A stretch of 64,000 nucleotides of DNA, taken from assembly GCA_934572535.1 (NCBI GenBank), contig CAKTLJ010000004.1:1-64000 (forward strand). The letters run 5' to 3'. This document shows, in pieces, positions 1 through 64,000 of this stretch. Under the pieces are notes generated by a model. It was not told the DNA's origin. It saw only the letters and a list, made by a program, of their open reading frames with translations, and searched no databases. A program made the translations under genes and the position numbers. Source of the DNA: an uncultured Eubacteriales bacterium (GTDB taxonomy: Bacteria; Bacillota; Clostridia; Oscillospirales; Oscillospiraceae). Positions within the stretch are counted from its first letter, which is position 1. Each line of letters opens with the position of its first letter.

Positions 1-27
1 GCTCATATACAGTTCGCGTTTGATCAT
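1..27 (-). CDS. 5' end of a leftward gene, possibly an AAA+/DUF4143 ATPase (partial)
   Basis: Only the first nine codons are inside the window, reading MIKRELYMS from an ATG at 27. An AAGGAGG ribosome binding site lies just upstream at about 40-47, and a good promoter lies behind it (-10 at 59-64, -35 at 82-87), so a gene start is likely. From memory, many bacterial AAA+ ATPases with a C-terminal DUF4143 begin with MIKRELY, which is the only basis for the family guess. The rest of the gene lies left of the window. Confidence 0.45.
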
Positions 28-58
28 AAAACCTCACCCTCCTTCCGTGACTGACCAC

Positions 59-87
59 AGTATATCACACTTACGATGGAAACTCAA
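59..87 (-). promoter_or_regulatory. sigma-A promoter for the leftward partial gene
   Basis: On the minus strand TTGAGT (82-87), a 17-nt spacer and TATACT (59-64), with the start site expected near 52, upstream of the ribosome binding site of the gene starting at 27. Confidence 0.6.
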
Positions 88-105
88 TGTCGAAATCGCA
101 AATCC

Positions 106-121
106 ATCAGTTATAACTGAT
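106..121. promoter_or_regulatory. 16-bp perfect palindrome, possible operator
   Basis: ATCAGTTATAACTGAT is a perfect 16-bp inverted repeat about 20 bp upstream of the -35 element of the leftward promoter. No gene overlaps it. The rest of 28-397 is AT-rich, non-coding and shows nothing else I recognise. A regulator binding here is inference. Confidence 0.35.
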
Positions 122-397
122 AAAATGCAAAAATCGACAAATGATTTCAGATAAGACTTAACGATTCAAGCGAAGCCCCTATAAAATACAACGCCTCCCC
201 CCTCACCGGAAGCAGGCAGCGTTCACACGCTGCCTGCTTCCCTTCTCCCTCGCGGTCCCTTCCGTCACTTTCCCAGAAAAGCAAGGATTCCTGCATTTTC
301 CACAGGGAGCGATTTTGTGTGGACAGGCCAAATTCACCAGAAACTCCTCCCTATTTTTAAGGAAACCGCTTAATTTTCACCATTTGGTGGGAAGATA

Positions 398-426
398 TTG
401 AATTTTTTATGCACTTGCAGTAAAAT
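398..426 (+). promoter_or_regulatory. sigma-A promoter for trmL and the glycolysis cluster
   Basis: TTGAAT (398-403), 17-nt spacer, TAAAAT (421-426). The predicted start near 433 gives a 42-nt leader before the ATG at 475. It is the only good promoter before pgk, so it probably drives the first glycolytic genes too. Confidence 0.6.
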
Positions 427-474
427 GCAAGCTGTATCATAACGCAATGAACCAGGATCGAGGCGACGGAGATT

Positions 475-996
475 ATGCTGAATATCGTTCTTGTGGAGCC
501 GGAGATCCCGATGAACACCGGCAACATCGCCCGGACCTGCGCCGCTACCCGCAGCCGTCTGCATCTGGTGCGCCCCCTGGGGTTCGACATCAGCGACAAG
601 GCGGTCAAGCGCGCCGGTCTGGACTATTGGCCCATGGTGGATCTTCGGGTCTACGACGACCTCGCGGATCTCTTCCGGCAGAACCGGATCGACGATCTGT
701 GGCTGGCCACCACCAAGGCACCTCAGGACTATTCCAAGGCGCGGTTTCAGGAAGACAGCTGGCTGTTTTTTGGGAAGGAAACGGCCGGCCTGCCGCAGTG
801 GTTTCGGCAGGCGCACGCGGACCGGTGCATCCGCATCCCCATGCGGCCCGACGCCCGCAGCCTGAACCTGGCCAACTCCGTCGCCGTCATCACTTACGAG
901 GCTCTCCGCCAGCTGGCGTTTCCCCAGCTGAGCGGAGAAGGCGAAATGAAGGCCGCCCCTCCCCCGCCGCGCGCGGGGAGCGCGGCCAACGAATGA
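475..996 (+). CDS. trmL: tRNA (cytidine(34)-2'-O)-methyltransferase TrmL
   Basis: A 173-residue SPOUT (SpoU/TrmH-type) methyltransferase expected to methylate the 2'-O of the wobble nucleotide of tRNA-Leu species using SAM. The three SPOUT motifs are visible: EPEIPMNTGNIARTCAAT near residues 8-25, FGKETAGLP near 98-106, and RSLNLANSVAV near 130-140, which form the trefoil knot. Length fits minimal TrmL proteins, which lack an extra RNA-binding domain. The last ~20 residues are a proline- and alanine-rich tail that looks species-specific. The gene is first in line before pgk, with 24 bases between, so it probably shares the glycolysis transcript. Confidence 0.9.
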   Translation: MLNIVLVEPEIPMNTGNIARTCAATRSRLHLVRPLGFDISDKAVKRAGLDYWPMVDLRVYDDLADLFRQNRIDDLWLATTKAPQDYSKARFQEDSWLFFGKETAGLPQWFRQAHADRCIRIPMRPDARSLNLANSVAVITYEALRQLAFPQLSGEGEMKAAPPPPRAGSAANE

Positions 997-1020
997 AGAA
1001 AGAGAAGGGGCTTTTTTCCT

Positions 1021-2217
1021 ATGAACTACAACAAGAAGACCATCCGCGACATCGACGTGTCCGGCAAGAAGATCCTCCTGCGCTGCGACTTCAACGTTCC
1101 GCACGACAAGAAGACCGGCGTCATCCACGACGACACCCGCATCGTGGCCAGCCTGCCCACCATCCGCTACCTGCTCGAGCACGGGGCCGCTGTGATCCTC
1201 ACCTCCCACATGGGCCGCCCCCACGGCGTTTGGAAGCAGGAGAACTCCCTGTTCTCCGCCCGCGACCATCTGGAAAAGCTGCTGGGCGTGCCCGTGCCCC
1301 TGACCACCGACGTGCTCGGTCCCGACACCAAGGCAAAGTGCGCCGCCCTCCAGCCCGGTCAGGTCCTGCTGATCGAGAACCTCCGCTTCCGCCTGGAGGA
1401 GGAGAAGAACGACCCTGCCTTCGCCAAGGAGCTGGCCTCCCTGGCCGACGTCTTCGTCTTCGACGCCTTCGGCTGCGCCCACCGCGCCCACGCCTCCACC
1501 GCCGGTGTGGCCGACTACCTGCCCGCCGTGGCAGGCTTCCTGGTGGAAAAGGAGCTGGCCTTCATGGGCAAGGCCCTGGAGGACCCCCAGCGTCCCCTGG
1601 TCGCCATCCTCGGCGGCGCGAAGGTCTCCGACAAGATCGGCGTCATCAACAGCCTCCTGCAAAAGGCCAACACCATCATCATCGGCGGCGGCATGGCCTA
1701 CACCTTCCAGGTCGCCCTGGGCGGCAGGATCGGCACCTCCCTGCTGGACGAGGAGCACATCGACTACGCCCGCGACATGATCGCCAAGGCCAAGGAGCTG
1801 GGCGTCCGCCTGCTCCTGCCCGTGGACACCGTGGTCACCAAGGAGTTCGCCGCCGACGCCGCGTCCGCCCTCGTCCCCGCCAACGCCATCCCCGACGACC
1901 GGATGGGCATGGACATCGGCCCCGACACCATCCAGCTCTTCCGCGACGCCGTGCGCAGCGCGGGCACCGTGATCTGGAACGGCCCCATGGGCGTCTTTGA
2001 GTTCCCCGCCTTCGCCAAGGGCACCAACGCCATGGCCGAGGTCCTGGCCGGTCTGGAGAACGCCGTGACCATCGTGGGCGGCGGCGACTCCGTTTCCGCC
2101 GTGGAAAAGGCCGGGTACTCCGACAAGATCTCTCACATCTCCACCGGCGGCGGCGCCTCCCTGGAGTTCCTGGAGGGCCTGGTCCTTCCCGGCATCGCCT
2201 GCCTGGCCGACCGCTGA
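1021..2217 (+). CDS. pgk: phosphoglycerate kinase
   Basis: A full-length 398-residue phosphoglycerate kinase that makes ATP from 1,3-bisphosphoglycerate in glycolysis. The N-terminal signature RCDFNVP (about residues 22-28), the substrate-binding HMGRP, and the C-terminal nucleotide-binding GGGDSVSAVEK are all present. The start follows AAGGGG at a spacing of about ten bases. tpiA follows after 21 bases and gpmI and eno lie downstream, a common pgk-tpi-gpm-eno order in Firmicutes. The usual neighbour gap (glyceraldehyde-3-phosphate dehydrogenase) is not in the cluster or anywhere in the window. Confidence 0.97.
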   Translation: MNYNKKTIRDIDVSGKKILLRCDFNVPHDKKTGVIHDDTRIVASLPTIRYLLEHGAAVILTSHMGRPHGVWKQENSLFSARDHLEKLLGVPVPLTTDVLGPDTKAKCAALQPGQVLLIENLRFRLEEEKNDPAFAKELASLADVFVFDAFGCAHRAHASTAGVADYLPAVAGFLVEKELAFMGKALEDPQRPLVAILGGAKVSDKIGVINSLLQKANTIIIGGGMAYTFQVALGGRIGTSLLDEEHIDYARDMIAKAKELGVRLLLPVDTVVTKEFAADAASALVPANAIPDDRMGMDIGPDTIQLFRDAVRSAGTVIWNGPMGVFEFPAFAKGTNAMAEVLAGLENAVTIVGGGDSVSAVEKAGYSDKISHISTGGGASLEFLEGLVLPGIACLADR

Positions 2218-2238
2218 CCCCACCGGGAGTAGGCATCT

Positions 2239-3012
2239 ATGAACAGAAAGTATCGCAAAACCATCATCGCCGGCAACTGGAAGATGCACAAGACCCCCTC
2301 CGAAGCCAAGGCCTTCGCCGAGCAGCTCAAAGGCTCCCTGCCCCGCGCCAAGCGGTGCAGCATCGTCCTATGCGTGCCCTATCTGGACATCCCCGTGGCC
2401 GCGAAGCTGCTCAAGGACAGCCGCATCGCCGTGGGCGCCCAGAACCTCCACTGGGAGCAGGCGGGACCATTTACCGGCGAGATCTCCGCCGCCATGCTGG
2501 CCGACCTGGACGTGAAATACGTCATCATCGGCCACAGCGAACGGCGCAACCTCTTCTTCGAGTCCGACCTGACGGTGAACAAAAAGGTCCACGCCGCCCT
2601 CCGGGCCGGTCTGCACCCCATCCTCTGCGTGGGGGAGGACGAGGACCAGCGGGCGCTGGGCGTGACCCTGGAGCTCATCGCCTACCAGATCAAGACCGCG
2701 CTGGCCGGGGTCTCCTCCGAGGACATGCGGCGCGTCGTCATCGCCTATGAGCCCATCTGGGCCATCGGCACCGGCAACACCGCCACCCCGGCCCAGGCCG
2801 GGGAGGTCTGCGCCGCCATCCGCGGGGTCCTGCGCAAGCTCTACGGCGCGCGCATCGCCCGCTCCACCACCATCCAGTACGGCGGCTCCATGAACGAGAG
2901 GAACGCAGCGGAGCTGCTGGCCCAGGAGGATGTGGACGGCGGCCTCATCGGCTCGGCCTCCCTGGACCCCGGAAGCTTCCTCCAGATCATCCAGGCCGCC
3001 AATCAAGATTGA
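2239..3012 (+). CDS. tpiA: triose-phosphate isomerase
   Basis: A 257-residue TIM-barrel enzyme interconverting dihydroxyacetone phosphate and glyceraldehyde 3-phosphate. Lys in GNWKMHK (residues 14-20), the catalytic His of GHSERR and the catalytic Glu of YEPIWAIGTG are all present, as is the phosphate-binding YGGSM near the C-terminus. It sits between pgk and gpmI with short gaps, each gene carrying its own ribosome binding site (GGGAGTAGG here), consistent with one operon. Confidence 0.97.
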   Translation: MNRKYRKTIIAGNWKMHKTPSEAKAFAEQLKGSLPRAKRCSIVLCVPYLDIPVAAKLLKDSRIAVGAQNLHWEQAGPFTGEISAAMLADLDVKYVIIGHSERRNLFFESDLTVNKKVHAALRAGLHPILCVGEDEDQRALGVTLELIAYQIKTALAGVSSEDMRRVVIAYEPIWAIGTGNTATPAQAGEVCAAIRGVLRKLYGARIARSTTIQYGGSMNERNAAELLAQEDVDGGLIGSASLDPGSFLQIIQAANQD

Positions 3013-3065
3013 ATTCGGTCCCTTGCTGACCTGCCCGCAGGCCCTGCAACACCGGGAGAAGGATT

Positions 3066-4580
3066 ATGAAAACACCCACCACTCTTATCATCATGGATGG
3101 CTTCGCCCTGGGCGAGGACATCCCCGGCAACGCGGTCGCGGCCGCAGCCACCCCCCAGCTGGACTACCTCTTTTCCCAGTATCCCTTCTGCCAGCTGGAG
3201 GCCTCCGGCCTGGACGTGGGCCTGCCCGACGGGCAGATGGGCAACAGCGAGGTCGGCCACACCAACATCGGCGCGGGCCGCGTGGTCTTCCAGGACCTGC
3301 CCAAGATCAGCCGCGCCGTCGAGACCGGGGCCTTTTTTGAAACCCCCGCCTACCTCGACGCCATCCGCGCCTGCAAGGCGGACGGCGGCGCCCTCCACCT
3401 GATGGGCCTGCTGTCCGACGGCGGTGTGCACAGCCACATCACCCACCTCTTCGCCCTGCTGGAGCTGGCCAAGCGCCAGGGGCTGGACCGGGTCTTCGTC
3501 CACGCCTTCCTGGACGGGCGCGACGTCTCCCCTACCTCCGGCAAGGGCTTCGTGGAGCAGCTCCAGGCCAAGCTGGACGCGCTCGGCCTCGGCCGGATCG
3601 CCACCGTCTCCGGCCGCTACTACGCCATGGACCGCGACAGCCGCTGGGAGCGTCTCCAGCGCGCCTACGACGCCATGGTCTGCGGGGAGGCCCCCTTCTG
3701 CGGCGACCCCGCCCAGGCCGTCCAGGCCTCCTACGACGCCGGGGTCACCGATGAGTTCATGGAGCCTGTGGTCTGCTGCAAGGACGGCTGCATCCAGGCG
3801 GGGGACGCGGTGATCTTCTACAACTTCCGCCCCGACCGGGCCAGGGAGCTGACCCGCGCCCTCACCGACCCCGCCTTCGGCAGCCTGGTGCGGAAACGGG
3901 GCTACTTCCCCCTGCACTTCGTCTGCACCACCGAGTACGACGCCTCCCTCCCCAACGTGACGGTGGCCTTCCCCCACGAGAAGCTGAAGAACATCTTCGG
4001 CGCCTACCTCAGCGCGCTGAACATGACCCAGCTGCGCATCGCCGAGACCGAGAAGTACGCCCACGTGACCTTCTTCTTCAACGGCGGCCAGGAGGCCGTC
4101 TTCCCCGGGGAGGACCGCTGCCTCATCCCCTCCCCCAAGGTGGCCACCTACGACCTCCAGCCGGAGATGAGCGCCCCCGCCGTCACCGACGAGGCCGTCC
4201 GCCGCATCCAGAGCGGAAAGTATGACGTCATCGTCCTGAACTTCGCCAACTGCGACATGGTCGGCCACACCGGGAACTTCGAGGCGACCGTGCAGGCCGT
4301 GGAGACCGTGGACCGCTGCGTGGCCCAGGTTGTGGCCGCCACCACCGAGATGGGCGGCGTAGCCCTCATCACCGCCGACCACGGCAACGCCGAGCAAATG
4401 CTGGACGCGGAGGGCAGCCCCTTCACCGCCCACACCACCAACCCTGTCCCCTTCTGCATCGTGGGCGCGGACGTGCGTCTGCGCGACGGCCGCCTGGCCG
4501 ACATCGCCCCCACCATGCTGGATCTCATGGGCCTGAACCAACCCGAGGAGATGGACGGGAAAACCCTTATCGTCAACTGA
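3066..4580 (+). CDS. gpmI: 2,3-bisphosphoglycerate-independent phosphoglycerate mutase
   Basis: A 504-residue cofactor-independent, metal-dependent mutase of the alkaline-phosphatase superfamily that converts 3-phosphoglycerate to 2-phosphoglycerate. The N-terminal metal site (IIMDGF), the nucleophilic serine in GNSEVGHTNIGAG and the C-terminal metal ligands in NCDMVGHTG and TADHGNAEQM are present. Start follows GGGAGAAGG. The 53-base gap after tpiA has no clear promoter or terminator. Length matches the family (about 510). Confidence 0.96.
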   Translation: MKTPTTLIIMDGFALGEDIPGNAVAAAATPQLDYLFSQYPFCQLEASGLDVGLPDGQMGNSEVGHTNIGAGRVVFQDLPKISRAVETGAFFETPAYLDAIRACKADGGALHLMGLLSDGGVHSHITHLFALLELAKRQGLDRVFVHAFLDGRDVSPTSGKGFVEQLQAKLDALGLGRIATVSGRYYAMDRDSRWERLQRAYDAMVCGEAPFCGDPAQAVQASYDAGVTDEFMEPVVCCKDGCIQAGDAVIFYNFRPDRARELTRALTDPAFGSLVRKRGYFPLHFVCTTEYDASLPNVTVAFPHEKLKNIFGAYLSALNMTQLRIAETEKYAHVTFFFNGGQEAVFPGEDRCLIPSPKVATYDLQPEMSAPAVTDEAVRRIQSGKYDVIVLNFANCDMVGHTGNFEATVQAVETVDRCVAQVVAATTEMGGVALITADHGNAEQMLDAEGSPFTAHTTNPVPFCIVGADVRLRDGRLADIAPTMLDLMGLNQPEEMDGKTLIVN

Positions 4581-4628
4581 CGGAAGCCGCCCGCGGCGGC
4601 CCCCCGTTTTGTGAATTCACGTCTATAA

Positions 4629-5948
<1,320 letters not shown>

Positions 5949-5952
5949 GACA

Positions 5953-5985
5953 AAGCCTCCCCGGGAACGGGGAGGCTTCTTCTGC
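5953..5985 (+). terminator. rho-independent terminator after eno
   Basis: AAGCCTCCCC and GGGGAGGCTT form a 10-bp stem around a short loop, followed by a pyrimidine-rich TCTTCT tail, immediately after the eno stop codon. Confidence 0.8.
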
Positions 5986-6027
5986 TTCCGAACGCCCCAA
6001 CCCTTGAACCATAATGGAGGGATCCCT

Positions 6028-7167
6028 ATGCGACACGCTTTCTCTGCGCCGATCCGCGCGCTCTCGGTCTTTCTGGCTCTGTGCTGCCTCCTCGCGAGCG
6101 CGCCGGTCTGCAAGGCCGCCGCGCCGGGAGCGCCCGCGATGTCCGGCTACGCAAGGCCCTACATCGAGGCCCTGACCAAGCTCGTTCCGTTTGCCTGCGA
6201 GGACTACACCGCGCCGATCCAGCGGGGCGCGTTTGCCGCGCTGGTCTACGATGTGCTCCGGCAAATGGACCCCGACCTTCTCACCGACACCAAGCCCTCC
6301 TTTGCCGATACCGACGATCTCCGCGTCGGCGCGTTGCAGCAGGCCGGGCTCATCACGGGCAAGGACGCGGCCCGCTTTGCCCCGAACGATGTTCTCACGC
6401 GGGAGGAAGCCGCCGCCGTCTTCGGCAGGGCCTTTGACCGCCTGGGCTTCCGCCCCCTGGGTCAGGCCCCGGCCTTCTCCGATCAGTCTGACATCGCGCC
6501 GTGGGCCGCCTCGGCCGTTGCCGTCCTTTGCCCCTACAAAATATTCATCGGGGCGGACAACGGCAGCTTCCGCCCCAAAGACAGGCTCACGTGGGAACAG
6601 GCCGCCGTGATCGCCCAGCGCTTTCTGCGTATGCGTGAGCTTTTCGAGCTGGACACGCCGCTTCCCGACGGGTACCGCGCCTGGCAGACCTGGTCTGCGA
6701 CCTACATCGAGGACCAGACAGGCAGGGTCATCTTTTCCCTTCCCCGCTATTTCCCCCTGGAAATGGGCCGCTCGGTGGAGCACTACGACGGGCTGCGGGT
6801 CTGTCCCTACCAAGACCGCTTTCTCTGCATCACCTCGGGGCTTGACGCGGCCCACGCCGCCCAAGGAAGCACGACCCCGGGAACGGTCGTCTTCGACCTG
6901 TTGAGCGGCCGCGAGCTTCTGTTTGTCCCCATGCGGAAAAACGACAGCGGGAATTTCGCCTCCGGCTTTTCCTGCCTTACGGCGGACGGGGAAGCCCTGG
7001 TCTTCTATCACCAGAGGCAGCAGGGCTCCGTCATGGGCGGCAGCGGAACGTATGTCTACGGGGTCTACGACATCGAGGGGAACGAACGCCTGCCCCTCTC
7101 CCATTCCTGGCAGGATCTATACCGCGGCGGATGGGTGAGCGAGGAGACCGAGCCGTTCGCAAACTAG
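6028..7167 (+). CDS. secreted protein with three SLH motifs and an unknown C-terminal domain
   Basis: Begins at the ATG at 6028, which follows GGAGG at 8 bases; an in-frame TTG at 6004 has no ribosome binding site. Residues 1-32 are a signal peptide. Residues about 40-205 contain three S-layer-homology motifs (endings such as APIQRGAFAALVYD, NDVLTREEAAAVF, KDRLTWEQAAVIAQRF), which anchor proteins to pyruvylated wall polymer. The C-terminal ~170 residues have many aromatic residues and alternating hydrophobic strands but match no family I know. The gene stands alone between two terminator- or promoter-bearing gaps. Placing SLH motifs at the N-terminus with an effector domain behind them is common in S-layer proteins. 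Confidence 0.75.
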   Translation: MRHAFSAPIRALSVFLALCCLLASAPVCKAAAPGAPAMSGYARPYIEALTKLVPFACEDYTAPIQRGAFAALVYDVLRQMDPDLLTDTKPSFADTDDLRVGALQQAGLITGKDAARFAPNDVLTREEAAAVFGRAFDRLGFRPLGQAPAFSDQSDIAPWAASAVAVLCPYKIFIGADNGSFRPKDRLTWEQAAVIAQRFLRMRELFELDTPLPDGYRAWQTWSATYIEDQTGRVIFSLPRYFPLEMGRSVEHYDGLRVCPYQDRFLCITSGLDAAHAAQGSTTPGTVVFDLLSGRELLFVPMRKNDSGNFASGFSCLTADGEALVFYHQRQQGSVMGGSGTYVYGVYDIEGNERLPLSHSWQDLYRGGWVSEETEPFAN

Positions 7168-7291
7168 GCAGGGCGTCTTTTCTCCCGAAAATTCCCCTGA
7201 ATTCCCCCTATTGACTGGACATTTCTCCCAAACTATGCGATACTAGAGAAACACTCTATCGACCAATCCCACGAGAAGGAGGAATTCGGAC

Positions 7292-9043
7292 GTGAAGCAA
7301 AACAAACGTGTCCTTTCGGTCGTTCTGGCCCTGGTGCTGCTGCTCTCGCTGCTGCCCCTCCCCATGGCCAGCGCCGCCGGGACCGCCACCTACAACGGCG
7401 TGAAGTACAGCACCGACTACACCACCTGGCGTCAAGGCGACGCCGCCTGGGGCAAGACCCCCCTGGGCGATGTACACACCTTCGGCGGCTCCGGCTGTCT
7501 CATCTCGGCCATCGCCATCCTCATGTGCCACTCCGGCGCGTATGACCCCGCCAGCCTGAACCCCGGCGTGTTCCGGGACTGGCTCGACTCCAAGGGCTGC
7601 ATCAGCCACAGCTCCGTCCGGTCCAAGGACGCCCTGCTCTCCTTCGGCCTCATCACGTCCAAGCTCTCCCCCCGCTTTTACTTCGTCAACCAGGAGTTCT
7701 TCGCCACCTCCACGCCCTACCAGGACGTCCGCCTGCGCGTGAGCGAGCTGCTCGCCAGCGGCTACTTCGTGGTCGCCCGGGTGAAGAACAGCGGCCACTT
7801 TGTGGCCGTGGCCAACGTCACGGACGGCGACGTGCGGATCTACGACTCCGGCGTGGCCGCCAAGCGGCTGCTCTCCGAGTACGACGGCACCATCGGCGGC
7901 CTGATCTGCTTCAAGGCCAACCAGTCCGGCAAGGACACCATCCTGCCCGCCTTCGCCGTTCCCCCCGCCCCCAGCTTCACCAGCGTCTCCGACGCCTACG
8001 GCACCGGGGACAACATCGCGCTGAGCTGGAACGCCACCAGCGTGACCACCCACTACAACGTCTACGTGGACCAGAAGCAGGCCGACGGCTCCTGGAAGGC
8101 CAACTACAAGTGCTATTTCTACGCCAAGTCCCCCTTATCTATGGACGCCCTCCCCGCGGGGCAGTACCGGGTGAAGGTCCAGTCCACCAACGCCAACGCC
8201 AACCCCTGGACCTATGCCAACTCCGACTACAAGTCCTTCACCGTCAAGTCCGGCTATCTGACCGTCACCTACAACGCCAACGGCGGCACCTGCTCCCCTG
8301 CCTCCCAGCTGGTGAAGCAGCGGGCGGTCTATGACCTGCCCACCCCCACCCGGTCGGGCGCGGCCTTCCTGGGCTGGTACACCGCCGACGGGAAGCTGGT
8401 CAACCGCTCCTCCACCGTCCCCACCGCCAAGGGCCACACCCTCACCGCCAAGTGGGACACCGGCGGCGTGGGCTTCAAGCGCAGCGCCACCTACAACAAC
8501 CAGTTCAAGGACGTCTCCAAGTCCGCCTGGTACTACGGCAGCATCGCCTCGGTCTACGCCTACAACCTCATGAACGGCGTGGAGAAGAACAAGTTCGACC
8601 CCAACGCCCGCATCACCAACGGCCAGGCCATCACCCTCGCCGCCCGGATGCGGAAGCTCTACACCACCGGCAGCGGGACCTTCCCCACCACCACGCCGTG
8701 GCACAAGGCCTACAGCGACTACGCCGTCAGCCAGAAGATCCTCTCCACCGTGCCGTCCAACATGGACACCACCCTGACCCGGCAGGAGTTCGCCGCCATC
8801 CTGGCCAACGCCCTGCCCGACGCCGCCCTGCCCGCGGTCAACGCGGTGAAGGCCGCCTCCATCCCCGACGTCTACCGCTCCGACGCCGCCATCTACAAGC
8901 TCTACCGCGCCGGTATCTTTGCCGGAAGCGACGCCTCCGGCACCTTCCGCCCCAACGACCCCATCTCCCGCGCCGAAGTGGCCACCGTCCTGGTCCGCAT
9001 GGCTGACCCCAACGCCCGGGTGCTCTTTACGCTGGGCAAGTGA
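7292..9043 (+). CDS. secreted C39-like cysteine peptidase with InlB-type repeat and SLH motifs
   Basis: A GTG start sits 9 bases after AGAAGGAGG. Residues 1-29 form a signal peptide (cleavage near ASAAG). Residues about 40-210 resemble a C39-like/papain-fold peptidase: a Cys in GGSGCLISAIAIL, a His in NSGHFVAVANV and an Asp in IYDSG fit a Cys-His-Asp triad. A fibronectin-like segment follows (about 225-310), then one Listeria-Bacteroides (InlB B-type) repeat ending LTAKWD near residue 390, then SLH motifs to the C-terminus. This is a wall-anchored exported enzyme; its substrate is unknown. The small membrane gene at 9066 follows within 23 bases and is likely cotranscribed. Confidence 0.75.
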   Translation: MKQNKRVLSVVLALVLLLSLLPLPMASAAGTATYNGVKYSTDYTTWRQGDAAWGKTPLGDVHTFGGSGCLISAIAILMCHSGAYDPASLNPGVFRDWLDSKGCISHSSVRSKDALLSFGLITSKLSPRFYFVNQEFFATSTPYQDVRLRVSELLASGYFVVARVKNSGHFVAVANVTDGDVRIYDSGVAAKRLLSEYDGTIGGLICFKANQSGKDTILPAFAVPPAPSFTSVSDAYGTGDNIALSWNATSVTTHYNVYVDQKQADGSWKANYKCYFYAKSPLSMDALPAGQYRVKVQSTNANANPWTYANSDYKSFTVKSGYLTVTYNANGGTCSPASQLVKQRAVYDLPTPTRSGAAFLGWYTADGKLVNRSSTVPTAKGHTLTAKWDTGGVGFKRSATYNNQFKDVSKSAWYYGSIASVYAYNLMNGVEKNKFDPNARITNGQAITLAARMRKLYTTGSGTFPTTTPWHKAYSDYAVSQKILSTVPSNMDTTLTRQEFAAILANALPDAALPAVNAVKAASIPDVYRSDAAIYKLYRAGIFAGSDASGTFRPNDPISRAEVATVLVRMADPNARVLFTLGK

Positions 9044-9065
9044 CCACAAGAAAGGACGAAACACC

Positions 9066-9419
9066 ATGGACAAACCTACCCTGCACCTGATGCGGGTCAT
9101 GCTCTTCGCGGCCGTGACCCTGCTGGGCGGCACCTACTTCCCGCTGAGCCGCATGGTCGATCCCATCAAGCTCTCCCTGCTCATCAGCTTCTTCCTCTTC
9201 TACGGGGTCATGGGCAACCTCATGCACCGCCTCTTCGGCAAGGGGAAGACCGGGATGCTCCTCCTCCTGACCCTGGGCTTCACCGCCCTGGGGCTGGCAG
9301 GCCGCTTCTTTCTGGACCAGGCAACCGCCGCCGCCTTCACCCCCGAGAACCTCATCGGGTTCCTGGTGGTCGTTCCAGGGTACACCATCTTGGCCTACAA
9401 GCTCATCCCCCGCGACTGA
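9066..9419 (+). CDS. small multi-pass membrane protein of unknown function
   Basis: The ATG at 9066 follows GAAAGGA; a longer in-frame reading would run back into the previous gene. The 117-residue product has four hydrophobic segments (roughly residues 8-26, 33-52, 63-82, 93-111), with charged KGK between the second and third, so a four-helix inner-membrane protein is likely. No family is recognised. It lies 22 bases after the SLH peptidase and ends at a strong terminator, so the two share a transcript. Confidence 0.7.
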   Translation: MDKPTLHLMRVMLFAAVTLLGGTYFPLSRMVDPIKLSLLISFFLFYGVMGNLMHRLFGKGKTGMLLLLTLGFTALGLAGRFFLDQATAAAFTPENLIGFLVVVPGYTILAYKLIPRD

Positions 9420-9423
9420 AACA

Positions 9424-9456
9424 AAAACACCCGCTCGGCCGAGCGGGTGTTTTTTC
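9424..9456. terminator. bidirectional terminator between the small membrane gene and yebC
   Basis: ACACCCGCTCGGCCGAGCGGGTGT is a perfect stem flanked by A-run and T-run, so it can end transcription from both convergent genes. Confidence 0.9.
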
Positions 9457-9470
9457 GTGGCGATATGGAA

Positions 9471-10205
9471 TTATTCCTGCTCCCAGTTGTGGTACACGTT
9501 CTGCACGTCGTCGTTATCTTCCAGGAAGTCGATGAGCTTTTCCATGTTCTTGATATCGGCGGGGTCGGTCAGGGTGACGTAGTTCTGGGGGACCATCTCC
9601 ACCTGGGCGGAGGCGAAGACATAGCCCTTGGCTTCCATGGCGGAGGCCACGGAGCCGCAGTCGTCGGGCTCGGTGTAGATGGTGATGCAGCCCTCTTCAG
9701 GCTCGACGTCGGACGCGCCGCAGTCCAGGGCGTCCATCATGACGGTGTCCTCGTCCAGGTCGCCGTCCTCGTTGTCCAGGAGGATCACGCCCTTGCGGTC
9801 GAAGGACCAGGAGACGCAGCCGGTCGCGCCCAGGCCCTTGCCGTACTTGTCCAGCAGGTGGCGGACTTCGGGGGCGGTGCGCTGGCGGTTGTCGGTCAGG
9901 GCCTCCACGATGACGGCCACGCCGCTGGGACCGTAGCCCTCGTAGACCACGGACTCGTAGTTGTCGGTGTTGTTGGAGCCCAGCGCCTTGTCGATGGTGC
10001 GCTTGATGTTGTCGTTGGGCATGTTGGCAGACTTTGCCTTGGCGATGACGGTGGCCAGCCGGGAGTTGTTGGCGGGGTCGCCGGAGCCGCCGGTCTTGAC
10101 GGCCACGATGATCTCCTTGGCGATCTTGGTGAATGCGGCGCTGCGCTTGGCGTCGGCTGCGCCCTTGGTCTTCTGAATATTATGCCACTTGGAATGTCCG
10201 GACAT
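9471..10205 (-). CDS. yebC: YebC/PmpR family DNA-binding regulator
   Basis: A 244-residue TACO1/YebC family protein. The family N-terminus MSGHSKWHNIQKTKGAADAKR is obvious, as are the GYGPSGVAVIVEALTDNRQR and NxGxLG-like region (here GKGLGATGCVSWSF). Members are described as DNA-binding transcriptional regulators, and recent work also links them to relief of ribosome stalling at polyproline. The gene is monocistronic: its own promoter is at 10287-10315 and a terminator follows its stop. Confidence 0.93.
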   Translation of the reverse strand: MSGHSKWHNIQKTKGAADAKRSAAFTKIAKEIIVAVKTGGSGDPANNSRLATVIAKAKSANMPNDNIKRTIDKALGSNNTDNYESVVYEGYGPSGVAVIVEALTDNRQRTAPEVRHLLDKYGKGLGATGCVSWSFDRKGVILLDNEDGDLDEDTVMMDALDCGASDVEPEEGCITIYTEPDDCGSVASAMEAKGYVFASAQVEMVPQNYVTLTDPADIKNMEKLIDFLEDNDDVQNVYHNWEQE

Positions 10206-10286
10206 AGGTATCGTTCCCTTCCTAACTTTATAAATGATGCGCGGGGCAACTCTCTCGGCTTGTCCTACGCAGACTTTAACTAAGTA

Positions 10287-10315
10287 ATTCTATCATAGAG
10301 CGCGGCCCTTGACAA
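10287..10315 (-). promoter_or_regulatory. sigma-A promoter for yebC
   Basis: TTGTCA (10310-10315), 17-nt spacer, TAGAAT (10287-10292) on the minus strand, giving a leader of about 75 nt. Confidence 0.6.
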
Positions 10316-10325
10316 GTATTCTTCC

Positions 10326-11123
10326 TCAGAAATATGCGAAAACCTCGCCCTGCCGGGCGGCGATCTCCACGTCCAGGCCGGGGAAGGCCGCCTCCAGCCA
10401 GGCCTTCACCACGGGGCAGACCACCGTCTCCGTGGCGTAGTGCCCGGCGTCCAGCAGGTTCACCCCCAGGTCCCTGGCCTCCAGATAGAGGTCGTGCTTG
10501 AGGTCGGCGGTCAGGAAGGTGTCGCAGCCCTGGGCCTTGACCAGGGGGAGCATACTGCCGCAGGCCCCGCCGCCCACCGCCACCCTGCGGACCGGAACGC
10601 CCGCGTCCAGGACCCGCACCCCCTCCAGGGCCAGGGCCTGCTTGACGCGGCGGGCGAAGTCCTCCAGGGGGAGCGGCCCGCCGGAGAGCAGGCCCACCCG
10701 GCCGATGCCGTAGGCCGCGCCGTTCTCATCCTCGCCGTCCACCTCCAGGGGGACCGGGTCCTCCAGGCCCACCAGGCGGGCCAGCTCGGAATTCACGCCC
10801 CCCTCGGCGGCATCCAGGTTGGTGTGGGCGCAGATGGCGGCGAGGTGGCTCTCCACCAGGGCCAGGAGCTTCCGGCCGGTGGAGGTCTCGTCCGTGACCT
10901 GGCCGATCTGGCCCCAAATGACCGGGTGGTGGGCCACGATGAGCTGGCAGCCCTTCTCCGCCGCCTCCCCGATGACCTCGGGGGTGATGTCCAGGGCCAC
11001 CAGGACCTTGGTGACCGCCTGGTCGCCCCGGCCCACCAGGAAGCCCGCGTTGTCAAAGCCCGCCTGATACCGGAAGGGGGCCTTCCGGTCCAGCAGGTCG
11101 TAGATCTCTCTTACCGTTGCCAT
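10326..11123 (-). CDS. Nif3-like dinuclear metal centre protein
   Basis: A 265-residue Nif3/YqfO/YbgI-like protein from the ATG at 11123. The family metal ligands appear as AHHPVIWG, CAHTNLDAAEGG and, near the C-terminus, DAGHYATE. Family structures are toroidal hexamers holding two metal ions; the biochemical role is not established, with GTP cyclohydrolase I type 2 being an old and doubtful label. The gene overlaps the end of trmK by 13 bases, the same pairing seen in Bacillus (trmK-yqfO). It lacks the long CutA-like insert found in some Bacillus homologues. Confidence 0.88.
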   Translation of the reverse strand: MATVREIYDLLDRKAPFRYQAGFDNAGFLVGRGDQAVTKVLVALDITPEVIGEAAEKGCQLIVAHHPVIWGQIGQVTDETSTGRKLLALVESHLAAICAHTNLDAAEGGVNSELARLVGLEDPVPLEVDGEDENGAAYGIGRVGLLSGGPLPLEDFARRVKQALALEGVRVLDAGVPVRRVAVGGGACGSMLPLVKAQGCDTFLTADLKHDLYLEARDLGVNLLDAGHYATETVVCPVVKAWLEAAFPGLDVEIAARQGEVFAYF

Positions 11124-11815
11124 GCGCTCCACTCCTTTTCCATGGCCCTGAGTCCTGCCAGGAGGGCCTCCTCCTGGGCCAGGGCCGCCTCGTTCCCGCT
11201 GCCCTGCTTCATACCGGCCAGCGCCCGCTCTCTCCGGCGGATCTGGTCCTTCAGGTACGCCCCGCGGCAGGGGTCCGCCTCCCCCGGCTGCTGGCGGCCC
11301 GCCCACAGCTCGGCGGGGGTATAGGGCCGCGCGGTCTCCCCGCCGGTGGCGGTGAGGACGACGTAGAACTTCTCCCCCTCCCGCACGACCTGCTCCCGCT
11401 GGATCTCGTATCCGTTCTCCAGCAGCCAGCGGCGCAGCTCCGGCTGGGAGCTCATGGGCTGGAGGAGCAGGCGGGAGGACCGGGTCCAGGGGGCCTGGGC
11501 CAGGATGCGGGCGATCAGCTCGCCCCCCATGCCGCAGATGGCCACGGCGTCCGCCTCGTCCGGGCCGATGCCCGCCAGCCCGTCGCAGCGGCGGAAGGCG
11601 ATCCGCGCCGCCACCCCATAGCTCCGGGCGGTCTCCCGCCCCCGCTGGAGGGGGCCTTCGTTCACGTCCGAGGCCACCGCCCGGGAGATGGTCCCCTCCA
11701 GCAGCAGCCAGACCGGCAGGTAGGCGTGGTCGGTGCCCACGTCGGCCAGCTTGGCCCCCGGGGGGATCTGGGCGGCGATGGCGGCCAGGCGGGGGGACAG
11801 TTCCAGTTTGTTCAT
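11111..11815 (-). CDS. trmK: tRNA (adenine(22)-N1)-methyltransferase TrmK
   Basis: A 234-residue class I SAM methyltransferase that methylates A22 in tRNA. The SAM site is visible as ADVGTDHAYLPVWL (residues about 22-36), with the family motif AICGMGGELIARIL and a LLLQPMSSQPELRRWL segment; the C-terminal 70 residues are a helical coiled-coil-like extension typical of TrmK. Start is the ATG at 11815 after GGGAGCTGTC. Its 3' end overlaps the nif3-like gene, so the two are translationally coupled. Confidence 0.9.
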   Translation of the reverse strand: MNKLELSPRLAAIAAQIPPGAKLADVGTDHAYLPVWLLLEGTISRAVASDVNEGPLQRGRETARSYGVAARIAFRRCDGLAGIGPDEADAVAICGMGGELIARILAQAPWTRSSRLLLQPMSSQPELRRWLLENGYEIQREQVVREGEKFYVVLTATGGETARPYTPAELWAGRQQPGEADPCRGAYLKDQIRRRERALAGMKQGSGNEAALAQEEALLAGLRAMEKEWSAWQR

Positions 11816-11836
11816 GACAGCTCCCTTCTTCCCACA

Positions 11837-11866
11837 AAAAAGGGGGCGGGAAACCCCGCCCCCTGT
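11837..11866 (-). terminator. terminator downstream of the DUF1858 gene
   Basis: On the minus strand GGGGGCGGGG pairs with CCCGCCCCC around TTT and is followed by TTTTTT. It lies between DUF1858 and trmK, so most DUF1858 transcripts should end here and trmK would depend on read-through or a weak own start. Confidence 0.75.
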
Positions 11867-11876
11867 ATTTGGCTCG

Positions 11877-12086
11877 TTACTTCTTGTTGGCTGCGATGAG
11901 GTCGTTGAGCTCCTTGACCAGGTCTTCGACCGAGGTGTTGTGGACCATGCAGGCCTCCTCAACGGTCTCGTTCCGGGAGGCGGGGCAGCCCAGGCAGTGC
12001 ATTCCGATGTTCAGGAAGGCAGGTGCGGCCTCGGGCGCAATGTCCAGGATATCGCCCACGATGGTGTCTTTGGTGATGGTTGCCAT
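11877..12086 (-). CDS. DUF1858 domain protein (hybrid-cluster-associated disulfide family)
   Basis: A 69-residue protein that is entirely one DUF1858 domain: TKDTIVGDIL at the N-terminus and the CxxC motif in HCLGCPASRNETVEEAC. The family is linked to redox or disulfide chemistry in anaerobes, but no reaction is established. The ATG at 12086 follows GGAGGACACACC. It stands between two terminators, so it is probably a single-gene unit. Confidence 0.85.
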   Translation of the reverse strand: MATITKDTIVGDILDIAPEAAPAFLNIGMHCLGCPASRNETVEEACMVHNTSVEDLVKELNDLIAANKK

Positions 12087-12147
12087 GGTGTGTCCTCCAT
12101 TCGTTTGGGGGGCCGCCGGGGTCCCGGACAGCCACCCCTGTATTTTC

Positions 12148-12195
12148 TGATAAAAAGAGGGACCAGCCATACGGCAGTCCCCCTTTCTTCATTCT
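12148..12195 (-). terminator. terminator after ispH-rpsA
   Basis: On the minus strand AAAGGGGGAC...GTCCCTCTTTTT forms an imperfect stem-loop with a five-T tail, about 45 bases after the stop codon of the fusion gene. Confidence 0.65.
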
Positions 12196-12237
12196 GTGTG
12201 TCTGCCGCAGAAAGTATTCATTCCAGGTTTGGATCGA

Positions 12238-14184
12238 TTACTCCTCGTCCTCGTCGTCGGCAGCGTCGTTGAGCAGAGCGCGGATGGACAGAGAGACCTT
12301 CTTGCGCTCGTCGTCGATGTCGGTGATCTTCACGTCCACGATCTGGCCCTCTTCCAGGACGTCGCCGGGCTTCTCGATGCGGTGATCCGCGATCTGGGAG
12401 ATGTGGATCAGGCCGTCCACGCCGGGAACGATCTCAGCAAAGGCGCCGAAGGTCATCAGCTTGACCACGCGCACGCTGGCCACGGAACCCACATCGTAGG
12501 TGGAGACGAACTTCTCCCAGGGATCCTGGCTGCGGTCCTTCATGCCCAGAGAGATCTTTCTCTTCTCGGGGTCGAAGGAGATGACATAGACGGAGACCTC
12601 GTCGCCGACGGAAACCACCTCTGCGGGGTTCTTGATGCGGCTCCAGGACAGCTCGGAGACGTGGACCATGCCGTCCACGCCGCCGATGTCCACGAAGGCG
12701 CCGTAGGAAGTCAGGGACTTCACAACGCCGTCGTATCTCTTGCCGACCTCGATGTTCTCCCAGACCTCAGCGGCCTTGGCAGCGCGGGCCTCGGCGGCCA
12801 CGGCGCGGATGGAGCCCACCACGCGGCGGCGGGAGCGGTTGACCTCGGTGATGCGCAGCTGGACGCGCTCCTTGATCATCTCGGACAGGTCAGCGCCGCG
12901 AGGCATACCGGTCTGAGAGGCGGGAACGAAGACGCGGATGCCCTTGACGTTGACCACGATGCCGCCCTTGTTGTCCTCGGTGACGACGCCTTCCATGACG
13001 GTCTTGTCTTCCACGGCAGCCTCGATGGTGTCCCAGTTCTTCACGGTGTCCAGACGCTTCTTGGACAGGGTGGCAACGCCCTCCATGTCGTTGACGCGCA
13101 TGACATAGGTCTCGATCTCGTCGCCGACCTTCACGATGTCCTCCACCTTCACGGTGGGGTCGTCGGACAGCTCGGAGATGGGGATGTAACCGGCGTGCTT
13201 GGTGCCCAGGTCCACGTTGACCTCGGTAGCGGTGATGCCGGTGACGACACCTGTGACCTTATCCCCAGTATTTAAAGTTTTGATGGATCTCTCCAGCATG
13301 TCTTCGAAAGACTCTTCGATCTCCATGTTGTTCAGCTCGTCGCTCATTTTGTTTTTGACCTCCTTTATTATCCACCCCGGCGTAGACGCACCGGCGGTGA
13401 TTCCCACAGAAGCTACCCCGCTTACCATACTCCGGTCAAGCTCCTCAGCCCGGCTGATGTGGAGTACCAGCGGGCAGTGCGCCCGGCATAACTCAGCAAG
13501 ACGGTTCGTGTTGGAGCTTTTTCGGTCGCCGATCACGATCATTGCGCCGCAGTGCTCCGCCAGACGCTGTGCTTCTGATTGCCGCTTACACGTAGCGTCA
13601 CATATTGTATCAAAAATTTCCGCGTTTGTACACTCTTTTTTCACTTTTTCTCTGCATGGAGTCCAAATTTTATCCGTAGATGTAGTTTGGGAAACCATGG
13701 TGAGCGGTTTTTGTGGATTTTCTTTGTCCGCTTCCAAAAAAATCGACAGCTCCGCTTCGTTGCGAAAGACCTTCGCCCCTTGGCACCAACCGGCGATCGC
13801 CTTCACCTCGGGGTGCTCCGGCGCGCCGATGATGACGACCTGGCGGCCCCGGTCCCCGGCGTCCTTCACGATCTCGTGGATCCTGGAGACGTTGACGCAG
13901 GTGGCGTCGGCAATGGGGCAGCCCATCGCCGCCAGCCGGTCATAGACCGCCTTCCCCTCCCCGTGGGAGCGGATGATGACCCCGCACCCGGCGGGGACCT
14001 GGTCGATGCTGTCCACGCAGCCCACGCCGTGGGCCGCCAGCTCCTCGATGACGTTGTCGTTGTGGATGACCGGCCCCAGCATGACGTAGGGCTGGCCGCT
14101 CTCGGCGATCTGCTGGGCCAGCTTCACCGCCCGGCGCACGCCGAAGCAGAACCCGGCGGACTTGGCCAGAAGGACCTCTCTCAT
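12238..14184 (-). CDS. ispH: bifunctional IspH (HMB-PP reductase) / ribosomal protein S1 fusion
   Basis: A 648-residue fusion. Residues 1-285 are IspH, the [4Fe-4S] enzyme that makes IPP and DMAPP in the MEP pathway; the three cluster cysteines lie in GFCFGVRRAV, DATCVNV and DTICDATCKRQ. Residues 300-640 carry four S1 RNA-binding repeats (about 305-365, 385-455, 470-540, 560-630). Such fusions are known in Clostridia. A consensus ribosome binding site (AAAGGAGGTC, 13357-13366) lies inside the coding sequence, 9 bases before an in-frame ATG at 13347 (MSDELNN), so a free 369-residue S1 could also be made; that is inference. The start overlaps plsC by 4 bases. Last gene of the rpiR-like operon. 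Confidence 0.93.
   Translation of the reverse strand: MREVLLAKSAGFCFGVRRAVKLAQQIAESGQPYVMLGPVIHNDNVIEELAAHGVGCVDSIDQVPAGCGVIIRSHGEGKAVYDRLAAMGCPIADATCVNVSRIHEIVKDAGDRGRQVVIIGAPEHPEVKAIAGWCQGAKVFRNEAELSIFLEADKENPQKPLTMVSQTTSTDKIWTPCREKVKKECTNAEIFDTICDATCKRQSEAQRLAEHCGAMIVIGDRKSSNTNRLAELCRAHCPLVLHISRAEELDRSMVSGVASVGITAGASTPGWIIKEVKNKMSDELNNMEIEESFEDMLERSIKTLNTGDKVTGVVTGITATEVNVDLGTKHAGYIPISELSDDPTVKVEDIVKVGDEIETYVMRVNDMEGVATLSKKRLDTVKNWDTIEAAVEDKTVMEGVVTEDNKGGIVVNVKGIRVFVPASQTGMPRGADLSEMIKERVQLRITEVNRSRRRVVGSIRAVAAEARAAKAAEVWENIEVGKRYDGVVKSLTSYGAFVDIGGVDGMVHVSELSWSRIKNPAEVVSVGDEVSVYVISFDPEKRKISLGMKDRSQDPWEKFVSTYDVGSVASVRVVKLMTFGAFAEIVPGVDGLIHISQIADHRIEKPGDVLEEGQIVDVKITDIDDERKKVSLSIRALLNDAADDEDEE
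13345..13366 (-). promoter_or_regulatory. internal ribosome binding site and start for S1 inside the fusion gene
   Basis: AAAGGAGGTC at 13357-13366 matches the 3' end of 16S rRNA almost perfectly and is followed after 9 bases by ATG (13345-13347), in frame with the four S1 domains. It falls exactly at the junction of the two fused domains, where standalone rpsA would begin. Confidence 0.55.
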
Positions 14185-14780
14185 GCCTGCGCCTCCCGGC
14201 CCAGGGCCTTGATCTTTTCCATCATGACCTCGGTGGCCGCCTGGTAGTCCTCCAGGGTCGCCTTGCGGTCCTCGGTGAAGGGCAGGTAGGGCGCCCCGAT
14301 GTTCACCCGCGTCCGGGTGAAGGGGCCGCGCGCGCCGGAGATGTAGACCGGCAGGATGGGGACCCCGGCGCGAATGGCCATCATGGCCGCGCCGGTCTTG
14401 GCCTCGCCGATCTCGTCGTTGCGGGTCCCCTCCGGGAAGATGAGCACCTGCTCGCCCCCCTTCAGGGCCTTCAGGGCCGCCTTCACCGCGCCGATGTCGG
14501 CCTTGCCGCGCTTGACCCAGATCAGAAAGCCGAACCAGTTCAGCGCGGGACCCACCACCGGCCAGCGGCTGATCTCCTCCTTGGCCATGATCCAGACCCG
14601 CCGCTTTCGGGGGAAGGCGGTCAGGATGTATAAGGGGTCGCTGTTGTGGACGTGGTTGGCGCAGATGAGCGCCGGTCCTTCCGGGATGTTCTCCCGGCCG
14701 GTGATCTTGGTCGGGCGGAAGAGGGTGGCCAGCCCGAAGATCCCCTTGGCCAGGACGTAGGCAATGTCGTATTTTTTCAA
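14181..14780 (-). CDS. plsC: 1-acyl-sn-glycerol-3-phosphate acyltransferase (PlsC)
   Basis: A 199-residue lysophosphatidic acid acyltransferase acting at the membrane in phospholipid synthesis. The acyltransferase motifs are NHVHNSDPL (variant of NHxxxxD, about residues 38-46), FLIWVKRG, and FPEGTRN (about residues 114-120). The N-terminus is hydrophobic. Four-base overlaps with cmk upstream and ispH-rpsA downstream show tight coupling. plsY and gpsA, which feed it, are elsewhere in the window at 49447-51095. Confidence 0.9.
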   Translation of the reverse strand: MKKYDIAYVLAKGIFGLATLFRPTKITGRENIPEGPALICANHVHNSDPLYILTAFPRKRRVWIMAKEEISRWPVVGPALNWFGFLIWVKRGKADIGAVKAALKALKGGEQVLIFPEGTRNDEIGEAKTGAAMMAIRAGVPILPVYISGARGPFTRTRVNIGAPYLPFTEDRKATLEDYQAATEVMMEKIKALGREAQA

Positions 14781-15454
14781 AGCGCCAGCCTCTCTTTCAC
14801 GATGGTTTGGAGCAGCGCGAGGCTCTCCTCCAGGTCCAGGTGGGAGGTGTCCGCCACCACGGCGTCCGCCGCCTGCTTCAAGGGGGCCATCGCCCGGTGG
14901 GTGTCGGCATAGTCCCGCTGGACGATCTCCTCCTTGACCTTCTCAAAGGGGACCGTCTCGCCCTTTTCCAGCAGCTCCTTGTGGCGGCGGTGCGCCCGCG
15001 CCTCCACGGAGGCGGTGAGGTAGATCTTCAGGTCGGCGTCGGGCAGGACCACGGTGCCGATGTCCCGCCCGTCCATGATGACGCTGTTCTCCCGGGCCAT
15101 GGCCCGCTGCTTCTCCAGCAAAAAGGCCCGCACGGCGGGGATGGGCGAGACCTGGGAGGCGTAGCGGGAGACCTCGTTCTTCCGGATGGCGGCGGTGACG
15201 TCCTCGCCGTTGAGGATCATGTGCTGGAGGCCGTCCGCCCCGTACTCCATGGCGATGTCGATGGTCTCCAGGCAGGGCAGCACGTCCGCCTCCTTGGCGC
15301 AGTCTCCCCCCTGGCGGGCCACGTAGAGGCCCACGGTGCGGTAGATGGCCCCCGTATCGACGTACAGAAAGCCCAGCCAGGCGGCCAGGGCCTTGGCCAG
15401 GGTGCTCTTCCCCGCCCCGGACGGCCCGTCGATGGCGATGCTGTAGTTGCTCAT
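14777..15454 (-). CDS. cmk: cytidylate kinase
   Basis: A 225-residue CMP/dCMP kinase. The P-loop IDGPSGAGKST (residues 8-18), the NMP-binding region with DTGAIYR, and GRDIGTVVLPDADLKIYL are all present. The ATG at 15454 follows GGAGGAGAG and overlaps the stop of the yhiN-like gene by 4 bases. The cmk-plsC-ispH-rpsA order is conserved in many Clostridia. Confidence 0.95.
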   Translation of the reverse strand: MSNYSIAIDGPSGAGKSTLAKALAAWLGFLYVDTGAIYRTVGLYVARQGGDCAKEADVLPCLETIDIAMEYGADGLQHMILNGEDVTAAIRKNEVSRYASQVSPIPAVRAFLLEKQRAMARENSVIMDGRDIGTVVLPDADLKIYLTASVEARAHRRHKELLEKGETVPFEKVKEEIVQRDYADTHRAMAPLKQAADAVVADTSHLDLEESLALLQTIVKERLAL

Positions 15455-16704
15455 GCTCTCTCCTCCTCTGCATAGCGGGCGGCGCTCTCTCCGGCCACCT
15501 GGCCGGTGTACCAGGCGATCTGTAGGTTGAAGCCGCCGGTGTAGGCGTCCACGTCCAGGACCTCTCCCGCCAGGAAGAGGCCCCGGGTCTTCTTGGACAT
15601 CATGGTGCCGGGGTCGATCTCCCCGGTCCTGACCCCACCGGCGGTGATGATGGCCTCCTTGATGGGCCGGGTCCCGGCGATGGGGATGGTGAAGCGCTTC
15701 ATGGTCTCGATGAGGCGGCGGCGCTGGCCCTTGGTCATGGTGTTCACGGGCAGGTCCGGGGGGATGTCCGCCCGCTCGCACAGCACCGGGATCATGAGCC
15801 GGGGGGCCAAGCCCTCCAGGAAGTTGTGAAAGGCCCGGTTGGGGGCCTCGGCCACGTCCCGCAGGATGCGGGCCTCCAGCCTGGCCTCGTCCAGGGCGGG
15901 CTTGAGGTCGATGCTCGCGGTGCAGCGGTCCTTGGCCCAGTCCCCGTGGGCGCTGGCGCGCAGGACCAGCGGGCCGGAGAGGCCGAAGTGGGTGAAGAGC
16001 ATCTCCCCCTGCTCCTGGAAGACCACCTTTTTCTTCTGGTTCTTCACCGTCAGGGTCACGTTTTTCAGGGACAGGCCCTGCATCCTGGCGCAGGTGTCCC
16101 CGTCCTCCACCAGGGGGACCAGGGAGGGCCGCGGCTCCACGATCTTGTGTCCGGCCTCCCGGGCGAAGCGGTAGCCGTCGCCGGTGGAGCCGGTCCCCGG
16201 GTAGGACACGCCGCCGGTGGCGAGGACCACCGCCTCCGCCCGGAGCAGCTCCCCGTCCTCCAGCTTCACGCCGGTGACGCGGCCGTCGGCCAGCGCCAGG
16301 CCCACGGCTCTGGCCCGGCGGAGGGTGACCGCTTCCTTTTTCAGGGCGAAGAAGAGGGCATCGATCACGTCGGCCGCCTGATCGGAGCACGGAAAAACGC
16401 GCCCCCCTCGCTCGGTCTTCAGGGGAACGCCCAGTTTTTCAAAGTATTCCATGACCGCCTCGGGCGGGAACTTCGTCACCGCGCTGTACAGGAAGCGCCC
16501 GTTGCGGGGCACGTTGTTCAGCACGCCCTCGGGGGTGGTGTTGTTGGTCAGGTTGCACCGGCCCTTGCCGGTGATGTAGAGCTTGCGGCCCAGCTTTTCG
16601 TTCGGCTCCAGCAGGGTCACGCTGGCCCCCGCCCGCCGCGCGGAGAGGGCCGCCATCATCCCGGCCGCGCCGCCGCCGATCACGACCACCTGGTCTCGCA
16701 TCAT
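15451..16704 (-). CDS. FAD-dependent oxidoreductase of the HI0933/YhiN (BaiN-like) family
   Basis: A 417-residue flavoprotein. The N-terminal dinucleotide fold VVIGGGAAGMMAALSARRAG, the family motif GRKLYITGKGRCNLTN (residues about 39-54) and the C-terminal FAD motif GLFLAGEVLDVDAYTGGFNLQ are clear. Related enzymes include BaiN of bile-acid metabolism, but most family members have unknown substrates and the context here (between a regulator and cmk) does not suggest bile acids. It overlaps both neighbours by 4 bases. Confidence 0.85.
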   Translation of the reverse strand: MMRDQVVVIGGGAAGMMAALSARRAGASVTLLEPNEKLGRKLYITGKGRCNLTNNTTPEGVLNNVPRNGRFLYSAVTKFPPEAVMEYFEKLGVPLKTERGGRVFPCSDQAADVIDALFFALKKEAVTLRRARAVGLALADGRVTGVKLEDGELLRAEAVVLATGGVSYPGTGSTGDGYRFAREAGHKIVEPRPSLVPLVEDGDTCARMQGLSLKNVTLTVKNQKKKVVFQEQGEMLFTHFGLSGPLVLRASAHGDWAKDRCTASIDLKPALDEARLEARILRDVAEAPNRAFHNFLEGLAPRLMIPVLCERADIPPDLPVNTMTKGQRRRLIETMKRFTIPIAGTRPIKEAIITAGGVRTGEIDPGTMMSKKTRGLFLAGEVLDVDAYTGGFNLQIAWYTGQVAGESAARYAEEERA

Positions 16705-17570
16705 TGGTTCTCTTCCTCCATGCTGACAAAGATGCCGTGCTCCTCCCAGATGTGCTCCAGGCGCTCGAAGTGGTCCACCACGTCGGACTTGCTCCGGGCG
16801 ATGGCCACCAGGAGGGCGTTGATGAGGCTCAGGGGCGCGACCAGGGAGTCCACAAAGGAGGCCATGTCGCTCTTGGCCAGCAGCACGTAGTCGGCCGCCT
16901 TGGCCATGGAGTTGGACGCGCTGTCGGTGATGGCGATGACCTTGGAGCCGCGCTCGTGGGCGAAGTTGATGGCCCGGACGGTCCGGCGGGAGTAGCGGGG
17001 GAAGGACAGGCCGATGGTCACATCGCCCTCTCCCACCTGGACGATCTGGTCGAAGATCTCCTGGTTGGCGCTCTCGCCCACGTGGACCACATTGTCGAAC
17101 ATGAGGCCGAAGTAGAAGGACATGAAGCCCGCCAGCGAGCCGGAGGAGCGCGTGCCCAGGATGTAGATCTTCTTGGCGTTGACGATGGTCTCCACCGCCG
17201 CGTCAAAGCTCTCCCGGTCCAGCTCCTCCATGGTCAGGCGGATCTTCTCCATGTCCGACTGCATCACGTTGGAGACCACATCCTGGTTGCCGATGAGGTC
17301 GTTGGACACCTCGATCCGCTGGATGGAGGTCAGCTTGTTCCGGATCATCTCCTGCAGCGCCTTCTGCATGGCGGGGTAGCCATCGTATTTCAGCTCCGAG
17401 GCAAAGCGCACCACCGTGGATTCACTGACGTGAACGGTCTTGCCCAGCTTGCTCGCCGTCATAAACGCGGCCTTGTCATAGGATGTCAAAATATAGTTCG
17501 CAATGAGTTTCTGCCCCTTGGAAAAGGTGTGCATCTTGCTGCTGATCAGCGCTAAAATATCTTTCGCCAT
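16701..17570 (-). CDS. MurR/RpiR family transcriptional regulator
   Basis: A 289-residue regulator with an N-terminal RpiR helix-turn-helix (KMHTFSKGQKLIANYI ... SESTVVRFASELKYDGY, residues 10-75) and a SIS sugar-phosphate-binding domain (residues about 125-260; KIYILGTRSSGSLAGF, GLSFPRYSRRTV). Family members sense phosphosugars. It heads the operon with yhiN, cmk, plsC and ispH-rpsA, whose functions do not point to a single sugar. Start ATG 17570 follows AAAGAGGA. Confidence 0.9.
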   Translation of the reverse strand: MAKDILALISSKMHTFSKGQKLIANYILTSYDKAAFMTASKLGKTVHVSESTVVRFASELKYDGYPAMQKALQEMIRNKLTSIQRIEVSNDLIGNQDVVSNVMQSDMEKIRLTMEELDRESFDAAVETIVNAKKIYILGTRSSGSLAGFMSFYFGLMFDNVVHVGESANQEIFDQIVQVGEGDVTIGLSFPRYSRRTVRAINFAHERGSKVIAITDSASNSMAKAADYVLLAKSDMASFVDSLVAPLSLINALLVAIARSKSDVVDHFERLEHIWEEHGIFVSMEEENQ

Positions 17571-17664
17571 GCCATCGTCCTCTTTTCGTTCCGCGCCCGC
17601 AGGGGTGCGGTGTTCTCTCGGGCCGTCAGCCGCGCGCGGCTTTTTCCCGTCATCTTTTGCAAAT

Positions 17665-17693
17665 ATTATAGCGCGGTTCCAATTTTTTTGCAA
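17665..17693 (-). promoter_or_regulatory. sigma-A promoter of the rpiR-yhiN-cmk-plsC-ispH operon
   Basis: TTGCAA (17688-17693), 17-nt spacer, TATAAT (17665-17670) on the minus strand. The ~85-nt leader contains a GC-rich repeat (GCCGCGCGCGGC) that can fold. Confidence 0.7.
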
Positions 17694-17724
17694 GAAAAAA
17701 ATCTCGCGCTTGCAGGCAGAGGCC

Positions 17725-18429
17725 TCACCGCAGCAGGTCCAGCTCCTCCGCCGTCAGGGGCCGCCACTGGCCGGGCTTCAGGCTGCGGTCCAGGTCCAGC
17801 CTGCCCTCCCGCACCCGCTTGAGCCGCCGGACGCTCATCCCGCAGAGGGCGCACATGCGGCGGACCTGGCGGTTCTTCCCCTCGTGGATGACCACGGACA
17901 GGACCGTCCGCTCCCCCTCCTGCCGGAGGCGGCGGACCCGGGCCGGGCGCAGGGCCTGGCCGTCCAGGGTCAGGGGCTGGCCCAGCCGTAGCAGCCCCGC
18001 CGGGGTGAAGCCGGTGACCCAGACCAGATACTCCTTTTCCACCTCATGCCGGGGGTGGATGAGGGCGTTGGTCAGCGCCCCGTCGTCGGTGAGGAGGAGC
18101 AGGCCCTCCGAGTCCATGTCCAGCCGCCCCACCGGCCACACCCGGGCCGGGCAGTCCCGGACCAGATCGGCCACGGTCTTGCGCCCCCTCTCATCGGAGA
18201 GGGTGGTCACCACCCCCCGGGGCTTGTAGAGCATGAGCACGGTGCGGCCTTCGCTTCCGGTGACGACCCGGCCATCCAGGGCGATCTCGTCCCGCGCCGG
18301 GTCCGCCCGGTCGCCCAGGGCGGCCGGGACGCCGTTCACCGTCACCCGCCCGGCCGTTATGTACGCCTCCGCCGCGCGGCGGGAGCAGACGCCCGCCGCC
18401 GAGAGGATCTTTTGCAGTCGTTCTTCCAT
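17725..18429 (-). CDS. rluB: 23S rRNA pseudouridine synthase, RsuA/RluB family
   Basis: A 234-residue pseudouridine synthase with an N-terminal S4 RNA-binding domain (residues 2-50, RLQKILSAAGVCSRRAAEAYI) and the RsuA/RluB catalytic domain with VGRLDMDSEGLLLLTDDG (Asp nucleophile, residues about 98-115). KNRQVRRM near residue 185 is also typical. RluB modifies U2605 of 23S rRNA in E. coli; that site is inferred by homology. It starts 10 bases after the carboxypeptidase gene, so it is in that operon. Confidence 0.9.
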   Translation of the reverse strand: MEERLQKILSAAGVCSRRAAEAYITAGRVTVNGVPAALGDRADPARDEIALDGRVVTGSEGRTVLMLYKPRGVVTTLSDERGRKTVADLVRDCPARVWPVGRLDMDSEGLLLLTDDGALTNALIHPRHEVEKEYLVWVTGFTPAGLLRLGQPLTLDGQALRPARVRRLRQEGERTVLSVVIHEGKNRQVRRMCALCGMSVRRLKRVREGRLDLDRSLKPGQWRPLTAEELDLLR

Positions 18430-18439
18430 GACCGTCTCC

Positions 18440-19585
18440 TCACTTTCTGTCTGTCCTGGGCGGGCCGTTCCCCGCCCTGCTGCGCAGCAGCCCCAGGGGC
18501 GACCAGGGCGAGTCCTGGCTGAGCACGTCCTGCCCGGCGGACTTCCCCCAGACCAGATAGGTCCGGCCCACCTCCCGCTCGCCCCGGTAAAAGCGCACCG
18601 ACCCGGCGATCTCCCCCTGGGTCAGCGGGGCCCGGGCGTGCTTGGGCAGCTGGAGCCGCGCCGTGACCCCCTCGCCCTGCCTGAGCGGGTAGGCCACCGT
18701 GTCCCGGGCGACCACGGGGACCTGATGCAGCAGGCTCCCCTCCAGCGGCAGGCGGCGCAGGGTCTCCCCCTTCCGCGCCAGCACCCGGCGGGGGTAGGTC
18801 GCAAAGCCGTAGTCCAGCAGGGCCTTGTGGTCGGCCCAGTCGTCTCCGTCGTGGAGGGTCACGCAGACCAGCGTCTGGCCGTCCCGCGCCGCGCTGGAGA
18901 CCAGGGTCCGCCCGGCCTGGCGGGTGTAGCCCGTCTTCATGCCGGTGCAGCCCTCGTACTGCCAGAGGAGCTTGTTGTGGTTGGTGAACTGCCGCCCCTC
19001 CAGGACGATGGAGCGCGTGGCGACGATCTGGGCCACCACCGGGTTCTGGAGACAGGCCGCGCCCAGCCGCGCCATGTCCAGGGCGGTGGAGTAGTGGTCC
19101 GCGTCCCCCAGGCCGTTGGGGTCGGAGAAGTGGGTCCCCCGCATCCCCAGGTCCTCGGCCCGCTGGTTCATCCAGCCCACGAAGGTCTCCACGTCCCCGG
19201 CGCAGTGGGCGGCCAGGGCCACCGCCGCGTCGTTGCCCGAGTGGAGGAGCAGGCCGTAGAGCAGGGTGTTCAGGGTGATCTCCTCCCCCGGCTTGAGGTA
19301 GAGGGAGGTCCCCTCCACCCCCGTCCACTCCGGCCGGATGGTGATGGTCTGGGACAGGTCGTCCAGCGCTTCCGCCGCCACCAGGGCGGTCATCAGCTTG
19401 GTGATGCTGGCGATGGCCCGCGCCTCGTTTTCATTCCGGGCGTAGAGGACGCGGCCGGACGCCGCGTCCAGCAAAACAGCGGAGGCCGCGGAAACCGCCG
19501 GCGCCTCCGCCGCCATGGTATGGATCAGCAGCCCTGGCCAGAGGGCGCAGAGCGCCGCCGCCAAGGCGATCAGTTTTCTTCCCAC
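18440..19585 (-). CDS. D-alanyl-D-alanine carboxypeptidase (S11, DacB/DacF-like)
   Basis: A wall enzyme that trims the terminal D-Ala of peptidoglycan stem peptides. The penicillin-binding motifs are SITK, SGN and KTGYTRQAG; a signal peptide covers residues 1-27. I chose the GTG at 19585 because GGAGGG lies 7 bases before it; the ATG at 19600 would start inside that ribosome binding site. A PBP5-like C-terminal domain follows the catalytic part (after about residue 255). The last ~25 residues are basic and not clearly an amphipathic anchor. It sits between gerW and rluB, the order dacF/gerW/rluB being common in spore-forming Clostridia. Confidence 0.9.
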   Translation of the reverse strand: MGRKLIALAAALCALWPGLLIHTMAAEAPAVSAASAVLLDAASGRVLYARNENEARAIASITKLMTALVAAEALDDLSQTITIRPEWTGVEGTSLYLKPGEEITLNTLLYGLLLHSGNDAAVALAAHCAGDVETFVGWMNQRAEDLGMRGTHFSDPNGLGDADHYSTALDMARLGAACLQNPVVAQIVATRSIVLEGRQFTNHNKLLWQYEGCTGMKTGYTRQAGRTLVSSAARDGQTLVCVTLHDGDDWADHKALLDYGFATYPRRVLARKGETLRRLPLEGSLLHQVPVVARDTVAYPLRQGEGVTARLQLPKHARAPLTQGEIAGSVRFYRGEREVGRTYLVWGKSAGQDVLSQDSPWSPLGLLRSRAGNGPPRTDRK

Positions 19586-19635
19586 AAGGCTTCCCTCCAT
19601 ACAAACAAAGGATAGCGTTAGTATGGAGGGTTTTC

Positions 19636-20031
19636 TCAGTCCTTATCCGTGCCCTTGGCCTTCTTTTTGTCCTTGAAGTCGGTGAGCATGGTCATGAGGT
19701 CGGGGATCTTTTCCACAATGCGGTCCACGCTGTTCTCGGCGGGGGCCGCCATGGGCAGGACCCGCACCGCGCCGCCGCTGACCACCAGGAAGCACACGGG
19801 GATCACCTTCACCCCCGCGCCGCCGCCGCCGCCGAAGGGATTGTCCTTCTCCGCCTTGGCGGGGAACTCCGAGCCGCCGGTGCCGAAGCCGAAGGAGATC
19901 TTGGAGACGGGAATGATGGTCACGTCCTCCACCACGATGGGATCTCCCACCACCGTGTTGGCGTCCACCGTCTCGCGGATCTTCTGGATGGTGCTGGCCA
20001 TCAGTTCATTGATCGGATGATTCTTTTCCAT
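19636..20031 (-). CDS. gerW: GerW family sporulation protein (YtfJ)
   Basis: A 131-residue YtfJ/GerW protein: conserved HPINELMASTIQKIRETVDANTVVG at the N-terminus, then TIIPVSKISFGFGTGG, and a glycine-rich patch (FGGGGGAG) before VKVIPVCFLV. In Bacillus it is needed for normal spore germination. It overlaps DUF2953 by 26 bases, a gene pair conserved in spore formers. Expression is probably sporulation-linked but no sigma-G or sigma-E promoter is claimed. Confidence 0.9.
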   Translation of the reverse strand: MEKNHPINELMASTIQKIRETVDANTVVGDPIVVEDVTIIPVSKISFGFGTGGSEFPAKAEKDNPFGGGGGAGVKVIPVCFLVVSGGAVRVLPMAAPAENSVDRIVEKIPDLMTMLTDFKDKKKAKGTDKD

Positions 20032-20689
20032 GGTTGACTTCCCCTTTCTTTTCTTGGGCCGCCGGTCGGGGCGGTTTGGTGCGCGTCCGATGGTCCCACA
20101 GGACCTGCAAGCTCCGGAGCCCCGCCGGGAGGGCAATGGCCAGCAGCTGGGCCAGGGTCAGGGACAGGCCCGCCCGGATGTACGCCCGGGGCACCTCGGC
20201 CAGGAAGTCCACGGAGAGGGACACCTGCCGGTTTTTGATGATAAAGTTGGCCTCCAGACAGGCCAGAAGGGCCTCGACGACCGCCCAGCCCCGCCCGTAG
20301 TGGATGCCCGCGTCGGCGGGGTCCTCCTCCGCCCAGGTCACGTCGATGGTCAGCTCGTCGATGCGCAGCTTGTGCCGGAAGCGTCCGGCCGCCACCTTCA
20401 CCACGGGCAGCAGGTCCCAGACCAGGTCCAAGGCCCCGCCCAGGTCCCGTTTCCCGGGGCCCTTCGCGGGCTTGTCCCCCTGCTTGGCGGCCTTGGCCGC
20501 CTGCTTCCGCTTCTTTTTTGCTTCCTTGTCCGGGTCCTTTTGGGCGGGATAGACCTGGACCAGCTTTGGCCCCACCCGCAGCTTCACCCAGGGGCCGGTC
20601 CCGTCGTAGCAGGCCAGGACCCCCAGCCGGACCGTGCAGGCCAAAAGGACGAGGAGGGCCAGGACCGCCAAGAGGATCCATCCGATCAC
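20006..20689 (-). CDS. DUF2953 domain protein, membrane-anchored
   Basis: A 227-residue protein from a GTG start: one N-terminal membrane helix (residues 2-22), a lysine-rich linker (residues 50-80) and a DUF2953 domain (about 85-200). DUF2953 proteins lie next to gerW/ytfJ in spore formers and are presumed to act in sporulation; their role is unknown. The GTG overlaps the stop codon of a 37-codon reading frame upstream (GTGA), pointing to translational coupling. Confidence 0.8.
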   Translation of the reverse strand: MIGWILLAVLALLVLLACTVRLGVLACYDGTGPWVKLRVGPKLVQVYPAQKDPDKEAKKKRKQAAKAAKQGDKPAKGPGKRDLGGALDLVWDLLPVVKVAAGRFRHKLRIDELTIDVTWAEEDPADAGIHYGRGWAVVEALLACLEANFIIKNRQVSLSVDFLAEVPRAYIRAGLSLTLAQLLAIALPAGLRSLQVLWDHRTRTKPPRPAAQEKKGEVNHGKESSDQ

Positions 20690-20799
20690 GGCGCCGTCCC
20701 CCCTTCCTTCTCCGCCTCAGGCAGCGCGGGCCGGGAGCGCGGCCGCCCCCAGGCGGCCGGGATGCCCTCCGGGCCGCGCCTTCCCTTCTCATGTTCCAA
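20686..20799 (-). CDS. candidate small protein (37 aa) coupled to DUF2953
   Basis: A TTG at 20799 lies 6 bases after AAGGAGGG and reads 37 codons, starting with (M)EHEKGRRGPEG and ending EKEGGTAP, to a TGA that overlaps the DUF2953 GTG by 4 bases. An ATG at 20805 is in frame but sits directly against the ribosome binding site. The peptide is charged and proline-rich with no recognised family. It may be only a leader peptide that couples translation. Confidence 0.4.
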   Translation of the reverse strand: MEHEKGRRGPEGIPAAWGRPRSRPALPEAEKEGGTAP

Positions 20800-20845
20800 G
20801 GCCATCCCTCCTTCCGCCCAGACTGAACGAGCGCTCCACGGGCCG

Positions 20846-21529
20846 TTACCTCAGCAGGCCGAGCACGCCGTAGTAGGCGAACTCGGAATAGTGGAGCATG
20901 AAGTTGGTCAGGAGCGTCCTGGCCCCGTCCAGGAACCCGTCGAACCAGCCAAACCACAGCACGGCCATGAGGACGATCATGCCGAACCACTCCAGCTGCA
21001 TCCACCGGACGTAGAGGTGGTCGGGCAGGAACATGGCCACCACCTTGGAGCCGTCCAGCGGCGGGAAGGGGATCAGGTTGAAGACCCCCAGGCCGATGTT
21101 CAGCAGCACCAGCAGGTAGCAGAACTGGAAGGCCAGCGCGGCCCCGCCGGTCTGCCCCCGAAGGTGCATCACCGCCGCCAGGGCGTTGGCCCCGATGGCG
21201 GCCAGATAGGCCAGGACGAAGTTGGACAGCGGCCCGGCCAGGGCCGTGACGGCCATGCCCTGCTTGGGCTTTTTGAAATAGCGGGGGTCCACCGGCACGG
21301 GCTTGGCCCAGCCGAAGCCCACCGTGACCATCATCAGCAGGCCGAACACGTCCAGATGGTGGAGGGGATTCAGGGACAAGCGGTGGTTCCTTTTCGCGGT
21401 GGGATCGCCCAGCTTGTAGGCCGCCAGCCCGTGGCTGACCTCGTGGACCACCAGGCAGAGCAGGATGGCCACGATGCGCAAGATCATGGTCCCCATCCCC
21501 TGCCAGTCTACCCCATGGACAAGACTCAT
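20846..21529 (-). CDS. site-2 protease family membrane metalloprotease (M50)
   Basis: A 227-residue polytopic M50 protease. The zinc motif HEVSH is at about residues 29-33 and the third ligand in NLIPFPPLDGSK at about 155-166, with conserved AGPLSNF between. At least five hydrophobic helices. It has its own promoter (21610-21638) and heads a unit with the small ORF, DUF2953 and gerW. The presence of a second M50 gene immediately upstream, which is closer to SpoIVFB, suggests that this one has a different substrate. Confidence 0.87.
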   Translation of the reverse strand: MSLVHGVDWQGMGTMILRIVAILLCLVVHEVSHGLAAYKLGDPTAKRNHRLSLNPLHHLDVFGLLMMVTVGFGWAKPVPVDPRYFKKPKQGMAVTALAGPLSNFVLAYLAAIGANALAAVMHLRGQTGGAALAFQFCYLLVLLNIGLGVFNLIPFPPLDGSKVVAMFLPDHLYVRWMQLEWFGMIVLMAVLWFGWFDGFLDGARTLLTNFMLHYSEFAYYGVLGLLR

Positions 21530-21609
21530 AGCGTTTCTCCTCTCCCCAGTATGCCAACGCGCGGCGCGCTTTACGCGGGCTGCGGCGTCCGTGCAATATC
21601 AGATAGTAA

Positions 21610-21638
21610 ATTATATCAAAAAAGTCTCCGTCTGGCAA
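21610..21638 (-). promoter_or_regulatory. sigma-A promoter of the M50-DUF2953-gerW unit
   Basis: TTGCCA (21633-21638), 17-nt spacer, TATAAT (21610-21615) on the minus strand, about 80 nt before the ATG. Confidence 0.65.
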
Positions 21639-21641
21639 GAA

Positions 21642-21671
21642 AAAGGCGGGGCAGTTTCACCCCGCCCCGCT
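21642..21671 (-). terminator. terminator overlapping the end of the SpoIVFB-like gene
   Basis: GGCGGGGT...GCCCCGCC followed by TTTTTC on the minus strand; the stem includes the stop codon of the upstream M50 gene. Confidence 0.8.
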
Positions 21672-22271
21672 TCGTTCGGGTCCGTGCCGCTGCCGGCAGA
21701 GGAGCCAGCCGCCGCAGAGGGCCAGCAGGAAGCTGCCCGTCTTGCCCAGGACCCACAGGCCCACGGCCAGCAGCAGGCCCCCCAGCACCCGGGTCAGGCC
21801 TCCCTCCAGCCGGTCGCCCCAGTCGGGGCCAGCCAGCTGGGCAAAGACCGCCCGGAAGGCCCGGCCGCCGTCCAGCGGGTCGGCGGGCAGGAGGTTGAAC
21901 AGCCCCAGGACCAGACTCACGCCGGTGAGCAGGTAGGCGTCCTCGCTCCCCAGCCACCGCCCCCAGCTTCCCGCCAGCAAGGCCAGCAGGAGGCTGGCCG
22001 CCGGACCGGCCAGGGCCGTCAGGCACTCCTCCCAGTAGGAAAAGAGCCTGGCCCGGGCGGGAACGATGACCGCCCCCACCCCGGTCAGGCGAAAGGCCTC
22101 CACCCGGCCGCCCAGGGCGCGGATGGCCGCCCAGTGTCCCAGCTCGTGGACCAGGCAGGCCAGCAGGAACCAGAACAGAAGCCGAAGGGACGCCACCAGC
22201 AGCAGCGCCCCCAAGACCAGCCAAAATCCGCCGGTGCTATGGATCCTGTCAGGTATCCTGTGCCGTACCAT
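21657..22271 (-). CDS. site-2 protease family protein, SpoIVFB-like
   Basis: A 204-residue M50 protease with the zinc motif HELGH (about residues 41-45) and NLLPADPLDGGRAF (about 128-141), plus AGPAAS. The compact size and the HELGH plus DPLDGGR pattern resemble SpoIVFB, which cleaves pro-sigma-K in the mother-cell membrane. Its start overlaps the upstream small membrane gene by 23 bases, the same arrangement as spoIVFA-spoIVFB in Bacillus. Assignment as SpoIVFB is inference; other M50 paralogues exist in these bacteria. Confidence 0.75.
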   Translation of the reverse strand: MVRHRIPDRIHSTGGFWLVLGALLLVASLRLLFWFLLACLVHELGHWAAIRALGGRVEAFRLTGVGAVIVPARARLFSYWEECLTALAGPAASLLLALLAGSWGRWLGSEDAYLLTGVSLVLGLFNLLPADPLDGGRAFRAVFAQLAGPDWGDRLEGGLTRVLGGLLLAVGLWVLGKTGSFLLALCGGWLLCRQRHGPERSGAG

Positions 22272-22617
22272 GCTCACCCCCCGGCGCCTCCTGCCCCGCT
22301 TCGCGCGGCCCGTCTTTGGCTTCCTCCTCCCGTTCGGAAAACACCGAGCCCCACAGCGCGTGGAAGGTCTCCACCGCCTCGCCCTGGGAGAAGGACTCCC
22401 CCATCCGGGCAAAGACCGCCTGGAAGTCCGTGTCGGCCCGGACCAGCTCGCTCACCGCGGAGGACGCCCGGGAGAGCGGCCCCAGATCGACGCCCCGCCC
22501 CACGAACACCACGCCGAAGAGCAGGACGCAGGCCACCAGCTGGCGAAAGCGCCGCCGCTCCCCGTCGGAGAGGGCGCTCTTTTTTCCGTTCGGCTTTCCT
22601 GTCCGTGCTTCTGCCAT
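22249..22617 (-). CDS. short single-pass membrane protein, possibly SpoIVFA-like without its LytM domain
   Basis: From the ATG at 22617 (after GGAAGGAAGG), 122 residues: a basic N-terminus, one membrane helix (LVACVLLFGVVFVGRGVD, about residues 30-47), then an acidic helical region and a charged tail. The topology and the position directly before and overlapping a SpoIVFB-like gene resemble the N-terminal half of SpoIVFA, but the extracytoplasmic M23/LytM domain of true SpoIVFA is absent. A GTG at 22626 is an alternative start. The functional link is inference. Confidence 0.55.
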   Translation of the reverse strand: MAEARTGKPNGKKSALSDGERRRFRQLVACVLLFGVVFVGRGVDLGPLSRASSAVSELVRADTDFQAVFARMGESFSQGEAVETFHALWGSVFSEREEEAKDGPREAGQEAPGGEHGTAQDT

Positions 22618-22701
22618 CGCGCACACCTTCCTTCCCTGGTTTCTTCTTCATGGTATGGGACAAGGGCGCGGAATATGCGGGAGAAAAATCCGGTCTTTTC
22701 C

Positions 22702-22730
22702 TTGACAATCCAGGACAGGTTGAGTATAAT
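22702..22730 (+). promoter_or_regulatory. promoter of tRNA-Pro
   Basis: TTGACA (22702-22707), 17-nt spacer, TATAAT (22725-22730): a perfect consensus sigma-A promoter 28 bases before the tRNA. Confidence 0.85.
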
Positions 22731-22758
22731 GGGATAGCTTAATTTAGGATAGCAATAT

Positions 22759-22835
22759 CCGGGTGTGGCGAAGCTTGGTATCGCGCTTGGTTCGGGTCCA
22801 AGAGGCCGTGGGTTCGAATCCCGCCACTCGGACCA
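22759..22835 (+). tRNA. tRNA-Pro (anticodon CGG)
   Basis: A 77-nt cloverleaf with encoded CCA. Acceptor CCGGGTG pairs with CACTCGG (one G-U), D stem GCGA/TCGC, anticodon stem CTTGG/CCAAG with loop TTCGGGT giving anticodon CGG, and T arm with GGTTCGAATCC. It reads the CCG codon. Confidence 0.95.
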
Positions 22836-22876
22836 AAATCGGCAAGTTTCTGGGGAAACTTGCCGATTTTGCATTT
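22836..22876 (+). terminator. terminator after tRNA-Pro
   Basis: AAAATCGGCAAGTTT and AAACTTGCCGATTTT form a 15-bp stem directly after CCA, followed by TGCATTTTA. The remaining bases to 22986 hold nothing I recognise. Confidence 0.8.
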
Positions 22877-22986
22877 TATTCGACGGTTTCTTCGCGCAGC
22901 GGGTCTTTGAACAGGGCCCTCATAGAATCGCTGCCTTGCACAATGATGACCCCACCTACAATAATCCAGCTGGGTCGTGTTTGCTG

Positions 22987-23598
22987 TTATTTAAGCGCAT
23001 TGTCCGCCACAAACCGAATAGTTGCGATCTCAGATTCCATTTGCTCATAGTCTGCCAATGTTTCCGGCGTACACTGCACATCGCTGGCATAATAAAGCAG
23101 GTATGTCCCGTCTTGCGTGGTCATGATATACTCGCAACGGGCGTAACTCCACTCTCCGCCAGCGTCCACCTGATCCTTTGTCAGCTGCGCATCCCATAGC
23201 GTAATGTAAAACAACATTCCTCCGCTGGAAAGCGTTTCGCTGCTTCCGCCCATTGCTTCGCGGATCGCAGGGTTGTAGACATAATACGCAGTACCGTCCT
23301 CGTCCTGTTCCAATGCGTATTTCCCTTTCCAGCTATCGGGCAGAATCAACGTAAGTCCGATGGCGTCGATCTCGATCCTTTCCTGTTCAACCGGGACCTC
23401 CACCCTGGTTTCTTTCGCAAAGGCCAGTGCGCCCACCGTAAAGCTGCATACCATCAAAGCGAGGACTGCTGCAATGGCCGAAAATCGTTTGAACGCCTTT
23501 CGACGATGCTGTTGGGCGTAATTCGGAATATGCTCTGCCTGCTGCACAAGGCGGTCATCCATATTCCCAATATGGTCGGAGAGTTGTTCCTTCTTCAT
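22987..23598 (-). CDS. membrane protein encoded with an ECF sigma factor, probable anti-sigma partner
   Basis: A 203-residue protein with a cytoplasmic N-terminus of about 37 residues, one membrane helix (residues 38-60) and an exported ~140-residue domain rich in beta strands. Its ATG overlaps the stop of the sigma-factor gene by 4 bases (ATGA). Sigma followed by a single-pass membrane gene is the classic sigma/anti-sigma pair, but no zinc-finger (HxxxCxxC) anti-sigma domain is visible, so the role rests on context. Base composition is clearly AT-richer than the flanks. Confidence 0.65.
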   Translation of the reverse strand: MKKEQLSDHIGNMDDRLVQQAEHIPNYAQQHRRKAFKRFSAIAAVLALMVCSFTVGALAFAKETRVEVPVEQERIEIDAIGLTLILPDSWKGKYALEQDEDGTAYYVYNPAIREAMGGSSETLSSGGMLFYITLWDAQLTKDQVDAGGEWSYARCEYIMTTQDGTYLLYYASDVQCTPETLADYEQMESEIATIRFVADNALK

Positions 23599-24152
23599 AG
23601 TTCGATCCCCTCACTTTCCAAGTATTTTCTCAACTTCAAACGCAACTCATACAGAATCGATTTTACTTTACTTTGGCTAAAACCCGTCTTTTGGCAAATG
23701 GCTTCCATCGAATCAAAATACCAGTATCGCCGAATGAAAATATTCCGTTTTTCAATTCCCTGTTCCCAGAGGAATGTGTCGATCGCACTTTCGATGTGCT
23801 TGCTCTCCATCTCGCTTTCCACGCTGAATGTCCCAGACACACAGTCCCCCAATTCATCCAGAGACAGAAGCGCAGAGGGATTGCGCTTTGCGGCAGAGAG
23901 GTATTCCCACTTTTTTAGCGCCAAATTCCTTGTAATTCTGCTGATAAAAGCAGAAAAGCGGTTTGGCCTTTGGGGAGGGATCGCATTCCAAACGGCAAAG
24001 TAGGTATCATTCACGCATTCTTCACAGTCCTCATGATTTTTGAGGATATTTTTTGCAATATAGGAGCACAAGTTTCCATATTTGATCGACGTTTCATGGA
24101 TCGCATCCTCATCTCTTTTCCAGTATAGATCAATGAGCCTATTGTCCTCCAA
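23595..24152 (-). CDS. ECF-type RNA polymerase sigma factor
   Basis: A 185-residue sigma-70 family factor. Region 2 contains CEECVNDTYFAVWNAIPP and FSAFISRITRNLALK (about residues 50-85); region 4 is the helix-turn-helix SMEAICQKTGFSQSKVKSIL near the C-terminus. I chose the TTG at 24152 because AAAGGAGGG lies 6 bases upstream; the upstream in-frame codons have no ribosome binding site. It forms an overlapping pair with the membrane protein downstream. AT-rich composition suggests acquisition. Confidence 0.85.
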   Translation of the reverse strand: MEDNRLIDLYWKRDEDAIHETSIKYGNLCSYIAKNILKNHEDCEECVNDTYFAVWNAIPPQRPNRFSAFISRITRNLALKKWEYLSAAKRNPSALLSLDELGDCVSGTFSVESEMESKHIESAIDTFLWEQGIEKRNIFIRRYWYFDSMEAICQKTGFSQSKVKSILYELRLKLRKYLESEGIEL

Positions 24153-24269
24153 AGGTATCCCTCCTTTGCGCACTATTCCAAAAGCTGCTTTCACTTAACA
24201 AGTACGATTCTACTGGAAATGGTTGTAGGACCGTCAAAAATATAACACACTTTTTCTCCCTGACTCCAT

Positions 24270-24509
24270 GCAGACCCCTTCGGCGTTGGCGTCGATCTGC
24301 TCGTGAGCGGCGAAGAATGAAACAGAGGCTGCCCCGCGTGATCTCTTTCCATCACGCGGGGCAGCCTCTGTTTTTCAGTCCCGAAGGTTGGTCAGCTTGT
24401 TCTTGATGAGGTAGAGGTGCTTTCCGTCGGCGGTGAGGCGGGCGTTGTCCAGCACCTCCGGCGCTTCCCGCATGATCTCCCTTAACTTGTTCATGGCGAT
24501 GACGATGAC
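24270..24509. repeat. 240-bp duplicated segment, copy A
   Basis: Matches 35802-36041 in the same orientation at 239 of 240 positions; the only difference is C at 24332 versus T at 35864. It carries the last 17 codons of the DUF1667-fused oxidoreductase, a bidirectional terminator and the last 45 codons of the gene that lies at 35907. In copy A both gene ends are cut off from their parents, so copy B is the original. Confidence 0.95.
24320..24377. terminator. terminator inside duplication copy A
   Basis: AACAGAGGCTGCCCCGCGTGAT pairs perfectly with ATCACGCGGGGCAGCCTCTGTT, with T-run on the plus and A-rich flank on the other side. The C at 24332 restores a Watson-Crick pair that is G-U in copy B. 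Confidence 0.8.
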
Positions 24510-24623
24510 GGGATTCTTCAGCATGGACAGCTTATAGACCCATCTGTACACGCCATCGGGGCACAGGCGGAGCGTCTCCGTGACCCCTTCCCCTCTGAAC
24601 TCTGTTGTTCTCTTGTTGGCCAT
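24375..24623 (-). CDS. chimeric 82-aa ORF created by the duplication
   Basis: Starts at ATG 24623 after GGAGGGG. Residues 1-38 (MANKRTTEF... ending YKLSMLKNP) belong to a different source than residues 39-82, which are identical to the C-terminus of the protein encoded at 35907-36311. The N-terminal pattern DGVYRWVYKLSMLKNP resembles, from memory, the start of small multi-pass membrane proteins of gut Clostridia, whose membrane helices would have followed. The fusion is in frame and keeps a ribosome binding site, so it may be expressed, but it is best seen as a gene remnant fused to a fragment. Confidence 0.5.
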   Translation of the reverse strand: MANKRTTEFRGEGVTETLRLCPDGVYRWVYKLSMLKNPVIVIAMNKLREIMREAPEVLDNARLTADGKHLYLIKNKLTNLRD

Positions 24624-24711
24624 ATCGCATCCCCTCCGAATCTCTGTTTCGTAAATGTAATGCCGCAAAAGCAACTTTTCAATAAAATCAGAGAACTTCG
24701 TTCCCTCCTTC

Positions 24712-24812
24712 TTGACAAGGCCTTTTTCGGATGTTACCCTTCTCCTGTAACCACTCCGATCGCAGGGCATAGGCATTTGGAAGCCTATGCCCGAAAGCAG
24801 ACGAGTGGTTCT
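24712..24812 (+). other. large hairpin with T-run, candidate terminator or small RNA
   Basis: AACCACTC ... GGCATAGGC ... GCCTATGCCC ... GAGTGGTT is a nested inverted repeat followed by CTTTTTT. TTGACA at 24712-24717 lies upstream, but the matching -10 (TACCCT) is poor. No gene overlaps. It may end transcription or be a remnant of the insertion that brought the duplication. The rest of 24624-24876 holds nothing else I recognise. Confidence 0.4.
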
Positions 24813-24876
24813 TTTTTGCCATCGCCTACAAAAAGCCGCAACCGAGTGAGGGTACATCACATAGGTCAAAAGGCCA

Positions 24877-26088
24877 TCAAACCGGTAAATTTTCTATCTT
24901 GAGGCTATAATACTTCTCCCGGCCAACTCGCTTGCTGTCCAGCAGGTCGTCCGGGACCTTGTCCAGCAGTATCCTGACCTTCCCGTAACCGGCCGACAGG
25001 CAGCGCTGAAGGTCTTTGGTGGAGATCCCTGCCTCGCCGAACAGCGCAGACTGGATCAGCAGGAAATACAACCCCTGTACATCCCGTTTCTCTGCGTTCG
25101 GCAGCTGTGGGATATAGTCCCCGTAGCGCTTCAGCAGCGTCACGCGCTCCTCCAGGGATTCCTTCAGGTCCTCTTCCGACTGCGCGATCATATCCAGCAT
25201 CATCAGCAGGAAGGGCGTGAGATCGCCCCGGTTCCTCGTCGCGTTGCAGGTGTCAAAGGCCTTGTAATACCTGCGGATATTCTCCTTGATCGTCTTGGAG
25301 AGCCGATAGCCCAGCAGAGGGTCCATCGTCCTGGCCAGGTACTCACTCACGATGAACCGGCCGAGCCGACCATTTCCATCATAGAAGGGATGGATATACT
25401 CCAGCAGGTAGTGGAAGAGGCAGATGCGGTACAAGCCCTCTACGCTCTCATCCCCCAGAAAAGCCAACGCCTTCTCTACGGCCGCTATGATATTCTCTTC
25501 CGGGTAGACGCCCTTGTGGATGACCTTGTCTGCCGCGCTCTTGACCTCCGTCTGGTCTTTCCGGAAAATGACGCCGTCCGGTCGGTTTTTCGGGTCTTCC
25601 TCCATCACTTCGTCCAGCACAAGGGCGTCATAGAGGTCCCGAACATCTTGGCACCGTTCCAGCGTCAGCCCCTCCCCGCCCTGCAACCTGGCATACTTCT
25701 TCACAATGCCGTTGAAGCGCAGCTTCTTGCCCCGATGCGTTGACTGCGCTTCCAGCTCATCCAGCACATCTCCAATTTCCTTCCGGCTGCTGTGGATGCC
25801 CTCGATCTGATTGGTCAACACCACCTCGTCGATCAGGCACTTCCGGGTATACTGCTCCAATGCGATGCGAGGCAGCTTGTACTTCAGCAATGCGATCTCT
25901 TTGTCCAGCCGCAAGATATGAAAGACCTTCCGGATCACAGCCTTGTCCTGCACAAAGAAAGCCGCATGTTCCCCGATCAGGAAGTCCAGATGGACGGTCG
26001 TGCTCTCCGAAAAGCGGCGCTCATACTCCCGTTGATAGATCTCCGGGTCGCCATAGTATAGTTTTTTTAAGCTTTTATACTCCTCCAT
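24877..26088 (-). CDS. Fic family protein (class II, with N-terminal inhibitory helix)
   Basis: A 403-residue Fic-domain protein, which normally transfers AMP from ATP to a target hydroxyl. The catalytic motif HPFYDGNGRLGR (about residues 231-242) is intact, including the His and the GNGR anion-binding part. TNQIEGI near residue 92 fits the autoinhibitory (S/T)xxxE(G/N) motif of class II Fic enzymes, and a winged-helix-like C-terminus (about 320-395) follows. The ATG at 26088 follows AAAGGGAG. The target is unknown; no antitoxin is adjacent, consistent with self-inhibition. Confidence 0.9.
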   Translation of the reverse strand: MEEYKSLKKLYYGDPEIYQREYERRFSESTTVHLDFLIGEHAAFFVQDKAVIRKVFHILRLDKEIALLKYKLPRIALEQYTRKCLIDEVVLTNQIEGIHSSRKEIGDVLDELEAQSTHRGKKLRFNGIVKKYARLQGGEGLTLERCQDVRDLYDALVLDEVMEEDPKNRPDGVIFRKDQTEVKSAADKVIHKGVYPEENIIAAVEKALAFLGDESVEGLYRICLFHYLLEYIHPFYDGNGRLGRFIVSEYLARTMDPLLGYRLSKTIKENIRRYYKAFDTCNATRNRGDLTPFLLMMLDMIAQSEEDLKESLEERVTLLKRYGDYIPQLPNAEKRDVQGLYFLLIQSALFGEAGISTKDLQRCLSAGYGKVRILLDKVPDDLLDSKRVGREKYYSLKIENLPV

Positions 26089-26210
26089 CCGCTCCCTTTC
26101 CTTCCTTTTTCTCGTCCTTTTCAATGTTCAAGCCAAGAATATCACGCCACACCTTCAAAATCAATCTTTTTTTGTTGGTGTCCTCAAATCCTGACCCCTC
26201 TTTAGAAAAC

Positions 26211-26256
26211 GAACTGCACCCTACTTGCCAGCAGCATGGCAAATAGGGTGCAGTTC
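26211..26256 (-). terminator. terminator after the first polysaccharide deacetylase
   Basis: A 46-nt near-perfect inverted repeat (GAACTGCACCCTA...TAGGGTGCAGTTC) followed on the minus strand by GTTTTC. Confidence 0.75.
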
Positions 26257-26303
26257 CTGTATTCTCCGGCCGCAGCCGGTATGCCGGGCTTTGACAAACC
26301 CGC

Positions 26304-27122
26304 TCAGCGCACCTGCGCCGGAGGGAAGCCCAGCACGAGCAGGCGCTGGAGGAGGCTCGCGCCGCCCAAGACCTCGGTGTCGGGGAATGGGAGGATCCCC
26401 CGCGCCGCCCGCGCGTCAAACAGGATCTCGCCCGGCTCCGGAGTGATCCCCCGCCGCTTGAGCAGCTCCTCCACGGTGACCAAGGAAAAGTCCCGCGCCT
26501 CCAGCTTGGTCAGCAGCGCGTCCAGCCCGCGCGCGGTGCTCTCCACCGTCTCGTGCAGGAGGACGATATCCCCGTCCTGGATCTGCTCCCCGAAATAGTG
26601 CACCAGATGCCGCACGCTCCGATACTTCCAGTCGCAGGTATCCGCCGAACACCAGATCACCGGCACATGGGCCGCTGCCGCCACCCGAGCGCTGTAGCTG
26701 CCAAAGGGCGGGCGGAGATAAAAGCCGGTATCGCCGGTCCCCGTCAGGCCCGTGACGTCTGTGATGGCCTGCGCGGTCTCCTTGACCTCCCGCTGGATCG
26801 CTGCGTCGGAGCATTCCTTGAGGTAGGGGTGGTTTTCCGTATGGTTCCCAAGCTGGTGGCCCTCCGCCGCCATCCGCCGGACCTGGTCCGGACAGGCAGG
26901 GATCTTATGCCCGAGGAGGAAAAAGGTCGCCTTGGCGTTGTGCCGCCGCAAGGTGTCCAAGATCTCGTCCGTGTACGCCCCCGGCCCGTCGTCAAAGGTC
27001 AGGGCCACCAGCTTCCGCCCGGCGGCAGGCTCGGCGGGGGCGGCAAGGACCGCAGGCGCTGCCTCCAGCAGCAGGCCCAGCGTCAGCAGCACGGACAGCA
27101 GGGTACACAAAGGACGTTTCAT
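26304..27122 (-). CDS. polysaccharide deacetylase family protein
   Basis: A 272-residue NodB-type carbohydrate esterase (CE4). Signal peptide residues 1-28. Motif 1 TFDDGP, motif 2 HxxNH (HQLGNHTENHPYL), RPPFGSY and a C-terminal LLHE give the metal site and catalytic residues, so activity as a peptidoglycan or chitin N-deacetylase is likely. The ATG at 27122 follows AAAGGAG by 10 bases. The next gene upstream is a close paralogue that has extra SLH motifs, suggesting a tandem duplication in which one copy lacks the wall anchor. Confidence 0.9.
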   Translation of the reverse strand: MKRPLCTLLSVLLTLGLLLEAAPAVLAAPAEPAAGRKLVALTFDDGPGAYTDEILDTLRRHNAKATFFLLGHKIPACPDQVRRMAAEGHQLGNHTENHPYLKECSDAAIQREVKETAQAITDVTGLTGTGDTGFYLRPPFGSYSARVAAAAHVPVIWCSADTCDWKYRSVRHLVHYFGEQIQDGDIVLLHETVESTARGLDALLTKLEARDFSLVTVEELLKRRGITPEPGEILFDARAARGILPFPDTEVLGGASLLQRLLVLGFPPAQVR

Positions 27123-27215
27123 GGGCGGCACTCTCCTTTCAGGGTCTATCGCAACAAACTAGTAGGTCTACAACAATTTACCTCACTTCGGAGAAAAAGT
27201 CAAGCCCAAATCTGC

Positions 27216-27259
27216 AACCCCCCCGCCGTCCCAAAGCCTTGGGACGGCGGGGGGGGCGA
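27216..27259. terminator. GC-rich hairpin after the SLH deacetylase
   Basis: CCCCCCGCCGTCCCAAAG pairs with CTTTGGGACGGCGGGGG-type sequence. The stem is very strong but lacks a T-run, so terminator activity is uncertain. A similar CCGTCCCAA stem follows the SLH gene at 36445-36478. Confidence 0.5.
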
Positions 27260-27270
27260 GGCGTTCTCTC

Positions 27271-28572
27271 TCATTCCGCCGGGGAAACGGTGCGTTCGCA
27301 CAGCCGCTGGAGGATGACCGCGCCCATGGCGCGGGTGGTGGTGTCGTTGGGATGGAAGGCGCCCTCCGAGCCGTTCAGCAGGCCCAGGGCGGAGCACTGG
27401 GCCACTCCCTCCTTCGCCCAATCGGCGATGGCCGCGCTGTCCTGGTAGGCCGCCAGGTCGAAAGGCTTCGCCTCCGCCCCGCCCAGCTTGGCGTATCGCG
27501 CCAAGGCCACGGCCATCTGCTGGCGGGTCAGGGGGGCGTTCACCCCAAAGCTGCCGTCCTCCAGGCCCACCATGACGCCGTTCTCCTTCGCCCAGGCGGC
27601 GTAGGCGGCGGCGTAATGACCGGCGGGAATGTCCGTAAAGCCGGACGGCGTCTCCCCCGCCTCCACGCCGGAGAGGCGGCCCAGAACGGTGACGAACATC
27701 CCTCTGGTCAGGGGGAACTGGGGGGTGAACTCCCCGTACTCGTTGCCGCCCATGAGGCCTTCCTTCTTCACGTAGGAGATCGCGTCCCAGGCCCAGTGGG
27801 TGTTTAAACGGGACTCGTCCCAGTACAAAGCCCGCTCGCACCGGTTCACACCGGTGTTTTTCGCGCTATAATAGATCTGACCGGGCGTCGCCGTGACGCC
27901 GCGCCGCCAGAAGAGCTCCTCCACGGTGACCAGCTCAAAGCCCCGCTCGTCCAGCTTGGTCAGCAGCGCGTCCAGGCCCTGGGCGGTGCTCTTGTGGGTC
28001 TCGTGGAGGACCACGATGTCCCCGTCCTGGAGGACCGAGCCGGTATAGCTCACCAGGCGGCTGGCGCTCTGATACCGCCAGTCCCCGGAATCCACCGTGC
28101 ACCAGATCACCGGCACGTTGGCCGCCGCCGCCACCCGCGCGTTGAAGCTGCCATAGGGCGGGCGGAGGTAGAAGCCCGTGTCGCCGGTCCCCGTCACGCC
28201 GGTGACCTCCGTCAGGACCTGCGCCGTGCTGCTGACCTCCCGCCGGATCAGGGCGTCGGAACTCCTGGCCAGGTAGGGGTGGTTATAGGTGTGGTTGCCG
28301 AGCTGGTGGCCCTCCGCTGCCATCCGGCGGACCTGGTCGGCATAGGTCCGGACCTTATAGCCGTTCATAAAAAAGGTCGCTTTGGCCCCGTGCTTTTGCA
28401 GGACGTCCAGAATGGCGTCGGAATAGGGGCCGGGGCCGTCGTCAAAGGTCAGGCAGGCCAGCTTTTGTCCGGGCCGGTCATAGGCCGAGGCCGCGAAGGC
28501 CGTGCTCATCAGGCTCAGGGCCACCGTCAGGGTCAGCAGGACCGTGACCCACCGAAGGGCATACTTCTTCAT
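27271..28572 (-). CDS. polysaccharide deacetylase with C-terminal SLH motifs
   Basis: A 433-residue wall-bound CE4 deacetylase. Signal peptide to about residue 28; NodB motifs TFDDGP, HQLGNHTYNHPYL, RPPYGSF and VLHE (residues about 42-190). Residues about 235-430 carry three SLH motifs (for example QFPLTRGMFVTVLGRL, NAPLTRQQMAVALARY). Start ATG 28572 follows AGAGGA. The catalytic half is closely similar to the deacetylase downstream, so the pair arose by tandem duplication; this copy is anchored, the other free. Confidence 0.9.
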   Translation of the reverse strand: MKKYALRWVTVLLTLTVALSLMSTAFAASAYDRPGQKLACLTFDDGPGPYSDAILDVLQKHGAKATFFMNGYKVRTYADQVRRMAAEGHQLGNHTYNHPYLARSSDALIRREVSSTAQVLTEVTGVTGTGDTGFYLRPPYGSFNARVAAAANVPVIWCTVDSGDWRYQSASRLVSYTGSVLQDGDIVVLHETHKSTAQGLDALLTKLDERGFELVTVEELFWRRGVTATPGQIYYSAKNTGVNRCERALYWDESRLNTHWAWDAISYVKKEGLMGGNEYGEFTPQFPLTRGMFVTVLGRLSGVEAGETPSGFTDIPAGHYAAAYAAWAKENGVMVGLEDGSFGVNAPLTRQQMAVALARYAKLGGAEAKPFDLAAYQDSAAIADWAKEGVAQCSALGLLNGSEGAFHPNDTTTRAMGAVILQRLCERTVSPAE

Positions 28573-28691
28573 GGGCAATTCCTCTCTTTCTCTGTCACGA
28601 GGCGGTATGGTTTGCTATGACTCTACCCTACGCCGCCGAAAACGTCAACAACAAAAGGGCTACAAAATCCTCGCCTTGTGCAGAATGCCCC

Positions 28692-28720
28692 TTGACATCC
28701 GGACTGTCCCGCCGTAAAAT
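28692..28720 (+). promoter_or_regulatory. sigma-A promoter of the marR-ABC operon
   Basis: TTGACA (28692-28697), 17-nt spacer, TAAAAT (28715-28720), almost perfect consensus. Confidence 0.85.
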
Positions 28721-28730
28721 GTACGCTACC

Positions 28731-28753
28731 AAACAGTTTACTACTAAACAGTT
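28731..28753. promoter_or_regulatory. probable MarR operator
   Basis: GTTTA-ctac-TAAAC (28736-28749) is an inverted repeat overlaid on a direct repeat AAACAGTT (28731-28738 and 28746-28753). It covers positions about +4 to +26 of the transcript, ideal for repression by the MarR protein encoded next to it. Confidence 0.6.
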
Positions 28754-28770
28754 CAAAGGAGGGACGGTCC

Positions 28771-29271
28771 ATGCACGTTCCCAATGGATCCCGCGCCCAT
28801 GTCGGCCTGCGGTTGAAGTATCTGACCCACGCCTTCACCCGGAAGTTTACGGAGATCGCCCGGGAAATGGGCGCGGAGGAGCCATCCATGATGCACAGCC
28901 ACATCATGAGCTACCTCTACTGGAGCGGCGAGAAGGACATCTTCCAACGAGACATCGAGGAGACCTTCAACATCACCCGCTCCTCCGTCACCGGCCTGGT
29001 CAAGCTCATGGAGAAAAAGGGCTACATCTCCCGCCAAAGCGTGGCGGGGGACGCGCGGCTGAAAAAGCTCACGCTCACCCCGCTGGGGCGGGCCTCCTGC
29101 GAGCGCACCATCGCCGCCGTGGAGCAGGTGGAGGCTCTGGCCACCCAGGGCCTGCGCGAGGAGCAGCTGCAAGCCTTCCTCACCGTCTGCGACCTCATCC
29201 AAGAAAATCTGACCGATAAAAAGGAGTGTATCCATGCTAAAAACCATTGCGTCCCAACTCAAGGAATTTAA
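28771..29271 (+). CDS. MarR family transcriptional regulator
   Basis: A 166-residue MarR winged-helix protein: the recognition helix lies in FNITRSSVTGLVKLMEKKG (about residues 68-86) and the wing in GDARLKKLTLTPLG (about 95-108). ATG 28771 follows AAAGGAGGG. Its 3' end overlaps the first ABC gene by 38 bases. It probably represses its own operon through the repeat at 28731-28753 and responds to a compound exported by the transporter; the ligand is unknown. Confidence 0.9.
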   Translation: MHVPNGSRAHVGLRLKYLTHAFTRKFTEIAREMGAEEPSMMHSHIMSYLYWSGEKDIFQRDIEETFNITRSSVTGLVKLMEKKGYISRQSVAGDARLKKLTLTPLGRASCERTIAAVEQVEALATQGLREEQLQAFLTVCDLIQENLTDKKECIHAKNHCVPTQGI

Positions 29272-30982
29272 ACGGGACTCCATCCTCACCCCCCTGCTCA
29301 TGCTGGCGGAGGTGGCCACGGAGATGATCATCCCCCTGCTGATGGCCTCCATCATCGACAAGGGCGTGCAGGCCGGAGACCTGGGCCACATCCAGCGCAC
29401 CGGCCTGTGGATGCTCCTTCTCGCCCTGGTGAGCCTCACCGTAGGCATCCTGGGCGCCAAGTTCGGCGCGCGGGCCTCGGCGGGTCTGGCCCGCAACCTG
29501 CGCCAGGCCATGTATGAGAACATCCAGACCTTTTCCTTCGCCAACATCGACCGGTTCAGCACCTCCGGCCTCATCACCCGCCTGACCACCGATGTGACCA
29601 ACATCCAGAACGCCTTTATGATGATCCTGCGGATGTGCACCCGGGCGGTCGCCTCCCTGATCGTGGCCATGGTGGTGGTCTTCCTCATCAGCCCCCGGCT
29701 GGCCAGCGTCTATCTGGGGGCCGTGGTGGTGCTGGGCGTCGCCATGTACTTCATCATCACCCGGGTGATGGTCCACTTCAAGCAAGTCTTCCAGCGCTAC
29801 GACGACCTGAACGCCAGCGTCCAGGAGAACGTCTCCGCCATCCGCGTGGTGAAGGCCTACGTCCGGGAGGCGCACGAGACCCAAAAGTTCCAAACGGCCT
29901 CCCGGAACATCTACCAGCGCTTCCTCTCCGCCGAGAAGATCATGTCCTGGGTCTCGCCCCTGATGACCGCCACTGTCTACACCTGCATCCTGCTCATCAG
30001 CTGGCTGGGCGCGCACATGATCGTCTCCGACACCCTCACCACCGGTGCGCTCATGAGCCTGCTCACCTACTGCATGAACATCCTCATGAGCCTGATGATG
30101 CTCTCCATGGTCTTCGTGATGATCTCCATGAGCATCGCCAGCGCGGAGCGGATCTCCGAGGTCCTGAACGAAAAGCCCGAGCTCTCCAACCCGGCGCACC
30201 CCGTCCTCCAGGTCCCCGACGGCTCCGTGGCCTTCCGGAACGTGGCCTTCTCCTATAAGAAGAACGCGGAGGAGCCGGTGCTCAAGGACATCACCTTCTC
30301 CGTCCGGTCCGGGGAGACCATCGGCATCCTCGGCGGCACCGGCAGCGCCAAGACCAGCCTGGTGAACCTCATCAGCCGTCTGTACGACGTGACGGAGGGG
30401 CAGGTCCTGGTGGGCGGCCGGGACGTGCGGGCGTACGACATGGAGGCCCTGCGCGACCAGGTCTCCGTGGTCCTGCAAAAGAACGTCCTCTTCTCCGGCA
30501 CCATCCTGGACAACCTGCGCTGGGGCGACGAGAACGCCACCCTGGAGGACTGCGTCCGGGCCTGCAAGCTGGCCTGCGCCGACGAGTTCATCCAGAAGAT
30601 GCCCGACGGCTACGACACCTACATCGAGCAGGGCGGCGCCAACGTCTCCGGCGGCCAGAAGCAGCGGCTGTGCATCGCCCGGGCGCTCTTGAAAAAGCCC
30701 AAGGTCCTCATCCTGGACGACTCCACCTCCGCCGTGGACACCGCCACCGACGCCAAGATCCGGGCCGCCTTTGCCCGGGAGATCCCCAACACCACCAAGT
30801 TTATCATCGCCCAGCGCGTTTCCAGTGTGTCCGGGGCCGACCGCATCCTGGTGCTGGACAACGGCCGCATCAGCGGCTTTGACACCCACGAGACCCTGCT
30901 CGCCACCAACGAGATCTACCGGGACGTCTACCTGTCCCAGACCAGCGGCGGCGGCGACTTTGACGAAGGAGGCGACGACTGA
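29234..30982 (+). CDS. ABC exporter half-transporter, subunit 1 (degenerate ATP site)
   Basis: A 582-residue type IV exporter subunit: six membrane helices in residues about 15-300 and a nucleotide-binding domain at about 335-570. Walker A reads GGTGSAKTS with Ala in place of the second-last Gly, the signature is NVSGGQKQR, and Walker B ends LILDDSTSAVD with Asp where the catalytic Glu should be. With the next gene, which has canonical motifs, it should form a heterodimer with one degenerate ATP site, as in BmrCD or TM287/288. ATG 29234 follows AAGGAG. Export of drugs or lipids is inferred. Confidence 0.9.
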   Translation: MLKTIASQLKEFKRDSILTPLLMLAEVATEMIIPLLMASIIDKGVQAGDLGHIQRTGLWMLLLALVSLTVGILGAKFGARASAGLARNLRQAMYENIQTFSFANIDRFSTSGLITRLTTDVTNIQNAFMMILRMCTRAVASLIVAMVVVFLISPRLASVYLGAVVVLGVAMYFIITRVMVHFKQVFQRYDDLNASVQENVSAIRVVKAYVREAHETQKFQTASRNIYQRFLSAEKIMSWVSPLMTATVYTCILLISWLGAHMIVSDTLTTGALMSLLTYCMNILMSLMMLSMVFVMISMSIASAERISEVLNEKPELSNPAHPVLQVPDGSVAFRNVAFSYKKNAEEPVLKDITFSVRSGETIGILGGTGSAKTSLVNLISRLYDVTEGQVLVGGRDVRAYDMEALRDQVSVVLQKNVLFSGTILDNLRWGDENATLEDCVRACKLACADEFIQKMPDGYDTYIEQGGANVSGGQKQRLCIARALLKKPKVLILDDSTSAVDTATDAKIRAAFAREIPNTTKFIIAQRVSSVSGADRILVLDNGRISGFDTHETLLATNEIYRDVYLSQTSGGGDFDEGGDD

Positions 30983-32916
30983 TGGCAGCACAGACGAGAA
31001 CCCAACACGGCCCCCGCGGGCGGGGACCCCGCCCCAAGCTGGAGCACCCCCGCCAGACCCTGGGCCGGGTGCTGGCCTACGTGGGGCGGAAGTACCGCCT
31101 CCACCTGATCGTGGTGGTCATCTGCATCGTCGCCAGCGTCCTGGCCTCCGTGCAGGGGACCCTCTTCATGAAGACCCTCATCGACAGCCATATCCTTCCC
31201 CTGGTGAAGGCCGTCCGGGCCGGGCAGCCCGCGGACTTCTCCGGCCTGACCCGCGCCATCGGGCGGGTGGCCCTCTTCTACCTGTGCGGCGTGGCCGCCA
31301 CCTTCGCCCAGAGCCGCCTGATGATCTACGTGACCCAGGGCACCCTCCGGGACCTGCGCGACGACATGTTCCAGCATATGCAGCGCCTGCCCATCCGCTA
31401 CTTTGACACCCATCCCCACGGGGACATCATGTCCATCTACACCAACGACATCGACACCCTTCGCCAGATGATCAGCCAGAGTATGCCCCAGTTCCTCAAC
31501 TGCTCCATCACCATCGTGAGCGTGCTGGCCTCCATGCTGGCCCTCAGCCTCCCCCTCACCGGCCTGACCCTGGCCATGGTGGCGGTGATGCTCCTGGCCA
31601 CCAAGAAGTTCGCCGGGGCCTCCGGCCGCTACTTCGTGGCCCAGCAGCGGGACCTGGGCAGCCTGAACGGCTTCATCGAGGAGATGATGGAGGGCCAGAA
31701 GGTCGTCAAGGTCTTCTGCCGCGAGGAGAAGAACATCGAGGCGTTCACCCGCCGCAACGAGGCCCTCTTCCAGTCCGCCAACAACGCCAACGCCTTCTCC
31801 AACATGCTCATGCCGGTCTCCGGCCAGCTGGGGAACATCAGCTACGTCCTCTGCGCGGTGGTCGGCGGCGCGCTGGCCCTGAACGGGGTGGGCGGCTTCA
31901 CCCTGGGCGGCCTGGCCAGCTTCCTCCAGTTCAACAAGAGCTTCAACATGCCCATCGCCCAGATCAGTATGCAGCTCAACGCCATCGTCATGGCCCTGGC
32001 CGGGGCCGACCGCATCTTCAAGCTCCTGGACGAGGCCCCCGAGACCGACGAGGGGACCGTCACCCTGGTCAACGCCAGAGAGGCCCCCGACGGCTCCCTG
32101 ACCGAGACCGCGCAGCGCACCAACCTGTGGGCCTGGAAGCGCCCCGGGCAGGACGGCGGACCCGCCGAATACATCCGCGTGCGGGGCGATGTGACCTTCG
32201 ACGACGTGGACTTCGGCTACACCCCGGAGAAGATCGTCCTGCACAACGTAAAGCTCTACGCCACCCCCGGCCAGAAGATCGCCTTCGTCGGCTCCACCGG
32301 CGCGGGCAAGACGACCATCACCAACCTCATCAACCGATTCTACGACATCCAGGACGGCAAGATCCGCTACGACGGGGTGAACATCAACCGGATCAAGAAG
32401 GATGACCTGCGCCGCTCCCTGGGCATCGTCCTCCAGGACACCCACCTCTTCACCGGCACCGTGATGGAGAACATCCGCTATGGCCGTCTCGACGCGCGGG
32501 ACGAGGAGTGCATCGCCGCCGCCCGGCTGGCCAACGCCCACGGCTTCATCACCCGTCTGCCCCAGGGCTACGACACCATGCTCCACGGGGACGGCTCCAA
32601 CCTGAGCCAGGGCCAGCGGCAGCTTCTGGCCATCGCCCGGGCCGCCGTGGCCGACCCGCCGGTGCTCATCCTGGACGAGGCCACCTCCTCCATCGACACC
32701 CGCACGGAGATGCTGGTCCAGCAGGGCATGGACGGCCTGATGTTCGGCCGGACCACCTTCGTCATCGCCCACCGACTGTCCACGGTGCGCAACGCCGACT
32801 GCATCATGGTGCTGGAGGCCGGACGCATCATCGAGCGGGGCAGCCACGAGGAGCTGATGGAAAAGAAGGGCCGCTACTACCAGCTCTACACGGGCAACGC
32901 CCCCCTCTCCTCCTGA
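30982..32916 (+). CDS. ABC exporter half-transporter, subunit 2 (canonical ATP site)
   Basis: A 644-residue partner of the previous subunit, starting in the stop codon of its neighbour (TGATG, 1-base overlap). An extra basic N-terminus of about 35 residues precedes six helices. The nucleotide-binding domain has Walker A GSTGAGKTT, the signature NLSQGQRQ and Walker B LILDEATSSID with the catalytic Glu. A ~40-residue insert (about 345-390) before the domain is unusual in length. Coupled translation and complementary ATP-site motifs support a heterodimer. Confidence 0.92.
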   Translation: MAAQTRTQHGPRGRGPRPKLEHPRQTLGRVLAYVGRKYRLHLIVVVICIVASVLASVQGTLFMKTLIDSHILPLVKAVRAGQPADFSGLTRAIGRVALFYLCGVAATFAQSRLMIYVTQGTLRDLRDDMFQHMQRLPIRYFDTHPHGDIMSIYTNDIDTLRQMISQSMPQFLNCSITIVSVLASMLALSLPLTGLTLAMVAVMLLATKKFAGASGRYFVAQQRDLGSLNGFIEEMMEGQKVVKVFCREEKNIEAFTRRNEALFQSANNANAFSNMLMPVSGQLGNISYVLCAVVGGALALNGVGGFTLGGLASFLQFNKSFNMPIAQISMQLNAIVMALAGADRIFKLLDEAPETDEGTVTLVNAREAPDGSLTETAQRTNLWAWKRPGQDGGPAEYIRVRGDVTFDDVDFGYTPEKIVLHNVKLYATPGQKIAFVGSTGAGKTTITNLINRFYDIQDGKIRYDGVNINRIKKDDLRRSLGIVLQDTHLFTGTVMENIRYGRLDARDEECIAAARLANAHGFITRLPQGYDTMLHGDGSNLSQGQRQLLAIARAAVADPPVLILDEATSSIDTRTEMLVQQGMDGLMFGRTTFVIAHRLSTVRNADCIMVLEAGRIIERGSHEELMEKKGRYYQLYTGNAPLSS

Positions 32917-32956
32917 CGCCCCCCCCCACGACAGGGCCGGATGGAAACGCTTTTCG

Positions 32957-32999
32957 ACACGCGAAACGCCTTCCTTTTGACAAGGAAGGCGTTTCGTGT
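32957..32999. terminator. strong hairpin between the ABC operon and the FAD oxidoreductase operon
   Basis: GAAACGCCTTCCTT-ttgac-AAGGAAGGCGTTTC is a perfect 14-bp stem, extended by ACACG/CGTGT with one bulged base, 40 bases after the exporter stop. It lacks a T-run, so it may be a terminator or an mRNA-stabilising end. Confidence 0.55.
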
Positions 33000-33005
33000 T
33001 ACTCT
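32977..33005 (+). promoter_or_regulatory. possible promoter of the FAD oxidoreductase pair
   Basis: TTGACA (32977-32982) in the hairpin loop, 17-nt spacer, TACTCT (33000-33005). The -10 is weak. Confidence 0.4.
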
Positions 33006-33039
33006 GCCCCTATATACCTTGGAAAAGAAGGAATTTCTC

Positions 33040-34494
33040 TTGAAGCATACCGTTGACATTCTCATCATCGGCGGCGGGGCGGTGGGCTGCGCCGTGGCCC
33101 GGGAGCTGTCCCGCTACCGCCTGTCCGTCGCCCTTCTGGAAAAGGAGTGGGACGTGGCCGCCGGGGCCAGCGGGCGCAACTCCGCCGTGGTCCACGCCGG
33201 TTTCAACAACAAGCCCGGCAGTCTCATGGCGCGGCTCTGCGTGGAGGGCAGCCAGGGCTTCGCCGCCGCCTGCCGGACGCTGGACGTCCCCTACCGAAAG
33301 ACCGGCAAGCTGCTGGTGGCCTTTGACCAGGAGGACCTGCGCGTCCTGGCCCGGCTGAAAGCCCAGGGCGAGGAAAACGGCTGCCGGGGCCTGACCCTGC
33401 TGGACCAGGCCCAGCTCCGGGCGCGCCTGCCCCAGGTGGGGGGCGTGGGGGCCATGGAGTCCCCGGAGACCGGGGTCTTCGACCCCTTTCTCTACACTGT
33501 GGCCCTGGCGGAAAACGCGGCGCAAAACGGCGTGACCTTCTTCCTCGGCCACGAGGTCACCGCCATCCAGGCCCTCCCCGCGGGCTTCCGGGTCACCGCC
33601 GGGGGCAAGGTCTTCACCGCGCGGCGGCTGGTGAACTGCGCCGGGCTGTTCAGCGCGAAGATCGCCGCCATGGCGGGGGTGGAGGGCTACGCCATCTACC
33701 CCTGCCGGGGCGAGTATTTCCTCCTGGACAAGCTTGCCGACCCCCTGCCCATGCCCGTCTACCCCGCCCCCAAGGCGGGAAGCGGCGGGCTGGGCGTCCA
33801 CCTGACCCCCACCATCCACGGCAACCTCCTCATCGGCCCCAGCGCCGAGTACATCGACGCCCCGGAGGACACCGCCTCCACCCGGCCCGTCATGGACCAG
33901 CTCTTCCGGGAGGCGCAGCAGCTCCTGCCGGGCCTGGCGCGCGCGCAGATCATCGGGGCCTACGCCGGGGTCCGCCCCAAGCAGGCCCCGCCGGGCGAGG
34001 GCGGCTTCCGGGACTTCGTCATCCGGGAGGAGGCGGCCTGCCCGGGCCTGGTCAACCTGGTGGGCATCGAGTCCCCCGGCCTCACCGCCTCCCTGCCCAT
34101 CGCCCGCATGGTCCGGGACATCCTGGCCCGCTCGCTGGCGCTGGTCCCCAAGCCGTCCTTTGACCCCACCCGCCGGGGCATCGTCCGCTTCCGCGACCAG
34201 CCCCCCGAGGTCCAGGCCCGCCTCATCGCGGACGACCCGGACTACGGCGAGATCCTCTGCCGCTGCCAGACGGTCACCCGGGCCGAGATCCGCCAGGCCC
34301 TCGAAAATCCCCTGGGCGTGAAGACGCTGGCCGGGATCAAGTACCGGGCCTGGGCCACCACCGGCCGGTGCCAGGGCGGCTACTGCCTGCCCAAGCTCGC
34401 GGAGATGCTGGTGCGGGACTACGGCCTCGCGCCCGACCAGGTCAGCTGCCGGGGGCCAGGCTCCCAGCTCTTTACGGGGAGGGTGAAGGAATGA
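33040..34494 (+). CDS. FAD-dependent dehydrogenase with BFD-like [2Fe-2S] domain (GlpA-like)
   Basis: A 484-residue flavoprotein of the DAO/GlpA family. FAD fold IIGGGAVGCAVARELSRY at residues 7-24; DAO motifs through about residue 370; C-terminal BFD-like domain with LCRCQTVTRAEI and TGRCQGGYCLPKL (four Cys for [2Fe-2S]). The TTG at 33040 follows AAGAAGGAA; an earlier in-frame ATG lies in the hairpin and has no ribosome binding site. The next gene overlaps by 4 bases. In Clostridia this pair is usually annotated as anaerobic glycerol-3-phosphate dehydrogenase, but no glpK or glpF is nearby, so the substrate is uncertain. Confidence 0.82.
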   Translation: MKHTVDILIIGGGAVGCAVARELSRYRLSVALLEKEWDVAAGASGRNSAVVHAGFNNKPGSLMARLCVEGSQGFAAACRTLDVPYRKTGKLLVAFDQEDLRVLARLKAQGEENGCRGLTLLDQAQLRARLPQVGGVGAMESPETGVFDPFLYTVALAENAAQNGVTFFLGHEVTAIQALPAGFRVTAGGKVFTARRLVNCAGLFSAKIAAMAGVEGYAIYPCRGEYFLLDKLADPLPMPVYPAPKAGSGGLGVHLTPTIHGNLLIGPSAEYIDAPEDTASTRPVMDQLFREAQQLLPGLARAQIIGAYAGVRPKQAPPGEGGFRDFVIREEAACPGLVNLVGIESPGLTASLPIARMVRDILARSLALVPKPSFDPTRRGIVRFRDQPPEVQARLIADDPDYGEILCRCQTVTRAEIRQALENPLGVKTLAGIKYRAWATTGRCQGGYCLPKLAEMLVRDYGLAPDQVSCRGPGSQLFTGRVKE

Positions 34495-35852
34495 AACGCT
34501 ATGACGTGGTCATCATCGGCGGCGGACCGGGCGGTCTGGCCGCCGCCAAGGGGGCCAGAGAGGCCGGGGCCCAGTCCGTGCTGGTCCTGGAGCGAGAGGC
34601 CCGCGCGGGCGGGATCCTGAACCAGTGCATCCACGACGGCTTCGGTCTGGTCCGCTACAAAGCCATGCTCACCGGCCCGGAATACGCCCAGCGCGCCCGG
34701 CAGGAGGCCCTGGACGCCGGGGCGGAGCTGCTCACCGGGGCCATGGTCACCGGCCTGACCCCCGACCGGGTGGTCACCGCCGTGACCCGGCAGGGGCTTC
34801 TCACCCTGCAAGCCGGGGCGGTCGTCCTGGCCACCGGCTGCCGGGAGCGCACCCGGGGCGCCCTCGCCATTCCCGGCTCCCGCCCCGCCGGGATCTATAC
34901 GGCGGGGACCGCACAAAACCTCATGAACACCAAGAACCTGATGGTGGGCCGCCGCGTGGTCATCCTGGGCTCCGGCGACATCGGCCTCATCATGGCCCGG
35001 CGGCTGACCCTGGAGGGGGCCAAGGTCCTCTGCGTGGCGGAGCAGAACCCCGTCCCCGGCGGGTTGGAGCGGAACGTCAGCCAGTGTCTCCACGACTTCG
35101 GCATCCCCCTCCACCTGCGCTGCACCGTCACCGACGTCTTTGGCAGAAAGCGGCTGGAAGGGGTGATGCTGCACCGCCTGGACGAGGCCGGACGGCCCAT
35201 CCCCGGCAGCCAGCGGCGCATCGCCTGCGACACCCTCCTCCTGTCCGTGGGCCTCATCCCCGAAAACGAGGTCGCCGCCCAGGCCGGGGTGGCCCTTGAC
35301 CCCAGGACCAACGGGGCGCTCACCGACCAGGCGCTCCAGACCTCGGTCCCCGGCATCTTCGCCTGCGGCAACAGCCGGAAGGTGCTGGATCTGGCGGACT
35401 TCGTCACCGCGCAGGGGCTGGCGGCAGGGCGGAACGCCGCCGCCTTTCTCCTGGGGCGTCCCCTTGGCCCCATGCCCCCGGAGACCTCCAACGCCATGGC
35501 CAAGGGCCTGCCCCAGCCGGGCCTCACCACCTGCATCCTCTGCCCCAAGGGCTGCCGCGTCCAGGTGGCGGCCAACGGCGACGTCACGGGCAGCGGCTGC
35601 TCCAAGGGAGAGGCCTACGCCCGGCAGGAGGCCACGGCCCCCAAGCGGGTCCTCACCACCACGCTGGTCAGGCGGGACGGGCGCCTGGTCCCCGTGAAGA
35701 CCTCCGCCGGGGTCCCGAAGGCGCGCCTCTTGGCGTGTATGGAGGCTGTGCGTCACCTCCCCGCGCCGGAAGGTCCCCTCTCGCCCGGGGACGTCGCGGC
35801 GGCAGACCCCTTCGGCGTTGGCGTCGATCTGCTCGTGAGCGGCGAAGAATGA
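34491..35852 (+). CDS. FAD/NAD-linked oxidoreductase fused to a DUF1667 domain
   Basis: A 453-residue protein. Residues 1-335 are a pyridine-nucleotide-disulfide-type oxidoreductase: IIGGGPGGLAAAKGAREAG (residues 7-25), the second dinucleotide fold VVILGSGDIGLIMARRL, and GIFACGNSRKVLDLADFVT. Residues about 350-440 form a DUF1667 domain with CILCPKGC, GSGCSKGE and TTTLVRRDG. In many Clostridia DUF1667 is a separate third gene; here it is joined. ATGA overlap with the GlpA-like gene means they act together, probably passing electrons between a substrate dehydrogenase and NAD or ferredoxin. Its last 17 codons are duplicated at 24270. Confidence 0.85.
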   Translation: MKRYDVVIIGGGPGGLAAAKGAREAGAQSVLVLEREARAGGILNQCIHDGFGLVRYKAMLTGPEYAQRARQEALDAGAELLTGAMVTGLTPDRVVTAVTRQGLLTLQAGAVVLATGCRERTRGALAIPGSRPAGIYTAGTAQNLMNTKNLMVGRRVVILGSGDIGLIMARRLTLEGAKVLCVAEQNPVPGGLERNVSQCLHDFGIPLHLRCTVTDVFGRKRLEGVMLHRLDEAGRPIPGSQRRIACDTLLLSVGLIPENEVAAQAGVALDPRTNGALTDQALQTSVPGIFACGNSRKVLDLADFVTAQGLAAGRNAAAFLLGRPLGPMPPETSNAMAKGLPQPGLTTCILCPKGCRVQVAANGDVTGSGCSKGEAYARQEATAPKRVLTTTLVRRDGRLVPVKTSAGVPKARLLACMEAVRHLPAPEGPLSPGDVAAADPFGVGVDLLVSGEE

Positions 35853-36041
35853 AACAGAGGCTGTCCCGCGTGATCTCTTTCCATCACGCGGGGCAGCCTC
35901 TGTTTTTCAGTCCCGAAGGTTGGTCAGCTTGTTCTTGATGAGGTAGAGGTGCTTTCCGTCGGCGGTGAGGCGGGCGTTGTCCAGCACCTCCGGCGCTTCC
36001 CGCATGATCTCCCTTAACTTGTTCATGGCGATGACGATGAC
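35802..36041. repeat. 240-bp duplicated segment, copy B (parent)
   Basis: The parent of the copy at 24270-24509 (239/240 identical, direct orientation). It spans the 3' ends of two intact convergent genes and the terminator between them. Confidence 0.95.
35852..35907. terminator. bidirectional terminator between convergent genes
   Basis: AACAGAGGCTG-CCCGCGTGAT region pairs with ATCACGCGGGGCAGCCTCTGTT (one G-U at 35864), followed by TTTTC; it separates the DUF1667 fusion gene from the gene at 35907. Confidence 0.85.
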
Positions 36042-36311
36042 CCCCCGGTCGGTGGACTCGATGCCCTTTTCCTCCAAGTGGCGGAAGAAGGCATAAAAGC
36101 TCCTGGACGCGAAGAAGTTGCGGCCCTCCAGGGTGATCGGGCGGTAGCGGCCGGACAAAAGCTGGCCCTGCTCCATCCGCTCGGCGGGGACCAGGTCCCC
36201 CCGGGCGGGTCGGACCAGGAAGGCGTAGCGCCCCAGCCCCTCCGGGTCCACGAAGTGGTAGTCGGCGGGTTCTTTGTAGATCTTTCCCTCGGCGGTGGTC
36301 TCAAGGAACAT
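35907..36311 (-). CDS. hypothetical protein (134 aa)
   Basis: From ATG 36311 after AAGGGGG, 134 residues, soluble, mixed charge, no signal peptide or membrane helix. No family recognised. The N-terminal two thirds are rich in aromatic residues (YHFVDPEGLGRYAFLV, FFASRSFYAFF); the C-terminal 44 residues (from VIVIAMNKLREIM) are the part copied to 24375. A promoter (TTTGAA, 16 nt, TATAAT) at 36378-36405 serves it alone. Confidence 0.7.
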   Translation of the reverse strand: MFLETTAEGKIYKEPADYHFVDPEGLGRYAFLVRPARGDLVPAERMEQGQLLSGRYRPITLEGRNFFASRSFYAFFRHLEEKGIESTDRGVIVIAMNKLREIMREAPEVLDNARLTADGKHLYLIKNKLTNLRD

Positions 36312-36377
36312 CAGGTTCCCCCCTTCCTGAGCACGTTCGGCTCGGTTTTGCTCTCCCATCGCTGGGTGGATGGGACC

Positions 36378-36405
36378 ATTATAGCGAATCGAAGGCCATT
36401 TCAAA
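36378..36405 (-). promoter_or_regulatory. promoter of the 134-aa hypothetical gene
   Basis: TTTGAA (36400-36405), 16-nt spacer, TATAAT (36378-36383) on the minus strand. Confidence 0.6.
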
Positions 36406-36444
36406 AGGGGGCAGAGAAAAAAATCTCGCTTCCCGCGACGCAAA

Positions 36445-36478
36445 GCCGCCGCCCCAACGGCTTCGTTGGGACGGCGGC
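36445..36478 (-). terminator. GC-rich hairpin after the SLH surface gene
   Basis: GCCGCCGTCCCAACG...CGTTGGGGCGGCGGC stem just after the stop codon at 36507; T-tail is weak (TTTGCG). It shares its CCGTCCCAA core with the hairpin at 27216. Confidence 0.55.
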
Positions 36479-36506
36479 CAGGGGCGCACTGCGCAGAGGC
36501 GCAGCG

Positions 36507-38750
36507 TCACTTCATAGAACGCCAGAGGAGGGTCACGCCCTGCGCCCGCGTGCAATCCGCGTCCGGGCTGAACGCGCGCGCGGACGTTCCCTCGGTTATC
36601 TTCGCCTGCACGGCCCACAGGACCGCAGCGGCGTAGTAGGCGTCAGGGGAAACGTCGGCAAAGGAAGCCCCCGCCTCCGCCGCCGGGGCGCTCTTGGCGC
36701 GCCAGAGGAAGGTGACGATCTGCGCGCGGCTGCAAGCCTGGTCCGGGCCGAACGCCGTCGCGCTCGTCCCCTGGGCGATGCCGTTCTCCACGGCCCAGAG
36801 GACCGCGTCGTAGCAATAGCTGCCGACGGGCACGTCGGTGAAGGGCATTTCCGCGCGCTTGGGCGCGGGCGAGCCTGCGGCTCTCCACAGGAAGGTCACG
36901 ATCTGGCCGCGTGTGCAGGGGTCGTCCGCGCCGAACAGGGTCGTCTCCTTCCCCTTGGCGATGCCGTTCTTCACGGCCCACTCCACCGCCTTGCGGTAGT
37001 AGTCGTTGGCGGAAACATCCGCAAAGGCAAGGGCGCTGCTGCCGCCACTGGAGGAGCTGCTGCTGCCACTGGAGGAGCTGCTGCTGCCACTGGAGGAGCT
37101 GCTGCTGCCACTGGAGGAGCTACTGCCGCCACTGGAAGAACTGCCGCCGCCACCGGAAGAACTGCCGCCGCCGGACGAGCTGCCGCCGCTGTCAGCGATC
37201 TGGTAGCGGTCGAGCGCGGGCGTGGGCTGGATCGCAGGCTTCCAGTACAGCGCTGCCAGCGGGTCGTCCTTGCCGCTCTCGACCTGCGTGCCGTTCTGCA
37301 CGTGGCGCTTGGCGGAGAGGACCCGCACGCCTGCCTCGATGGCCTTGCCGGGGGCCGCCTTCTTTGCCGTGTACGCGGTCGCGCCCTGCAAAAAGGCTTC
37401 GCTGGTGGAGATCGTGCCGCTGCCGGAAACGGCGGTCCCGCCGGAGCCAAAGAGCACGCTGCCGCCGAGCGCGATCAGCTTGCCGCTGCCGGTGATGGTC
37501 CCCCCGTTCAGCTGGATGGCACTGCCGCCGTCGGAATAGATCGTCGTGTTTCCGCCGCCGCCATAGGCGGCCAGCACGGCCCCGTCCGCCAGCGTCAGCG
37601 TGCCGTTCACCGCCAGCGCGGTCTGGCCCTTGCCTGTGCTGCCGGCCTCATCGCCGCTGAGGAAGACCTGTCCCTTGACCGTCACCTTGCCTGTGGTGAC
37701 GACCACCGCCTCGTCATTGGAGCGGTCGGTCAAATCCCCGTTGGCCAGGTAGTTGGTGTGGGAGTAGATGGCCGCGTTTTCCAGCGTGGAGCCGTCCGCC
37801 ATGCGAAGCTGGCCGCAGAGGGAGGCCCCGGTGGTGAACTTTTTGTTGTAGGCGTCATAGTTCATGGAGAAGGTGCCGCCGCTCTGCACGTCAAGGATGC
37901 CCTGCACCACGGAGTCGGAGAGGGTCAGCTTGCCGCCCTTCTCCACCACGATGCGCACGCTGCTGAGGACCTTCATGTTGGTCAGCGTCAGGTCGCAGCC
38001 GTCGGGAATGTAGAGCGTCTGCGGGATCTGCCCCGCCTTGACCTTCTCCCAGGGGATATCGTAGCCCAGAACGCCGTAGGTCCCGCTCTGGTGGGAGCCG
38101 AACCAGACCTCCAGCTTCTCCGGCACGCGGACGCTTTCCGTCTCGCCCGCCACGTTGCTGCCGAAGTTCTTGATGGCCCAAGGCTCCATGATGTCCCAGG
38201 CGTACAGGCCGTTGGCATACTGCTTCAGGTTTTCGGGTTTGAGCTGGTCTGCCAGCGCTTCCTCGCCGGTGTAGATGCGGAAGGGCAGGGCGTTGCTGCG
38301 CACGGCGCGGCCCTGCGTGTCCACGATGAAGACCGAGATCAGATAGCTGCCCGCATCCTTGGGGATGCCGTCCAGCGTCAGGTCGCTGCTCATGGTCATA
38401 TACACGCCCTTCATGCCGCTGTCGGCGTCGGCGGGCGTTCCCTTTGCCGTGTCCGGCTCGATGATGACCTGGCACGCGCTGCCGTTCAGGCTGATCTGGG
38501 ACTGGTGATCCAGCCGCTCCCAGTCGCTGTCGACAGGCTCGGTCCCCTGCTCCACGAGCGCGCCGTAGACCGTCACCGCGCTGTTCTTGTTGCTGGAGGT
38601 GCCGCCGGTGCTGGCGCTGGAAACGCCGTCGTAAGCCTTCTGGCCCACAATGGCCGCCTCAAAGCTGCCTTCGAGCTTGACGTGCAGCTCGTAGGGGTCG
38701 CCTTGGCCGTCGTCTGCCACAGCAGAGGCATTGCCCTTCTTGTCGATCAC
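36507..38750 (-). CDS. C-terminal part of an SLH surface protein (beta-helix, Ser/Gly linker, three SLH motifs)
   Basis: In frame with the ORF at 38829-39497 and separated from it only by a TAA, so this is the continuation of one gene. Uninterrupted codons run from 38828; the first possible start (GTG 38750) has no ribosome binding site. Order: the end of a second HID-like domain, a beta-sandwich region, a beta-helix-like stretch with repeated LTL and GxLxLxDG strands (about residues 220-450), a Ser/Gly linker built of SSSSGSS heptads (37038-37181), then three SLH motifs (FADVSANDYY..., FTDVPVGSYC..., FADVSPDAYY...). No signal peptide of its own. Confidence 0.7.
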   Translation of the reverse strand: MIDKKGNASAVADDGQGDPYELHVKLEGSFEAAIVGQKAYDGVSSASTGGTSSNKNSAVTVYGALVEQGTEPVDSDWERLDHQSQISLNGSACQVIIEPDTAKGTPADADSGMKGVYMTMSSDLTLDGIPKDAGSYLISVFIVDTQGRAVRSNALPFRIYTGEEALADQLKPENLKQYANGLYAWDIMEPWAIKNFGSNVAGETESVRVPEKLEVWFGSHQSGTYGVLGYDIPWEKVKAGQIPQTLYIPDGCDLTLTNMKVLSSVRIVVEKGGKLTLSDSVVQGILDVQSGGTFSMNYDAYNKKFTTGASLCGQLRMADGSTLENAAIYSHTNYLANGDLTDRSNDEAVVVTTGKVTVKGQVFLSGDEAGSTGKGQTALAVNGTLTLADGAVLAAYGGGGNTTIYSDGGSAIQLNGGTITGSGKLIALGGSVLFGSGGTAVSGSGTISTSEAFLQGATAYTAKKAAPGKAIEAGVRVLSAKRHVQNGTQVESGKDDPLAALYWKPAIQPTPALDRYQIADSGGSSSGGGSSSGGGGSSSSGGSSSSSGSSSSSSGSSSSSSGSSSSSSGGSSALAFADVSANDYYRKAVEWAVKNGIAKGKETTLFGADDPCTRGQIVTFLWRAAGSPAPKRAEMPFTDVPVGSYCYDAVLWAVENGIAQGTSATAFGPDQACSRAQIVTFLWRAKSAPAAEAGASFADVSPDAYYAAAVLWAVQAKITEGTSARAFSPDADCTRAQGVTLLWRSMK
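37038..37181 (-). repeat. 21-bp tandem repeat encoding a Ser/Gly linker
   Basis: Six or seven copies of a 21-bp unit (consensus GCTGCTGCCACTGGAGGAGCT on the plus strand is one base over the limit, so: GCTGCTGCCACTGGAGGAGC plus T). The middle three copies are identical, the outer ones have drifted. It encodes Ser-rich heptads between the beta-helix and the SLH motifs and is a likely site of length variation. Confidence 0.85.
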
Positions 38751-38828
38751 CAGCTTGAAGGTCAGGTCCTTGTAGCCCTCGGCCTGGAGGACGATGACGT
38801 CGCCGCTCTTGAGCGCGGGGGTGCTTCC

Positions 38829-39497
38829 TTAGCTGTTCCGCGCGAACAGCAGCATTCCGCCCTCCAGCTTGTACTGCCCGCCGTTTGCGAGAGAGGACGA
38901 CGCGGCCTGCCAGGAGGCCCCATTCACCGAAACGCCGGTGATCTTGTCGGCATACCCCGCTTCCTCGAAGGACACCCGCCAATCGTTGCCGGTGGGGTCC
39001 ATCGCGAAGTGGACCTTGCTCAGCTCGACCGTGCCCAGCTCCGGGCTGCCCGGCGCTTCGCCGCCGGAGCCGCCGCCGCCGGGGTCGGTGCCTTCCACGA
39101 TCTCCGCTTTGTGCGTGTCCTTATCCAGGGCCAGCGTCAGCGGCCGGTAGCCCTGCGCGGCAATGACGCAGGTGGCGGTGTTCCCGGAGAAGTCTTCCCC
39201 GACATACACAGTGCCACTTCCCGCATCAACGTAGAAACTCTTATTCTTCCAAACCAGAGAAAAATTGCTTACTCGGTTCCACTTGGCCCCGGAAACTTCT
39301 ACGCTTTCGATCGCGTTGAGCCACTCCGATGCATTTTTGAACTTCAGTTTGAAATCCCAACCAAAATTCGAACTTGACTTCACTTCTGTCGGCGGGGCTT
39401 TCGATTCCTCCGCCGCCACGGCCGGGGTCACCGCCACGGACAGCAGCATCGCCGCCGCCATGAAGAGCGAGCTCACCCGCTTTTTTATCCCATTCAT
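38829..39497 (-). CDS. N-terminal part of an SLH surface protein (signal peptide, HID/DUF1533-like domains), cut by an in-frame TAA
   Basis: 222 residues from ATG 39497, 6 bases after AAGGAGA. Signal peptide residues 1-28 (AVTPAVAAEE). Residues about 40-125 and 150-222 resemble hemoglobin-interacting (HID, DUF1533) domains: W-N-x-I-x-x-V-x-V-x-G at the start, and a GYRPLTLALD-like strand at the end; the second domain is broken by the TAA at 38829-38831 and its missing end (GYKDLTFKLVID) follows in the same frame. HID-type domains bind haem proteins in some pathogens; that role here is inference. Promoter and a DtxR-like box lie upstream. Confidence 0.7.
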   Translation of the reverse strand: MNGIKKRVSSLFMAAAMLLSVAVTPAVAAEESKAPPTEVKSSSNFGWDFKLKFKNASEWLNAIESVEVSGAKWNRVSNFSLVWKNKSFYVDAGSGTVYVGEDFSGNTATCVIAAQGYRPLTLALDKDTHKAEIVEGTDPGGGGSGGEAPGSPELGTVELSKVHFAMDPTGNDWRVSFEEAGYADKITGVSVNGASWQAASSSLANGGQYKLEGGMLLFARNS

Positions 39498-39603
39498 AGC
39501 GTTCTCCTTTTCTAAACTTTCTTGCTCTCCCCGCCGGGGAGGTCCTTGGGTCGTCTGCCGCGCGCGGTGCGTTCCCAAAAAACATCTTTTTTCCGCGCGC
39601 CTC

Positions 39604-39632
39604 TTGAAAGCACCTCCTTCCTGTGGTATAAT
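39604..39632 (+). promoter_or_regulatory. sigma-A promoter reading toward apbE
   Basis: TTGAAA (39604-39609), 17-nt spacer, TATAAT (39627-39632); start expected near 39639. Confidence 0.75.
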
Positions 39633-39641
39633 CCCACACTA

Positions 39642-39657
39642 GTTAGCCGCACCTAAC
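39642..39657. promoter_or_regulatory. DtxR/IdeR-like box 1 at the apbE promoter start site
   Basis: GTTAG-ccgcac-CTAAC inverted repeat, beginning about 3 bases after the predicted apbE start site. It resembles the DtxR/IdeR consensus TTAGGTTAGGCTAACCTAA. Confidence 0.6.
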
Positions 39658-39702
39658 CGACGTCCAAAAAAGAAAGCCGCAGTGCGTGGCCGTTCTTGCA
39701 TT

Positions 39703-39720
39703 GGTTAGCCTTAGCTAACC
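39703..39720. promoter_or_regulatory. DtxR/IdeR-like box 2 at the SLH-gene promoter start site
   Basis: GGTTAGCCTTAGCTAACC: a perfect 7-bp inverted repeat with a 4-base spacer, close to the iron-dependent DtxR/IdeR operator, lying about +4 to +21 of the leftward transcript. Confidence 0.65.
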
Positions 39721-39730
39721 GTCATGGATG

Positions 39731-39759
39731 ATTTTAGTACAATTCGCCGCGCTTGTCAA
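39731..39759 (-). promoter_or_regulatory. sigma-A promoter reading toward the SLH surface gene
   Basis: TTGACA (39754-39759), 17-nt spacer, TAAAAT (39731-39736) on the minus strand; start expected near 39724. The leader to ATG 39497 is about 230 nt. Confidence 0.8.
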
Positions 39760-39810
39760 TCCCGGAATTTACGGTTCTGCCGCGCGAACCCTCAGCACAA
39801 GGAGCTCTCT

Positions 39811-40824
39811 ATGAAAAATCTGGTATGGACCGCACTCCTCCTGGCCGTTCTGCTGACCGGCTGCTCGGCCTCCCCCGCGCGGGAGCCGGAAACGGCCACC
39901 TTCCTGGCCATGGACACCGCCATGCAGTTCACGATCTATGGCGACGCCGCGCTCCTGGCGCGGTCCGAGGACCTGATCCGTTCGCTGGAGGCCGCCGTGT
40001 CCGTCACCGACGGGACCAGCGCCCTTTTCGCCATCAACCGGACCGGAAGCGGGACCCTGTCCGGCCCCGCCGCCGACCTGATGGAGGAGGCGCTGGCGCT
40101 CTGCCGCCGCACCGACGGCGCGCTGGATCTTTCCGTCTACCCCATCGTCCGGGCCTGGGGCTTTACCACCGGGACCCATCAGGTCCCCGGCGAGGAGACC
40201 ATCCAGGCCCTGCTGCCGCTGGTGGACTACACGAAGATACAATACGACGCCGCCACGGGCGTTGTCCGCCTTCCCGAGGGCATGACCCTCGATCTGGGCA
40301 GCGTGGCCAAGGGCTATGCCGGCCGCCTGGCGGCGCAGATGCTGCGGGAGAGCGGCGTGGACTCCGCCCTGCTGAGCCTGGGCGGCAATATGCAGGCGGT
40401 GGGTGGGAAGCCGGACGGTTCTCCGTGGCAGATCGGCATCCAGGACCCGCAGGGGACGGACGCCATGATGGTGCTCTCCGTGCGGGACCAGGCCGTGGTG
40501 ACCTCCGGCGGCTATGAGCGCTATTTTGAGCAGGACGGCCGAACCTACTGGCACATCATGGACCCTGCCACCGGGCGTCCGGCGGAGAGCGGCTTGCTCT
40601 CCGTCACCATCGTGGGGGAGGACGGCGCCCTCTGCGACGGCCTTTCCACCGCCCTGTTCGTCCTGGGCCTGGAACAGGCCGCGGACCTCTGGGCGCGCAG
40701 CGACGACTTTGAAGCGGTGTTCGTGACCACCTCCGGCGCGGTGTATCTCACCGAGGGCTTGACGGACCGCTTCGCGCTGACCGACCCCTACGCGGACACG
40801 CCGGTCCGCGTGATCGCGCGGTGA
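39811..40824 (+). CDS. apbE: ApbE family FAD:protein FMN transferase (lipoprotein)
   Basis: A 337-residue lipoprotein (lipobox LLTGCS near residue 18) that attaches FMN to Thr or Ser of exported redox proteins. Motifs: AMDTAMQFTIYG near residues 32-43, LDLGSVAKGYAGR (about 160-172), SLGGNMQAVGGKP, and HIMDPATGRPAES (about 250-262). ATG 39811 follows AAGGAG. It faces the SLH/HID-like gene across a region with two DtxR-like boxes, so iron control is likely. ApbE proteins serve Rnf, Nqr and extracellular flavinylated electron carriers; no flavinylated partner is in the window. Confidence 0.92.
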   Translation: MKNLVWTALLLAVLLTGCSASPAREPETATFLAMDTAMQFTIYGDAALLARSEDLIRSLEAAVSVTDGTSALFAINRTGSGTLSGPAADLMEEALALCRRTDGALDLSVYPIVRAWGFTTGTHQVPGEETIQALLPLVDYTKIQYDAATGVVRLPEGMTLDLGSVAKGYAGRLAAQMLRESGVDSALLSLGGNMQAVGGKPDGSPWQIGIQDPQGTDAMMVLSVRDQAVVTSGGYERYFEQDGRTYWHIMDPATGRPAESGLLSVTIVGEDGALCDGLSTALFVLGLEQAADLWARSDDFEAVFVTTSGAVYLTEGLTDRFALTDPYADTPVRVIAR

Positions 40825-40865
40825 GCCGACCCGCCGCGCAAGGAAGCCTCCCCGTCCCCGAAAAC

Positions 40866-40912
40866 AAAAACCCTGATCTTATCAGCTGTATCTGATAAGA
40901 TCAGGGTTTTTT
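40866..40912. terminator. bidirectional terminator between apbE and the cation efflux gene
   Basis: AAAACCCTGATCTTATCAG and CTGATAAGATCAGGGTTTT form a near-perfect stem with A-run and T-run at the ends. Confidence 0.92.
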
Positions 40913-40933
40913 CCGTGTTGACAGGCGCTGCCC

Positions 40934-42064
40934 TCAGTCGCTGTAGGCGCGGTCGATCTTGATGCGGAAGGTCCGGCCGTACTTGGCGGACAGCTCCGCC
41001 TCCATCTGGCGGACCAGGGCCACGCTGTCCTTACAGGCGAAGTCGATGATCGCGTCGAAGGACAGCACGCCCGTCTCCTTGTTTTCAAAGAAGGCGTGGC
41101 TGGACAGGACGTAGGGATAGGCCTTCACATCCGCCCGGACCTGCTCCTCCAAGCGCTGGAGCGCGTCCTGCTGCGTATTCACCGCGTAAAAGCCGATGTA
41201 GAGGGAGATGCTGTACTCGTCCAGGACCCGCTGCTGGGCCTTCTTGCTGAGGGTGTGCAGCTCGGCGGCGGTCCGCCAGTCGTACACCGCCACGTTGACG
41301 GCGCCCATGGTCTTGGTGGGTCCGTAGTTGTGCAGCACCAGGTCATAGGCCCCCAGGATCCCCTCCACGGAGCAGAGCGTCTGCTTGATCTGGCGGGACA
41401 GGTCCGCGTCGGCCCGGCGGCCCACGAGGGAGCGCAGGGTGTCCAGCAGCATCTCCACACCGGCCTTGATGATGACCAGGGAGATGACCGCCCCGATCCA
41501 GCCGTCCAGCACGCGGCCGGTGGTCATGGTCACCACCGCGCCCGCCAGGGTCCCGGCGGAGATGACCGCGTCGAAGGTGGCGTCGGACCCGGAGGCCACG
41601 AGGGCGTCGGAGTCGGTCTGCCTGCCCACCCTCTTGGTGTACGCGCCCAGGACCAGCTTGGTCGCGATGGCCACCACCACGATGACCACGGTCAGCATGG
41701 AGTAGTTGGTCACGTCCGGGGCGAGGATCTTTTTCACCGAGGTGATGGTGAAGCTCACACCGGCAAAGAGGACGATGCCGGAGATGATGATGGCGGTGAG
41801 GTACTCCACCCGGCCATAGCCGAAGGGATGCCGTTGGTCCGGCGGGCGGGAGGCCAGCTTGGTCCCCAGGATGGTGATGACGGAGGAGAGCGCGTCGCTC
41901 AGGTTGTTCATGGCGTCCAGCACGATGGCGATGGAGTTGGCCAGCAGGCCCACCAGCAGCTTAAAGGCCACGAGACATAGGTTGGTGACGATCCCCACCG
42001 CGCTGGCCTTCACGATGGTCCGGTCCCGCCGCCGGGCCGCCTCCTCTTTGGTCAGGTCCGGCAT
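40934..42064 (-). CDS. cation diffusion facilitator family transporter
   Basis: A 376-residue CDF transporter with six membrane helices (residues about 20-215) and a cytoplasmic domain. The metal sites read DAMNNLSDAL in helix 2 and SDATFDAVIS in helix 5; Asn and Asp replace the His of zinc transporters, a pattern more like manganese or iron exporters, though this is inference. HPFGYGR follows helix 2 as usual. It directly abuts thrS (no gap), so it is transcribed from the T-box-controlled thrS promoter. Confidence 0.88.
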   Translation of the reverse strand: MPDLTKEEAARRRDRTIVKASAVGIVTNLCLVAFKLLVGLLANSIAIVLDAMNNLSDALSSVITILGTKLASRPPDQRHPFGYGRVEYLTAIIISGIVLFAGVSFTITSVKKILAPDVTNYSMLTVVIVVVAIATKLVLGAYTKRVGRQTDSDALVASGSDATFDAVISAGTLAGAVVTMTTGRVLDGWIGAVISLVIIKAGVEMLLDTLRSLVGRRADADLSRQIKQTLCSVEGILGAYDLVLHNYGPTKTMGAVNVAVYDWRTAAELHTLSKKAQQRVLDEYSISLYIGFYAVNTQQDALQRLEEQVRADVKAYPYVLSSHAFFENKETGVLSFDAIIDFACKDSVALVRQMEAELSAKYGRTFRIKIDRAYSD

Positions 42065-43867
42065 TTACAGCTCACTGTCCTTCCGCTTTTCGTCCACGAC
42101 CTGCTTGAGCAGGGTCTCAAAGTCGGCGAAGGACATCGCGCCCAGGTCCCCGGCGGCGCGGTGTCTGGGGGAGACGGTGCCGTTTTCCATGTCGCGGTCG
42201 CCCACCACCAGCATGTAGGGGACCTTGTCCAGCTGGGCCTCGCGGATCTTCTTGCCGATCTTCTCGTTGCGGTAGTCCACCTCCACACGGTAGCCCTTCT
42301 GGGTCATCTGCTTGGCCAGGTCGGCGCAGTAGTCGGCGGCGCGGTCGGTGACGGGCAGGAAGCGGACCTGCTCGGGCGCCATCCAGCAGGGCAAAGCGCC
42401 AGCGTACTTCTCGATGAGCAGGGCCAGGGTGCGCTCGTAGCAGCCCATGGAGGTGCGGTGGATGATGTAGGGGCGCGTCTTCTTGCCGTCCACGTCCACA
42501 TACTCCATGCCGAACTTCTCGGCCAGCAGCATGTCGATCTGGATGGTGATGAGGGTGTCCTCCTTGCCGAAGACGTTCTTGATCTGGATGTCCAGCTTGG
42601 GGCCGTAGAAGGCGGCCTCGTCGATGCCGACGGTGTAGTCCACGCCCAGGTCGTCCAGGATCTTGCCCATGACGGACTGTGCCTCGTCCCACTGCTCGGG
42701 GGTGCCCTCGTACTTGTCGGTGTTGTTGGGGTCCCACTGGGAGAAGCGGAAGGAGCAGTCCTCCTTCAAACCCAGGGTCTCCAGGCAGTAGTTGGCCAGC
42801 TCGAAGCAGCCCCGGAACTCCTCCTCCAGCTGCTCGGGGCGGAGGATGAGGTGGCCCTCGGAGATGGTGAACTGACGGACGCGGATGAGGCCGTGCATCT
42901 CGCCGGAGTCCTCGTTGCGGAAGAGGGTCGAGGTCTCGCCCAGGCGCATGGGCAGGTCACGGTAGGAGCGGCCCCGGTTCAGGAAGACCTGATACTGGAA
43001 GGGGCAGGTCATGGGGCGCAGGGCGAAGCACTCCTTGGTCTCGTCGGCGGGGTCGCCCAGGACGAACATGCCGTCGAGATAGTGGTCCCAGTGGCCGGAG
43101 ATCTTATACAGGTCGCTCTTGGCCATGAGGGGGGTCTTGGTCAACTCATAGCCCCGCTTCTGCTCCTCGTCCTCGATCCAGCGCTGGAGGGTCTGGATGA
43201 CCCGCGCGCCCTTGGGCAGCAGGATGGGCAGACCCTGGCCGATGACGTCCACGGTGGTGAAGTATTCCAGCTCACGGCCCAGCTTGTTGTGGTCGCGCTT
43301 CAGGGCCTCCTCCTGCTTTTTCAGGTACTCGTCCAGCTCGTCCTTCTTGGGGAAGGCGACGCCGTAGATGCGCTGGAGGGTCTGGCGGCTGGAGTCGCCT
43401 CTCCAGTAGGCGGCGTTGCAGGCGGTCAGCTTGATGGCGTTGCCCTTGATGCGGCCGGTGGAGTCCACGTGGGGACCGGCGCAGAGGTCCACGAAGTCCC
43501 CCTGCTTGTAGAAGGAGATGACGGCGTCCTCGGGCAGGTCGTGGATGAGCTCCACCTTGTAGGGCTCCTCCCGCTCCTCCATGAAGCGGATGGCCTCGGC
43601 GCGGGGCAGCTCAAAGCGCTCCAGCTTGAGCTTTTCCTTGCAGATCTTGCGCATCTCGGCCTCCAGCTCGGCCAGCTGCTCGGGGCTGAAGGGGGCGGGG
43701 GTGTCGAAGTCGTAGTAGAACCCGTTCTCGATGGACGGGCCGATGGCCAGCTTCACCTCGGGGTGCAGGCGCTTCATGGCCTGGGCCAGGATGTGGGAGC
43801 AGGTGTGCCAGTAGGTCTGGCGATATTCGGGGTTTTCAAAGGTGTATTGGTTGTTTGCGTCGGACAT
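42065..43867 (-). CDS. thrS: threonyl-tRNA synthetase lacking the TGS domain
   Basis: A 600-residue class II synthetase. The editing domain starts almost at once: HTCSHILAQA (about residues 21-30) and CAGPH (about 126-130) carry the zinc/editing residues. Catalytic motifs include RPMTCPFQYQVF, the class II motif 2 region TLFRNEDSGEMHGLIRVRQF, and motif 3 HRTSMGCYERTLALLIEKY; the anticodon-binding domain covers about 490-590. The usual N-terminal TGS domain (~60 residues) is absent and the ATG at 43867 with GAGGAGG upstream is clear. A T-box leader controls it. Confidence 0.95.
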   Translation of the reverse strand: MSDANNQYTFENPEYRQTYWHTCSHILAQAMKRLHPEVKLAIGPSIENGFYYDFDTPAPFSPEQLAELEAEMRKICKEKLKLERFELPRAEAIRFMEEREEPYKVELIHDLPEDAVISFYKQGDFVDLCAGPHVDSTGRIKGNAIKLTACNAAYWRGDSSRQTLQRIYGVAFPKKDELDEYLKKQEEALKRDHNKLGRELEYFTTVDVIGQGLPILLPKGARVIQTLQRWIEDEEQKRGYELTKTPLMAKSDLYKISGHWDHYLDGMFVLGDPADETKECFALRPMTCPFQYQVFLNRGRSYRDLPMRLGETSTLFRNEDSGEMHGLIRVRQFTISEGHLILRPEQLEEEFRGCFELANYCLETLGLKEDCSFRFSQWDPNNTDKYEGTPEQWDEAQSVMGKILDDLGVDYTVGIDEAAFYGPKLDIQIKNVFGKEDTLITIQIDMLLAEKFGMEYVDVDGKKTRPYIIHRTSMGCYERTLALLIEKYAGALPCWMAPEQVRFLPVTDRAADYCADLAKQMTQKGYRVEVDYRNEKIGKKIREAQLDKVPYMLVVGDRDMENGTVSPRHRAAGDLGAMSFADFETLLKQVVDEKRKDSEL

Positions 43868-43910
43868 GGTTCGTTCCTCCTCGTTGCATGGGGCTGGGAT
43901 CTGGGGATAG

Positions 43911-44174
43911 AAAAATCCCGCCCCTGATGATCGGTCAGGGGCGGGATGTAAGATCTCGCGGTTCCACCCTGCTTGCGCAGCGCAAAAAGGCGCTGTGCCG
44001 CTTCGTTTCCGCTGTAACGGGCGGTGCCCGGCCCAGCCTACGGCAAGCCTTCGGTGGGCGGCTCGGGGATGGTGCTTGGTCCGGTCCCGGTCCGCGGACG
44101 CTCTTTCAGCCCATGAAGCGTCCTCTCTGTGGGGCGAGCCCGGCAAGGTTCCCGTCGTTGCCAGTTTCTTGAAC
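43911..44174 (-). ncRNA. T-box riboswitch (leader of thrS)
   Basis: The T-box core AGGGTGGAACCGCG lies at 43957-43970 on the minus strand, followed by a terminator stem (ATCCCGCCCCTGA...TCAGGGGCGGGAT, 43915-43947) with a T-run at 43911-43915. Upstream sequence folds into long stems as expected for stem I. Uncharged tRNA-Thr should favour the antiterminator; the specifier triplet was not assigned with confidence. Confidence 0.92.
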
Positions 44175-44180
44175 GCAGTT

Positions 44181-44209
44181 ATTATAAGACCGGCAGGGGG
44201 AATTGTCAA
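44181..44209 (-). promoter_or_regulatory. sigma-A promoter of the thrS T-box transcript
   Basis: Perfect TTGACA (44204-44209), 17-nt spacer, TATAAT (44181-44186). The -35 starts only 3 bases after the stop codon of the gene at 44213. Confidence 0.9.
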
Positions 44210-44212
44210 GGG

Positions 44213-44884
44213 TCAGAAAATGGACTTCCGCTCCTTTGGCTCTACCATCAGTTCGAACACATAGGCGCAGTATTTATTCCAGCGGACCTCAGTAAAGATC
44301 GCTTCAGGGTACTTTTCCTGTAATTTCTGTCGCAAGATGATCGCAAATGTTTTATGAATGGAACCTGAGAGGTCTTCATACCCTAACCATTCAAAGCTTG
44401 TGACAATCGCACTGTAATTTTCACTCTGACGATAGCTCTCCAGTTCACGTTGAAATGCATCGTTTTGAGAATCTGCCACTGACTGAACGCCCAGCTTATT
44501 GGAAACATAAGAATCCAACATCCCCGTTTTCTTCTGCTCAAAGATGTATTCTATATCTCTGTTCTCAACTACGATCTCCTTAAGACGGTTTGCAAAGGCA
44601 TCGCTCAAATAATTATTTATCACGATCGCCTTTTTTGCAATGATGACCTGCCGCCGATTGCCATCCCAGCTTCCCTGCGATTCAGCAAACCATGGAATTC
44701 TCTCGGATTCCTTAACAAGATCACGGATCAATGCACTGTTCGCTATTTTTTCATAGAGTTCCCGCTCCTGATCCTCCTGAGCCTGCTGACGGCGCTGACG
44801 TTCTTCTATCATCGCTTGCTGTCGGGCATTTTCTTCTCGTATGTATTCTTCCTTCTTGCTCTTCAAGGTATCCAAAAATCCCAC
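44213..44884 (-). CDS. hypothetical protein with N-terminal coiled coil (223 aa)
   Basis: GTG start at 44884, 7 bases after AAAGGAGGG. Residues 5-50 are a highly charged helix (KSKKEEYIREENARQQ...) likely to form a coiled coil; residues 75-215 form a mixed alpha/beta domain with no family I recognise. No signal peptide. It lies 20 bases after the Cys-rich gene and shares its promoter. Composition is AT-richer than the flanks. Confidence 0.7.
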   Translation of the reverse strand: MGFLDTLKSKKEEYIREENARQQAMIEERQRRQQAQEDQERELYEKIANSALIRDLVKESERIPWFAESQGSWDGNRRQVIIAKKAIVINNYLSDAFANRLKEIVVENRDIEYIFEQKKTGMLDSYVSNKLGVQSVADSQNDAFQRELESYRQSENYSAIVTSFEWLGYEDLSGSIHKTFAIILRQKLQEKYPEAIFTEVRWNKYCAYVFELMVEPKERKSIF

Positions 44885-44904
44885 AAAGATCCCTCCTTTC
44901 GCTT

Positions 44905-45366
44905 TTATGTATACGTTTCCTCTAACGATCTGGTCATCTTTTCATAAAGCTCCCACGCATCCTGCGGTCTTCCCTCCTGGATCGCCTTTACGCAGGGACA
45001 TACCATCTCGTCATAGATTCGTTGGAACTCTGCCTTGCTGTCGCTCTCCGCGCGGATCGCCTCGACGATGCCCGGCGCGACCCGGTAATAGGTCTGGATC
45101 GTCTCCTTCCCGCCAGGCTGGTCCGTCAGCCATCCGTCCCGGAATTGACGAAGGGTCGTCAGCTCCATGCAGTCATCCGGCAGACCCATGGCCTCCACGC
45201 AGGCCGAGGTCAAATAGCATCCCCCGCCGGAGGGGTCGTCTTTGTAGATCGGGCAGTCGCTATACCCATAGGTACTGCAATATTTTTCGTACAGATCCGA
45301 GTTCACATCGCCTTCTTTTTTCATGCAATAGTAGCCGGAGCGCCAAGTGTAATAGGGACAGCTCAT
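44905..45366 (-). CDS. Cys-rich protein with a CFI-box-CTERM-like domain (153 aa)
   Basis: ATG 45366 after AAAGGAGG. Residues 3-42 contain CPYY, YYCMKKEGDVN, YCSTYGYSDCPIY: four or five cysteines that may bind metal. Residues about 48-105 (GGCYLTSACVEAMGL... TLRQFRDGWL ... YYRVAPGIVEAI) resemble the CFI-box-CTERM module, a Cys-containing helical domain of unknown function found at the C-termini of many proteins. Paired with the coiled-coil gene at 44213. Confidence 0.65.
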   Translation of the reverse strand: MSCPYYTWRSGYYCMKKEGDVNSDLYEKYCSTYGYSDCPIYKDDPSGGGCYLTSACVEAMGLPDDCMELTTLRQFRDGWLTDQPGGKETIQTYYRVAPGIVEAIRAESDSKAEFQRIYDEMVCPCVKAIQEGRPQDAWELYEKMTRSLEETYT

Positions 45367-45415
45367 AAAAATCCTCCTTTTCTCAGGTGATATTCCTTCC
45401 ACAGGTCGTATTTCG

Positions 45416-45444
45416 ATTATAAACAGGATTTTATAGCGTGTCAA
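45416..45444 (-). promoter_or_regulatory. sigma-A promoter of the Cys-rich/coiled-coil gene pair
   Basis: Perfect TTGACA (45439-45444), 17-nt spacer, TATAAT (45416-45421) on the minus strand. Confidence 0.85.
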
Positions 45445-45516
45445 GACTATTTCCGTCTTGTAGCACGTTTTATTGTCTGGATTTTTTCATATTCTTTATT
45501 TCATGGAGGTAATGCT

Positions 45517-45843
45517 ATGAAATTGGATTACAAAGAAATTGGAAAAAGAATTGCAAAGCGGAGAAAAACGCTTGGGTTAAGTCAGGCAAATGTGGAAGAA
45601 CGGGCCGATATTGGAGACAAGTATCTATCCAGCATCGAACGCGGCATCTCCATCCCCTCCACCGAGGTCATCATGCGGCTTGCCATTGCCCTGGAGACCA
45701 CCCCCGACGAGTTCCTGGTGGGGACCGCCCGCCACGAGGACGAGGCGTGGAAAAGCGTGGCGGAGCTGCTGCGCACCATGGATGAAAAGCACCTGAACCT
45801 GGCCCGGAGCCTTCTGACCTGGCTGGCTGAGGAACCCCTGTGA
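45517..45843 (+). CDS. XRE family helix-turn-helix regulator
   Basis: A 108-residue protein with a Cro/CI-type helix-turn-helix at residues 6-62 (GKRIAKRRKTLGLSQANVEE ... YLSSIERGISIPS) and a helical tail. ATG 45517 follows ATGGAGG. The first ~40 codons are AT-rich and the rest GC-rich, so the gene straddles a composition boundary. It is divergent from the Cys-rich gene and could regulate that promoter, which is inference. Confidence 0.88.
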   Translation: MKLDYKEIGKRIAKRRKTLGLSQANVEERADIGDKYLSSIERGISIPSTEVIMRLAIALETTPDEFLVGTARHEDEAWKSVAELLRTMDEKHLNLARSLLTWLAEEPL

Positions 45844-45988
45844 CCCCCTCGGCGGGAGCAAGCCCCCGCCCTGCCGACAAAGAAAAACGCCCCGCCTCTT
45901 GAAAGGCAGGACGAATTGGTATGATAAAAGTACGGGTACTGCGGCAAGCGGTTTCAGCCCAAATGCGAAAAGTTAGTTGCAAAGGTAA

Positions 45989-46028
45989 GAAACCGTCACT
46001 TTGGCCGAGTGGCGGTTTCCCCTTTGAG
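45989..46028 (+). other. hairpin element, copy 1 (shared with 55846-55883)
   Basis: GAAACCGTCACT...AGTGGCGGTTTC stem with TTGGCCG loop, followed by CCCTTTGA. A closely similar hairpin occurs after the RluA-like gene at 55846. It probably serves as a terminator; it may also end a short RNA starting after TATGAT at 45920-45925. The remainder of 45844-46056 holds nothing else I recognise. Confidence 0.5.
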
Positions 46029-46056
46029 CCGGATCGTCCAGACCATACCCTCACAC

Positions 46057-46090
46057 AAGATCTCCCATCGCCGAAGCGATGGGAGATCTT
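46057..46090 (-). terminator. terminator after pyk
   Basis: AAGATCTCCCATCG and CGATGGGAGATCTT form a perfect 14-bp stem with a CGAAG loop, 20 bases after the pyk stop; the T-tail is short. Confidence 0.7.
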
Positions 46091-46109
46091 CATGTCTTCT
46101 ATGGTCAGA

Positions 46110-47852
46110 TCACTCCACCAGGCTCTGGACCGCGCCTTGGCGGCAGTCCATGGAGACCTTCATGCCGTCGTGGAGGGTCCGCGTCGCGCCGATGGCGCCC
46201 ACGATGACCGGCTTATTCAGGCTCAGGCCGACCACAGCCGCGTGGCTGCCCAGGCCGTTCTCCTCGGCGATGATCCCGGCGGCTTCCCGGAGATAGGGGA
46301 GCATCTCGTTGTTGGTGTGGGGCACCACCAAGATCATGCCGGGACGGAACTTGCTCTTCACGTCGGCCACGTTCCGGCAAACGCAGAGGATGCCCTTGGT
46401 CCCTCTCTCCCCCACCCCGGCGCCGGTGATGAGGCTGCTGCCCACCAGGTGGACCTTCATCATGTTGGTGGTCCCGGCAATGCCCGCGGGCACACCGGCT
46501 GTGACCACCACCAGGTCGCCGTCCTGGATGAGCCCGGCCTCCTGGGCGGCCTTCACCGAGCCGTCGATCATCTCGTCGGTGGAGCCCACGTAGTCCATGA
46601 TGAGGGGGGTGACGCCCCAGGTGAGCGCCAGCTGGCGGCGGACGTCCTCGTTCATCACGCAGGCAATGATGGGGGTGTCGGGCCGGAAGCGGCTGATGAG
46701 GCGGGGGGTCGCGCCGGAGGTGGTCACGGTGATGATGGCCGTGGCGTTGGTGTCCACCGCGGTGGTGCAGGCGGCGTGGGCCGTGGCCCCGCCGATCCCC
46801 AGGCGGATGGAGGCGGTCATCTCCTTCATGCGGCCGAAGTAGTTGATGTCCCGCTCGGTGCGCTCGGCAATGGCCGCCATGGTCTGCAAGGTCTCCACGG
46901 GGTACTTCCCGGCGGCGGTCTCCCCGGAGAGCATCACGGCGGAGGTCCCGTCGTAGACGGCGTTGGCCACGTCGGTGATCTCGGCCCGGGTGGGGCGGGG
47001 GTTGGTGCTCATGCTGTCCAGCATCTGGGTGGCGGTGATAACGTGCTTGCCCACACAGAGCGCCCGGGAGATCAGGTCCTTCTGGATGACGGGGATCTCG
47101 GTGAAGTCGATCTCCACGCCCATGTCGCCGCGGGCGATCATGATGCCGTCGGCCACCGCCAGGATCTCGTCCACGTTGTCCACGCCCTCCTGGTTTTCCA
47201 GCTTGGCGATGATGCGCATGTTGGACTGGTGCTCGTCCAGCAGGCGGCGGATCTCCAGCACGTCCTGGGCGCTGCGGCAGAAGGAGGCCGCCACATAGTC
47301 AAAGCCCACCTGGATGCCGAAGAGGATGTCCTCCCGGTCCTGCTTGCTCATATAGGGCATGGAGAGGTGGACGCCGGGGACGTTGACCCCCTTGCGGTCC
47401 TTGATGGGTCCGCCGTTCTCCACCCGGCAGACGATGTCCGTCTCGCTGACCTCCAGGGCGGTCATGCGGATGAGGCCGTCGTCCAGCATGATGGTCGTGC
47501 CCACCTTCACGTCCTGGGGCAGGTTGCGGTAGGTGATGGCGCAGAGCTCCTTGCTGCCCTCCACCTCCCGGGTGGTGAGGGTGAAGGTCTGGCCGGACTC
47601 CAGGACCTCCTTGCCCCCGGCGAAGGTCTTCAGGCGGATCTCGGGTCCTCTGGTGTCCAGCAGCGCGCCCACCGGGGTGTTCAGCTTTTCCCGGGCCGCC
47701 TTCAGGGTGTCCAGGCGCTTCTTGTGCTCCTGGTGGGTGCCGTGGGAAAAGTTGAAGCGGGCCACGTTCATGCCGCTTTGGATCAGCGCCTCCACCATGT
47801 CGGGGCTGTCCGAAGCGGGACCCAGGGTGCAGATGATTTTCGTCTTTCGCAT
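46110..47852 (-). CDS. pyk: pyruvate kinase with C-terminal PEP-utilising-type domain
   Basis: A 580-residue pyruvate kinase making pyruvate and ATP. N-terminal KIICTLGPAS, the active-site motif IIAKLENQEGVDNVDEIL with catalytic Lys, and MLDSMSTNPRPTRAEI are clear. Residues about 480-580 are an extra domain like the mobile phosphohistidine domain of PEP synthases (GTKGILCV... GLGSHAAVVGLSLNKPVIVGA), typical of Gram-positive pyruvate kinases. It follows hprK by 61 bases, pairing glycolytic output with the carbon-catabolite sensor. Confidence 0.96.
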   Translation of the reverse strand: MRKTKIICTLGPASDSPDMVEALIQSGMNVARFNFSHGTHQEHKKRLDTLKAAREKLNTPVGALLDTRGPEIRLKTFAGGKEVLESGQTFTLTTREVEGSKELCAITYRNLPQDVKVGTTIMLDDGLIRMTALEVSETDIVCRVENGGPIKDRKGVNVPGVHLSMPYMSKQDREDILFGIQVGFDYVAASFCRSAQDVLEIRRLLDEHQSNMRIIAKLENQEGVDNVDEILAVADGIMIARGDMGVEIDFTEIPVIQKDLISRALCVGKHVITATQMLDSMSTNPRPTRAEITDVANAVYDGTSAVMLSGETAAGKYPVETLQTMAAIAERTERDINYFGRMKEMTASIRLGIGGATAHAACTTAVDTNATAIITVTTSGATPRLISRFRPDTPIIACVMNEDVRRQLALTWGVTPLIMDYVGSTDEMIDGSVKAAQEAGLIQDGDLVVVTAGVPAGIAGTTNMMKVHLVGSSLITGAGVGERGTKGILCVCRNVADVKSKFRPGMILVVPHTNNEMLPYLREAAGIIAEENGLGSHAAVVGLSLNKPVIVGAIGATRTLHDGMKVSMDCRQGAVQSLVE

Positions 47853-47913
47853 AGCGATTACGCCTCCCTCTCGTTGCTATCGGGTAAAAACTTCACATGG
47901 GACGGGTGAACCA

Positions 47914-48918
47914 TCAGTCCTCTTCGGTGTAGGTCAGCTCGTCGTACTCGTCATAGTCGTCCGCCGCGTCCAGCTGGGAGTCCTGGAGCATTTGCTCAAA
48001 GTGGGCGTCCAGCTGGGCGGAGAACTCCTGCGCGGCGTTGAAGCCCATGCGCTTGTTACGGTTGTTCATGGCGGCCACCTCCACGATCACGGCCAGGTTC
48101 CGGCCCGGCTTTACGGGGATGGTGATGACGGGGATCTTCATGTCCAGGATGGTGGTGAACTCCTCGTTGGTCCCCAGGCGGTCGTAGAAGGTGTTCTCGT
48201 TCCAGGGTTCGAGGTTGACCACCATGTCGATCTCCTTGTCCTCCTTGATGGCGGACATGCCGAAGAGCTGGCGCACGTCCACGATGCCGATGCCGCGCAG
48301 CTCGATATAGTGGCGGATGAGCTCGGGGGCGCTTCCCACCAGCATGGGGCCGAGGTGGCGGATCTCCACCGCGTCGTCGGCGACCAGACGGTGGCCGCGC
48401 TTGATGAGCTCCACGGCGGTCTCGCTCTTACCCACGCCGGACTCGCCCATGATGAGCACGCCCTCGCCGTAAACGTCCAGCAGGACGCCGTGGCGGGTGA
48501 TCCGGGGGGAGAGGGTCGCCTGGAGGGTCGCCTGGATGTTGGGGATAAAGAGGGAGGTCGCCTCCTTGCTGCGCAGGATGGTCCGGCGGTACTTGATGGC
48601 CATTTCCATCAGCTCCGGGAAGGGCTCCAGGCTGCGGGTGAGGATCAGGGCGGGGATGGGCTTGCGGAAGAAGGCGTCGAAGCACTGGCGGCGCTCCTCC
48701 TCCGGCTGGTTGTTCAGATAGGTCCACTCCACCTTGCCCAGGACCTGGATGCGGTTGGGGTTGAAGTAGTCAAAGAAGCCCAGGATCGGTAGGGCGGGCC
48801 GGTTGATGTCATCCTCTCGGATGAGGCACCGGTCATAGTTCTTGCCGGGGTTGAGCACTTCCAGCTCAAACCGCTCGACGAGCTTGGTCAGCTTGATGGA
48901 CGACTGAGATACTGCCAC
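47914..48918 (-). CDS. hprK: HPr kinase/phosphorylase
   Basis: A 334-residue bifunctional enzyme that phosphorylates and dephosphorylates Ser46 of HPr, the key signal of carbon catabolite repression in Firmicutes. The P-loop GESGVGKSETAVELIKRGHRLVADDAVEI (shown in parts: GESGVGKSE, HRLVADDAVEI) and the K3-like region GRNLAVIVEVAAMN are present. GTG start at 48918 after AGAGGAGGAA. The C-terminus has an extra acidic tail of about 25 residues. Likely cotranscribed with pyk. Confidence 0.95.
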   Translation of the reverse strand: MAVSQSSIKLTKLVERFELEVLNPGKNYDRCLIREDDINRPALPILGFFDYFNPNRIQVLGKVEWTYLNNQPEEERRQCFDAFFRKPIPALILTRSLEPFPELMEMAIKYRRTILRSKEATSLFIPNIQATLQATLSPRITRHGVLLDVYGEGVLIMGESGVGKSETAVELIKRGHRLVADDAVEIRHLGPMLVGSAPELIRHYIELRGIGIVDVRQLFGMSAIKEDKEIDMVVNLEPWNENTFYDRLGTNEEFTTILDMKIPVITIPVKPGRNLAVIVEVAAMNNRNKRMGFNAAQEFSAQLDAHFEQMLQDSQLDAADDYDEYDELTYTEED

Positions 48919-48993
48919 GGGGATTCCTCCTCTTCTGGTTTGTGCGCTATGCTGTCATAAAATCATGGAAAATGGTTCTGTTGATTCCTAAAT

Positions 48994-49023
48994 AGTATAG
49001 CATACGGCGCGGCCGTTTTGCAA
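48994..49023 (-). promoter_or_regulatory. sigma-A promoter of hprK-pyk
   Basis: TTGCAA (49018-49023), 18-nt spacer, TATACT (48994-48999) on the minus strand. Confidence 0.65.
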
Positions 49024-49056
49024 GATAAACGCCCCGCCCCCGCCTTGGCGGGAATA

Positions 49057-49094
49057 GAAAAAAGCACAGGCCGAAGCCTGTGCTTTTTGTTTTC
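49057..49094 (-). terminator. terminator after rpmB
   Basis: AAAAAGCACAGGC and GCCTGTGCTTTTT stem with a short loop and T-run. Confidence 0.9.
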
Positions 49095-49107
49095 GATCGT
49101 GTCTGGA

Positions 49108-49296
49108 TCAGACAGCGCGGGTGACTTTGCCAGAACGGAGGCAATGAGTACACACGTATACGTGCTTGGGGGAGCCGTTGACAATCGCCTTCACACGCTT
49201 GACGTTGGGCTTCCAAGGCCGATTGGAGCGGCGGTGGGAGTGGGAAACCTGAATGCCGAACACGACGCCCTTGTCACAAAAATCACATTTAGCCAT
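49108..49296 (-). CDS. rpmB: 50S ribosomal protein L28
   Basis: A 62-residue L28: MAKCDFCDKGVVFGIQVSHSHRRSN at the N-terminus (CDFC) and YVCTHCLRSGKV at the C-terminus. The two CxxC pairs mark the zinc-binding (C+) form. ATG 49296 follows CGAGGAGG. Monocistronic, with its own promoter (49373-49401) and terminator. Confidence 0.96.
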   Translation of the reverse strand: MAKCDFCDKGVVFGIQVSHSHRRSNRPWKPNVKRVKAIVNGSPKHVYVCTHCLRSGKVTRAV

Positions 49297-49372
49297 TCGC
49301 TTGAACCTCCTCGCTGGTTTATGATTACACTGAGAGACCCAGTGCATTGATATCTAAAAAGCATCGGTTAGT

Positions 49373-49401
49373 ATGATAGCAGAAAAGTGAGAAAAATGCA
49401 A
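49373..49401 (-). promoter_or_regulatory. sigma-A promoter of rpmB
   Basis: TTGCAT (49396-49401), 17-nt spacer, TATCAT (49373-49378) on the minus strand. Confidence 0.7.
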
Positions 49402-49446
49402 GGCCTATTTTGCATTTTTTAAAAAGGCCGCGAATTTTTTTGGCGC

Positions 49447-50448
49447 TCAGATCCAGCCTTCCTCGGTCTCGTGGCCCTTTTTCCGCCGCATCAGCTCCTT
49501 CAGGACCTCGTTGGGGTTTCTCCCCTCGTAGAGGACCTGGTAGGCCGCCTGGGTGATGGGCATTTCCACCCCCACGCTCTGGGCCAGCTCCCGGGCGGAG
49601 TCCACGGCGTAGTAGCCCTCCACCACAGCGCCGATCTCCTCGATGGCCTGCGGCACGGGGGTGCCCTGGCCAATGAGGATCCCGGCCCGGTAGTTTCTGG
49701 AGTTCAGGGAGGTGCAGGTGACGATCAGGTCGCCCATCCCGGCCAGACCGGCGAAGGTGTCCTTCCGTCCCCCCAGGGCGACGCCCAGGCGGGCGATCTC
49801 CGTCAGGCCCCGGGTCATGAGCATGGCCTTGGTGTTGTCGCCATAGCCCATCCCGGTGACCACACCGGAGCAGAGCGCCATGACGTTTTTCAGCGCGGCC
49901 CCCATCTCCACGCCGACGATGTCGGAGGAGCTGTAGACCCGGAAGCGCTCGCTGAGGAAGAGGTCCTGGATCTTTTCCGCCGCCGCCCGGTCAGGGCAGG
50001 CCGCCACCACGGCCGTGGGGACGCAGCGCGCCACCTCCTCGGCGTGGGACGGGCCGGACAGGGCCACCACCGGGCAGACGCTGCCGGTCACCGCCTGGAT
50101 CACCTGGGTCAGACGAAGGGAGGTCCCCTTCTCGATGCCCTTGGACACGGACACCAGGGTCATGTCCGGGGTGAGGTAGCCCTTGATCTTCTCCGCCGTG
50201 GCGCGCACCCCGAAGGACGGCGTGGCCAGCACGACCACCTCGGCCCCCTGGACGCAGGACAGGTCCCAGGTGTAGGTGAGGCCCGCGGGGAGCTTCACCC
50301 CGGGCAGCAGGGGGTTCTCCCCCGTCTCCCGCAGGGCGCGGGATTCCTCCTCCAGAAAGGACCAGAGGGTCACGGCATGGCCGTTTTCCTCCAGCACCAT
50401 GGCCAGGGCCGTGCCCCAGCCGCCGGAGCCAAGAACAGTAACTTTCAT
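49447..50448 (-). CDS. gpsA: glycerol-3-phosphate dehydrogenase (NAD(P)+)
   Basis: A 333-residue GpsA, reducing dihydroxyacetone phosphate to sn-glycerol 3-phosphate for phospholipid synthesis. N-terminal dinucleotide fold VLGSGGWGTALAMVL, conserved SKGIEKGTSLRL, and the catalytic region ALKNVMALCSGVVTGMGYGDNTKAML with the Lys. It overlaps plsY by 4 bases, so product and next enzyme are coupled. Start ATG 50448. Confidence 0.96.
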   Translation of the reverse strand: MKVTVLGSGGWGTALAMVLEENGHAVTLWSFLEEESRALRETGENPLLPGVKLPAGLTYTWDLSCVQGAEVVVLATPSFGVRATAEKIKGYLTPDMTLVSVSKGIEKGTSLRLTQVIQAVTGSVCPVVALSGPSHAEEVARCVPTAVVAACPDRAAAEKIQDLFLSERFRVYSSSDIVGVEMGAALKNVMALCSGVVTGMGYGDNTKAMLMTRGLTEIARLGVALGGRKDTFAGLAGMGDLIVTCTSLNSRNYRAGILIGQGTPVPQAIEEIGAVVEGYYAVDSARELAQSVGVEMPITQAAYQVLYEGRNPNEVLKELMRRKKGHETEEGWI

Positions 50449-51095
50449 TGTCTTCCCTCCTTCTTTTTATGCAGCGAGAACTTGCTCTCGTTGCCTGCCA
50501 GCAGGCGCTTGATGTTCTCCCGGTGTTTATACAGGATCAGGCCGCCGATGAGGATGGCCAGGATCAGCAGGACGACCTGATGGTAGACGAACCACGTGAC
50601 AAAGGGGAAGGACGCCCCGGCCCAGCAGGAGCCAAGCGACACATACCGGGTCAGGACGGCCAGGATCAAAAAGCCGCCCCAGACCACCAGCGCCACCCGC
50701 CAGTCGATCATGATCGCGATGGTGCCGCCGGAGAGGATCCCCTTCCCGCCCCGGAAGCGGAACATGCAGGGGAACATATGCCCCACCAGGCAGAACAGCC
50801 CCGCCCAGTACTTGGCAAAGTCCGTCCCGCCCAACAGGGCGGAGACGATGAGCACCGCCGCCACGGCCTTGAGCACGTCGGTCAGGATGACCACAAAGGT
50901 CAGGCCGCCCCCGAAGGTCCGGTGGAAGTTGGTCAGGCCCGCGTTGCCGCTGCCGTGGTTGCGCACGTCGTCCCGAAGGATATACTTGGAGACGATGACC
51001 GCCCCGTTGAAGCAGCCGCAGAAGTAGGCGATGACCGCCGGGAGCAGGAGGGTGGTGAGGAAATAGAGGACCCAATCAGAGACATGAACTGGCAT
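50445..51095 (-). CDS. plsY: glycerol-3-phosphate acyltransferase PlsY
   Basis: A 216-residue membrane enzyme using acyl-phosphate to acylate glycerol 3-phosphate. Family motifs: VRNHGSGNAGLTNFHRTFG (variant of the SGNxGATN glycine loop), GHMFPCMFRFRGGKG, with at least five membrane helices. It follows der by 4 bases and overlaps gpsA, giving der-plsY-gpsA, a conserved Firmicute order. The LTNFHR variant in place of ATNxxR is a modest deviation. Confidence 0.93.
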   Translation of the reverse strand: MPVHVSDWVLYFLTTLLLPAVIAYFCGCFNGAVIVSKYILRDDVRNHGSGNAGLTNFHRTFGGGLTFVVILTDVLKAVAAVLIVSALLGGTDFAKYWAGLFCLVGHMFPCMFRFRGGKGILSGGTIAIMIDWRVALVVWGGFLILAVLTRYVSLGSCWAGASFPFVTWFVYHQVVLLILAILIGGLILYKHRENIKRLLAGNESKFSLHKKKEGRQ

Positions 51096-51099
51096 TCCG

Positions 51100-52428
51100 T
51101 CAATCCTCCTTGTCGCCTCGCTGGCGGACGGTCAGCCGGATGGGCGTGCCCTCCAGACCGAAGGTGTTGCGGATCTGGTTCTCGATATATCTCTGATAGG
51201 AGAAGTGGAAGAGCTTGGCGTCGTTGCAGAAGCAGACGAAGTGGGGAGGACGGGTCCCCGCCTGGGTCATATAGAAGATCTTCAGCCGCCGCCCCTTGTC
51301 GGAGGGGGGCTGGACACGGGCGGTGGCGTCAGCCAGCAGGCTGTTGAGCATACCGGTCGTGATGCGCATGGAGGACTGGTCGTCCACATACTGGATGAGC
51401 TGGAACAGGCGGGGGACCCGCTGCCCGGTCAGGGCGGAGATGAAGAGGATGGGCGCGTAGGTCATATAGGCCAGGTCCCGGCGGATCTCCTCCCGCATCC
51501 GGTCCATGGTCTTGTCGTCCTTCTCGATGGAATCCCACTTGTTCACCACGATGATGCAGGCCTTCCCGGCCTCGTGGGCCATCCCGGCCACCTTGGTGTC
51601 CTGCTCGGTGACGCCCTCGTTGGCGTCGATGAGGATCAGGCAGACGTCGGCCCGCTCGATGGCCATGGCCGCCCGCAGGACGGAAAACTTCTCGATCTGG
51701 TCGTTGACCTTGGACTTCTTCCGCATCCCGGCGGTGTCGATGAAGAGGAACTTGCCCGCCTCGTTCTCAAAATAGCTGTCCACCGCGTCCCGGGTGGTCC
51801 CGGCCATGTCGGAGACGATGACCCGCTCCTCGCCCAGGATGCGGTTGATGAGGGAGGACTTGCCCACGTTGGGCTTGCCGATGACCGCCACCTTGACGAC
51901 GTCGCTCTCCTCTTCCTCCTCCTCTTCCTCGGGGAAGTGCTCAAAGCAGGCGTCCAGCAGGTCGCCGGTGCCGTGGCCGTGGACGGCGGAGACGGCAATG
52001 GGGTCGCCCAGACCCAGGTTGTAGAATTCATAGATGTCCGGGTTGGTCATGCCCACCTGGTCCATCTTGTTCACCGCCAGCACCACGGGCTTGCGGGCCT
52101 TCAGGAGCATGTTGGCCACGTCCTGGTCGGCGGCGGTGAGGCCGGTCTTGATGTCGCACACGAAGACGATGACGTTGGCGTGCGAGATGGCGATCTCGGC
52201 CTGCTTGCGCATGAAGGCCAGGATCTCCGTGGTGGTACCGGGTTCGATACCGCCGGTGTCCACGATGTCAAAGGTCCGGCCTCTCCACTCGCACTCGGCG
52301 TAAAGGCGGTCCCGGGTGACGCCGGGGGTGTCCTCCACGATGGAGAGACGGCGGCCCACCAGCTTGTTGAACAGCATGGACTTGCCCACGTTGGGGCGGC
52401 CGACAATGGCCACAAGAGGTTTGGACAT
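51100..52428 (-). CDS. der: ribosome biogenesis GTPase Der (EngA)
   Basis: A 442-residue tandem GTPase needed for 50S assembly. G1 motifs GRPNVGKSM (residues 9-17) and GKPNVGKSS (about 186-194), G3 DTGGIE and DTAGM, G4 NKMDQ and NKWDS, then a KH-like C-terminal domain ending in a basic tail. An acidic Glu-rich linker (EEEEEEE, about 170-176) joins the two G domains. ATG 52428 follows TAGGAGG. Confidence 0.97.
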   Translation of the reverse strand: MSKPLVAIVGRPNVGKSMLFNKLVGRRLSIVEDTPGVTRDRLYAECEWRGRTFDIVDTGGIEPGTTTEILAFMRKQAEIAISHANVIVFVCDIKTGLTAADQDVANMLLKARKPVVLAVNKMDQVGMTNPDIYEFYNLGLGDPIAVSAVHGHGTGDLLDACFEHFPEEEEEEEESDVVKVAVIGKPNVGKSSLINRILGEERVIVSDMAGTTRDAVDSYFENEAGKFLFIDTAGMRKKSKVNDQIEKFSVLRAAMAIERADVCLILIDANEGVTEQDTKVAGMAHEAGKACIIVVNKWDSIEKDDKTMDRMREEIRRDLAYMTYAPILFISALTGQRVPRLFQLIQYVDDQSSMRITTGMLNSLLADATARVQPPSDKGRRLKIFYMTQAGTRPPHFVCFCNDAKLFHFSYQRYIENQIRNTFGLEGTPIRLTVRQRGDKED

Positions 52429-52450
52429 AGTTGCACCTCCTAAAATAGAT

Positions 52451-52462
52451 ACGAACGTTCGT
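52451..52462. promoter_or_regulatory. 12-bp palindrome between DUF512 and der
   Basis: ACGAACGTTCGT, a perfect inverted repeat in the 76-bp spacer, about 20 bases before the der ATG. It looks like a TetR-type half-site pair; no regulator is adjacent. Confidence 0.35.
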
Positions 52463-52504
52463 TTTGATTACATTTTGTATTTGCGCGGACGGCAGGCGCA
52501 CGGC

Positions 52505-53812
52505 TCAGCAGCCGAAGATCGCCTCGAAGAGGTCGAAGCCGTCCTGGGGCACGGGGACCACCGGGACCCCCAGCGCATCGGACAGCTCCTCCAGGGACAC
52601 GTCGTCCAGGAAGACGGTCTCCCCGTGGCGGAGCATGTTCTGCGCGATGAGCAGCCGGGTCCCCAGCGCCTTCCCCTTGAGCTGCGCCATCAGGTCCTGC
52701 CCGGTGAGCAGGCCCGCCACGGTGATGGTTTCCCCAAGGAATCGGTTGACGATGGGATAGATATGGTAATCCAGCTTAGTATGACAGTTCGCGGCCGCCC
52801 TGTCAATGATTTCTCGCAGATACGGGGCGGCGGCCACGCCGGTGGCGATGGAGAAGGGCTCCACCGGGATGTTCTCCGGCGCGCCCAGGCAGGCCCCCAT
52901 GCACTCCACCTCCAGCAGGCGCAGCATCCCCACGCCGTTGTCCAGCTGGGTATACTCTTCGTAATATTCATCCTCAGGCAGGGGCAGGCCGCCCTGGATG
53001 TAGAACTCGTCGGAGCACCAGAAGATCCGGCTGCCGGTCCGCGCCAGGCACTGGTCGGCATAGGCCTCCACCTGCTTCACCACGGCCTCGGCCCGCGCCA
53101 GGGTGTAGGGCTCCAGGGGATACAGGCCCTCCCGGTAACGGGTGAGGCCCACGGGGACGATGGACACGCTCTTCACCTGGGGGTACAGGCCCGCCAGCTC
53201 CTCCATGCTCTTTTGCAGGATCTCTCCGTCGTTGAGGCCGGGGCAGGAGACGATCTGGCAGTTCATCACGATACCAGCCGCGGCGAAGCGGCGCATGATG
53301 TCCATGATCTCGCCGCCCCGGCGGCTGCCCAGGAGCGTCTTGCGCACCTCCGGGTCGGTGGCGTGGACGGAGATGTTGATGGGCGAGATGTGCAGGTCGC
53401 AGATCCGCTGTAGTTCCCGGCGGCTCAGGTTGGTCAGGGTGATATAGTTGCCCATGAGGAAGGACAGGCGGGCGTCGTCATCCTTAAAATAGAGGGACTC
53501 CCGCATCCCCTTGGGCAGCTGGTCCACGAAGCAGAAGACGCACTTGTTCGCGCAGGAGCGCGCCCGGTCCATGAGGTAGGTCTCAAACTCCAGGCCCAGG
53601 TCCTCCCCCACGTCCTTGGTCAGGGCGACCGCGCGCTGGTCCTCCCCCTCCTTCAGGGTGAGCTCCAGCTCGGGGTCGTAGGCATAGTATTTGTAATCCA
53701 GCACATCCACGATACGCTGGCCGTTGATGGCCACCAGGGTCTCTCCGACGCGCAGGCCCGCCCGGTCGGCCGGGCTGCCGGGGGTGATGGATTTGATGAT
53801 GGTGAGAGACAT
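52505..53812 (-). CDS. DUF512 family protein with PDZ and radical SAM-like domains
   Basis: A 435-residue protein. Residues 5-55 are a PDZ-like domain (PGSPADRAGLRVGETLVAINGQ). CANKCVFCFVDQLP (about residues 88-101) gives a CxxxCxxC motif as in radical SAM enzymes, with LxxGNYITLTNL behind it. The DUF512 domain covers about 215-430. The family is conserved in Clostridia next to der but has no known reaction. ATG 53812; der lies 76 bases downstream. Confidence 0.88.
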   Translation of the reverse strand: MSLTIIKSITPGSPADRAGLRVGETLVAINGQRIVDVLDYKYYAYDPELELTLKEGEDQRAVALTKDVGEDLGLEFETYLMDRARSCANKCVFCFVDQLPKGMRESLYFKDDDARLSFLMGNYITLTNLSRRELQRICDLHISPINISVHATDPEVRKTLLGSRRGGEIMDIMRRFAAAGIVMNCQIVSCPGLNDGEILQKSMEELAGLYPQVKSVSIVPVGLTRYREGLYPLEPYTLARAEAVVKQVEAYADQCLARTGSRIFWCSDEFYIQGGLPLPEDEYYEEYTQLDNGVGMLRLLEVECMGACLGAPENIPVEPFSIATGVAAAPYLREIIDRAAANCHTKLDYHIYPIVNRFLGETITVAGLLTGQDLMAQLKGKALGTRLLIAQNMLRHGETVFLDDVSLEELSDALGVPVVPVPQDGFDLFEAIFGC

Positions 53813-53859
53813 GGCGCCGCCCTCCTTTTCGGGTGATCGTTTGGTTCCGTGTCCGGACA

Positions 53860-53894
53860 AAAAAAGAAAGAGGGGCGATCCCCTCTTCTTTTTC
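53860..53894 (-). terminator. terminator after rpmF
   Basis: AAAAGAAAGAGGGG-CGAT-CCCCTCTTCTTTT stem followed by T-run on the minus strand, just after the rpmF stop. Confidence 0.88.
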
Positions 53895-53897
53895 CTA

Positions 53898-54083
53898 TTA
53901 GTTCTCCTGCTGAACCTGGCCGAACACCTTGCCGTCATAGGTCATGCAGGCCTTGCACAGCCGGTGGGGCAGCCGATATGCACCGCACTTGGGGCAGGTC
54001 GTGACTGCGGGAGCTGCCAGCTTCCAGTTGGCACGCCGCTTATCGCGTCTCTGCTTAGAGACTTTACTCTTCGGAACCGCCAT
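53898..54083 (-). CDS. rpmF: 50S ribosomal protein L32
   Basis: A 61-residue L32: MAVPKSKVSKQRRDKRRANWKL at the N-terminus (shown in part), then TTCPKCGAYRLPHRLCKAC with four zinc-binding cysteines. ATG 54083 after AAGGAGG. It follows yceD by 54 bases, the conserved yceD-rpmF pair. Confidence 0.96.
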   Translation of the reverse strand: MAVPKSKVSKQRRDKRRANWKLAAPAVTTCPKCGAYRLPHRLCKACMTYDGKVFGQVQQEN

Positions 54084-54137
54084 TTCGAGACACCTCCTTG
54101 GTGATGCCCTTTCGGGCACTTGGTTAGTGGTTACTAC

Positions 54138-54635
54138 TCAGTTTTTATTAAGTAGCTGCTCGAGAGCGGCCCATCTGGGATCGGCCTGCTTTTTGCACCG
54201 GCATACCTCCTGGTTCAGGTTGGCACCACAGCCGGAGCAAAGCCCCTTGCAGTCTTCTGAGCATAAGTGTTTTGTGTCCATATCGAGAATAAAGGCCGTG
54301 TAGGCCAAATCACCGACGTCGATCTCGCCGTCGTCCAGAAGAACGATGTCACCGTCCTCCTCCCCTTCGATCTCTTCGGCCAAAAGGTAGGAGAGCTTGA
54401 CGACTTTCTCCCGGCTGAATCCGCCCATACACCGGTCGCAGGTGTAGTCCAAAACGGACGCGGCCTGGCCTTCCAGCACCAGAACATCGGCGATGTTCTT
54501 CACCGTTCCCTCCACGTGGACGGGTCGGGTGATCGGGTGTTCGCCAAAGAAGTCCTCTTGGGTCAGATCAAGAGTAAAATCAAAGGGAACGCTGGCCCCG
54601 GGTACATGGATGATTTCTCTCAGATTCAGTCGCAT
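54138..54635 (-). CDS. YceD family protein (DUF177)
   Basis: A 165-residue DUF177 protein. The central CDRCMGGF and the C-terminal CSEDCKGLCSGCGANLNQEVCRC give the family cysteine pattern (CxxC...CxxDCxGLCxxCGxNLN). YceD in bacteria and plants is linked to 23S rRNA processing or accumulation; mechanism unsettled. The ATG at 54635 follows TGAGGA. Cotranscribed with rpmF from the promoter at 54664-54692. Confidence 0.9.
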   Translation of the reverse strand: MRLNLREIIHVPGASVPFDFTLDLTQEDFFGEHPITRPVHVEGTVKNIADVLVLEGQAASVLDYTCDRCMGGFSREKVVKLSYLLAEEIEGEEDGDIVLLDDGEIDVGDLAYTAFILDMDTKHLCSEDCKGLCSGCGANLNQEVCRCKKQADPRWAALEQLLNKN

Positions 54636-54663
54636 AGCACAATCCTCACATGGTACAGAAAGC

Positions 54664-54692
54664 ATTTTAGCAAAAAAGAATCCGCTTGTCAA
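54664..54692 (-). promoter_or_regulatory. sigma-A promoter of yceD-rpmF
   Basis: TTGACA (54687-54692), 17-nt spacer, TAAAAT (54664-54669) on the minus strand. Confidence 0.85.
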
Positions 54693-54823
54693 ATACTTTC
54701 TTCATTTTTTTCAAATCTGTGGTATAATGCTGTTGCAGCAGGCCACTCGATATAGTATACACTGGAAATGCCGCGCTGACAAGTGGCAGGACAGAGAAAA
54801 GACAGAGAAAGGCGGACCCATCT

Positions 54824-55798
54824 ATGCGGGAATTTACCATTGGCGGCAACGACGCCGGACAGCGGCTGGACCGCTGGCTCAGCAAGACCCTCCCCCTCCT
54901 CCCGGCGCCCCTGGCGCAGAAGTACATCCGCATCAAGCGGGTGAAGCTCAACGGCAAGGGGGCCAAGCGGGACACCCGCCTGCAAAAGGGAGATCTTCTC
55001 CAGCTCTACATCAACGACGAGTTCTTCGACCGCCCCACCCCGGAGAACGCCTTCCTGTCGGTCTTCAAGCCCCAGCTGGATATCGTCTACGAGGACGAGA
55101 ACCTGCTGCTGCTGAACAAGCGCCCCGGCATGGTGGTCCACCCCGATGAGAACGAGCGGGTCAACACCCTGCTCACCCACATCCAGGCCTACCTCTACCA
55201 GAAGAAGGAATGGTCCCCCTACTGGGAAAATTCCTTCGCCCCCGCCCTCTGTAACCGCATCGACCGGAACACCGGCGGCATCGTCATCGCTGCCAAGAAC
55301 GCCGAGACCCTCCGGGTGATGAACCAGAAGATCCGGGACCGGGAGGTGGAGAAGTCCTACCTCTGCGTGGTCCTGGGTTCCCCGAACCCGCCCGAGGGCA
55401 AGCTGGAGAACTTCCTGGTCAAGGACGAGGCGAAAAAGCAGGTCTCGGTCCACAAGCGCCCCGTGGAGGGCGGCCGCACCGCCGTGACCCTCTACCGCAC
55501 CCTGGCCAGAAAGGGCGGGCTGGCCCTAGTCGAGTGCCGCCTCATCACCGGCCGCACCCACCAGATCCGCGCCCAGTTCGCCGCCGCCGGGCATCCCCTG
55601 CTGGGCGACGGCAAGTACGGCCGGGAGCGGGAGAACAAAAAGTTTGGCCGCACCGGCGGCCAGGCCCTCTATTCCTATAAGCTAGTGTTCCGCTTCACGA
55701 CCGACGCAGGATGCCTGAGCAACGTAAACGGCCGCACCTGGACCATCCAAAGCATCGACTTTGTGGAGGAGCTCTTCCCCGGCGTCTGCGTGGATTGA
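54824..55798 (+). CDS. RluA family pseudouridine synthase
   Basis: A 324-residue RluC/RluD-type enzyme with an N-terminal S4 domain (residues 11-60, RLDRWLSKTLPL) and the RluA catalytic domain: NRIDRNTGGIVIAAKN (about residues 144-159) holds the catalytic Asp; CRLITGRTHQIRAQFAAAGHPLLGD is also typical. Target uridines cannot be told from sequence. ATG 54824. A TATAAT at 54723-54728 upstream has no good -35. Confidence 0.9.
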   Translation: MREFTIGGNDAGQRLDRWLSKTLPLLPAPLAQKYIRIKRVKLNGKGAKRDTRLQKGDLLQLYINDEFFDRPTPENAFLSVFKPQLDIVYEDENLLLLNKRPGMVVHPDENERVNTLLTHIQAYLYQKKEWSPYWENSFAPALCNRIDRNTGGIVIAAKNAETLRVMNQKIRDREVEKSYLCVVLGSPNPPEGKLENFLVKDEAKKQVSVHKRPVEGGRTAVTLYRTLARKGGLALVECRLITGRTHQIRAQFAAAGHPLLGDGKYGRERENKKFGRTGGQALYSYKLVFRFTTDAGCLSNVNGRTWTIQSIDFVEELFPGVCVD

Positions 55799-55806
55799 GG
55801 GGGGTC

Positions 55807-55835
55807 TTGACAGTCCCGCCCTCTCCGCCTACAAT
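55807..55835 (+). promoter_or_regulatory. consensus promoter in front of the hairpin element
   Basis: TTGACA (55807-55812), 17-nt spacer, TACAAT (55830-55835), 9 bases after the RluA-family stop. Transcription would run into the hairpin at 55846 within a few bases, so any product is about 40 nt unless it reads through. Confidence 0.5.
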
Positions 55836-55845
55836 AAGGATACAG

Positions 55846-55883
55846 GAGCCGTCACTTGACCGAGTGGCGGTTTCCTCTTTGAC
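55846..55883 (+). other. hairpin element, copy 2 (shared with 45989-46028)
   Basis: GCCGTCACTTGACCGAGTGGC stem (21 bases, given here as GCCGTCACT and AGTGGCGG arms) followed by TTTCCTCTTT. Arms and tail match the element at 45989. Likely terminator of the RluA-like gene, possibly also a short RNA from the promoter at 55807. Confidence 0.55.
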
Positions 55884-55924
55884 CGGGCGGGTCTGCGCCC
55901 CCCTTCGCCTTTTTTCTGCCCCTG

Positions 55925-55953
55925 TTGACAGAATCCGTTCTTTCTGCTAAAAT
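55925..55953 (+). promoter_or_regulatory. sigma-A promoter of the pot operon leader
   Basis: TTGACA (55925-55930), 17-nt spacer, TAAAAT (55948-55953). The start near 55960 lies about 390 bases before potA. Confidence 0.85.
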
Positions 55954-55959
55954 ACGTTC

Positions 55960-56351
55960 TATCTTCTATTTGGAAACCACGAGATCGAGTCTTTCCAAAG
56001 CAAGACGCGACCGCCGGACGGGTCCCTTTGCCCCCGCAAAGCCCCCAAGGCCAAGGCCACACGGACAGCCGGGTCGAATGCCGAGTTCCGCATGATGCGG
56101 CGGCAACTTCTGTTGCCTTATTGATTGGGTTAAAAGCCCAAGTTTTATAAGTTGGTAACTATAAACCATTGCTTTCGAGCATACAAACTTGTGAAATGAT
56201 CAATAAGAGTAGTAAAAGTAAGTTTCTTTGCTATATAGACTCTCAAAATCTTCGGTTTCCGCAGTGGAAGTGAATCCATTGCGGTATGCGCAAGTGACTG
56301 TATGCGATAAGCATGACGGTCACTTTTTTTGTTTTTTGGAGGCACGCTCCC
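55960..56351 (+). ncRNA. long structured leader RNA of the pot operon, class not identified
   Basis: From the start site: TTTGGAAA/TTTCCAAA stem (55969-55999); CTTTGC/GCAAAG hairpin (about 56026-56041); a GC-rich part with CAAAGCC and CAGCCGGGTCGAATGCCG; hairpins CCGCATGATGCGG (56088-56100) and GGCAACTTCTGTTGCC (56102-56117); an AT-rich domain closed by TTATTGAT/ATCAATAA (about 56117-56214) holding three small hairpins; a CCGCAGTGGA/TCCATTGCGG hairpin (56259-56284); then a terminator (56293-56337) immediately before the potA ribosome binding site. This layout is that of a riboswitch or attenuator. The GC-rich part loosely resembles the 3' half of GEMM (c-di-GMP-I) but the 5' half does not fit. 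Confidence 0.6.
56293..56337 (+). terminator. attenuator-like terminator just upstream of potA
   Basis: AGTGAC...GTCACT with inner TATGC/GCAT pairing, followed by seven T, G and six T, ending 1 base before the GGAGG ribosome binding site of potA. Confidence 0.85.
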
Positions 56352-57476
56352 ATGAAAAAAATCATTGAGCTGAAACACATCACCAAATCCTTCGACGGCG
56401 AGCAGCCCGTCCTGCAAAACGTGGATCTGGACATCTACGACAACGAATTCCTCACCCTGCTGGGGCCATCCGGCTGCGGCAAGACCACCCTCCTGCGGCT
56501 CATCGGCGGCTTCGAGTCCCCCGACGAGGGCGACGTGATCTTCCTGGGCCAGCGCATCAACGGCGTTCCGCCCTACAAGCGCCACGTGAACACCGTCTTT
56601 CAGAAGTACGCCCTCTTCCCCCACCTGAACGTCTTTGAAAACGTCGCCTTCCCCCTGCGCGAGAAGAAGCTCCCCAAGGAGGAGATCGAGGCGCGGGTCC
56701 ACGAGATGCTCGCCCTGGTGGCCCTGAAGGGCTTTGAGAAGCGCAGCGTCACCCGCCTCTCCGGCGGGCAGCAGCAGCGGGTGGCCATCGCCCGCGCCCT
56801 GGTGGCCCAGCCCCGGGTCCTGCTGCTGGACGAGCCCCTGGGCGCGCTGGACCTGAAGCTGCGCAAGGACATGCAGGTGGAGCTGAAAAAGATCCAGAAG
56901 CAGACCGGCATCACCTTCATCTTCGTCACCCACGACCAGGAGGAGGCCCTGTCCATGTCCGACACCGTGGTGGTCATGTCCGAGGGCAAGATCCACCAGA
57001 TCGGCACCCCCGTGGACATCTACAACGAGCCTGTCAACGCCTTCGTGGCCGACTTCATCGGCGAGAGCAACATCCTGGACGGCGTCATGCTGGAGGACTA
57101 CAAGGTGCGCTTCTCCGGCCAGACCTTCCGCTGTCTGGACAAGGAGTTCGAGCGCAACGAGCCTGTGGACGTGGTGGTCCGCCCGGAGGACGTGGACATC
57201 GTCCCCGTGGAGCGGGGCCAGCTCACCGGCGTGGTCACCTCGGTCACCTTCATGGGCGTCCACTATGAGATCATCGTGGACGTGGGCGGCTTCAAGTGGA
57301 TGATCCAGACCACCGACTTCGTGGACGTGGACGAGAAGATCGGCATCGAGCTGGAGCCGGACGCCATCCACATCATGAAAAAGTCCGAATACTCCGACCT
57401 CTACGGCGACTACTCCTCCTTCTCCAACGAGCTGGACGAGCTCTCCGAGGCAGAAATGGAGGATGAGGACGCATGA
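56352..57476 (+). CDS. potA: spermidine/putrescine ABC transporter ATP-binding protein PotA
   Basis: A 374-residue importer ATPase. Walker [10 protein letters not shown] (about residues 36-44), Q-loop FQKYALFPH, signature LSGGQQQR, Walker [14 protein letters not shown]-loop THDQEEA, then a C-terminal TOBE-like regulatory domain (about 255-345) and an acidic tail. ATG 56352 follows GGAGG by 9 bases; GGAG and CTCC around it can pair and mask the site. First gene of potA-potB-potCD, downstream of the structured leader. Confidence 0.93.
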
Positions 57477-58366
57477 CAAAAAAACTGGCCGGGAATGAAC
57501 GGCGAGTCGTCCGAATGGACCACCTGGCGCTGGGGCCCTACTCCCTCTGGGCTGTCATCTTTATCCTGGTGCCCCTGGTCTTCGTCGCCTACTACGCCTT
57601 CACCGACAACAACTTCCACTTCACCCTGGACAACATCCTGCGCTTTTTCACCTCCACCTCCCAGGTGCTGCAAGCCGACGGCTCCAGCAAGGAGATCTAC
57701 ACCTACCTGGTGATCTTCTGGCGCTCCCTGAAGCTGGCCGTCATCTCCACCTTCCTCTGCCTGCTGCTGGCCTATCCCCTGGCCTACAGCATGGCCCGGG
57801 CGCAGCCCCGCGTCCAGAAGACCTTTATGACCATCATCATGATCCCCATGTGGATGAACTTCCTCATCCGCACCTATGCCTGGATGACCATCCTCCAGGA
57901 CACGGGCATCCTCAACAACTTCCTCTCCGCCCTCGACCTGCCGGTGATCCACATCATCGGCACCGAGGCCGCCGTGGTCATCGGCATGGTCTATGACTAC
58001 TTCCCCTACATGGTCCTGCCCCTCTACTCCATCATGGCCAAGATGGACACGAAGCTCATCGAGGCCGCCCGTGACCTGGGGTGCAACGGCCTGGGGGTCC
58101 TCCGCCGGGTCATCTGGCCGCTGAGCCTGCCCGGCGTCATCAACGGCGTCACCATGGTGCTCATCCCCTCCATCAGCACCTTCTACATCTCCCAAAAGCT
58201 GGGCGACGGCAAGTTCTTCCTCATCGGCGACGCCATTGAGAGCCAGTACGTGGCCAACAACCTCCACTTCGCCGCCGCCATGGCCTTCATCCTCATGGTG
58301 GTCCTGCTGGTCTGCATGGGCGCGATGCAGGTCCTCACCAACCGACACACGGAAGGAGGGAAATGA
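57473..58366 (+). CDS. potB: spermidine/putrescine ABC transporter permease PotB
   Basis: A 297-residue inner-membrane permease with six predicted helices and the EAA loop [21 protein letters not shown] (shown in part: [17 protein letters not shown]) near residues 195-212 that docks on PotA. Its ATG overlaps the potA stop by 4 bases and its stop overlaps potCD. Substrate by family is spermidine or putrescine. Confidence 0.93.
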
Positions 58367-60336
58367 TCCCTATGAAACCCATCGCAAAAGTCTACACCGG
58401 CATCATCTTCCTCTTCCTCTTTGCCCCCATCATCATCCTGCTGGTGTTCTCCTTCAACAGCAGCAACAGCCTGTCGGTCTTCGACGGCTTCTCCCTGTAT
58501 TGGTACAAGGAGCTCTTCCACGACACCAACACCCTGGCCGCCCTGAAAAACACCCTCGTGCTGGCCCTGTGCGCCTCCATCCTCTCCACGGTCATGGGCA
58601 CGGCCGCCGCCGTGGGCATCAACAAGCTCCGCAACCGCCAGATGAAGATGGCCATGAACACCGTGACCAACATCCCCATGGTGAACCCCGACATCATCAC
58701 CGGTATCTCCCTGATGCTGATGTTCGTCTTCGTGGGCCGTCTCATGGGCCTGGGCACCAGCCTGAGCTTCTGGACCATGCTCATCGCCCACATCACCTTC
58801 TGCCTGCCCTACGTGATCCTACAGGTCCTGCCCAAGCTGCGGCAGATGGACAAGGCCCTGCCGGAGGCCGCCCAGGACCTGGGCTGCACCCCCATCCGGG
58901 CCTTCTTCAAGGTGGAGCTGCCGGAGATCATGCCCGGCATCCTCTCCGGCATGATCATGGCCTTCACCCTCTCCCTGGACGACTTCGTCATCAGCTACTT
59001 CACCTCGGGCAACGGCTTTACGACCCTGCCCGTCCGCATCTACAGCATGACCAAGAAGACGGTCACGCCCAAGATGTACGCCCTGTCCACCCTCATCTTC
59101 TTCGTGGTGCTGGCGCTGCTGCTCATCACCAACCTGATGGACGACGACGAGGCGGCCCGGGCCCGCCGGGCCGAAAAGAAGGCCAAGCACGGCCACAAGG
59201 CCCATCCCCTCGGCAACCGGGGGAAGGAGCTGGTCGCCGGCGGCGTCATCGCGGTCGCCCTGGTGGTGGTCCTGGGCGTGTCCGCCGCGGGCAAGGCCTC
59301 CGACACCCTGGAGCTGAACGTCTACAACTGGGGCGAGTACATCTCCGACGGCTCCGACGGCTCTCTGGACACCATCAAGGCCTTTGAGGCCTGGTACAAG
59401 GAGGAGTACGGCCAGAAGATCAAGGTCAACTACTCCACCTACGCCAGCAACGAGGACATGTACGCCAAGCTCAAGAGCGGCGCCGTCAGCTACGACGTCA
59501 TCTTCCCCTCGGACTACATGGCCGCCCGCCTCAAGGAGGAAGGGATGCTCCTGCCGCTGGACTTCAGCAACATCCCCAACTACCAGTACATCACCGAGGA
59601 CTACCGGGGCCTGTACTACGACCCCGACGACACCTACACCGTCCCCTACACCTACGGCATCGTGGGCGTCATCTACAACGCCAACGTGGTGGACGAGGCG
59701 GACGTCGGCGGCTGGGACCTGATGTGGAACCCGAAGTACGCCGGGTCCATCCTCCAGTTCAACAACTCCCGCGACGCCTTCGGCACGGCCATGTACAAGC
59801 TGGGCATCGACGTGAACACCACCGACACGGCCCAGTGGGACCGGGCGCTGGATGAGCTGCTGAAGCAGCGTCCCCTCGTCAAGGCCTACGTCATGGACGA
59901 GATCTTCAACGCCCTGGAGGCCGGTGAGGCCGCCATCGGCGCGTACTACGCCGGTGACTACTTCACCATGGTGGACGCCCAGGCCGCCAGCGTGGACCTG
60001 CAATTCTACTACCCCGAGGTCACCAACTACTTCTTCGACGCCATGTGCATCCCCTCCTGCTGCGAAAACAAGGAGCTGGCGGAGATCTTTATCAACTACA
60101 TGCTCAGCGAAGAGGTGGCCGTCGCCAACGCCGAGTACATCTACTACGCCTGCCCCAATTCCCTGGTCTACAACAACGAGACCTACCAGGAGGACATGGG
60201 CGAGGACGCCATGGCGATCCTCTATCCCTCCATGGAGGGCTTTGCCGAAAAGTACAACCGCTTCGCCTACCAGAACCTCTCCGACGAGATGCTCGACTAC
60301 ATGAACACCCTCTGGGAAGGGCTGAAGATCAACTGA
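58363..60336 (+). CDS. PotC-PotD fusion: permease joined to the substrate-binding protein
   Basis: A 657-residue fusion. Residues 1-265 are PotC: six helices and the EAA loop EAAQDLGCTPIRAFFKVEL. A basic linker (about 268-295) leads to one more helix (LVAGGVIAVALVVVLGVSA, about 298-316) and then a complete PotD-type polyamine-binding domain (LELNVYNWGEYIS at about 322 to the C-terminus). There is no lipobox, so the binding protein is tethered through the extra helix. ATG 58363 overlaps the potB stop; ATG 58372 is an alternative better spaced from GGAGG. Such fusions are known in some Firmicutes. Confidence 0.92.
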   Translation: MIPMKPIAKVYTGIIFLFLFAPIIILLVFSFNSSNSLSVFDGFSLYWYKELFHDTNTLAALKNTLVLALCASILSTVMGTAAAVGINKLRNRQMKMAMNTVTNIPMVNPDIITGISLMLMFVFVGRLMGLGTSLSFWTMLIAHITFCLPYVILQVLPKLRQMDKALPEAAQDLGCTPIRAFFKVELPEIMPGILSGMIMAFTLSLDDFVISYFTSGNGFTTLPVRIYSMTKKTVTPKMYALSTLIFFVVLALLLITNLMDDDEAARARRAEKKAKHGHKAHPLGNRGKELVAGGVIAVALVVVLGVSAAGKASDTLELNVYNWGEYISDGSDGSLDTIKAFEAWYKEEYGQKIKVNYSTYASNEDMYAKLKSGAVSYDVIFPSDYMAARLKEEGMLLPLDFSNIPNYQYITEDYRGLYYDPDDTYTVPYTYGIVGVIYNANVVDEADVGGWDLMWNPKYAGSILQFNNSRDAFGTAMYKLGIDVNTTDTAQWDRALDELLKQRPLVKAYVMDEIFNALEAGEAAIGAYYAGDYFTMVDAQAASVDLQFYYPEVTNYFFDAMCIPSCCENKELAEIFINYMLSEEVAVANAEYIYYACPNSLVYNNETYQEDMGEDAMAILYPSMEGFAEKYNRFAYQNLSDEMLDYMNTLWEGLKIN

Positions 60337-60346
60337 CACCGCAAAA

Positions 60347-60398
60347 TCGCGCAAGAAAAGGGCCGCTGCCATCTGGCAGCGGCCCTTTTCTTGCGCGC
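60347..60398. terminator. bidirectional terminator between pot operon and F420-ligase-like gene
   Basis: GCGCAAGAAAAGGGCCGCTGCC and its complement make a perfect 22-bp stem with A/T-rich lower part, serving both convergent genes. Confidence 0.92.
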
Positions 60399-61577
60399 TT
60401 ATTCTGCGTAGTTGGTGAAGTAGTTCTGGATGACGATGAAGGGGGTGCCCTTGTCGCCGGAGCCGGAGGTCAGGTCACACAGGGAGCCAAGCAGGTCGGT
60501 GTACTGACGGGGGGTGGTGCCCTCGGAGCTCATGTTGCCCACCAGGTCGGAATCCTTGCCCTGGATCTCCTTGCGAATGGCGGCCTTCAGTTCCTCGCCG
60601 GACAGGTCGGAGAAGTCGTTGTCCGCCAGGAACTTGATCTTCAGCTCGTTGGGGCGGCCGGACAGGCCCTCGGTATAGGCAGGAGAGACCACGGGGTCAG
60701 CCAGCTCCCAGATACCGCCCACGGGGTCCTTGAACGCGCCGTCGCCGTAGACCATGACCTCCACGCGGATGCCGCGCTCGGCCTGGATGCGGGCCTGGAT
60801 GCCGTCCACCACGGGCTGGCAGTCGCGGGGGAAGAGCTTCAGCTTTTCCTCGGTGGCCTTGTTGGAGCCAAGCAGGCCGTACTTGTCGTGGTAACCGCTG
60901 CCGTCCACGGGGGCGGAGAGGATGTCGGCCAGGGTGAAGACCGTCTTGCCCATGGCCTTCAGCACGTCGCGGGTCTCGTTGCGGGTGTGGATGTCACAGC
61001 AGAGGATGTTGTCACATGCGGTGGCGATGTAGCGGGGATCGTTGGAGAAGAGGAAGGTGGCCTTTGCGCCCTCGGACTCAATGACCGCACGGTAAAAGTC
61101 CAGGTAGTTCACGCCGGTGAAGGGGTGCAGGGGCGTTCCGAAGGTCTTGACGAAGTCCGCCTCCTGATAGGAGGTGACCTCGCTGTACCTGTGGGGAACA
61201 TAGGCGGCGCGCGCCATGAGCGGGTTGCCCACCTCGTCGTTGGGGTAGCTGAAAAGGATCACGACTTCTTCCACCGCCCGGGCAATGCCCTTCAGGCACA
61301 TGGAGAAGCGGTTGCGGCTGAGGATGGGGAACACCAGGCCCACCTTCTTGGCCTCGCCGAACTTCGCGCGGATGTCCTGCGCCACGTGGTCAACGGTAAC
61401 ATAGTTGCCCTGGGCGCGTGCCACCACGGACTCGGTAACGGCAATGATGTCGCGGTCCTTCAGGGTGTAGTTGTCCTCCTTCTCGGATGCGTACACGCTG
61501 TTGACAACGATATCGACGATGTCGTCGCCTTCGCGGATGATGGGGCCTTGGATCCCTCTGGAAATAACGCCTGCCAT
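60399..61577 (-). CDS. coenzyme F420-0:L-glutamate ligase-like protein
   Basis: A 392-residue protein of the F420 ligase (CofE-like, PF01996-type) superfamily: N-terminal GIQGPIIREGDDI (residues 8-20) and DRDIIAVTESVVARAQG (about 42-58), with a long C-terminal half containing HTRNETRDVLKAM and GDGAFKDPVGGIWELADPVVSPAY. Many Clostridia that do not make F420 carry it, so its real substrate is unknown; no other F420 gene is in the window. ATG 61577 follows TGGAGGAC. Own promoter at 61681-61709. Confidence 0.78.
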   Translation of the reverse strand: MAGVISRGIQGPIIREGDDIVDIVVNSVYASEKEDNYTLKDRDIIAVTESVVARAQGNYVTVDHVAQDIRAKFGEAKKVGLVFPILSRNRFSMCLKGIARAVEEVVILFSYPNDEVGNPLMARAAYVPHRYSEVTSYQEADFVKTFGTPLHPFTGVNYLDFYRAVIESEGAKATFLFSNDPRYIATACDNILCCDIHTRNETRDVLKAMGKTVFTLADILSAPVDGSGYHDKYGLLGSNKATEEKLKLFPRDCQPVVDGIQARIQAERGIRVEVMVYGDGAFKDPVGGIWELADPVVSPAYTEGLSGRPNELKIKFLADNDFSDLSGEELKAAIRKEIQGKDSDLVGNMSSEGTTPRQYTDLLGSLCDLTSGSGDKGTPFIVIQNYFTNYAE

Positions 61578-61680
61578 GGTCAGTCCTCCAATATAGTAAA
61601 ATAGCGGGAGTCACATATCACGGGGTAGGGTCAGGATACGATACCACGTGTGATAGCTTCATAGAAAAATTAACGAAGAT

Positions 61681-61709
61681 ATTATACTCGCTTGTCGCCT
61701 GAATAACAA
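61681..61709 (-). promoter_or_regulatory. sigma-A promoter of the F420-ligase-like gene
   Basis: TTGTTA (61704-61709), 17-nt spacer, TATAAT (61681-61686) on the minus strand; leader about 95 nt. Confidence 0.65.
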
Positions 61710-61786
61710 GTCCTAATTTGACAGGAATTCGCCTTTTCCCTGCATAAATTTCGGTACCTACCGAAACAATAGGAGAAAGATCCGGC

Positions 61787-61815
61787 TTGCGGAGCGGCCC
61801 CGCTTCCTGTATAAT
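61787..61815 (+). promoter_or_regulatory. sigma-A promoter of the radical SAM gene
   Basis: TTGCGG (61787-61792), 17-nt spacer, TATAAT (61810-61815), followed by AAAGGAGG and a TTG start. Confidence 0.65.
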
Positions 61816-61853
61816 CTAGGATAATACCATATTAAATTAAAGGAGGACTGCGC

Positions 61854-62981
61854 TTGAAGAACACCATTCCCTACGCGGGCTTTGAGCTGGGCCCCATCCG
61901 CCCCCCCAGCGAGGCCTACAGCCTGCTGCTGCGCATCAACCGCGGCTGCGGCTGGAACAAGTGCCGCTTCTGCGGCTTTTACCGCGACATCCCCTTCAGC
62001 ATCCGCACGGCGGAGGACATCAAGAAGGACATCGACCGCATCAAGTATTGGGTGGACGTCTTCCAGGGCCGCGTGGCCCAGGCGGGCAACCCCGAGACCG
62101 AGGGCGAGCAGGAGGCCTGCTACATGGCCTACAACTGGATCCAGAGCGGCATGAAGTCCGTCTTTTTCCAGGACGCCAACAGCATCCTGATGAACCCCGA
62201 CGGCATGATCGAGGTTTTGACGTATTTGAAGGCCACCTTCCCCCAGATCCAGCGCATCACCTCCTACGCCCGGTCCGACACCATCAACCGCCTGAGTCTG
62301 GAGCGTCTCACCCGCTATCGGGAGCTGGGCCTGAACCGGTTCCACATCGGCCTGGAGACGGGCAACGACTATATTTTGAAGCTCATGAACAAGGGCGTGG
62401 ACAAGGCCACCCAGATCAAGGCGGGCATCAAGGCCAAGGCCGCCGGCATTGAGATCAACGAGTTCTACATGCCCAACATGGGCGGCCGGGAGTACGCCCG
62501 GGAGAGCGCCCTGGACACCGCGGACGTGATGAACCAGGTCAACCCCGACTTCATCCGCATCCGCTCCATGGCCCTGGCCGAGAACCTGGAGATGTATGAG
62601 GACTACCGCTCCGGCCTGCTGACCCGCCCGAACGACATCGAGACCATCCAGGAGATCCGCCTGTTTCTCGAAAACCTCCACGGGATCACCAGCGTGGTGG
62701 ACAGCGACCACATCCTGAACATCCTGCTGGAGCTTCGCGGGAAGCTGCCCGAAGATAAGGACCGGATGCTGGCCACCATCGACCACTTCCTGGACCTGCC
62801 CGAGGACACCCAGAATATCTTCCGCCTGGGCCGCCGCATCGGCGTCATGAGCAACCTGCGTGACCTGAAGAATGGCGTCCTGGTGGACAAGGTCAAGCAG
62901 ACCATGGACCGCAGCGGCATCGACAAGACCAACATCGACGCCGTCTGCGACCAACTGATGATCCGCTGTATCCCTATCTGA
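61854..62981 (+). CDS. radical SAM protein of unknown reaction
   Basis: A 375-residue radical SAM enzyme. The cluster motif is RGCGWNKCRFCGFYR (about residues 31-45), a CX4CX2C spacing rather than the usual CX3CX2C; this variant is known in GCxxNxCxFC subfamilies. FQDANS and GLETGNDYILKLMNKG (about 172-187) are typical of the SAM-binding barrel. The TTG start at 61854 follows AAAGGAGG by 7 bases; no nearer ATG exists. The gene is alone between its promoter and a terminator, so context gives no clue to substrate. Confidence 0.87.
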   Translation: MKNTIPYAGFELGPIRPPSEAYSLLLRINRGCGWNKCRFCGFYRDIPFSIRTAEDIKKDIDRIKYWVDVFQGRVAQAGNPETEGEQEACYMAYNWIQSGMKSVFFQDANSILMNPDGMIEVLTYLKATFPQIQRITSYARSDTINRLSLERLTRYRELGLNRFHIGLETGNDYILKLMNKGVDKATQIKAGIKAKAAGIEINEFYMPNMGGREYARESALDTADVMNQVNPDFIRIRSMALAENLEMYEDYRSGLLTRPNDIETIQEIRLFLENLHGITSVVDSDHILNILLELRGKLPEDKDRMLATIDHFLDLPEDTQNIFRLGRRIGVMSNLRDLKNGVLVDKVKQTMDRSGIDKTNIDAVCDQLMIRCIPI

Positions 62982-62989
62982 ATCTGAGC

Positions 62990-63040
62990 AAGGGGCTGCC
63001 TTTCAGGATCCTTCTGGAGCCTGAGAGGCAGCCCCTTTGA
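62990..63040 (+). terminator. terminator after the radical SAM gene
   Basis: AAGGGGCTGCCTTTCAGG region pairs with CCTGAGAGGCAGCCCCTT; short T-tail. The rest of 62982-63134 holds nothing else I recognise. Confidence 0.75.
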
Positions 63041-63134
63041 TGCTTTGTCCGACCGATTTGTGTCACCAGCGGTGTCACAAAGGCCTCCTCCTTTGCCAAG
63101 AAATAAGAAATTTTGACATATTTCGACAAAAGGC

Positions 63135-63163
63135 TTGCTTTTTCTCGTCATTTTCGCTAAACT
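63135..63163 (+). promoter_or_regulatory. sigma-A promoter of the surface-protein pair
   Basis: TTGCTT (63135-63140), 17-nt spacer, TAAACT (63158-63163). Confidence 0.6.
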
Positions 63164-63185
63164 CGAGGGTGTGAGGAGGGAAAGA

Positions 63186-63692
63186 ATGAAACAACGATCC
63201 AAAATTTTGATGGCCGTTCTGGCTGTCATCACCTGCGTTTCCGTTTGCGTTGCCCTCTGGGCCCTCCTGGGTCGTGCTCCCACCCCACTGCTTCCGCCGG
63301 ACGAGATCCCCGCCGCGGACGAAAACGCCCTCCCCACCGGGGAGGACGACGAAGAAAAGATGGATGCGCCGGACGGGGGCGGCGCCGTGAACATCACCTA
63401 CTCGGACCAGGTCTCCATTGCCCTCTCGGAGGGCGTCGCCCAGCTGTTCTTTTCCAACCCCGCCCGCTCCAACCAGAGCCTGGTGCTGGAAGTCGTGATC
63501 CAGGGGACCACCGTGGTCCAATCGGGCGCCCTGGCGCCCGGAAACCAGGTGGAGACCCTGCCCCTGCTGGACACCGCCAAGCTGGCGCCCGGCCGATACG
63601 ACGGGATGTTCCATGTGGTCTTCTATCATGAAGACGGCAGGCAGGCCATGCTGGACACAGAGATCCCCATTTCGATCGCCGTCACAGCGTAA
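63186..63692 (+). CDS. membrane-anchored extracytoplasmic protein of unknown function
   Basis: ATG 63186 follows GGAGGG; 168 residues. An N-terminal helix (about residues 7-29) anchors it, a Pro/Glu/Asp-rich linker follows (30-65), then an all-beta ~100-residue domain (from VNITYSDQVSI to the end) that looks Ig-like. Similar small anchored domains occur in gut Clostridia near secreted beta-rich proteins, from memory. The next gene starts 17 bases later, so they are coexpressed. Confidence 0.7.
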   Translation: MKQRSKILMAVLAVITCVSVCVALWALLGRAPTPLLPPDEIPAADENALPTGEDDEEKMDAPDGGGAVNITYSDQVSIALSEGVAQLFFSNPARSNQSLVLEVVIQGTTVVQSGALAPGNQVETLPLLDTAKLAPGRYDGMFHVVFYHEDGRQAMLDTEIPISIAVTA

Positions 63693-63709
63693 CATCAGGA
63701 GGTCATACC

Positions 63710-64000
63710 ATGAAAAAAACGTTGTCCATCCTCTGCGTCCTTGCCCTGAGTCTGGCCCTTCCTACGCTGGCCGCAAATTCTTCCGGCGAGACAACTATAT
63801 CGTCCCCTGGCGCCACTAACATTCCCGTAACCGCTTCGTACAAGGAAGTCGGCGGAAACGACCCTGTGTACAGCGTTGACATCATATGGGGAAGCATGGA
63901 CTTCACCTATCAGGCCCAGAAAGGGAGCTGGGATCCAAAAACGCATCGGTATACCGCCACTTCCGGCGGAGCCTGGGCATCTCCAGCCGAAGGCGCAAAC
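63710..64000 (+). CDS. secreted protein, 5' part only (runs off the window)
   Basis: ATG 63710 follows AGGAGG; 97 codons are visible. Signal peptide MKKTLSILCVLALSLALPTLA (21 residues; shown as MKKTLSIL...LPTLA). The mature part starts NSSGETT and contains VYSVDIIWGSMDFTY and WDPKTHRYTATSGGAW, a Trp/Tyr-rich beta pattern seen in surface proteins of Clostridia. No catalytic motif is visible in this part. Coexpressed with the anchored protein before it. Confidence 0.7.
   Translation, partial: MKKTLSILCVLALSLALPTLAANSSGETTISSPGATNIPVTASYKEVGGNDPVYSVDIIWGSMDFTYQAQKGSWDPKTHRYTATSGGAWASPAEGAN

Follow-up and report, generated by a model that had tools for sequence, protein, structure and literature searches.

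A full-length member of a Bacillota-wide RNA precedes a clostridial polyamine transporter operon and is most likely a polyamine-sensing attenuator

The window analysed here, a stretch of 64,000 nt from an uncultured Eubacteriales bacterium, carries a long structured leader in front of its polyamine transporter operon. This leader is most likely a full-length member of an RNA distributed across the Bacillota that acts as a polyamine-sensing (probably spermidine-sensing), transcription-attenuating OFF riboswitch. The core of the RNA is already known, as Rfam family RF02440. The full molecule, its structure, its gene context spanning uptake and biosynthesis, and the proposed switch appear to be undescribed in the open-licence literature; since our comparison covered open-licence papers, an earlier description is possible. 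The landmarks outside the conserved RNA are the following.

55925-55953, forward strand: sigma-70-type promoter, TTGACA-17-TAAAAT, matching 11 of 12 consensus positions
56259-56284, forward strand: hairpin CCGCAGTGGA/TCCATTGCGG; the predicted fold of 56253-56300 has -18 kcal/mol
56290-56337, forward strand: intrinsic terminator, left arm starting with GCAAGT, complementary to ACTTGT of helix P6
56352-57476, forward strand: potA, ATP-binding protein of a spermidine/putrescine ABC transporter (NCBIfam NF043075, 556.1 bits, cutoff 550)
57473-58366, forward strand: potB (best model PotB, 182.6 bits, under its cutoff of 348)
58363-60336, forward strand: fused potC-potD (PotC profile over residues 5-262, PotD profile over 298-624, both under cutoff)

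A previous interpretation made from the sequence alone (hereafter the sequence-only reading) had described a near-consensus promoter followed by about 390 non-coding bases. Both points were borne out, the list of reading frames holding no sense-strand ORF of at least 60 aa in 55954-56312 between promoter and potA. It had also counted at least seven stem-loops, and up to ten can be drawn, with uneven support: P0, P2a, P2b, P2c, P3, P5, P7, P8, the hairpin at 56259-56284 and the terminator. The predicted fold of the leader (55955-56351) reaches -132.8 kcal/mol with a z of -4.76, equalled by none of 100 shuffles; the terminator stem at 56292-56325 reaches -18.4 kcal/mol, equalled by 1 of 200. As had been read, the T-rich end of the terminator, interrupted by a single G, extends to the base preceding the potA ribosome binding site, GGAGG at 56338-56342. 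The potA start is ATG 56352, and an in-frame ATG at 56313, within the terminator, extends the listed potA ORF.

Some observations concern the surroundings of the operon. Another promoter-like site (55807-55835, TTGACA-17-TACAAT, 11 of 12 positions) lies 118 bases 5' of the leader promoter and directly 3' of a gene for an RluA-type pseudouridine synthase. The potC-potD fusion is a single reading frame of 657 aa with the permease first and the substrate-binding protein second. A gene convergent with the operon, on the reverse strand at 60399-61577, encodes a protein of 392 aa that weakly matches coenzyme F420-0:L-glutamate ligase, at 40.3 bits where the cutoff is 274.

The sequence-only reading had found no riboswitch class for the leader and had seen in its GC-rich part a partial GEMM-like 3' half. 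Neither statement could be maintained. The leader contains the following match.

56008-56084, forward strand: RF02440 (SpF59/ldcC RNA), 54.6 bits against a gathering cutoff of 37.2

At E up to 5, RF02440 was the sole family in the Rfam scan of the leader apart from U54, which matched the opposite strand by chance. With no other family matching above chance, the GEMM (c-di-GMP riboswitch), T-box and SAM-I readings drop out; for the SAM-I aptamer fold this refers to the family itself, SAM-I variants lying outside the Rfam comparison. When 16 relatives were scanned against all of Rfam, 15 reached the RF02440 cutoff (L101 stayed below), and the sole other match in their stretches was a tRNA.

RF02440 is a 54-nt model comprising P2, P2a and the core, entitled 'Streptococcus sRNA SpF59 (ldcC RNA)' and typed 'Gene; sRNA'. 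The label 'ldcC RNA' presumably derives from earlier lists of RNA motifs. Its core AAGGCCAUACGGACAGCCGGGUC, inside a GACC/GGUC helix, is present in the window at 56009-56075 with a single core base differing, C for U. A strong Rfam match had been expected to remove the novelty of the leader. The match is strong, but it does so formally only, since RF02440 models a fragment of 54 nt under the type sRNA, whereas the conserved RNA comprises about 240 nt plus, usually, a terminator. The family is named for Streptococcus; the conserved RNA precedes genes for polyamines in Clostridia, Bacilli, Negativicutes and some few other groups.

The extent of the RNA emerged from its relatives. A degenerate pattern of the core occurred at one place in the window and in at least 118 stretches of species genomes; in viral contigs there was none among the matches listed. 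What the relatives have in common outside the Rfam fragment is the greater part of the AT-rich domain together with the 3' block GAGTAGTAAAAGT...TTTGCTATATAGACTC (among the matches listed). Searched by itself with a strict pattern, this 3' block turned up in 38 of 295 genomes from one order, and the backward pattern used as a control in none; 37 of these 38 have an RF02440 match close by, and the remaining locus (L264), which precedes potA, has lost its 5' part at a contig end. This co-occurrence indicates that both halves travel as a single unit, which spans about 240 nt between P1 and P1'. Of the 69 genomes that have an RF02440 match, 32 lack the strict 3' pattern, and some members have a P5-P8 region that is shortened or has diverged: L225 is compact, lacks P5-P8 and retains CACTTG within its P4 loop, and L087 and L101, lactococcal and situated before potA, have diverged there. 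In L041 and L107, long insertions, hairpin-like by eye, occupy the P7-P8 apex.

RF02440 matches were found in 18 of 398 genomes from the phylum of a Flavonifractor genome, in 24 of 299 from the class of a Paenibacillus genome (three hit genomes being shared with the first sample), in 11 of 150 from the class of a Phascolarctobacterium genome, in 4 of 149 from the phylum of a Spirochaetes MAG and in 69 of 295 from the order to which the Flavonifractor genome belongs, with 66 over the cutoff. Among 14 control genomes, Lactococcus lactis alone had a match, and the genera with members include Lactococcus, Bacillus and Paenibacillus, which are experimentally tractable. A single match was seen in each of 19 genomes out of 19 and in every listed hit genome of the taxon-wide searches; prevalence and copy number are lower bounds, since in searches of more than 40 genomes filters were strict and few candidates were scored per genome. 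Five members (L095, L137 and L184-L186) come from a Synergistaceae MAG and the phylum of the Spirochaetes MAG, which suggests occurrence or transfer outside the Bacillota, or misbinning.

The helices of the RNA, in window coordinates, are listed below.

55969-55999, forward strand: P0, 5' hairpin TTTGGAAA/TTTCCAAA, the weakest helix
55999-56005, forward strand: P1 5' strand AGCAAGA, pairing with 56225-56232 with one bulge
56009-56012, forward strand: P2 5' strand GACC, pairing with 56072-56075; closing pair 56008/56076
56013-56051, forward strand: P2a hairpin, with a long loop in the window; swap test z -22.4
56053-56075, forward strand: conserved core AAGGCCACACGGACAGCCGGGTC, holding P2b (GGC 56055-56057 / GCC 56068-56070)
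56088-56100, forward strand: P2c, an optional hairpin, in part of 31 aligned sequences only
56102-56117, forward strand: P3 hairpin GGCAAC/GTTGCC; both partners change in 6 of 6 pairs, and 83.5% of cells are paired
56118-56206, forward strand: AT-rich domain closed by P4, TTATTGA (56118-56124) with TCAATAA (56200-56206)
56125-56141, forward strand: P5 hairpin TTGGG/CCCAA; both partners change in 4 of 5 pairs
56143-56196, forward strand: P6 helix TTTTATAAGTT/AACTTGTGAAA, enclosing P7 (56154-56167) and P8 (56169-56183)
56207-56242, forward strand: conserved 3' block, with the P1 3' strand (56225-56232) and an alternative GAGT/ACTC hairpin

For the structural tests, 92 of 119 RNAs (the at least 118 loci plus the window) were kept on the basis of enough flank, a 3' anchor and a core-to-anchor distance of 150-215 nt; single tests used 88, 89 or 90 of them, and the swap tests of P3, P5, P7 and P8 used 87, 75, 70 and 70. 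RNAalifold was run on an alignment of 82 RNAs, ten having been omitted by hand for uncertain anchors or insertions. Pairs were counted in 31 of these 82 that are less than 70% identical; P0, P1, P2b and P8 were uncounted, the P1 5' strand being misaligned there. Swap and shuffle tests leave the relatedness among the sequences in. In the counted alignment, 94.6% of cells pair, and both partners change in 15 of 43 pairs. Its covariation score was 0.177 against 0.100 when shuffled, a value reached by none of 500 shuffles, and structures slid along the alignment gave at most 0.070. Covariation across homologues, on which the sequence-only reading had made a sensing role depend, and which together with a conserved structure is looked for in riboswitches, is thus found for several helices, not for every one.

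P2a, P3, P5 and P8 passed the swap test, P8 with a z of -9.0 (n=70 loci). The position used for P2a was picked for best P2a pairing, a choice that favours its result; its first pair was A-U in 56 of 89 loci, G-C in 31, G-U in one and unpaired in one. The P2 closing pair was U-A in 37, G-C in 25, C-G in 20, U-G in 4 and unpaired in 3 (n=89 loci). P2 lies inside the Rfam model, so that matches found with RF02440 are biased towards its pairing. P2b, unpaired in that model, was GGC/GCC in most loci and took the compensatory forms GCC/GGC, AGC/GCU and GUC/GAC in divergent members (pairing cases alone were tabulated); it was absent at its usual place in L214 and L216. For P1, upstream AGCA.. pairs with UUUGCU, and the pairing was stronger within a locus than between loci (own-versus-swapped duplex z -10.1, n=88 loci, and -13.0, n=90). 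Within gene groups, its z was -3.9 for PotA, -3.1 for decarboxylase, -4.2 for SpeD and +1.2 for carboxynorspermidine synthase.

The AT-rich multi-hairpin domain closed by TTATTGA/TCAATAA had been recognized before and was recovered here. Its closing helix P4 is nearly invariant (both partners change in 0 of 7 pairs), and P6, although 94.9% paired, is conserved too, with 1 of 11 pairs changing on both sides, so that little covariation information comes from either. P7 gave no signal past conservation in its swap test (z -0.4, n=70 loci); of its three pairs, one has both partners changed, in 3 sequences. The signal of P0 (z -5.2, n=89 loci) fell within groups to +0.4 for PotA and +1.1 for carboxynorspermidine synthase, with -2.1 and -3.2 for the other two. 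Pairing of the transcript 5' end with the stretch 3' of P1 was moderate, with a z of -5.4 overall and -1.1 to -3.1 within groups. Of 89 loci, 84 have both GAGT and ACTC; a closing helix GAGTC-GACTC common to all members was rejected, the upstream GAGTC occurring in only 30 of 89.

The sequence-only reading had taken the leader for a ligand-sensing or tRNA-sensing one. Its long, multi-domain build with an attenuator stands, and the link to polyamines is probable, but the tRNA-sensing part fell away. A T-box leader or a leader-peptide attenuator would resemble this RNA in length and terminator and is nevertheless very improbable, because the Rfam scan contained no T-box and because an ATG before [AG]TCAATA was found in only 34 of 89 loci, with peptide lengths varying widely among the 40 reading frames listed. 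Attenuation by an upstream ORF at this single ATG site was rejected on that count.

A link to function comes from the genes behind the RNA. In a first sample (119 RNAs including the window, among the matches listed), the first gene was polyamine-related in all 111 loci with enough sequence; the other 8 had at most 245 nt downstream. These first genes were potA in 33, speD in 33, an Orn/Lys/Arg decarboxylase in 30 and carboxynorspermidine synthase in 15 loci, with hits starting 189-661 nt past the start of the core match, and potB followed potA in 27 of 27 PotA loci with 1800 nt downstream (all among the matches listed). In a second sample of 96 loci from whole-genome searches, which overlaps the first and has some contigs in common with it, 93 of the 94 loci with enough sequence were polyamine-related, L209 and L221 being left aside with 62 and 285 nt downstream. 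Here speD came first in 33, decarboxylase in 31, carboxynorspermidine synthase in 26 and potA in 3; in the one exception, L215, other ORFs come first, led by a probable membrane protein, and speD follows 2.2 kb on. Of the 69 genome hits in the order of 295 genomes, 50 places were read for genes. The tblastn references were polyamine proteins alone, so that 'first gene' denotes the nearest hit to a polyamine protein in the same direction. Among representatives, PotA, SpeD, SpeE, agmatinase and NspC reach NCBIfam cutoffs; the decarboxylase and the carboxynorspermidine synthase have best matches so named with scores under the cutoffs, and are therefore named by family resemblance.

The gene contexts thus cover uptake (PotA) and the biosynthetic routes through SpeD, decarboxylase/SpeE and carboxynorspermidine synthase/NspC, and we infer, with good support, that the RNA controls polyamine genes. 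The sequence-only reading had considered control of polyamine uptake. The RNA is not peculiar to potA, however, since it likewise stands at the front of operons for speD, decarboxylase and carboxynorspermidine synthase. PotABCD, SpeD, the decarboxylases and carboxynorspermidine synthase have the polyamine pool alone in common, with spermidine as the shared end product. This argues against a cis riboswitch for a compound other than the end product, such as agmatine, ornithine/arginine, decarboxylated SAM or Mg2+. Precursors would suit the decarboxylase and SpeD operons, and the ligand is named by deduction; SAM and decarboxylated SAM, however, are not used by potA and carboxynorspermidine synthase, as known from the pathways, and we regard such a ligand as improbable.

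How the RNA would act is suggested by its putative expression platform. A terminator was detected between the RNA and the gene behind it in 72 of 91 loci, where order-1 resampling gave 4.4 expected. The 19 loci without one include the window, whose terminator is bulged, the detector permitting no bulges. A candidate antiterminator strand lies in P6.

56187-56193, forward strand: ACTTGTG, the P6 3' strand and proposed antiterminator strand; best match for terminator left arms among the RNA positions covered

In the 67 loci that, along with the window, have both a terminator and the CTTGT motif, the terminator left arm was complementary to ACUUGUG of P6 in 51, as against 12 of 238 unrelated terminators from the same loci; it was missing in 16. 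ACUUGUG can pair either within P6 or with the terminator arm, never with both, an antiterminator-like arrangement. The relation is one of complementarity and not of covariation, as P6 hardly varies. A possible covariation is seen in L101, whose terminator arm reads CCAAGCG and whose changed strand CGCTTTGG is similar to the complement of that arm. The terminator arm is also complementary to the P1 3' strand, as a lower second peak, so that the antiterminator partner could be another strand. Since the predicted minimum-energy fold of the leader contains P6 and the terminator together, an antiterminator would need to win kinetically.

With one copy heading an operon and a terminator behind it, end-product feedback through attenuation would be the simplest mechanism. 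When polyamine is scarce, the P6 strand ACUUGUG would pair with the terminator left arm and potABCD would be transcribed; when it is plentiful, the folded RNA (P1, the P2 core and P6) would retain ACUUGUG, the terminator would form and uptake would be off. From the conservation of the leader before genes that make or import polyamines in many Bacillota, we infer that it probably senses polyamines such as spermidine, by binding them directly, and shuts these genes off. A cis attenuator read by an RNA-binding, polyamine-responsive protein, without direct binding of the ligand, would also be compatible with the gene associations and terminators. Direct sensing is moreover hard to assume for compounds that bind RNA non-selectively, a property of polyamines pointed out in PMC10853860. 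Yet the long, near-invariant core and the multi-helix architecture exceed what protein-binding attenuators usually need, from general knowledge, and we consider a protein-read attenuator rather unlikely.

The pneumococcal representative has been catalogued differently. F59, for which RF02440 was named, has 82 nt and lies between SP0915 and SP0916 (PMC3395615); SN20 (869478-869791, before SP0916; PMC2887815) and srn235/Spd_sr49 (PMC12323649) overlap it, and the 2010 survey proposed SN20 as a possible FMN switch (PMC2887815). These listings among small RNAs (PMC2887815, PMC3395615, PMC12323649) and the filing of RF02440 as 'Gene; sRNA' speak for a trans-acting small RNA. We hold this to be quite doubtful, since in the loci read the RNA stood directly upstream of polyamine genes and in their direction, and since the same short transcript is expected from a terminated leader; cis and trans roles are compatible. 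A terminated leader would explain the leader length of SN20, as judged by reported coordinates. In a pneumococcal potABCD deletion with reduced polyamines, SP_0916 was up 16.9-fold and speE 14.4-fold by qRT-PCR; in the RNA-seq data given in the same account, speA and speE were not differentially expressed (PMC8540371).

On balance, we favour a widespread class of large polyamine riboswitches, unrelated to the spermidine class derived from SAM-I, with one copy per genome heading an operon that supplies polyamines (import, SpeD/SpeE, decarboxylase or carboxyspermidine route); the 'sRNA' SpF59 would then be its terminated leader. Spermidine riboswitches were described in 2023 as rare variants of SAM-I, and the authors were certain that further polyamine classes await discovery (PMC10853860). 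Like the RNA described here, these riboswitches are associated with polyamine genes (speE, speB, ldcC), and transcriptional OFF control through a terminator is described for them and proposed here (PMC10853860). Our RNA differs in having no match to the SAM-I family by Rfam, a comparison made at the level of the family. Their distribution was called narrow (PMC10853860), whereas this RNA occurs in 69 of 295 genomes of one order. The ABC-leader of Haemophilus/Pasteurella is likewise a predicted attenuator before potABCD, but gammaproteobacterial, a comparison made by description alone (PMC2965389). The potE and odc1 motifs are, like this RNA, candidate elements near polyamine genes; by description alone, they are set apart as elements of Veillonella (plus environmental sequences) and of Alphaproteobacteria (PMC8632094). 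In the open-licence literature we found no reading of this RNA as a polyamine switch; 'ldcC RNA' and 'RF02440' did not occur in the papers returned, and 'SpF59' in one paper referred to strain names.

In conclusion, if confirmed, the proposed switch would explain how the supply of polyamines is regulated in many gut Bacillota. It would also assign a function to a pneumococcal RNA that has been counted among the small RNAs since 2010 (PMC2887815), and would correct an Rfam entry in which about a fifth of the molecule is represented.
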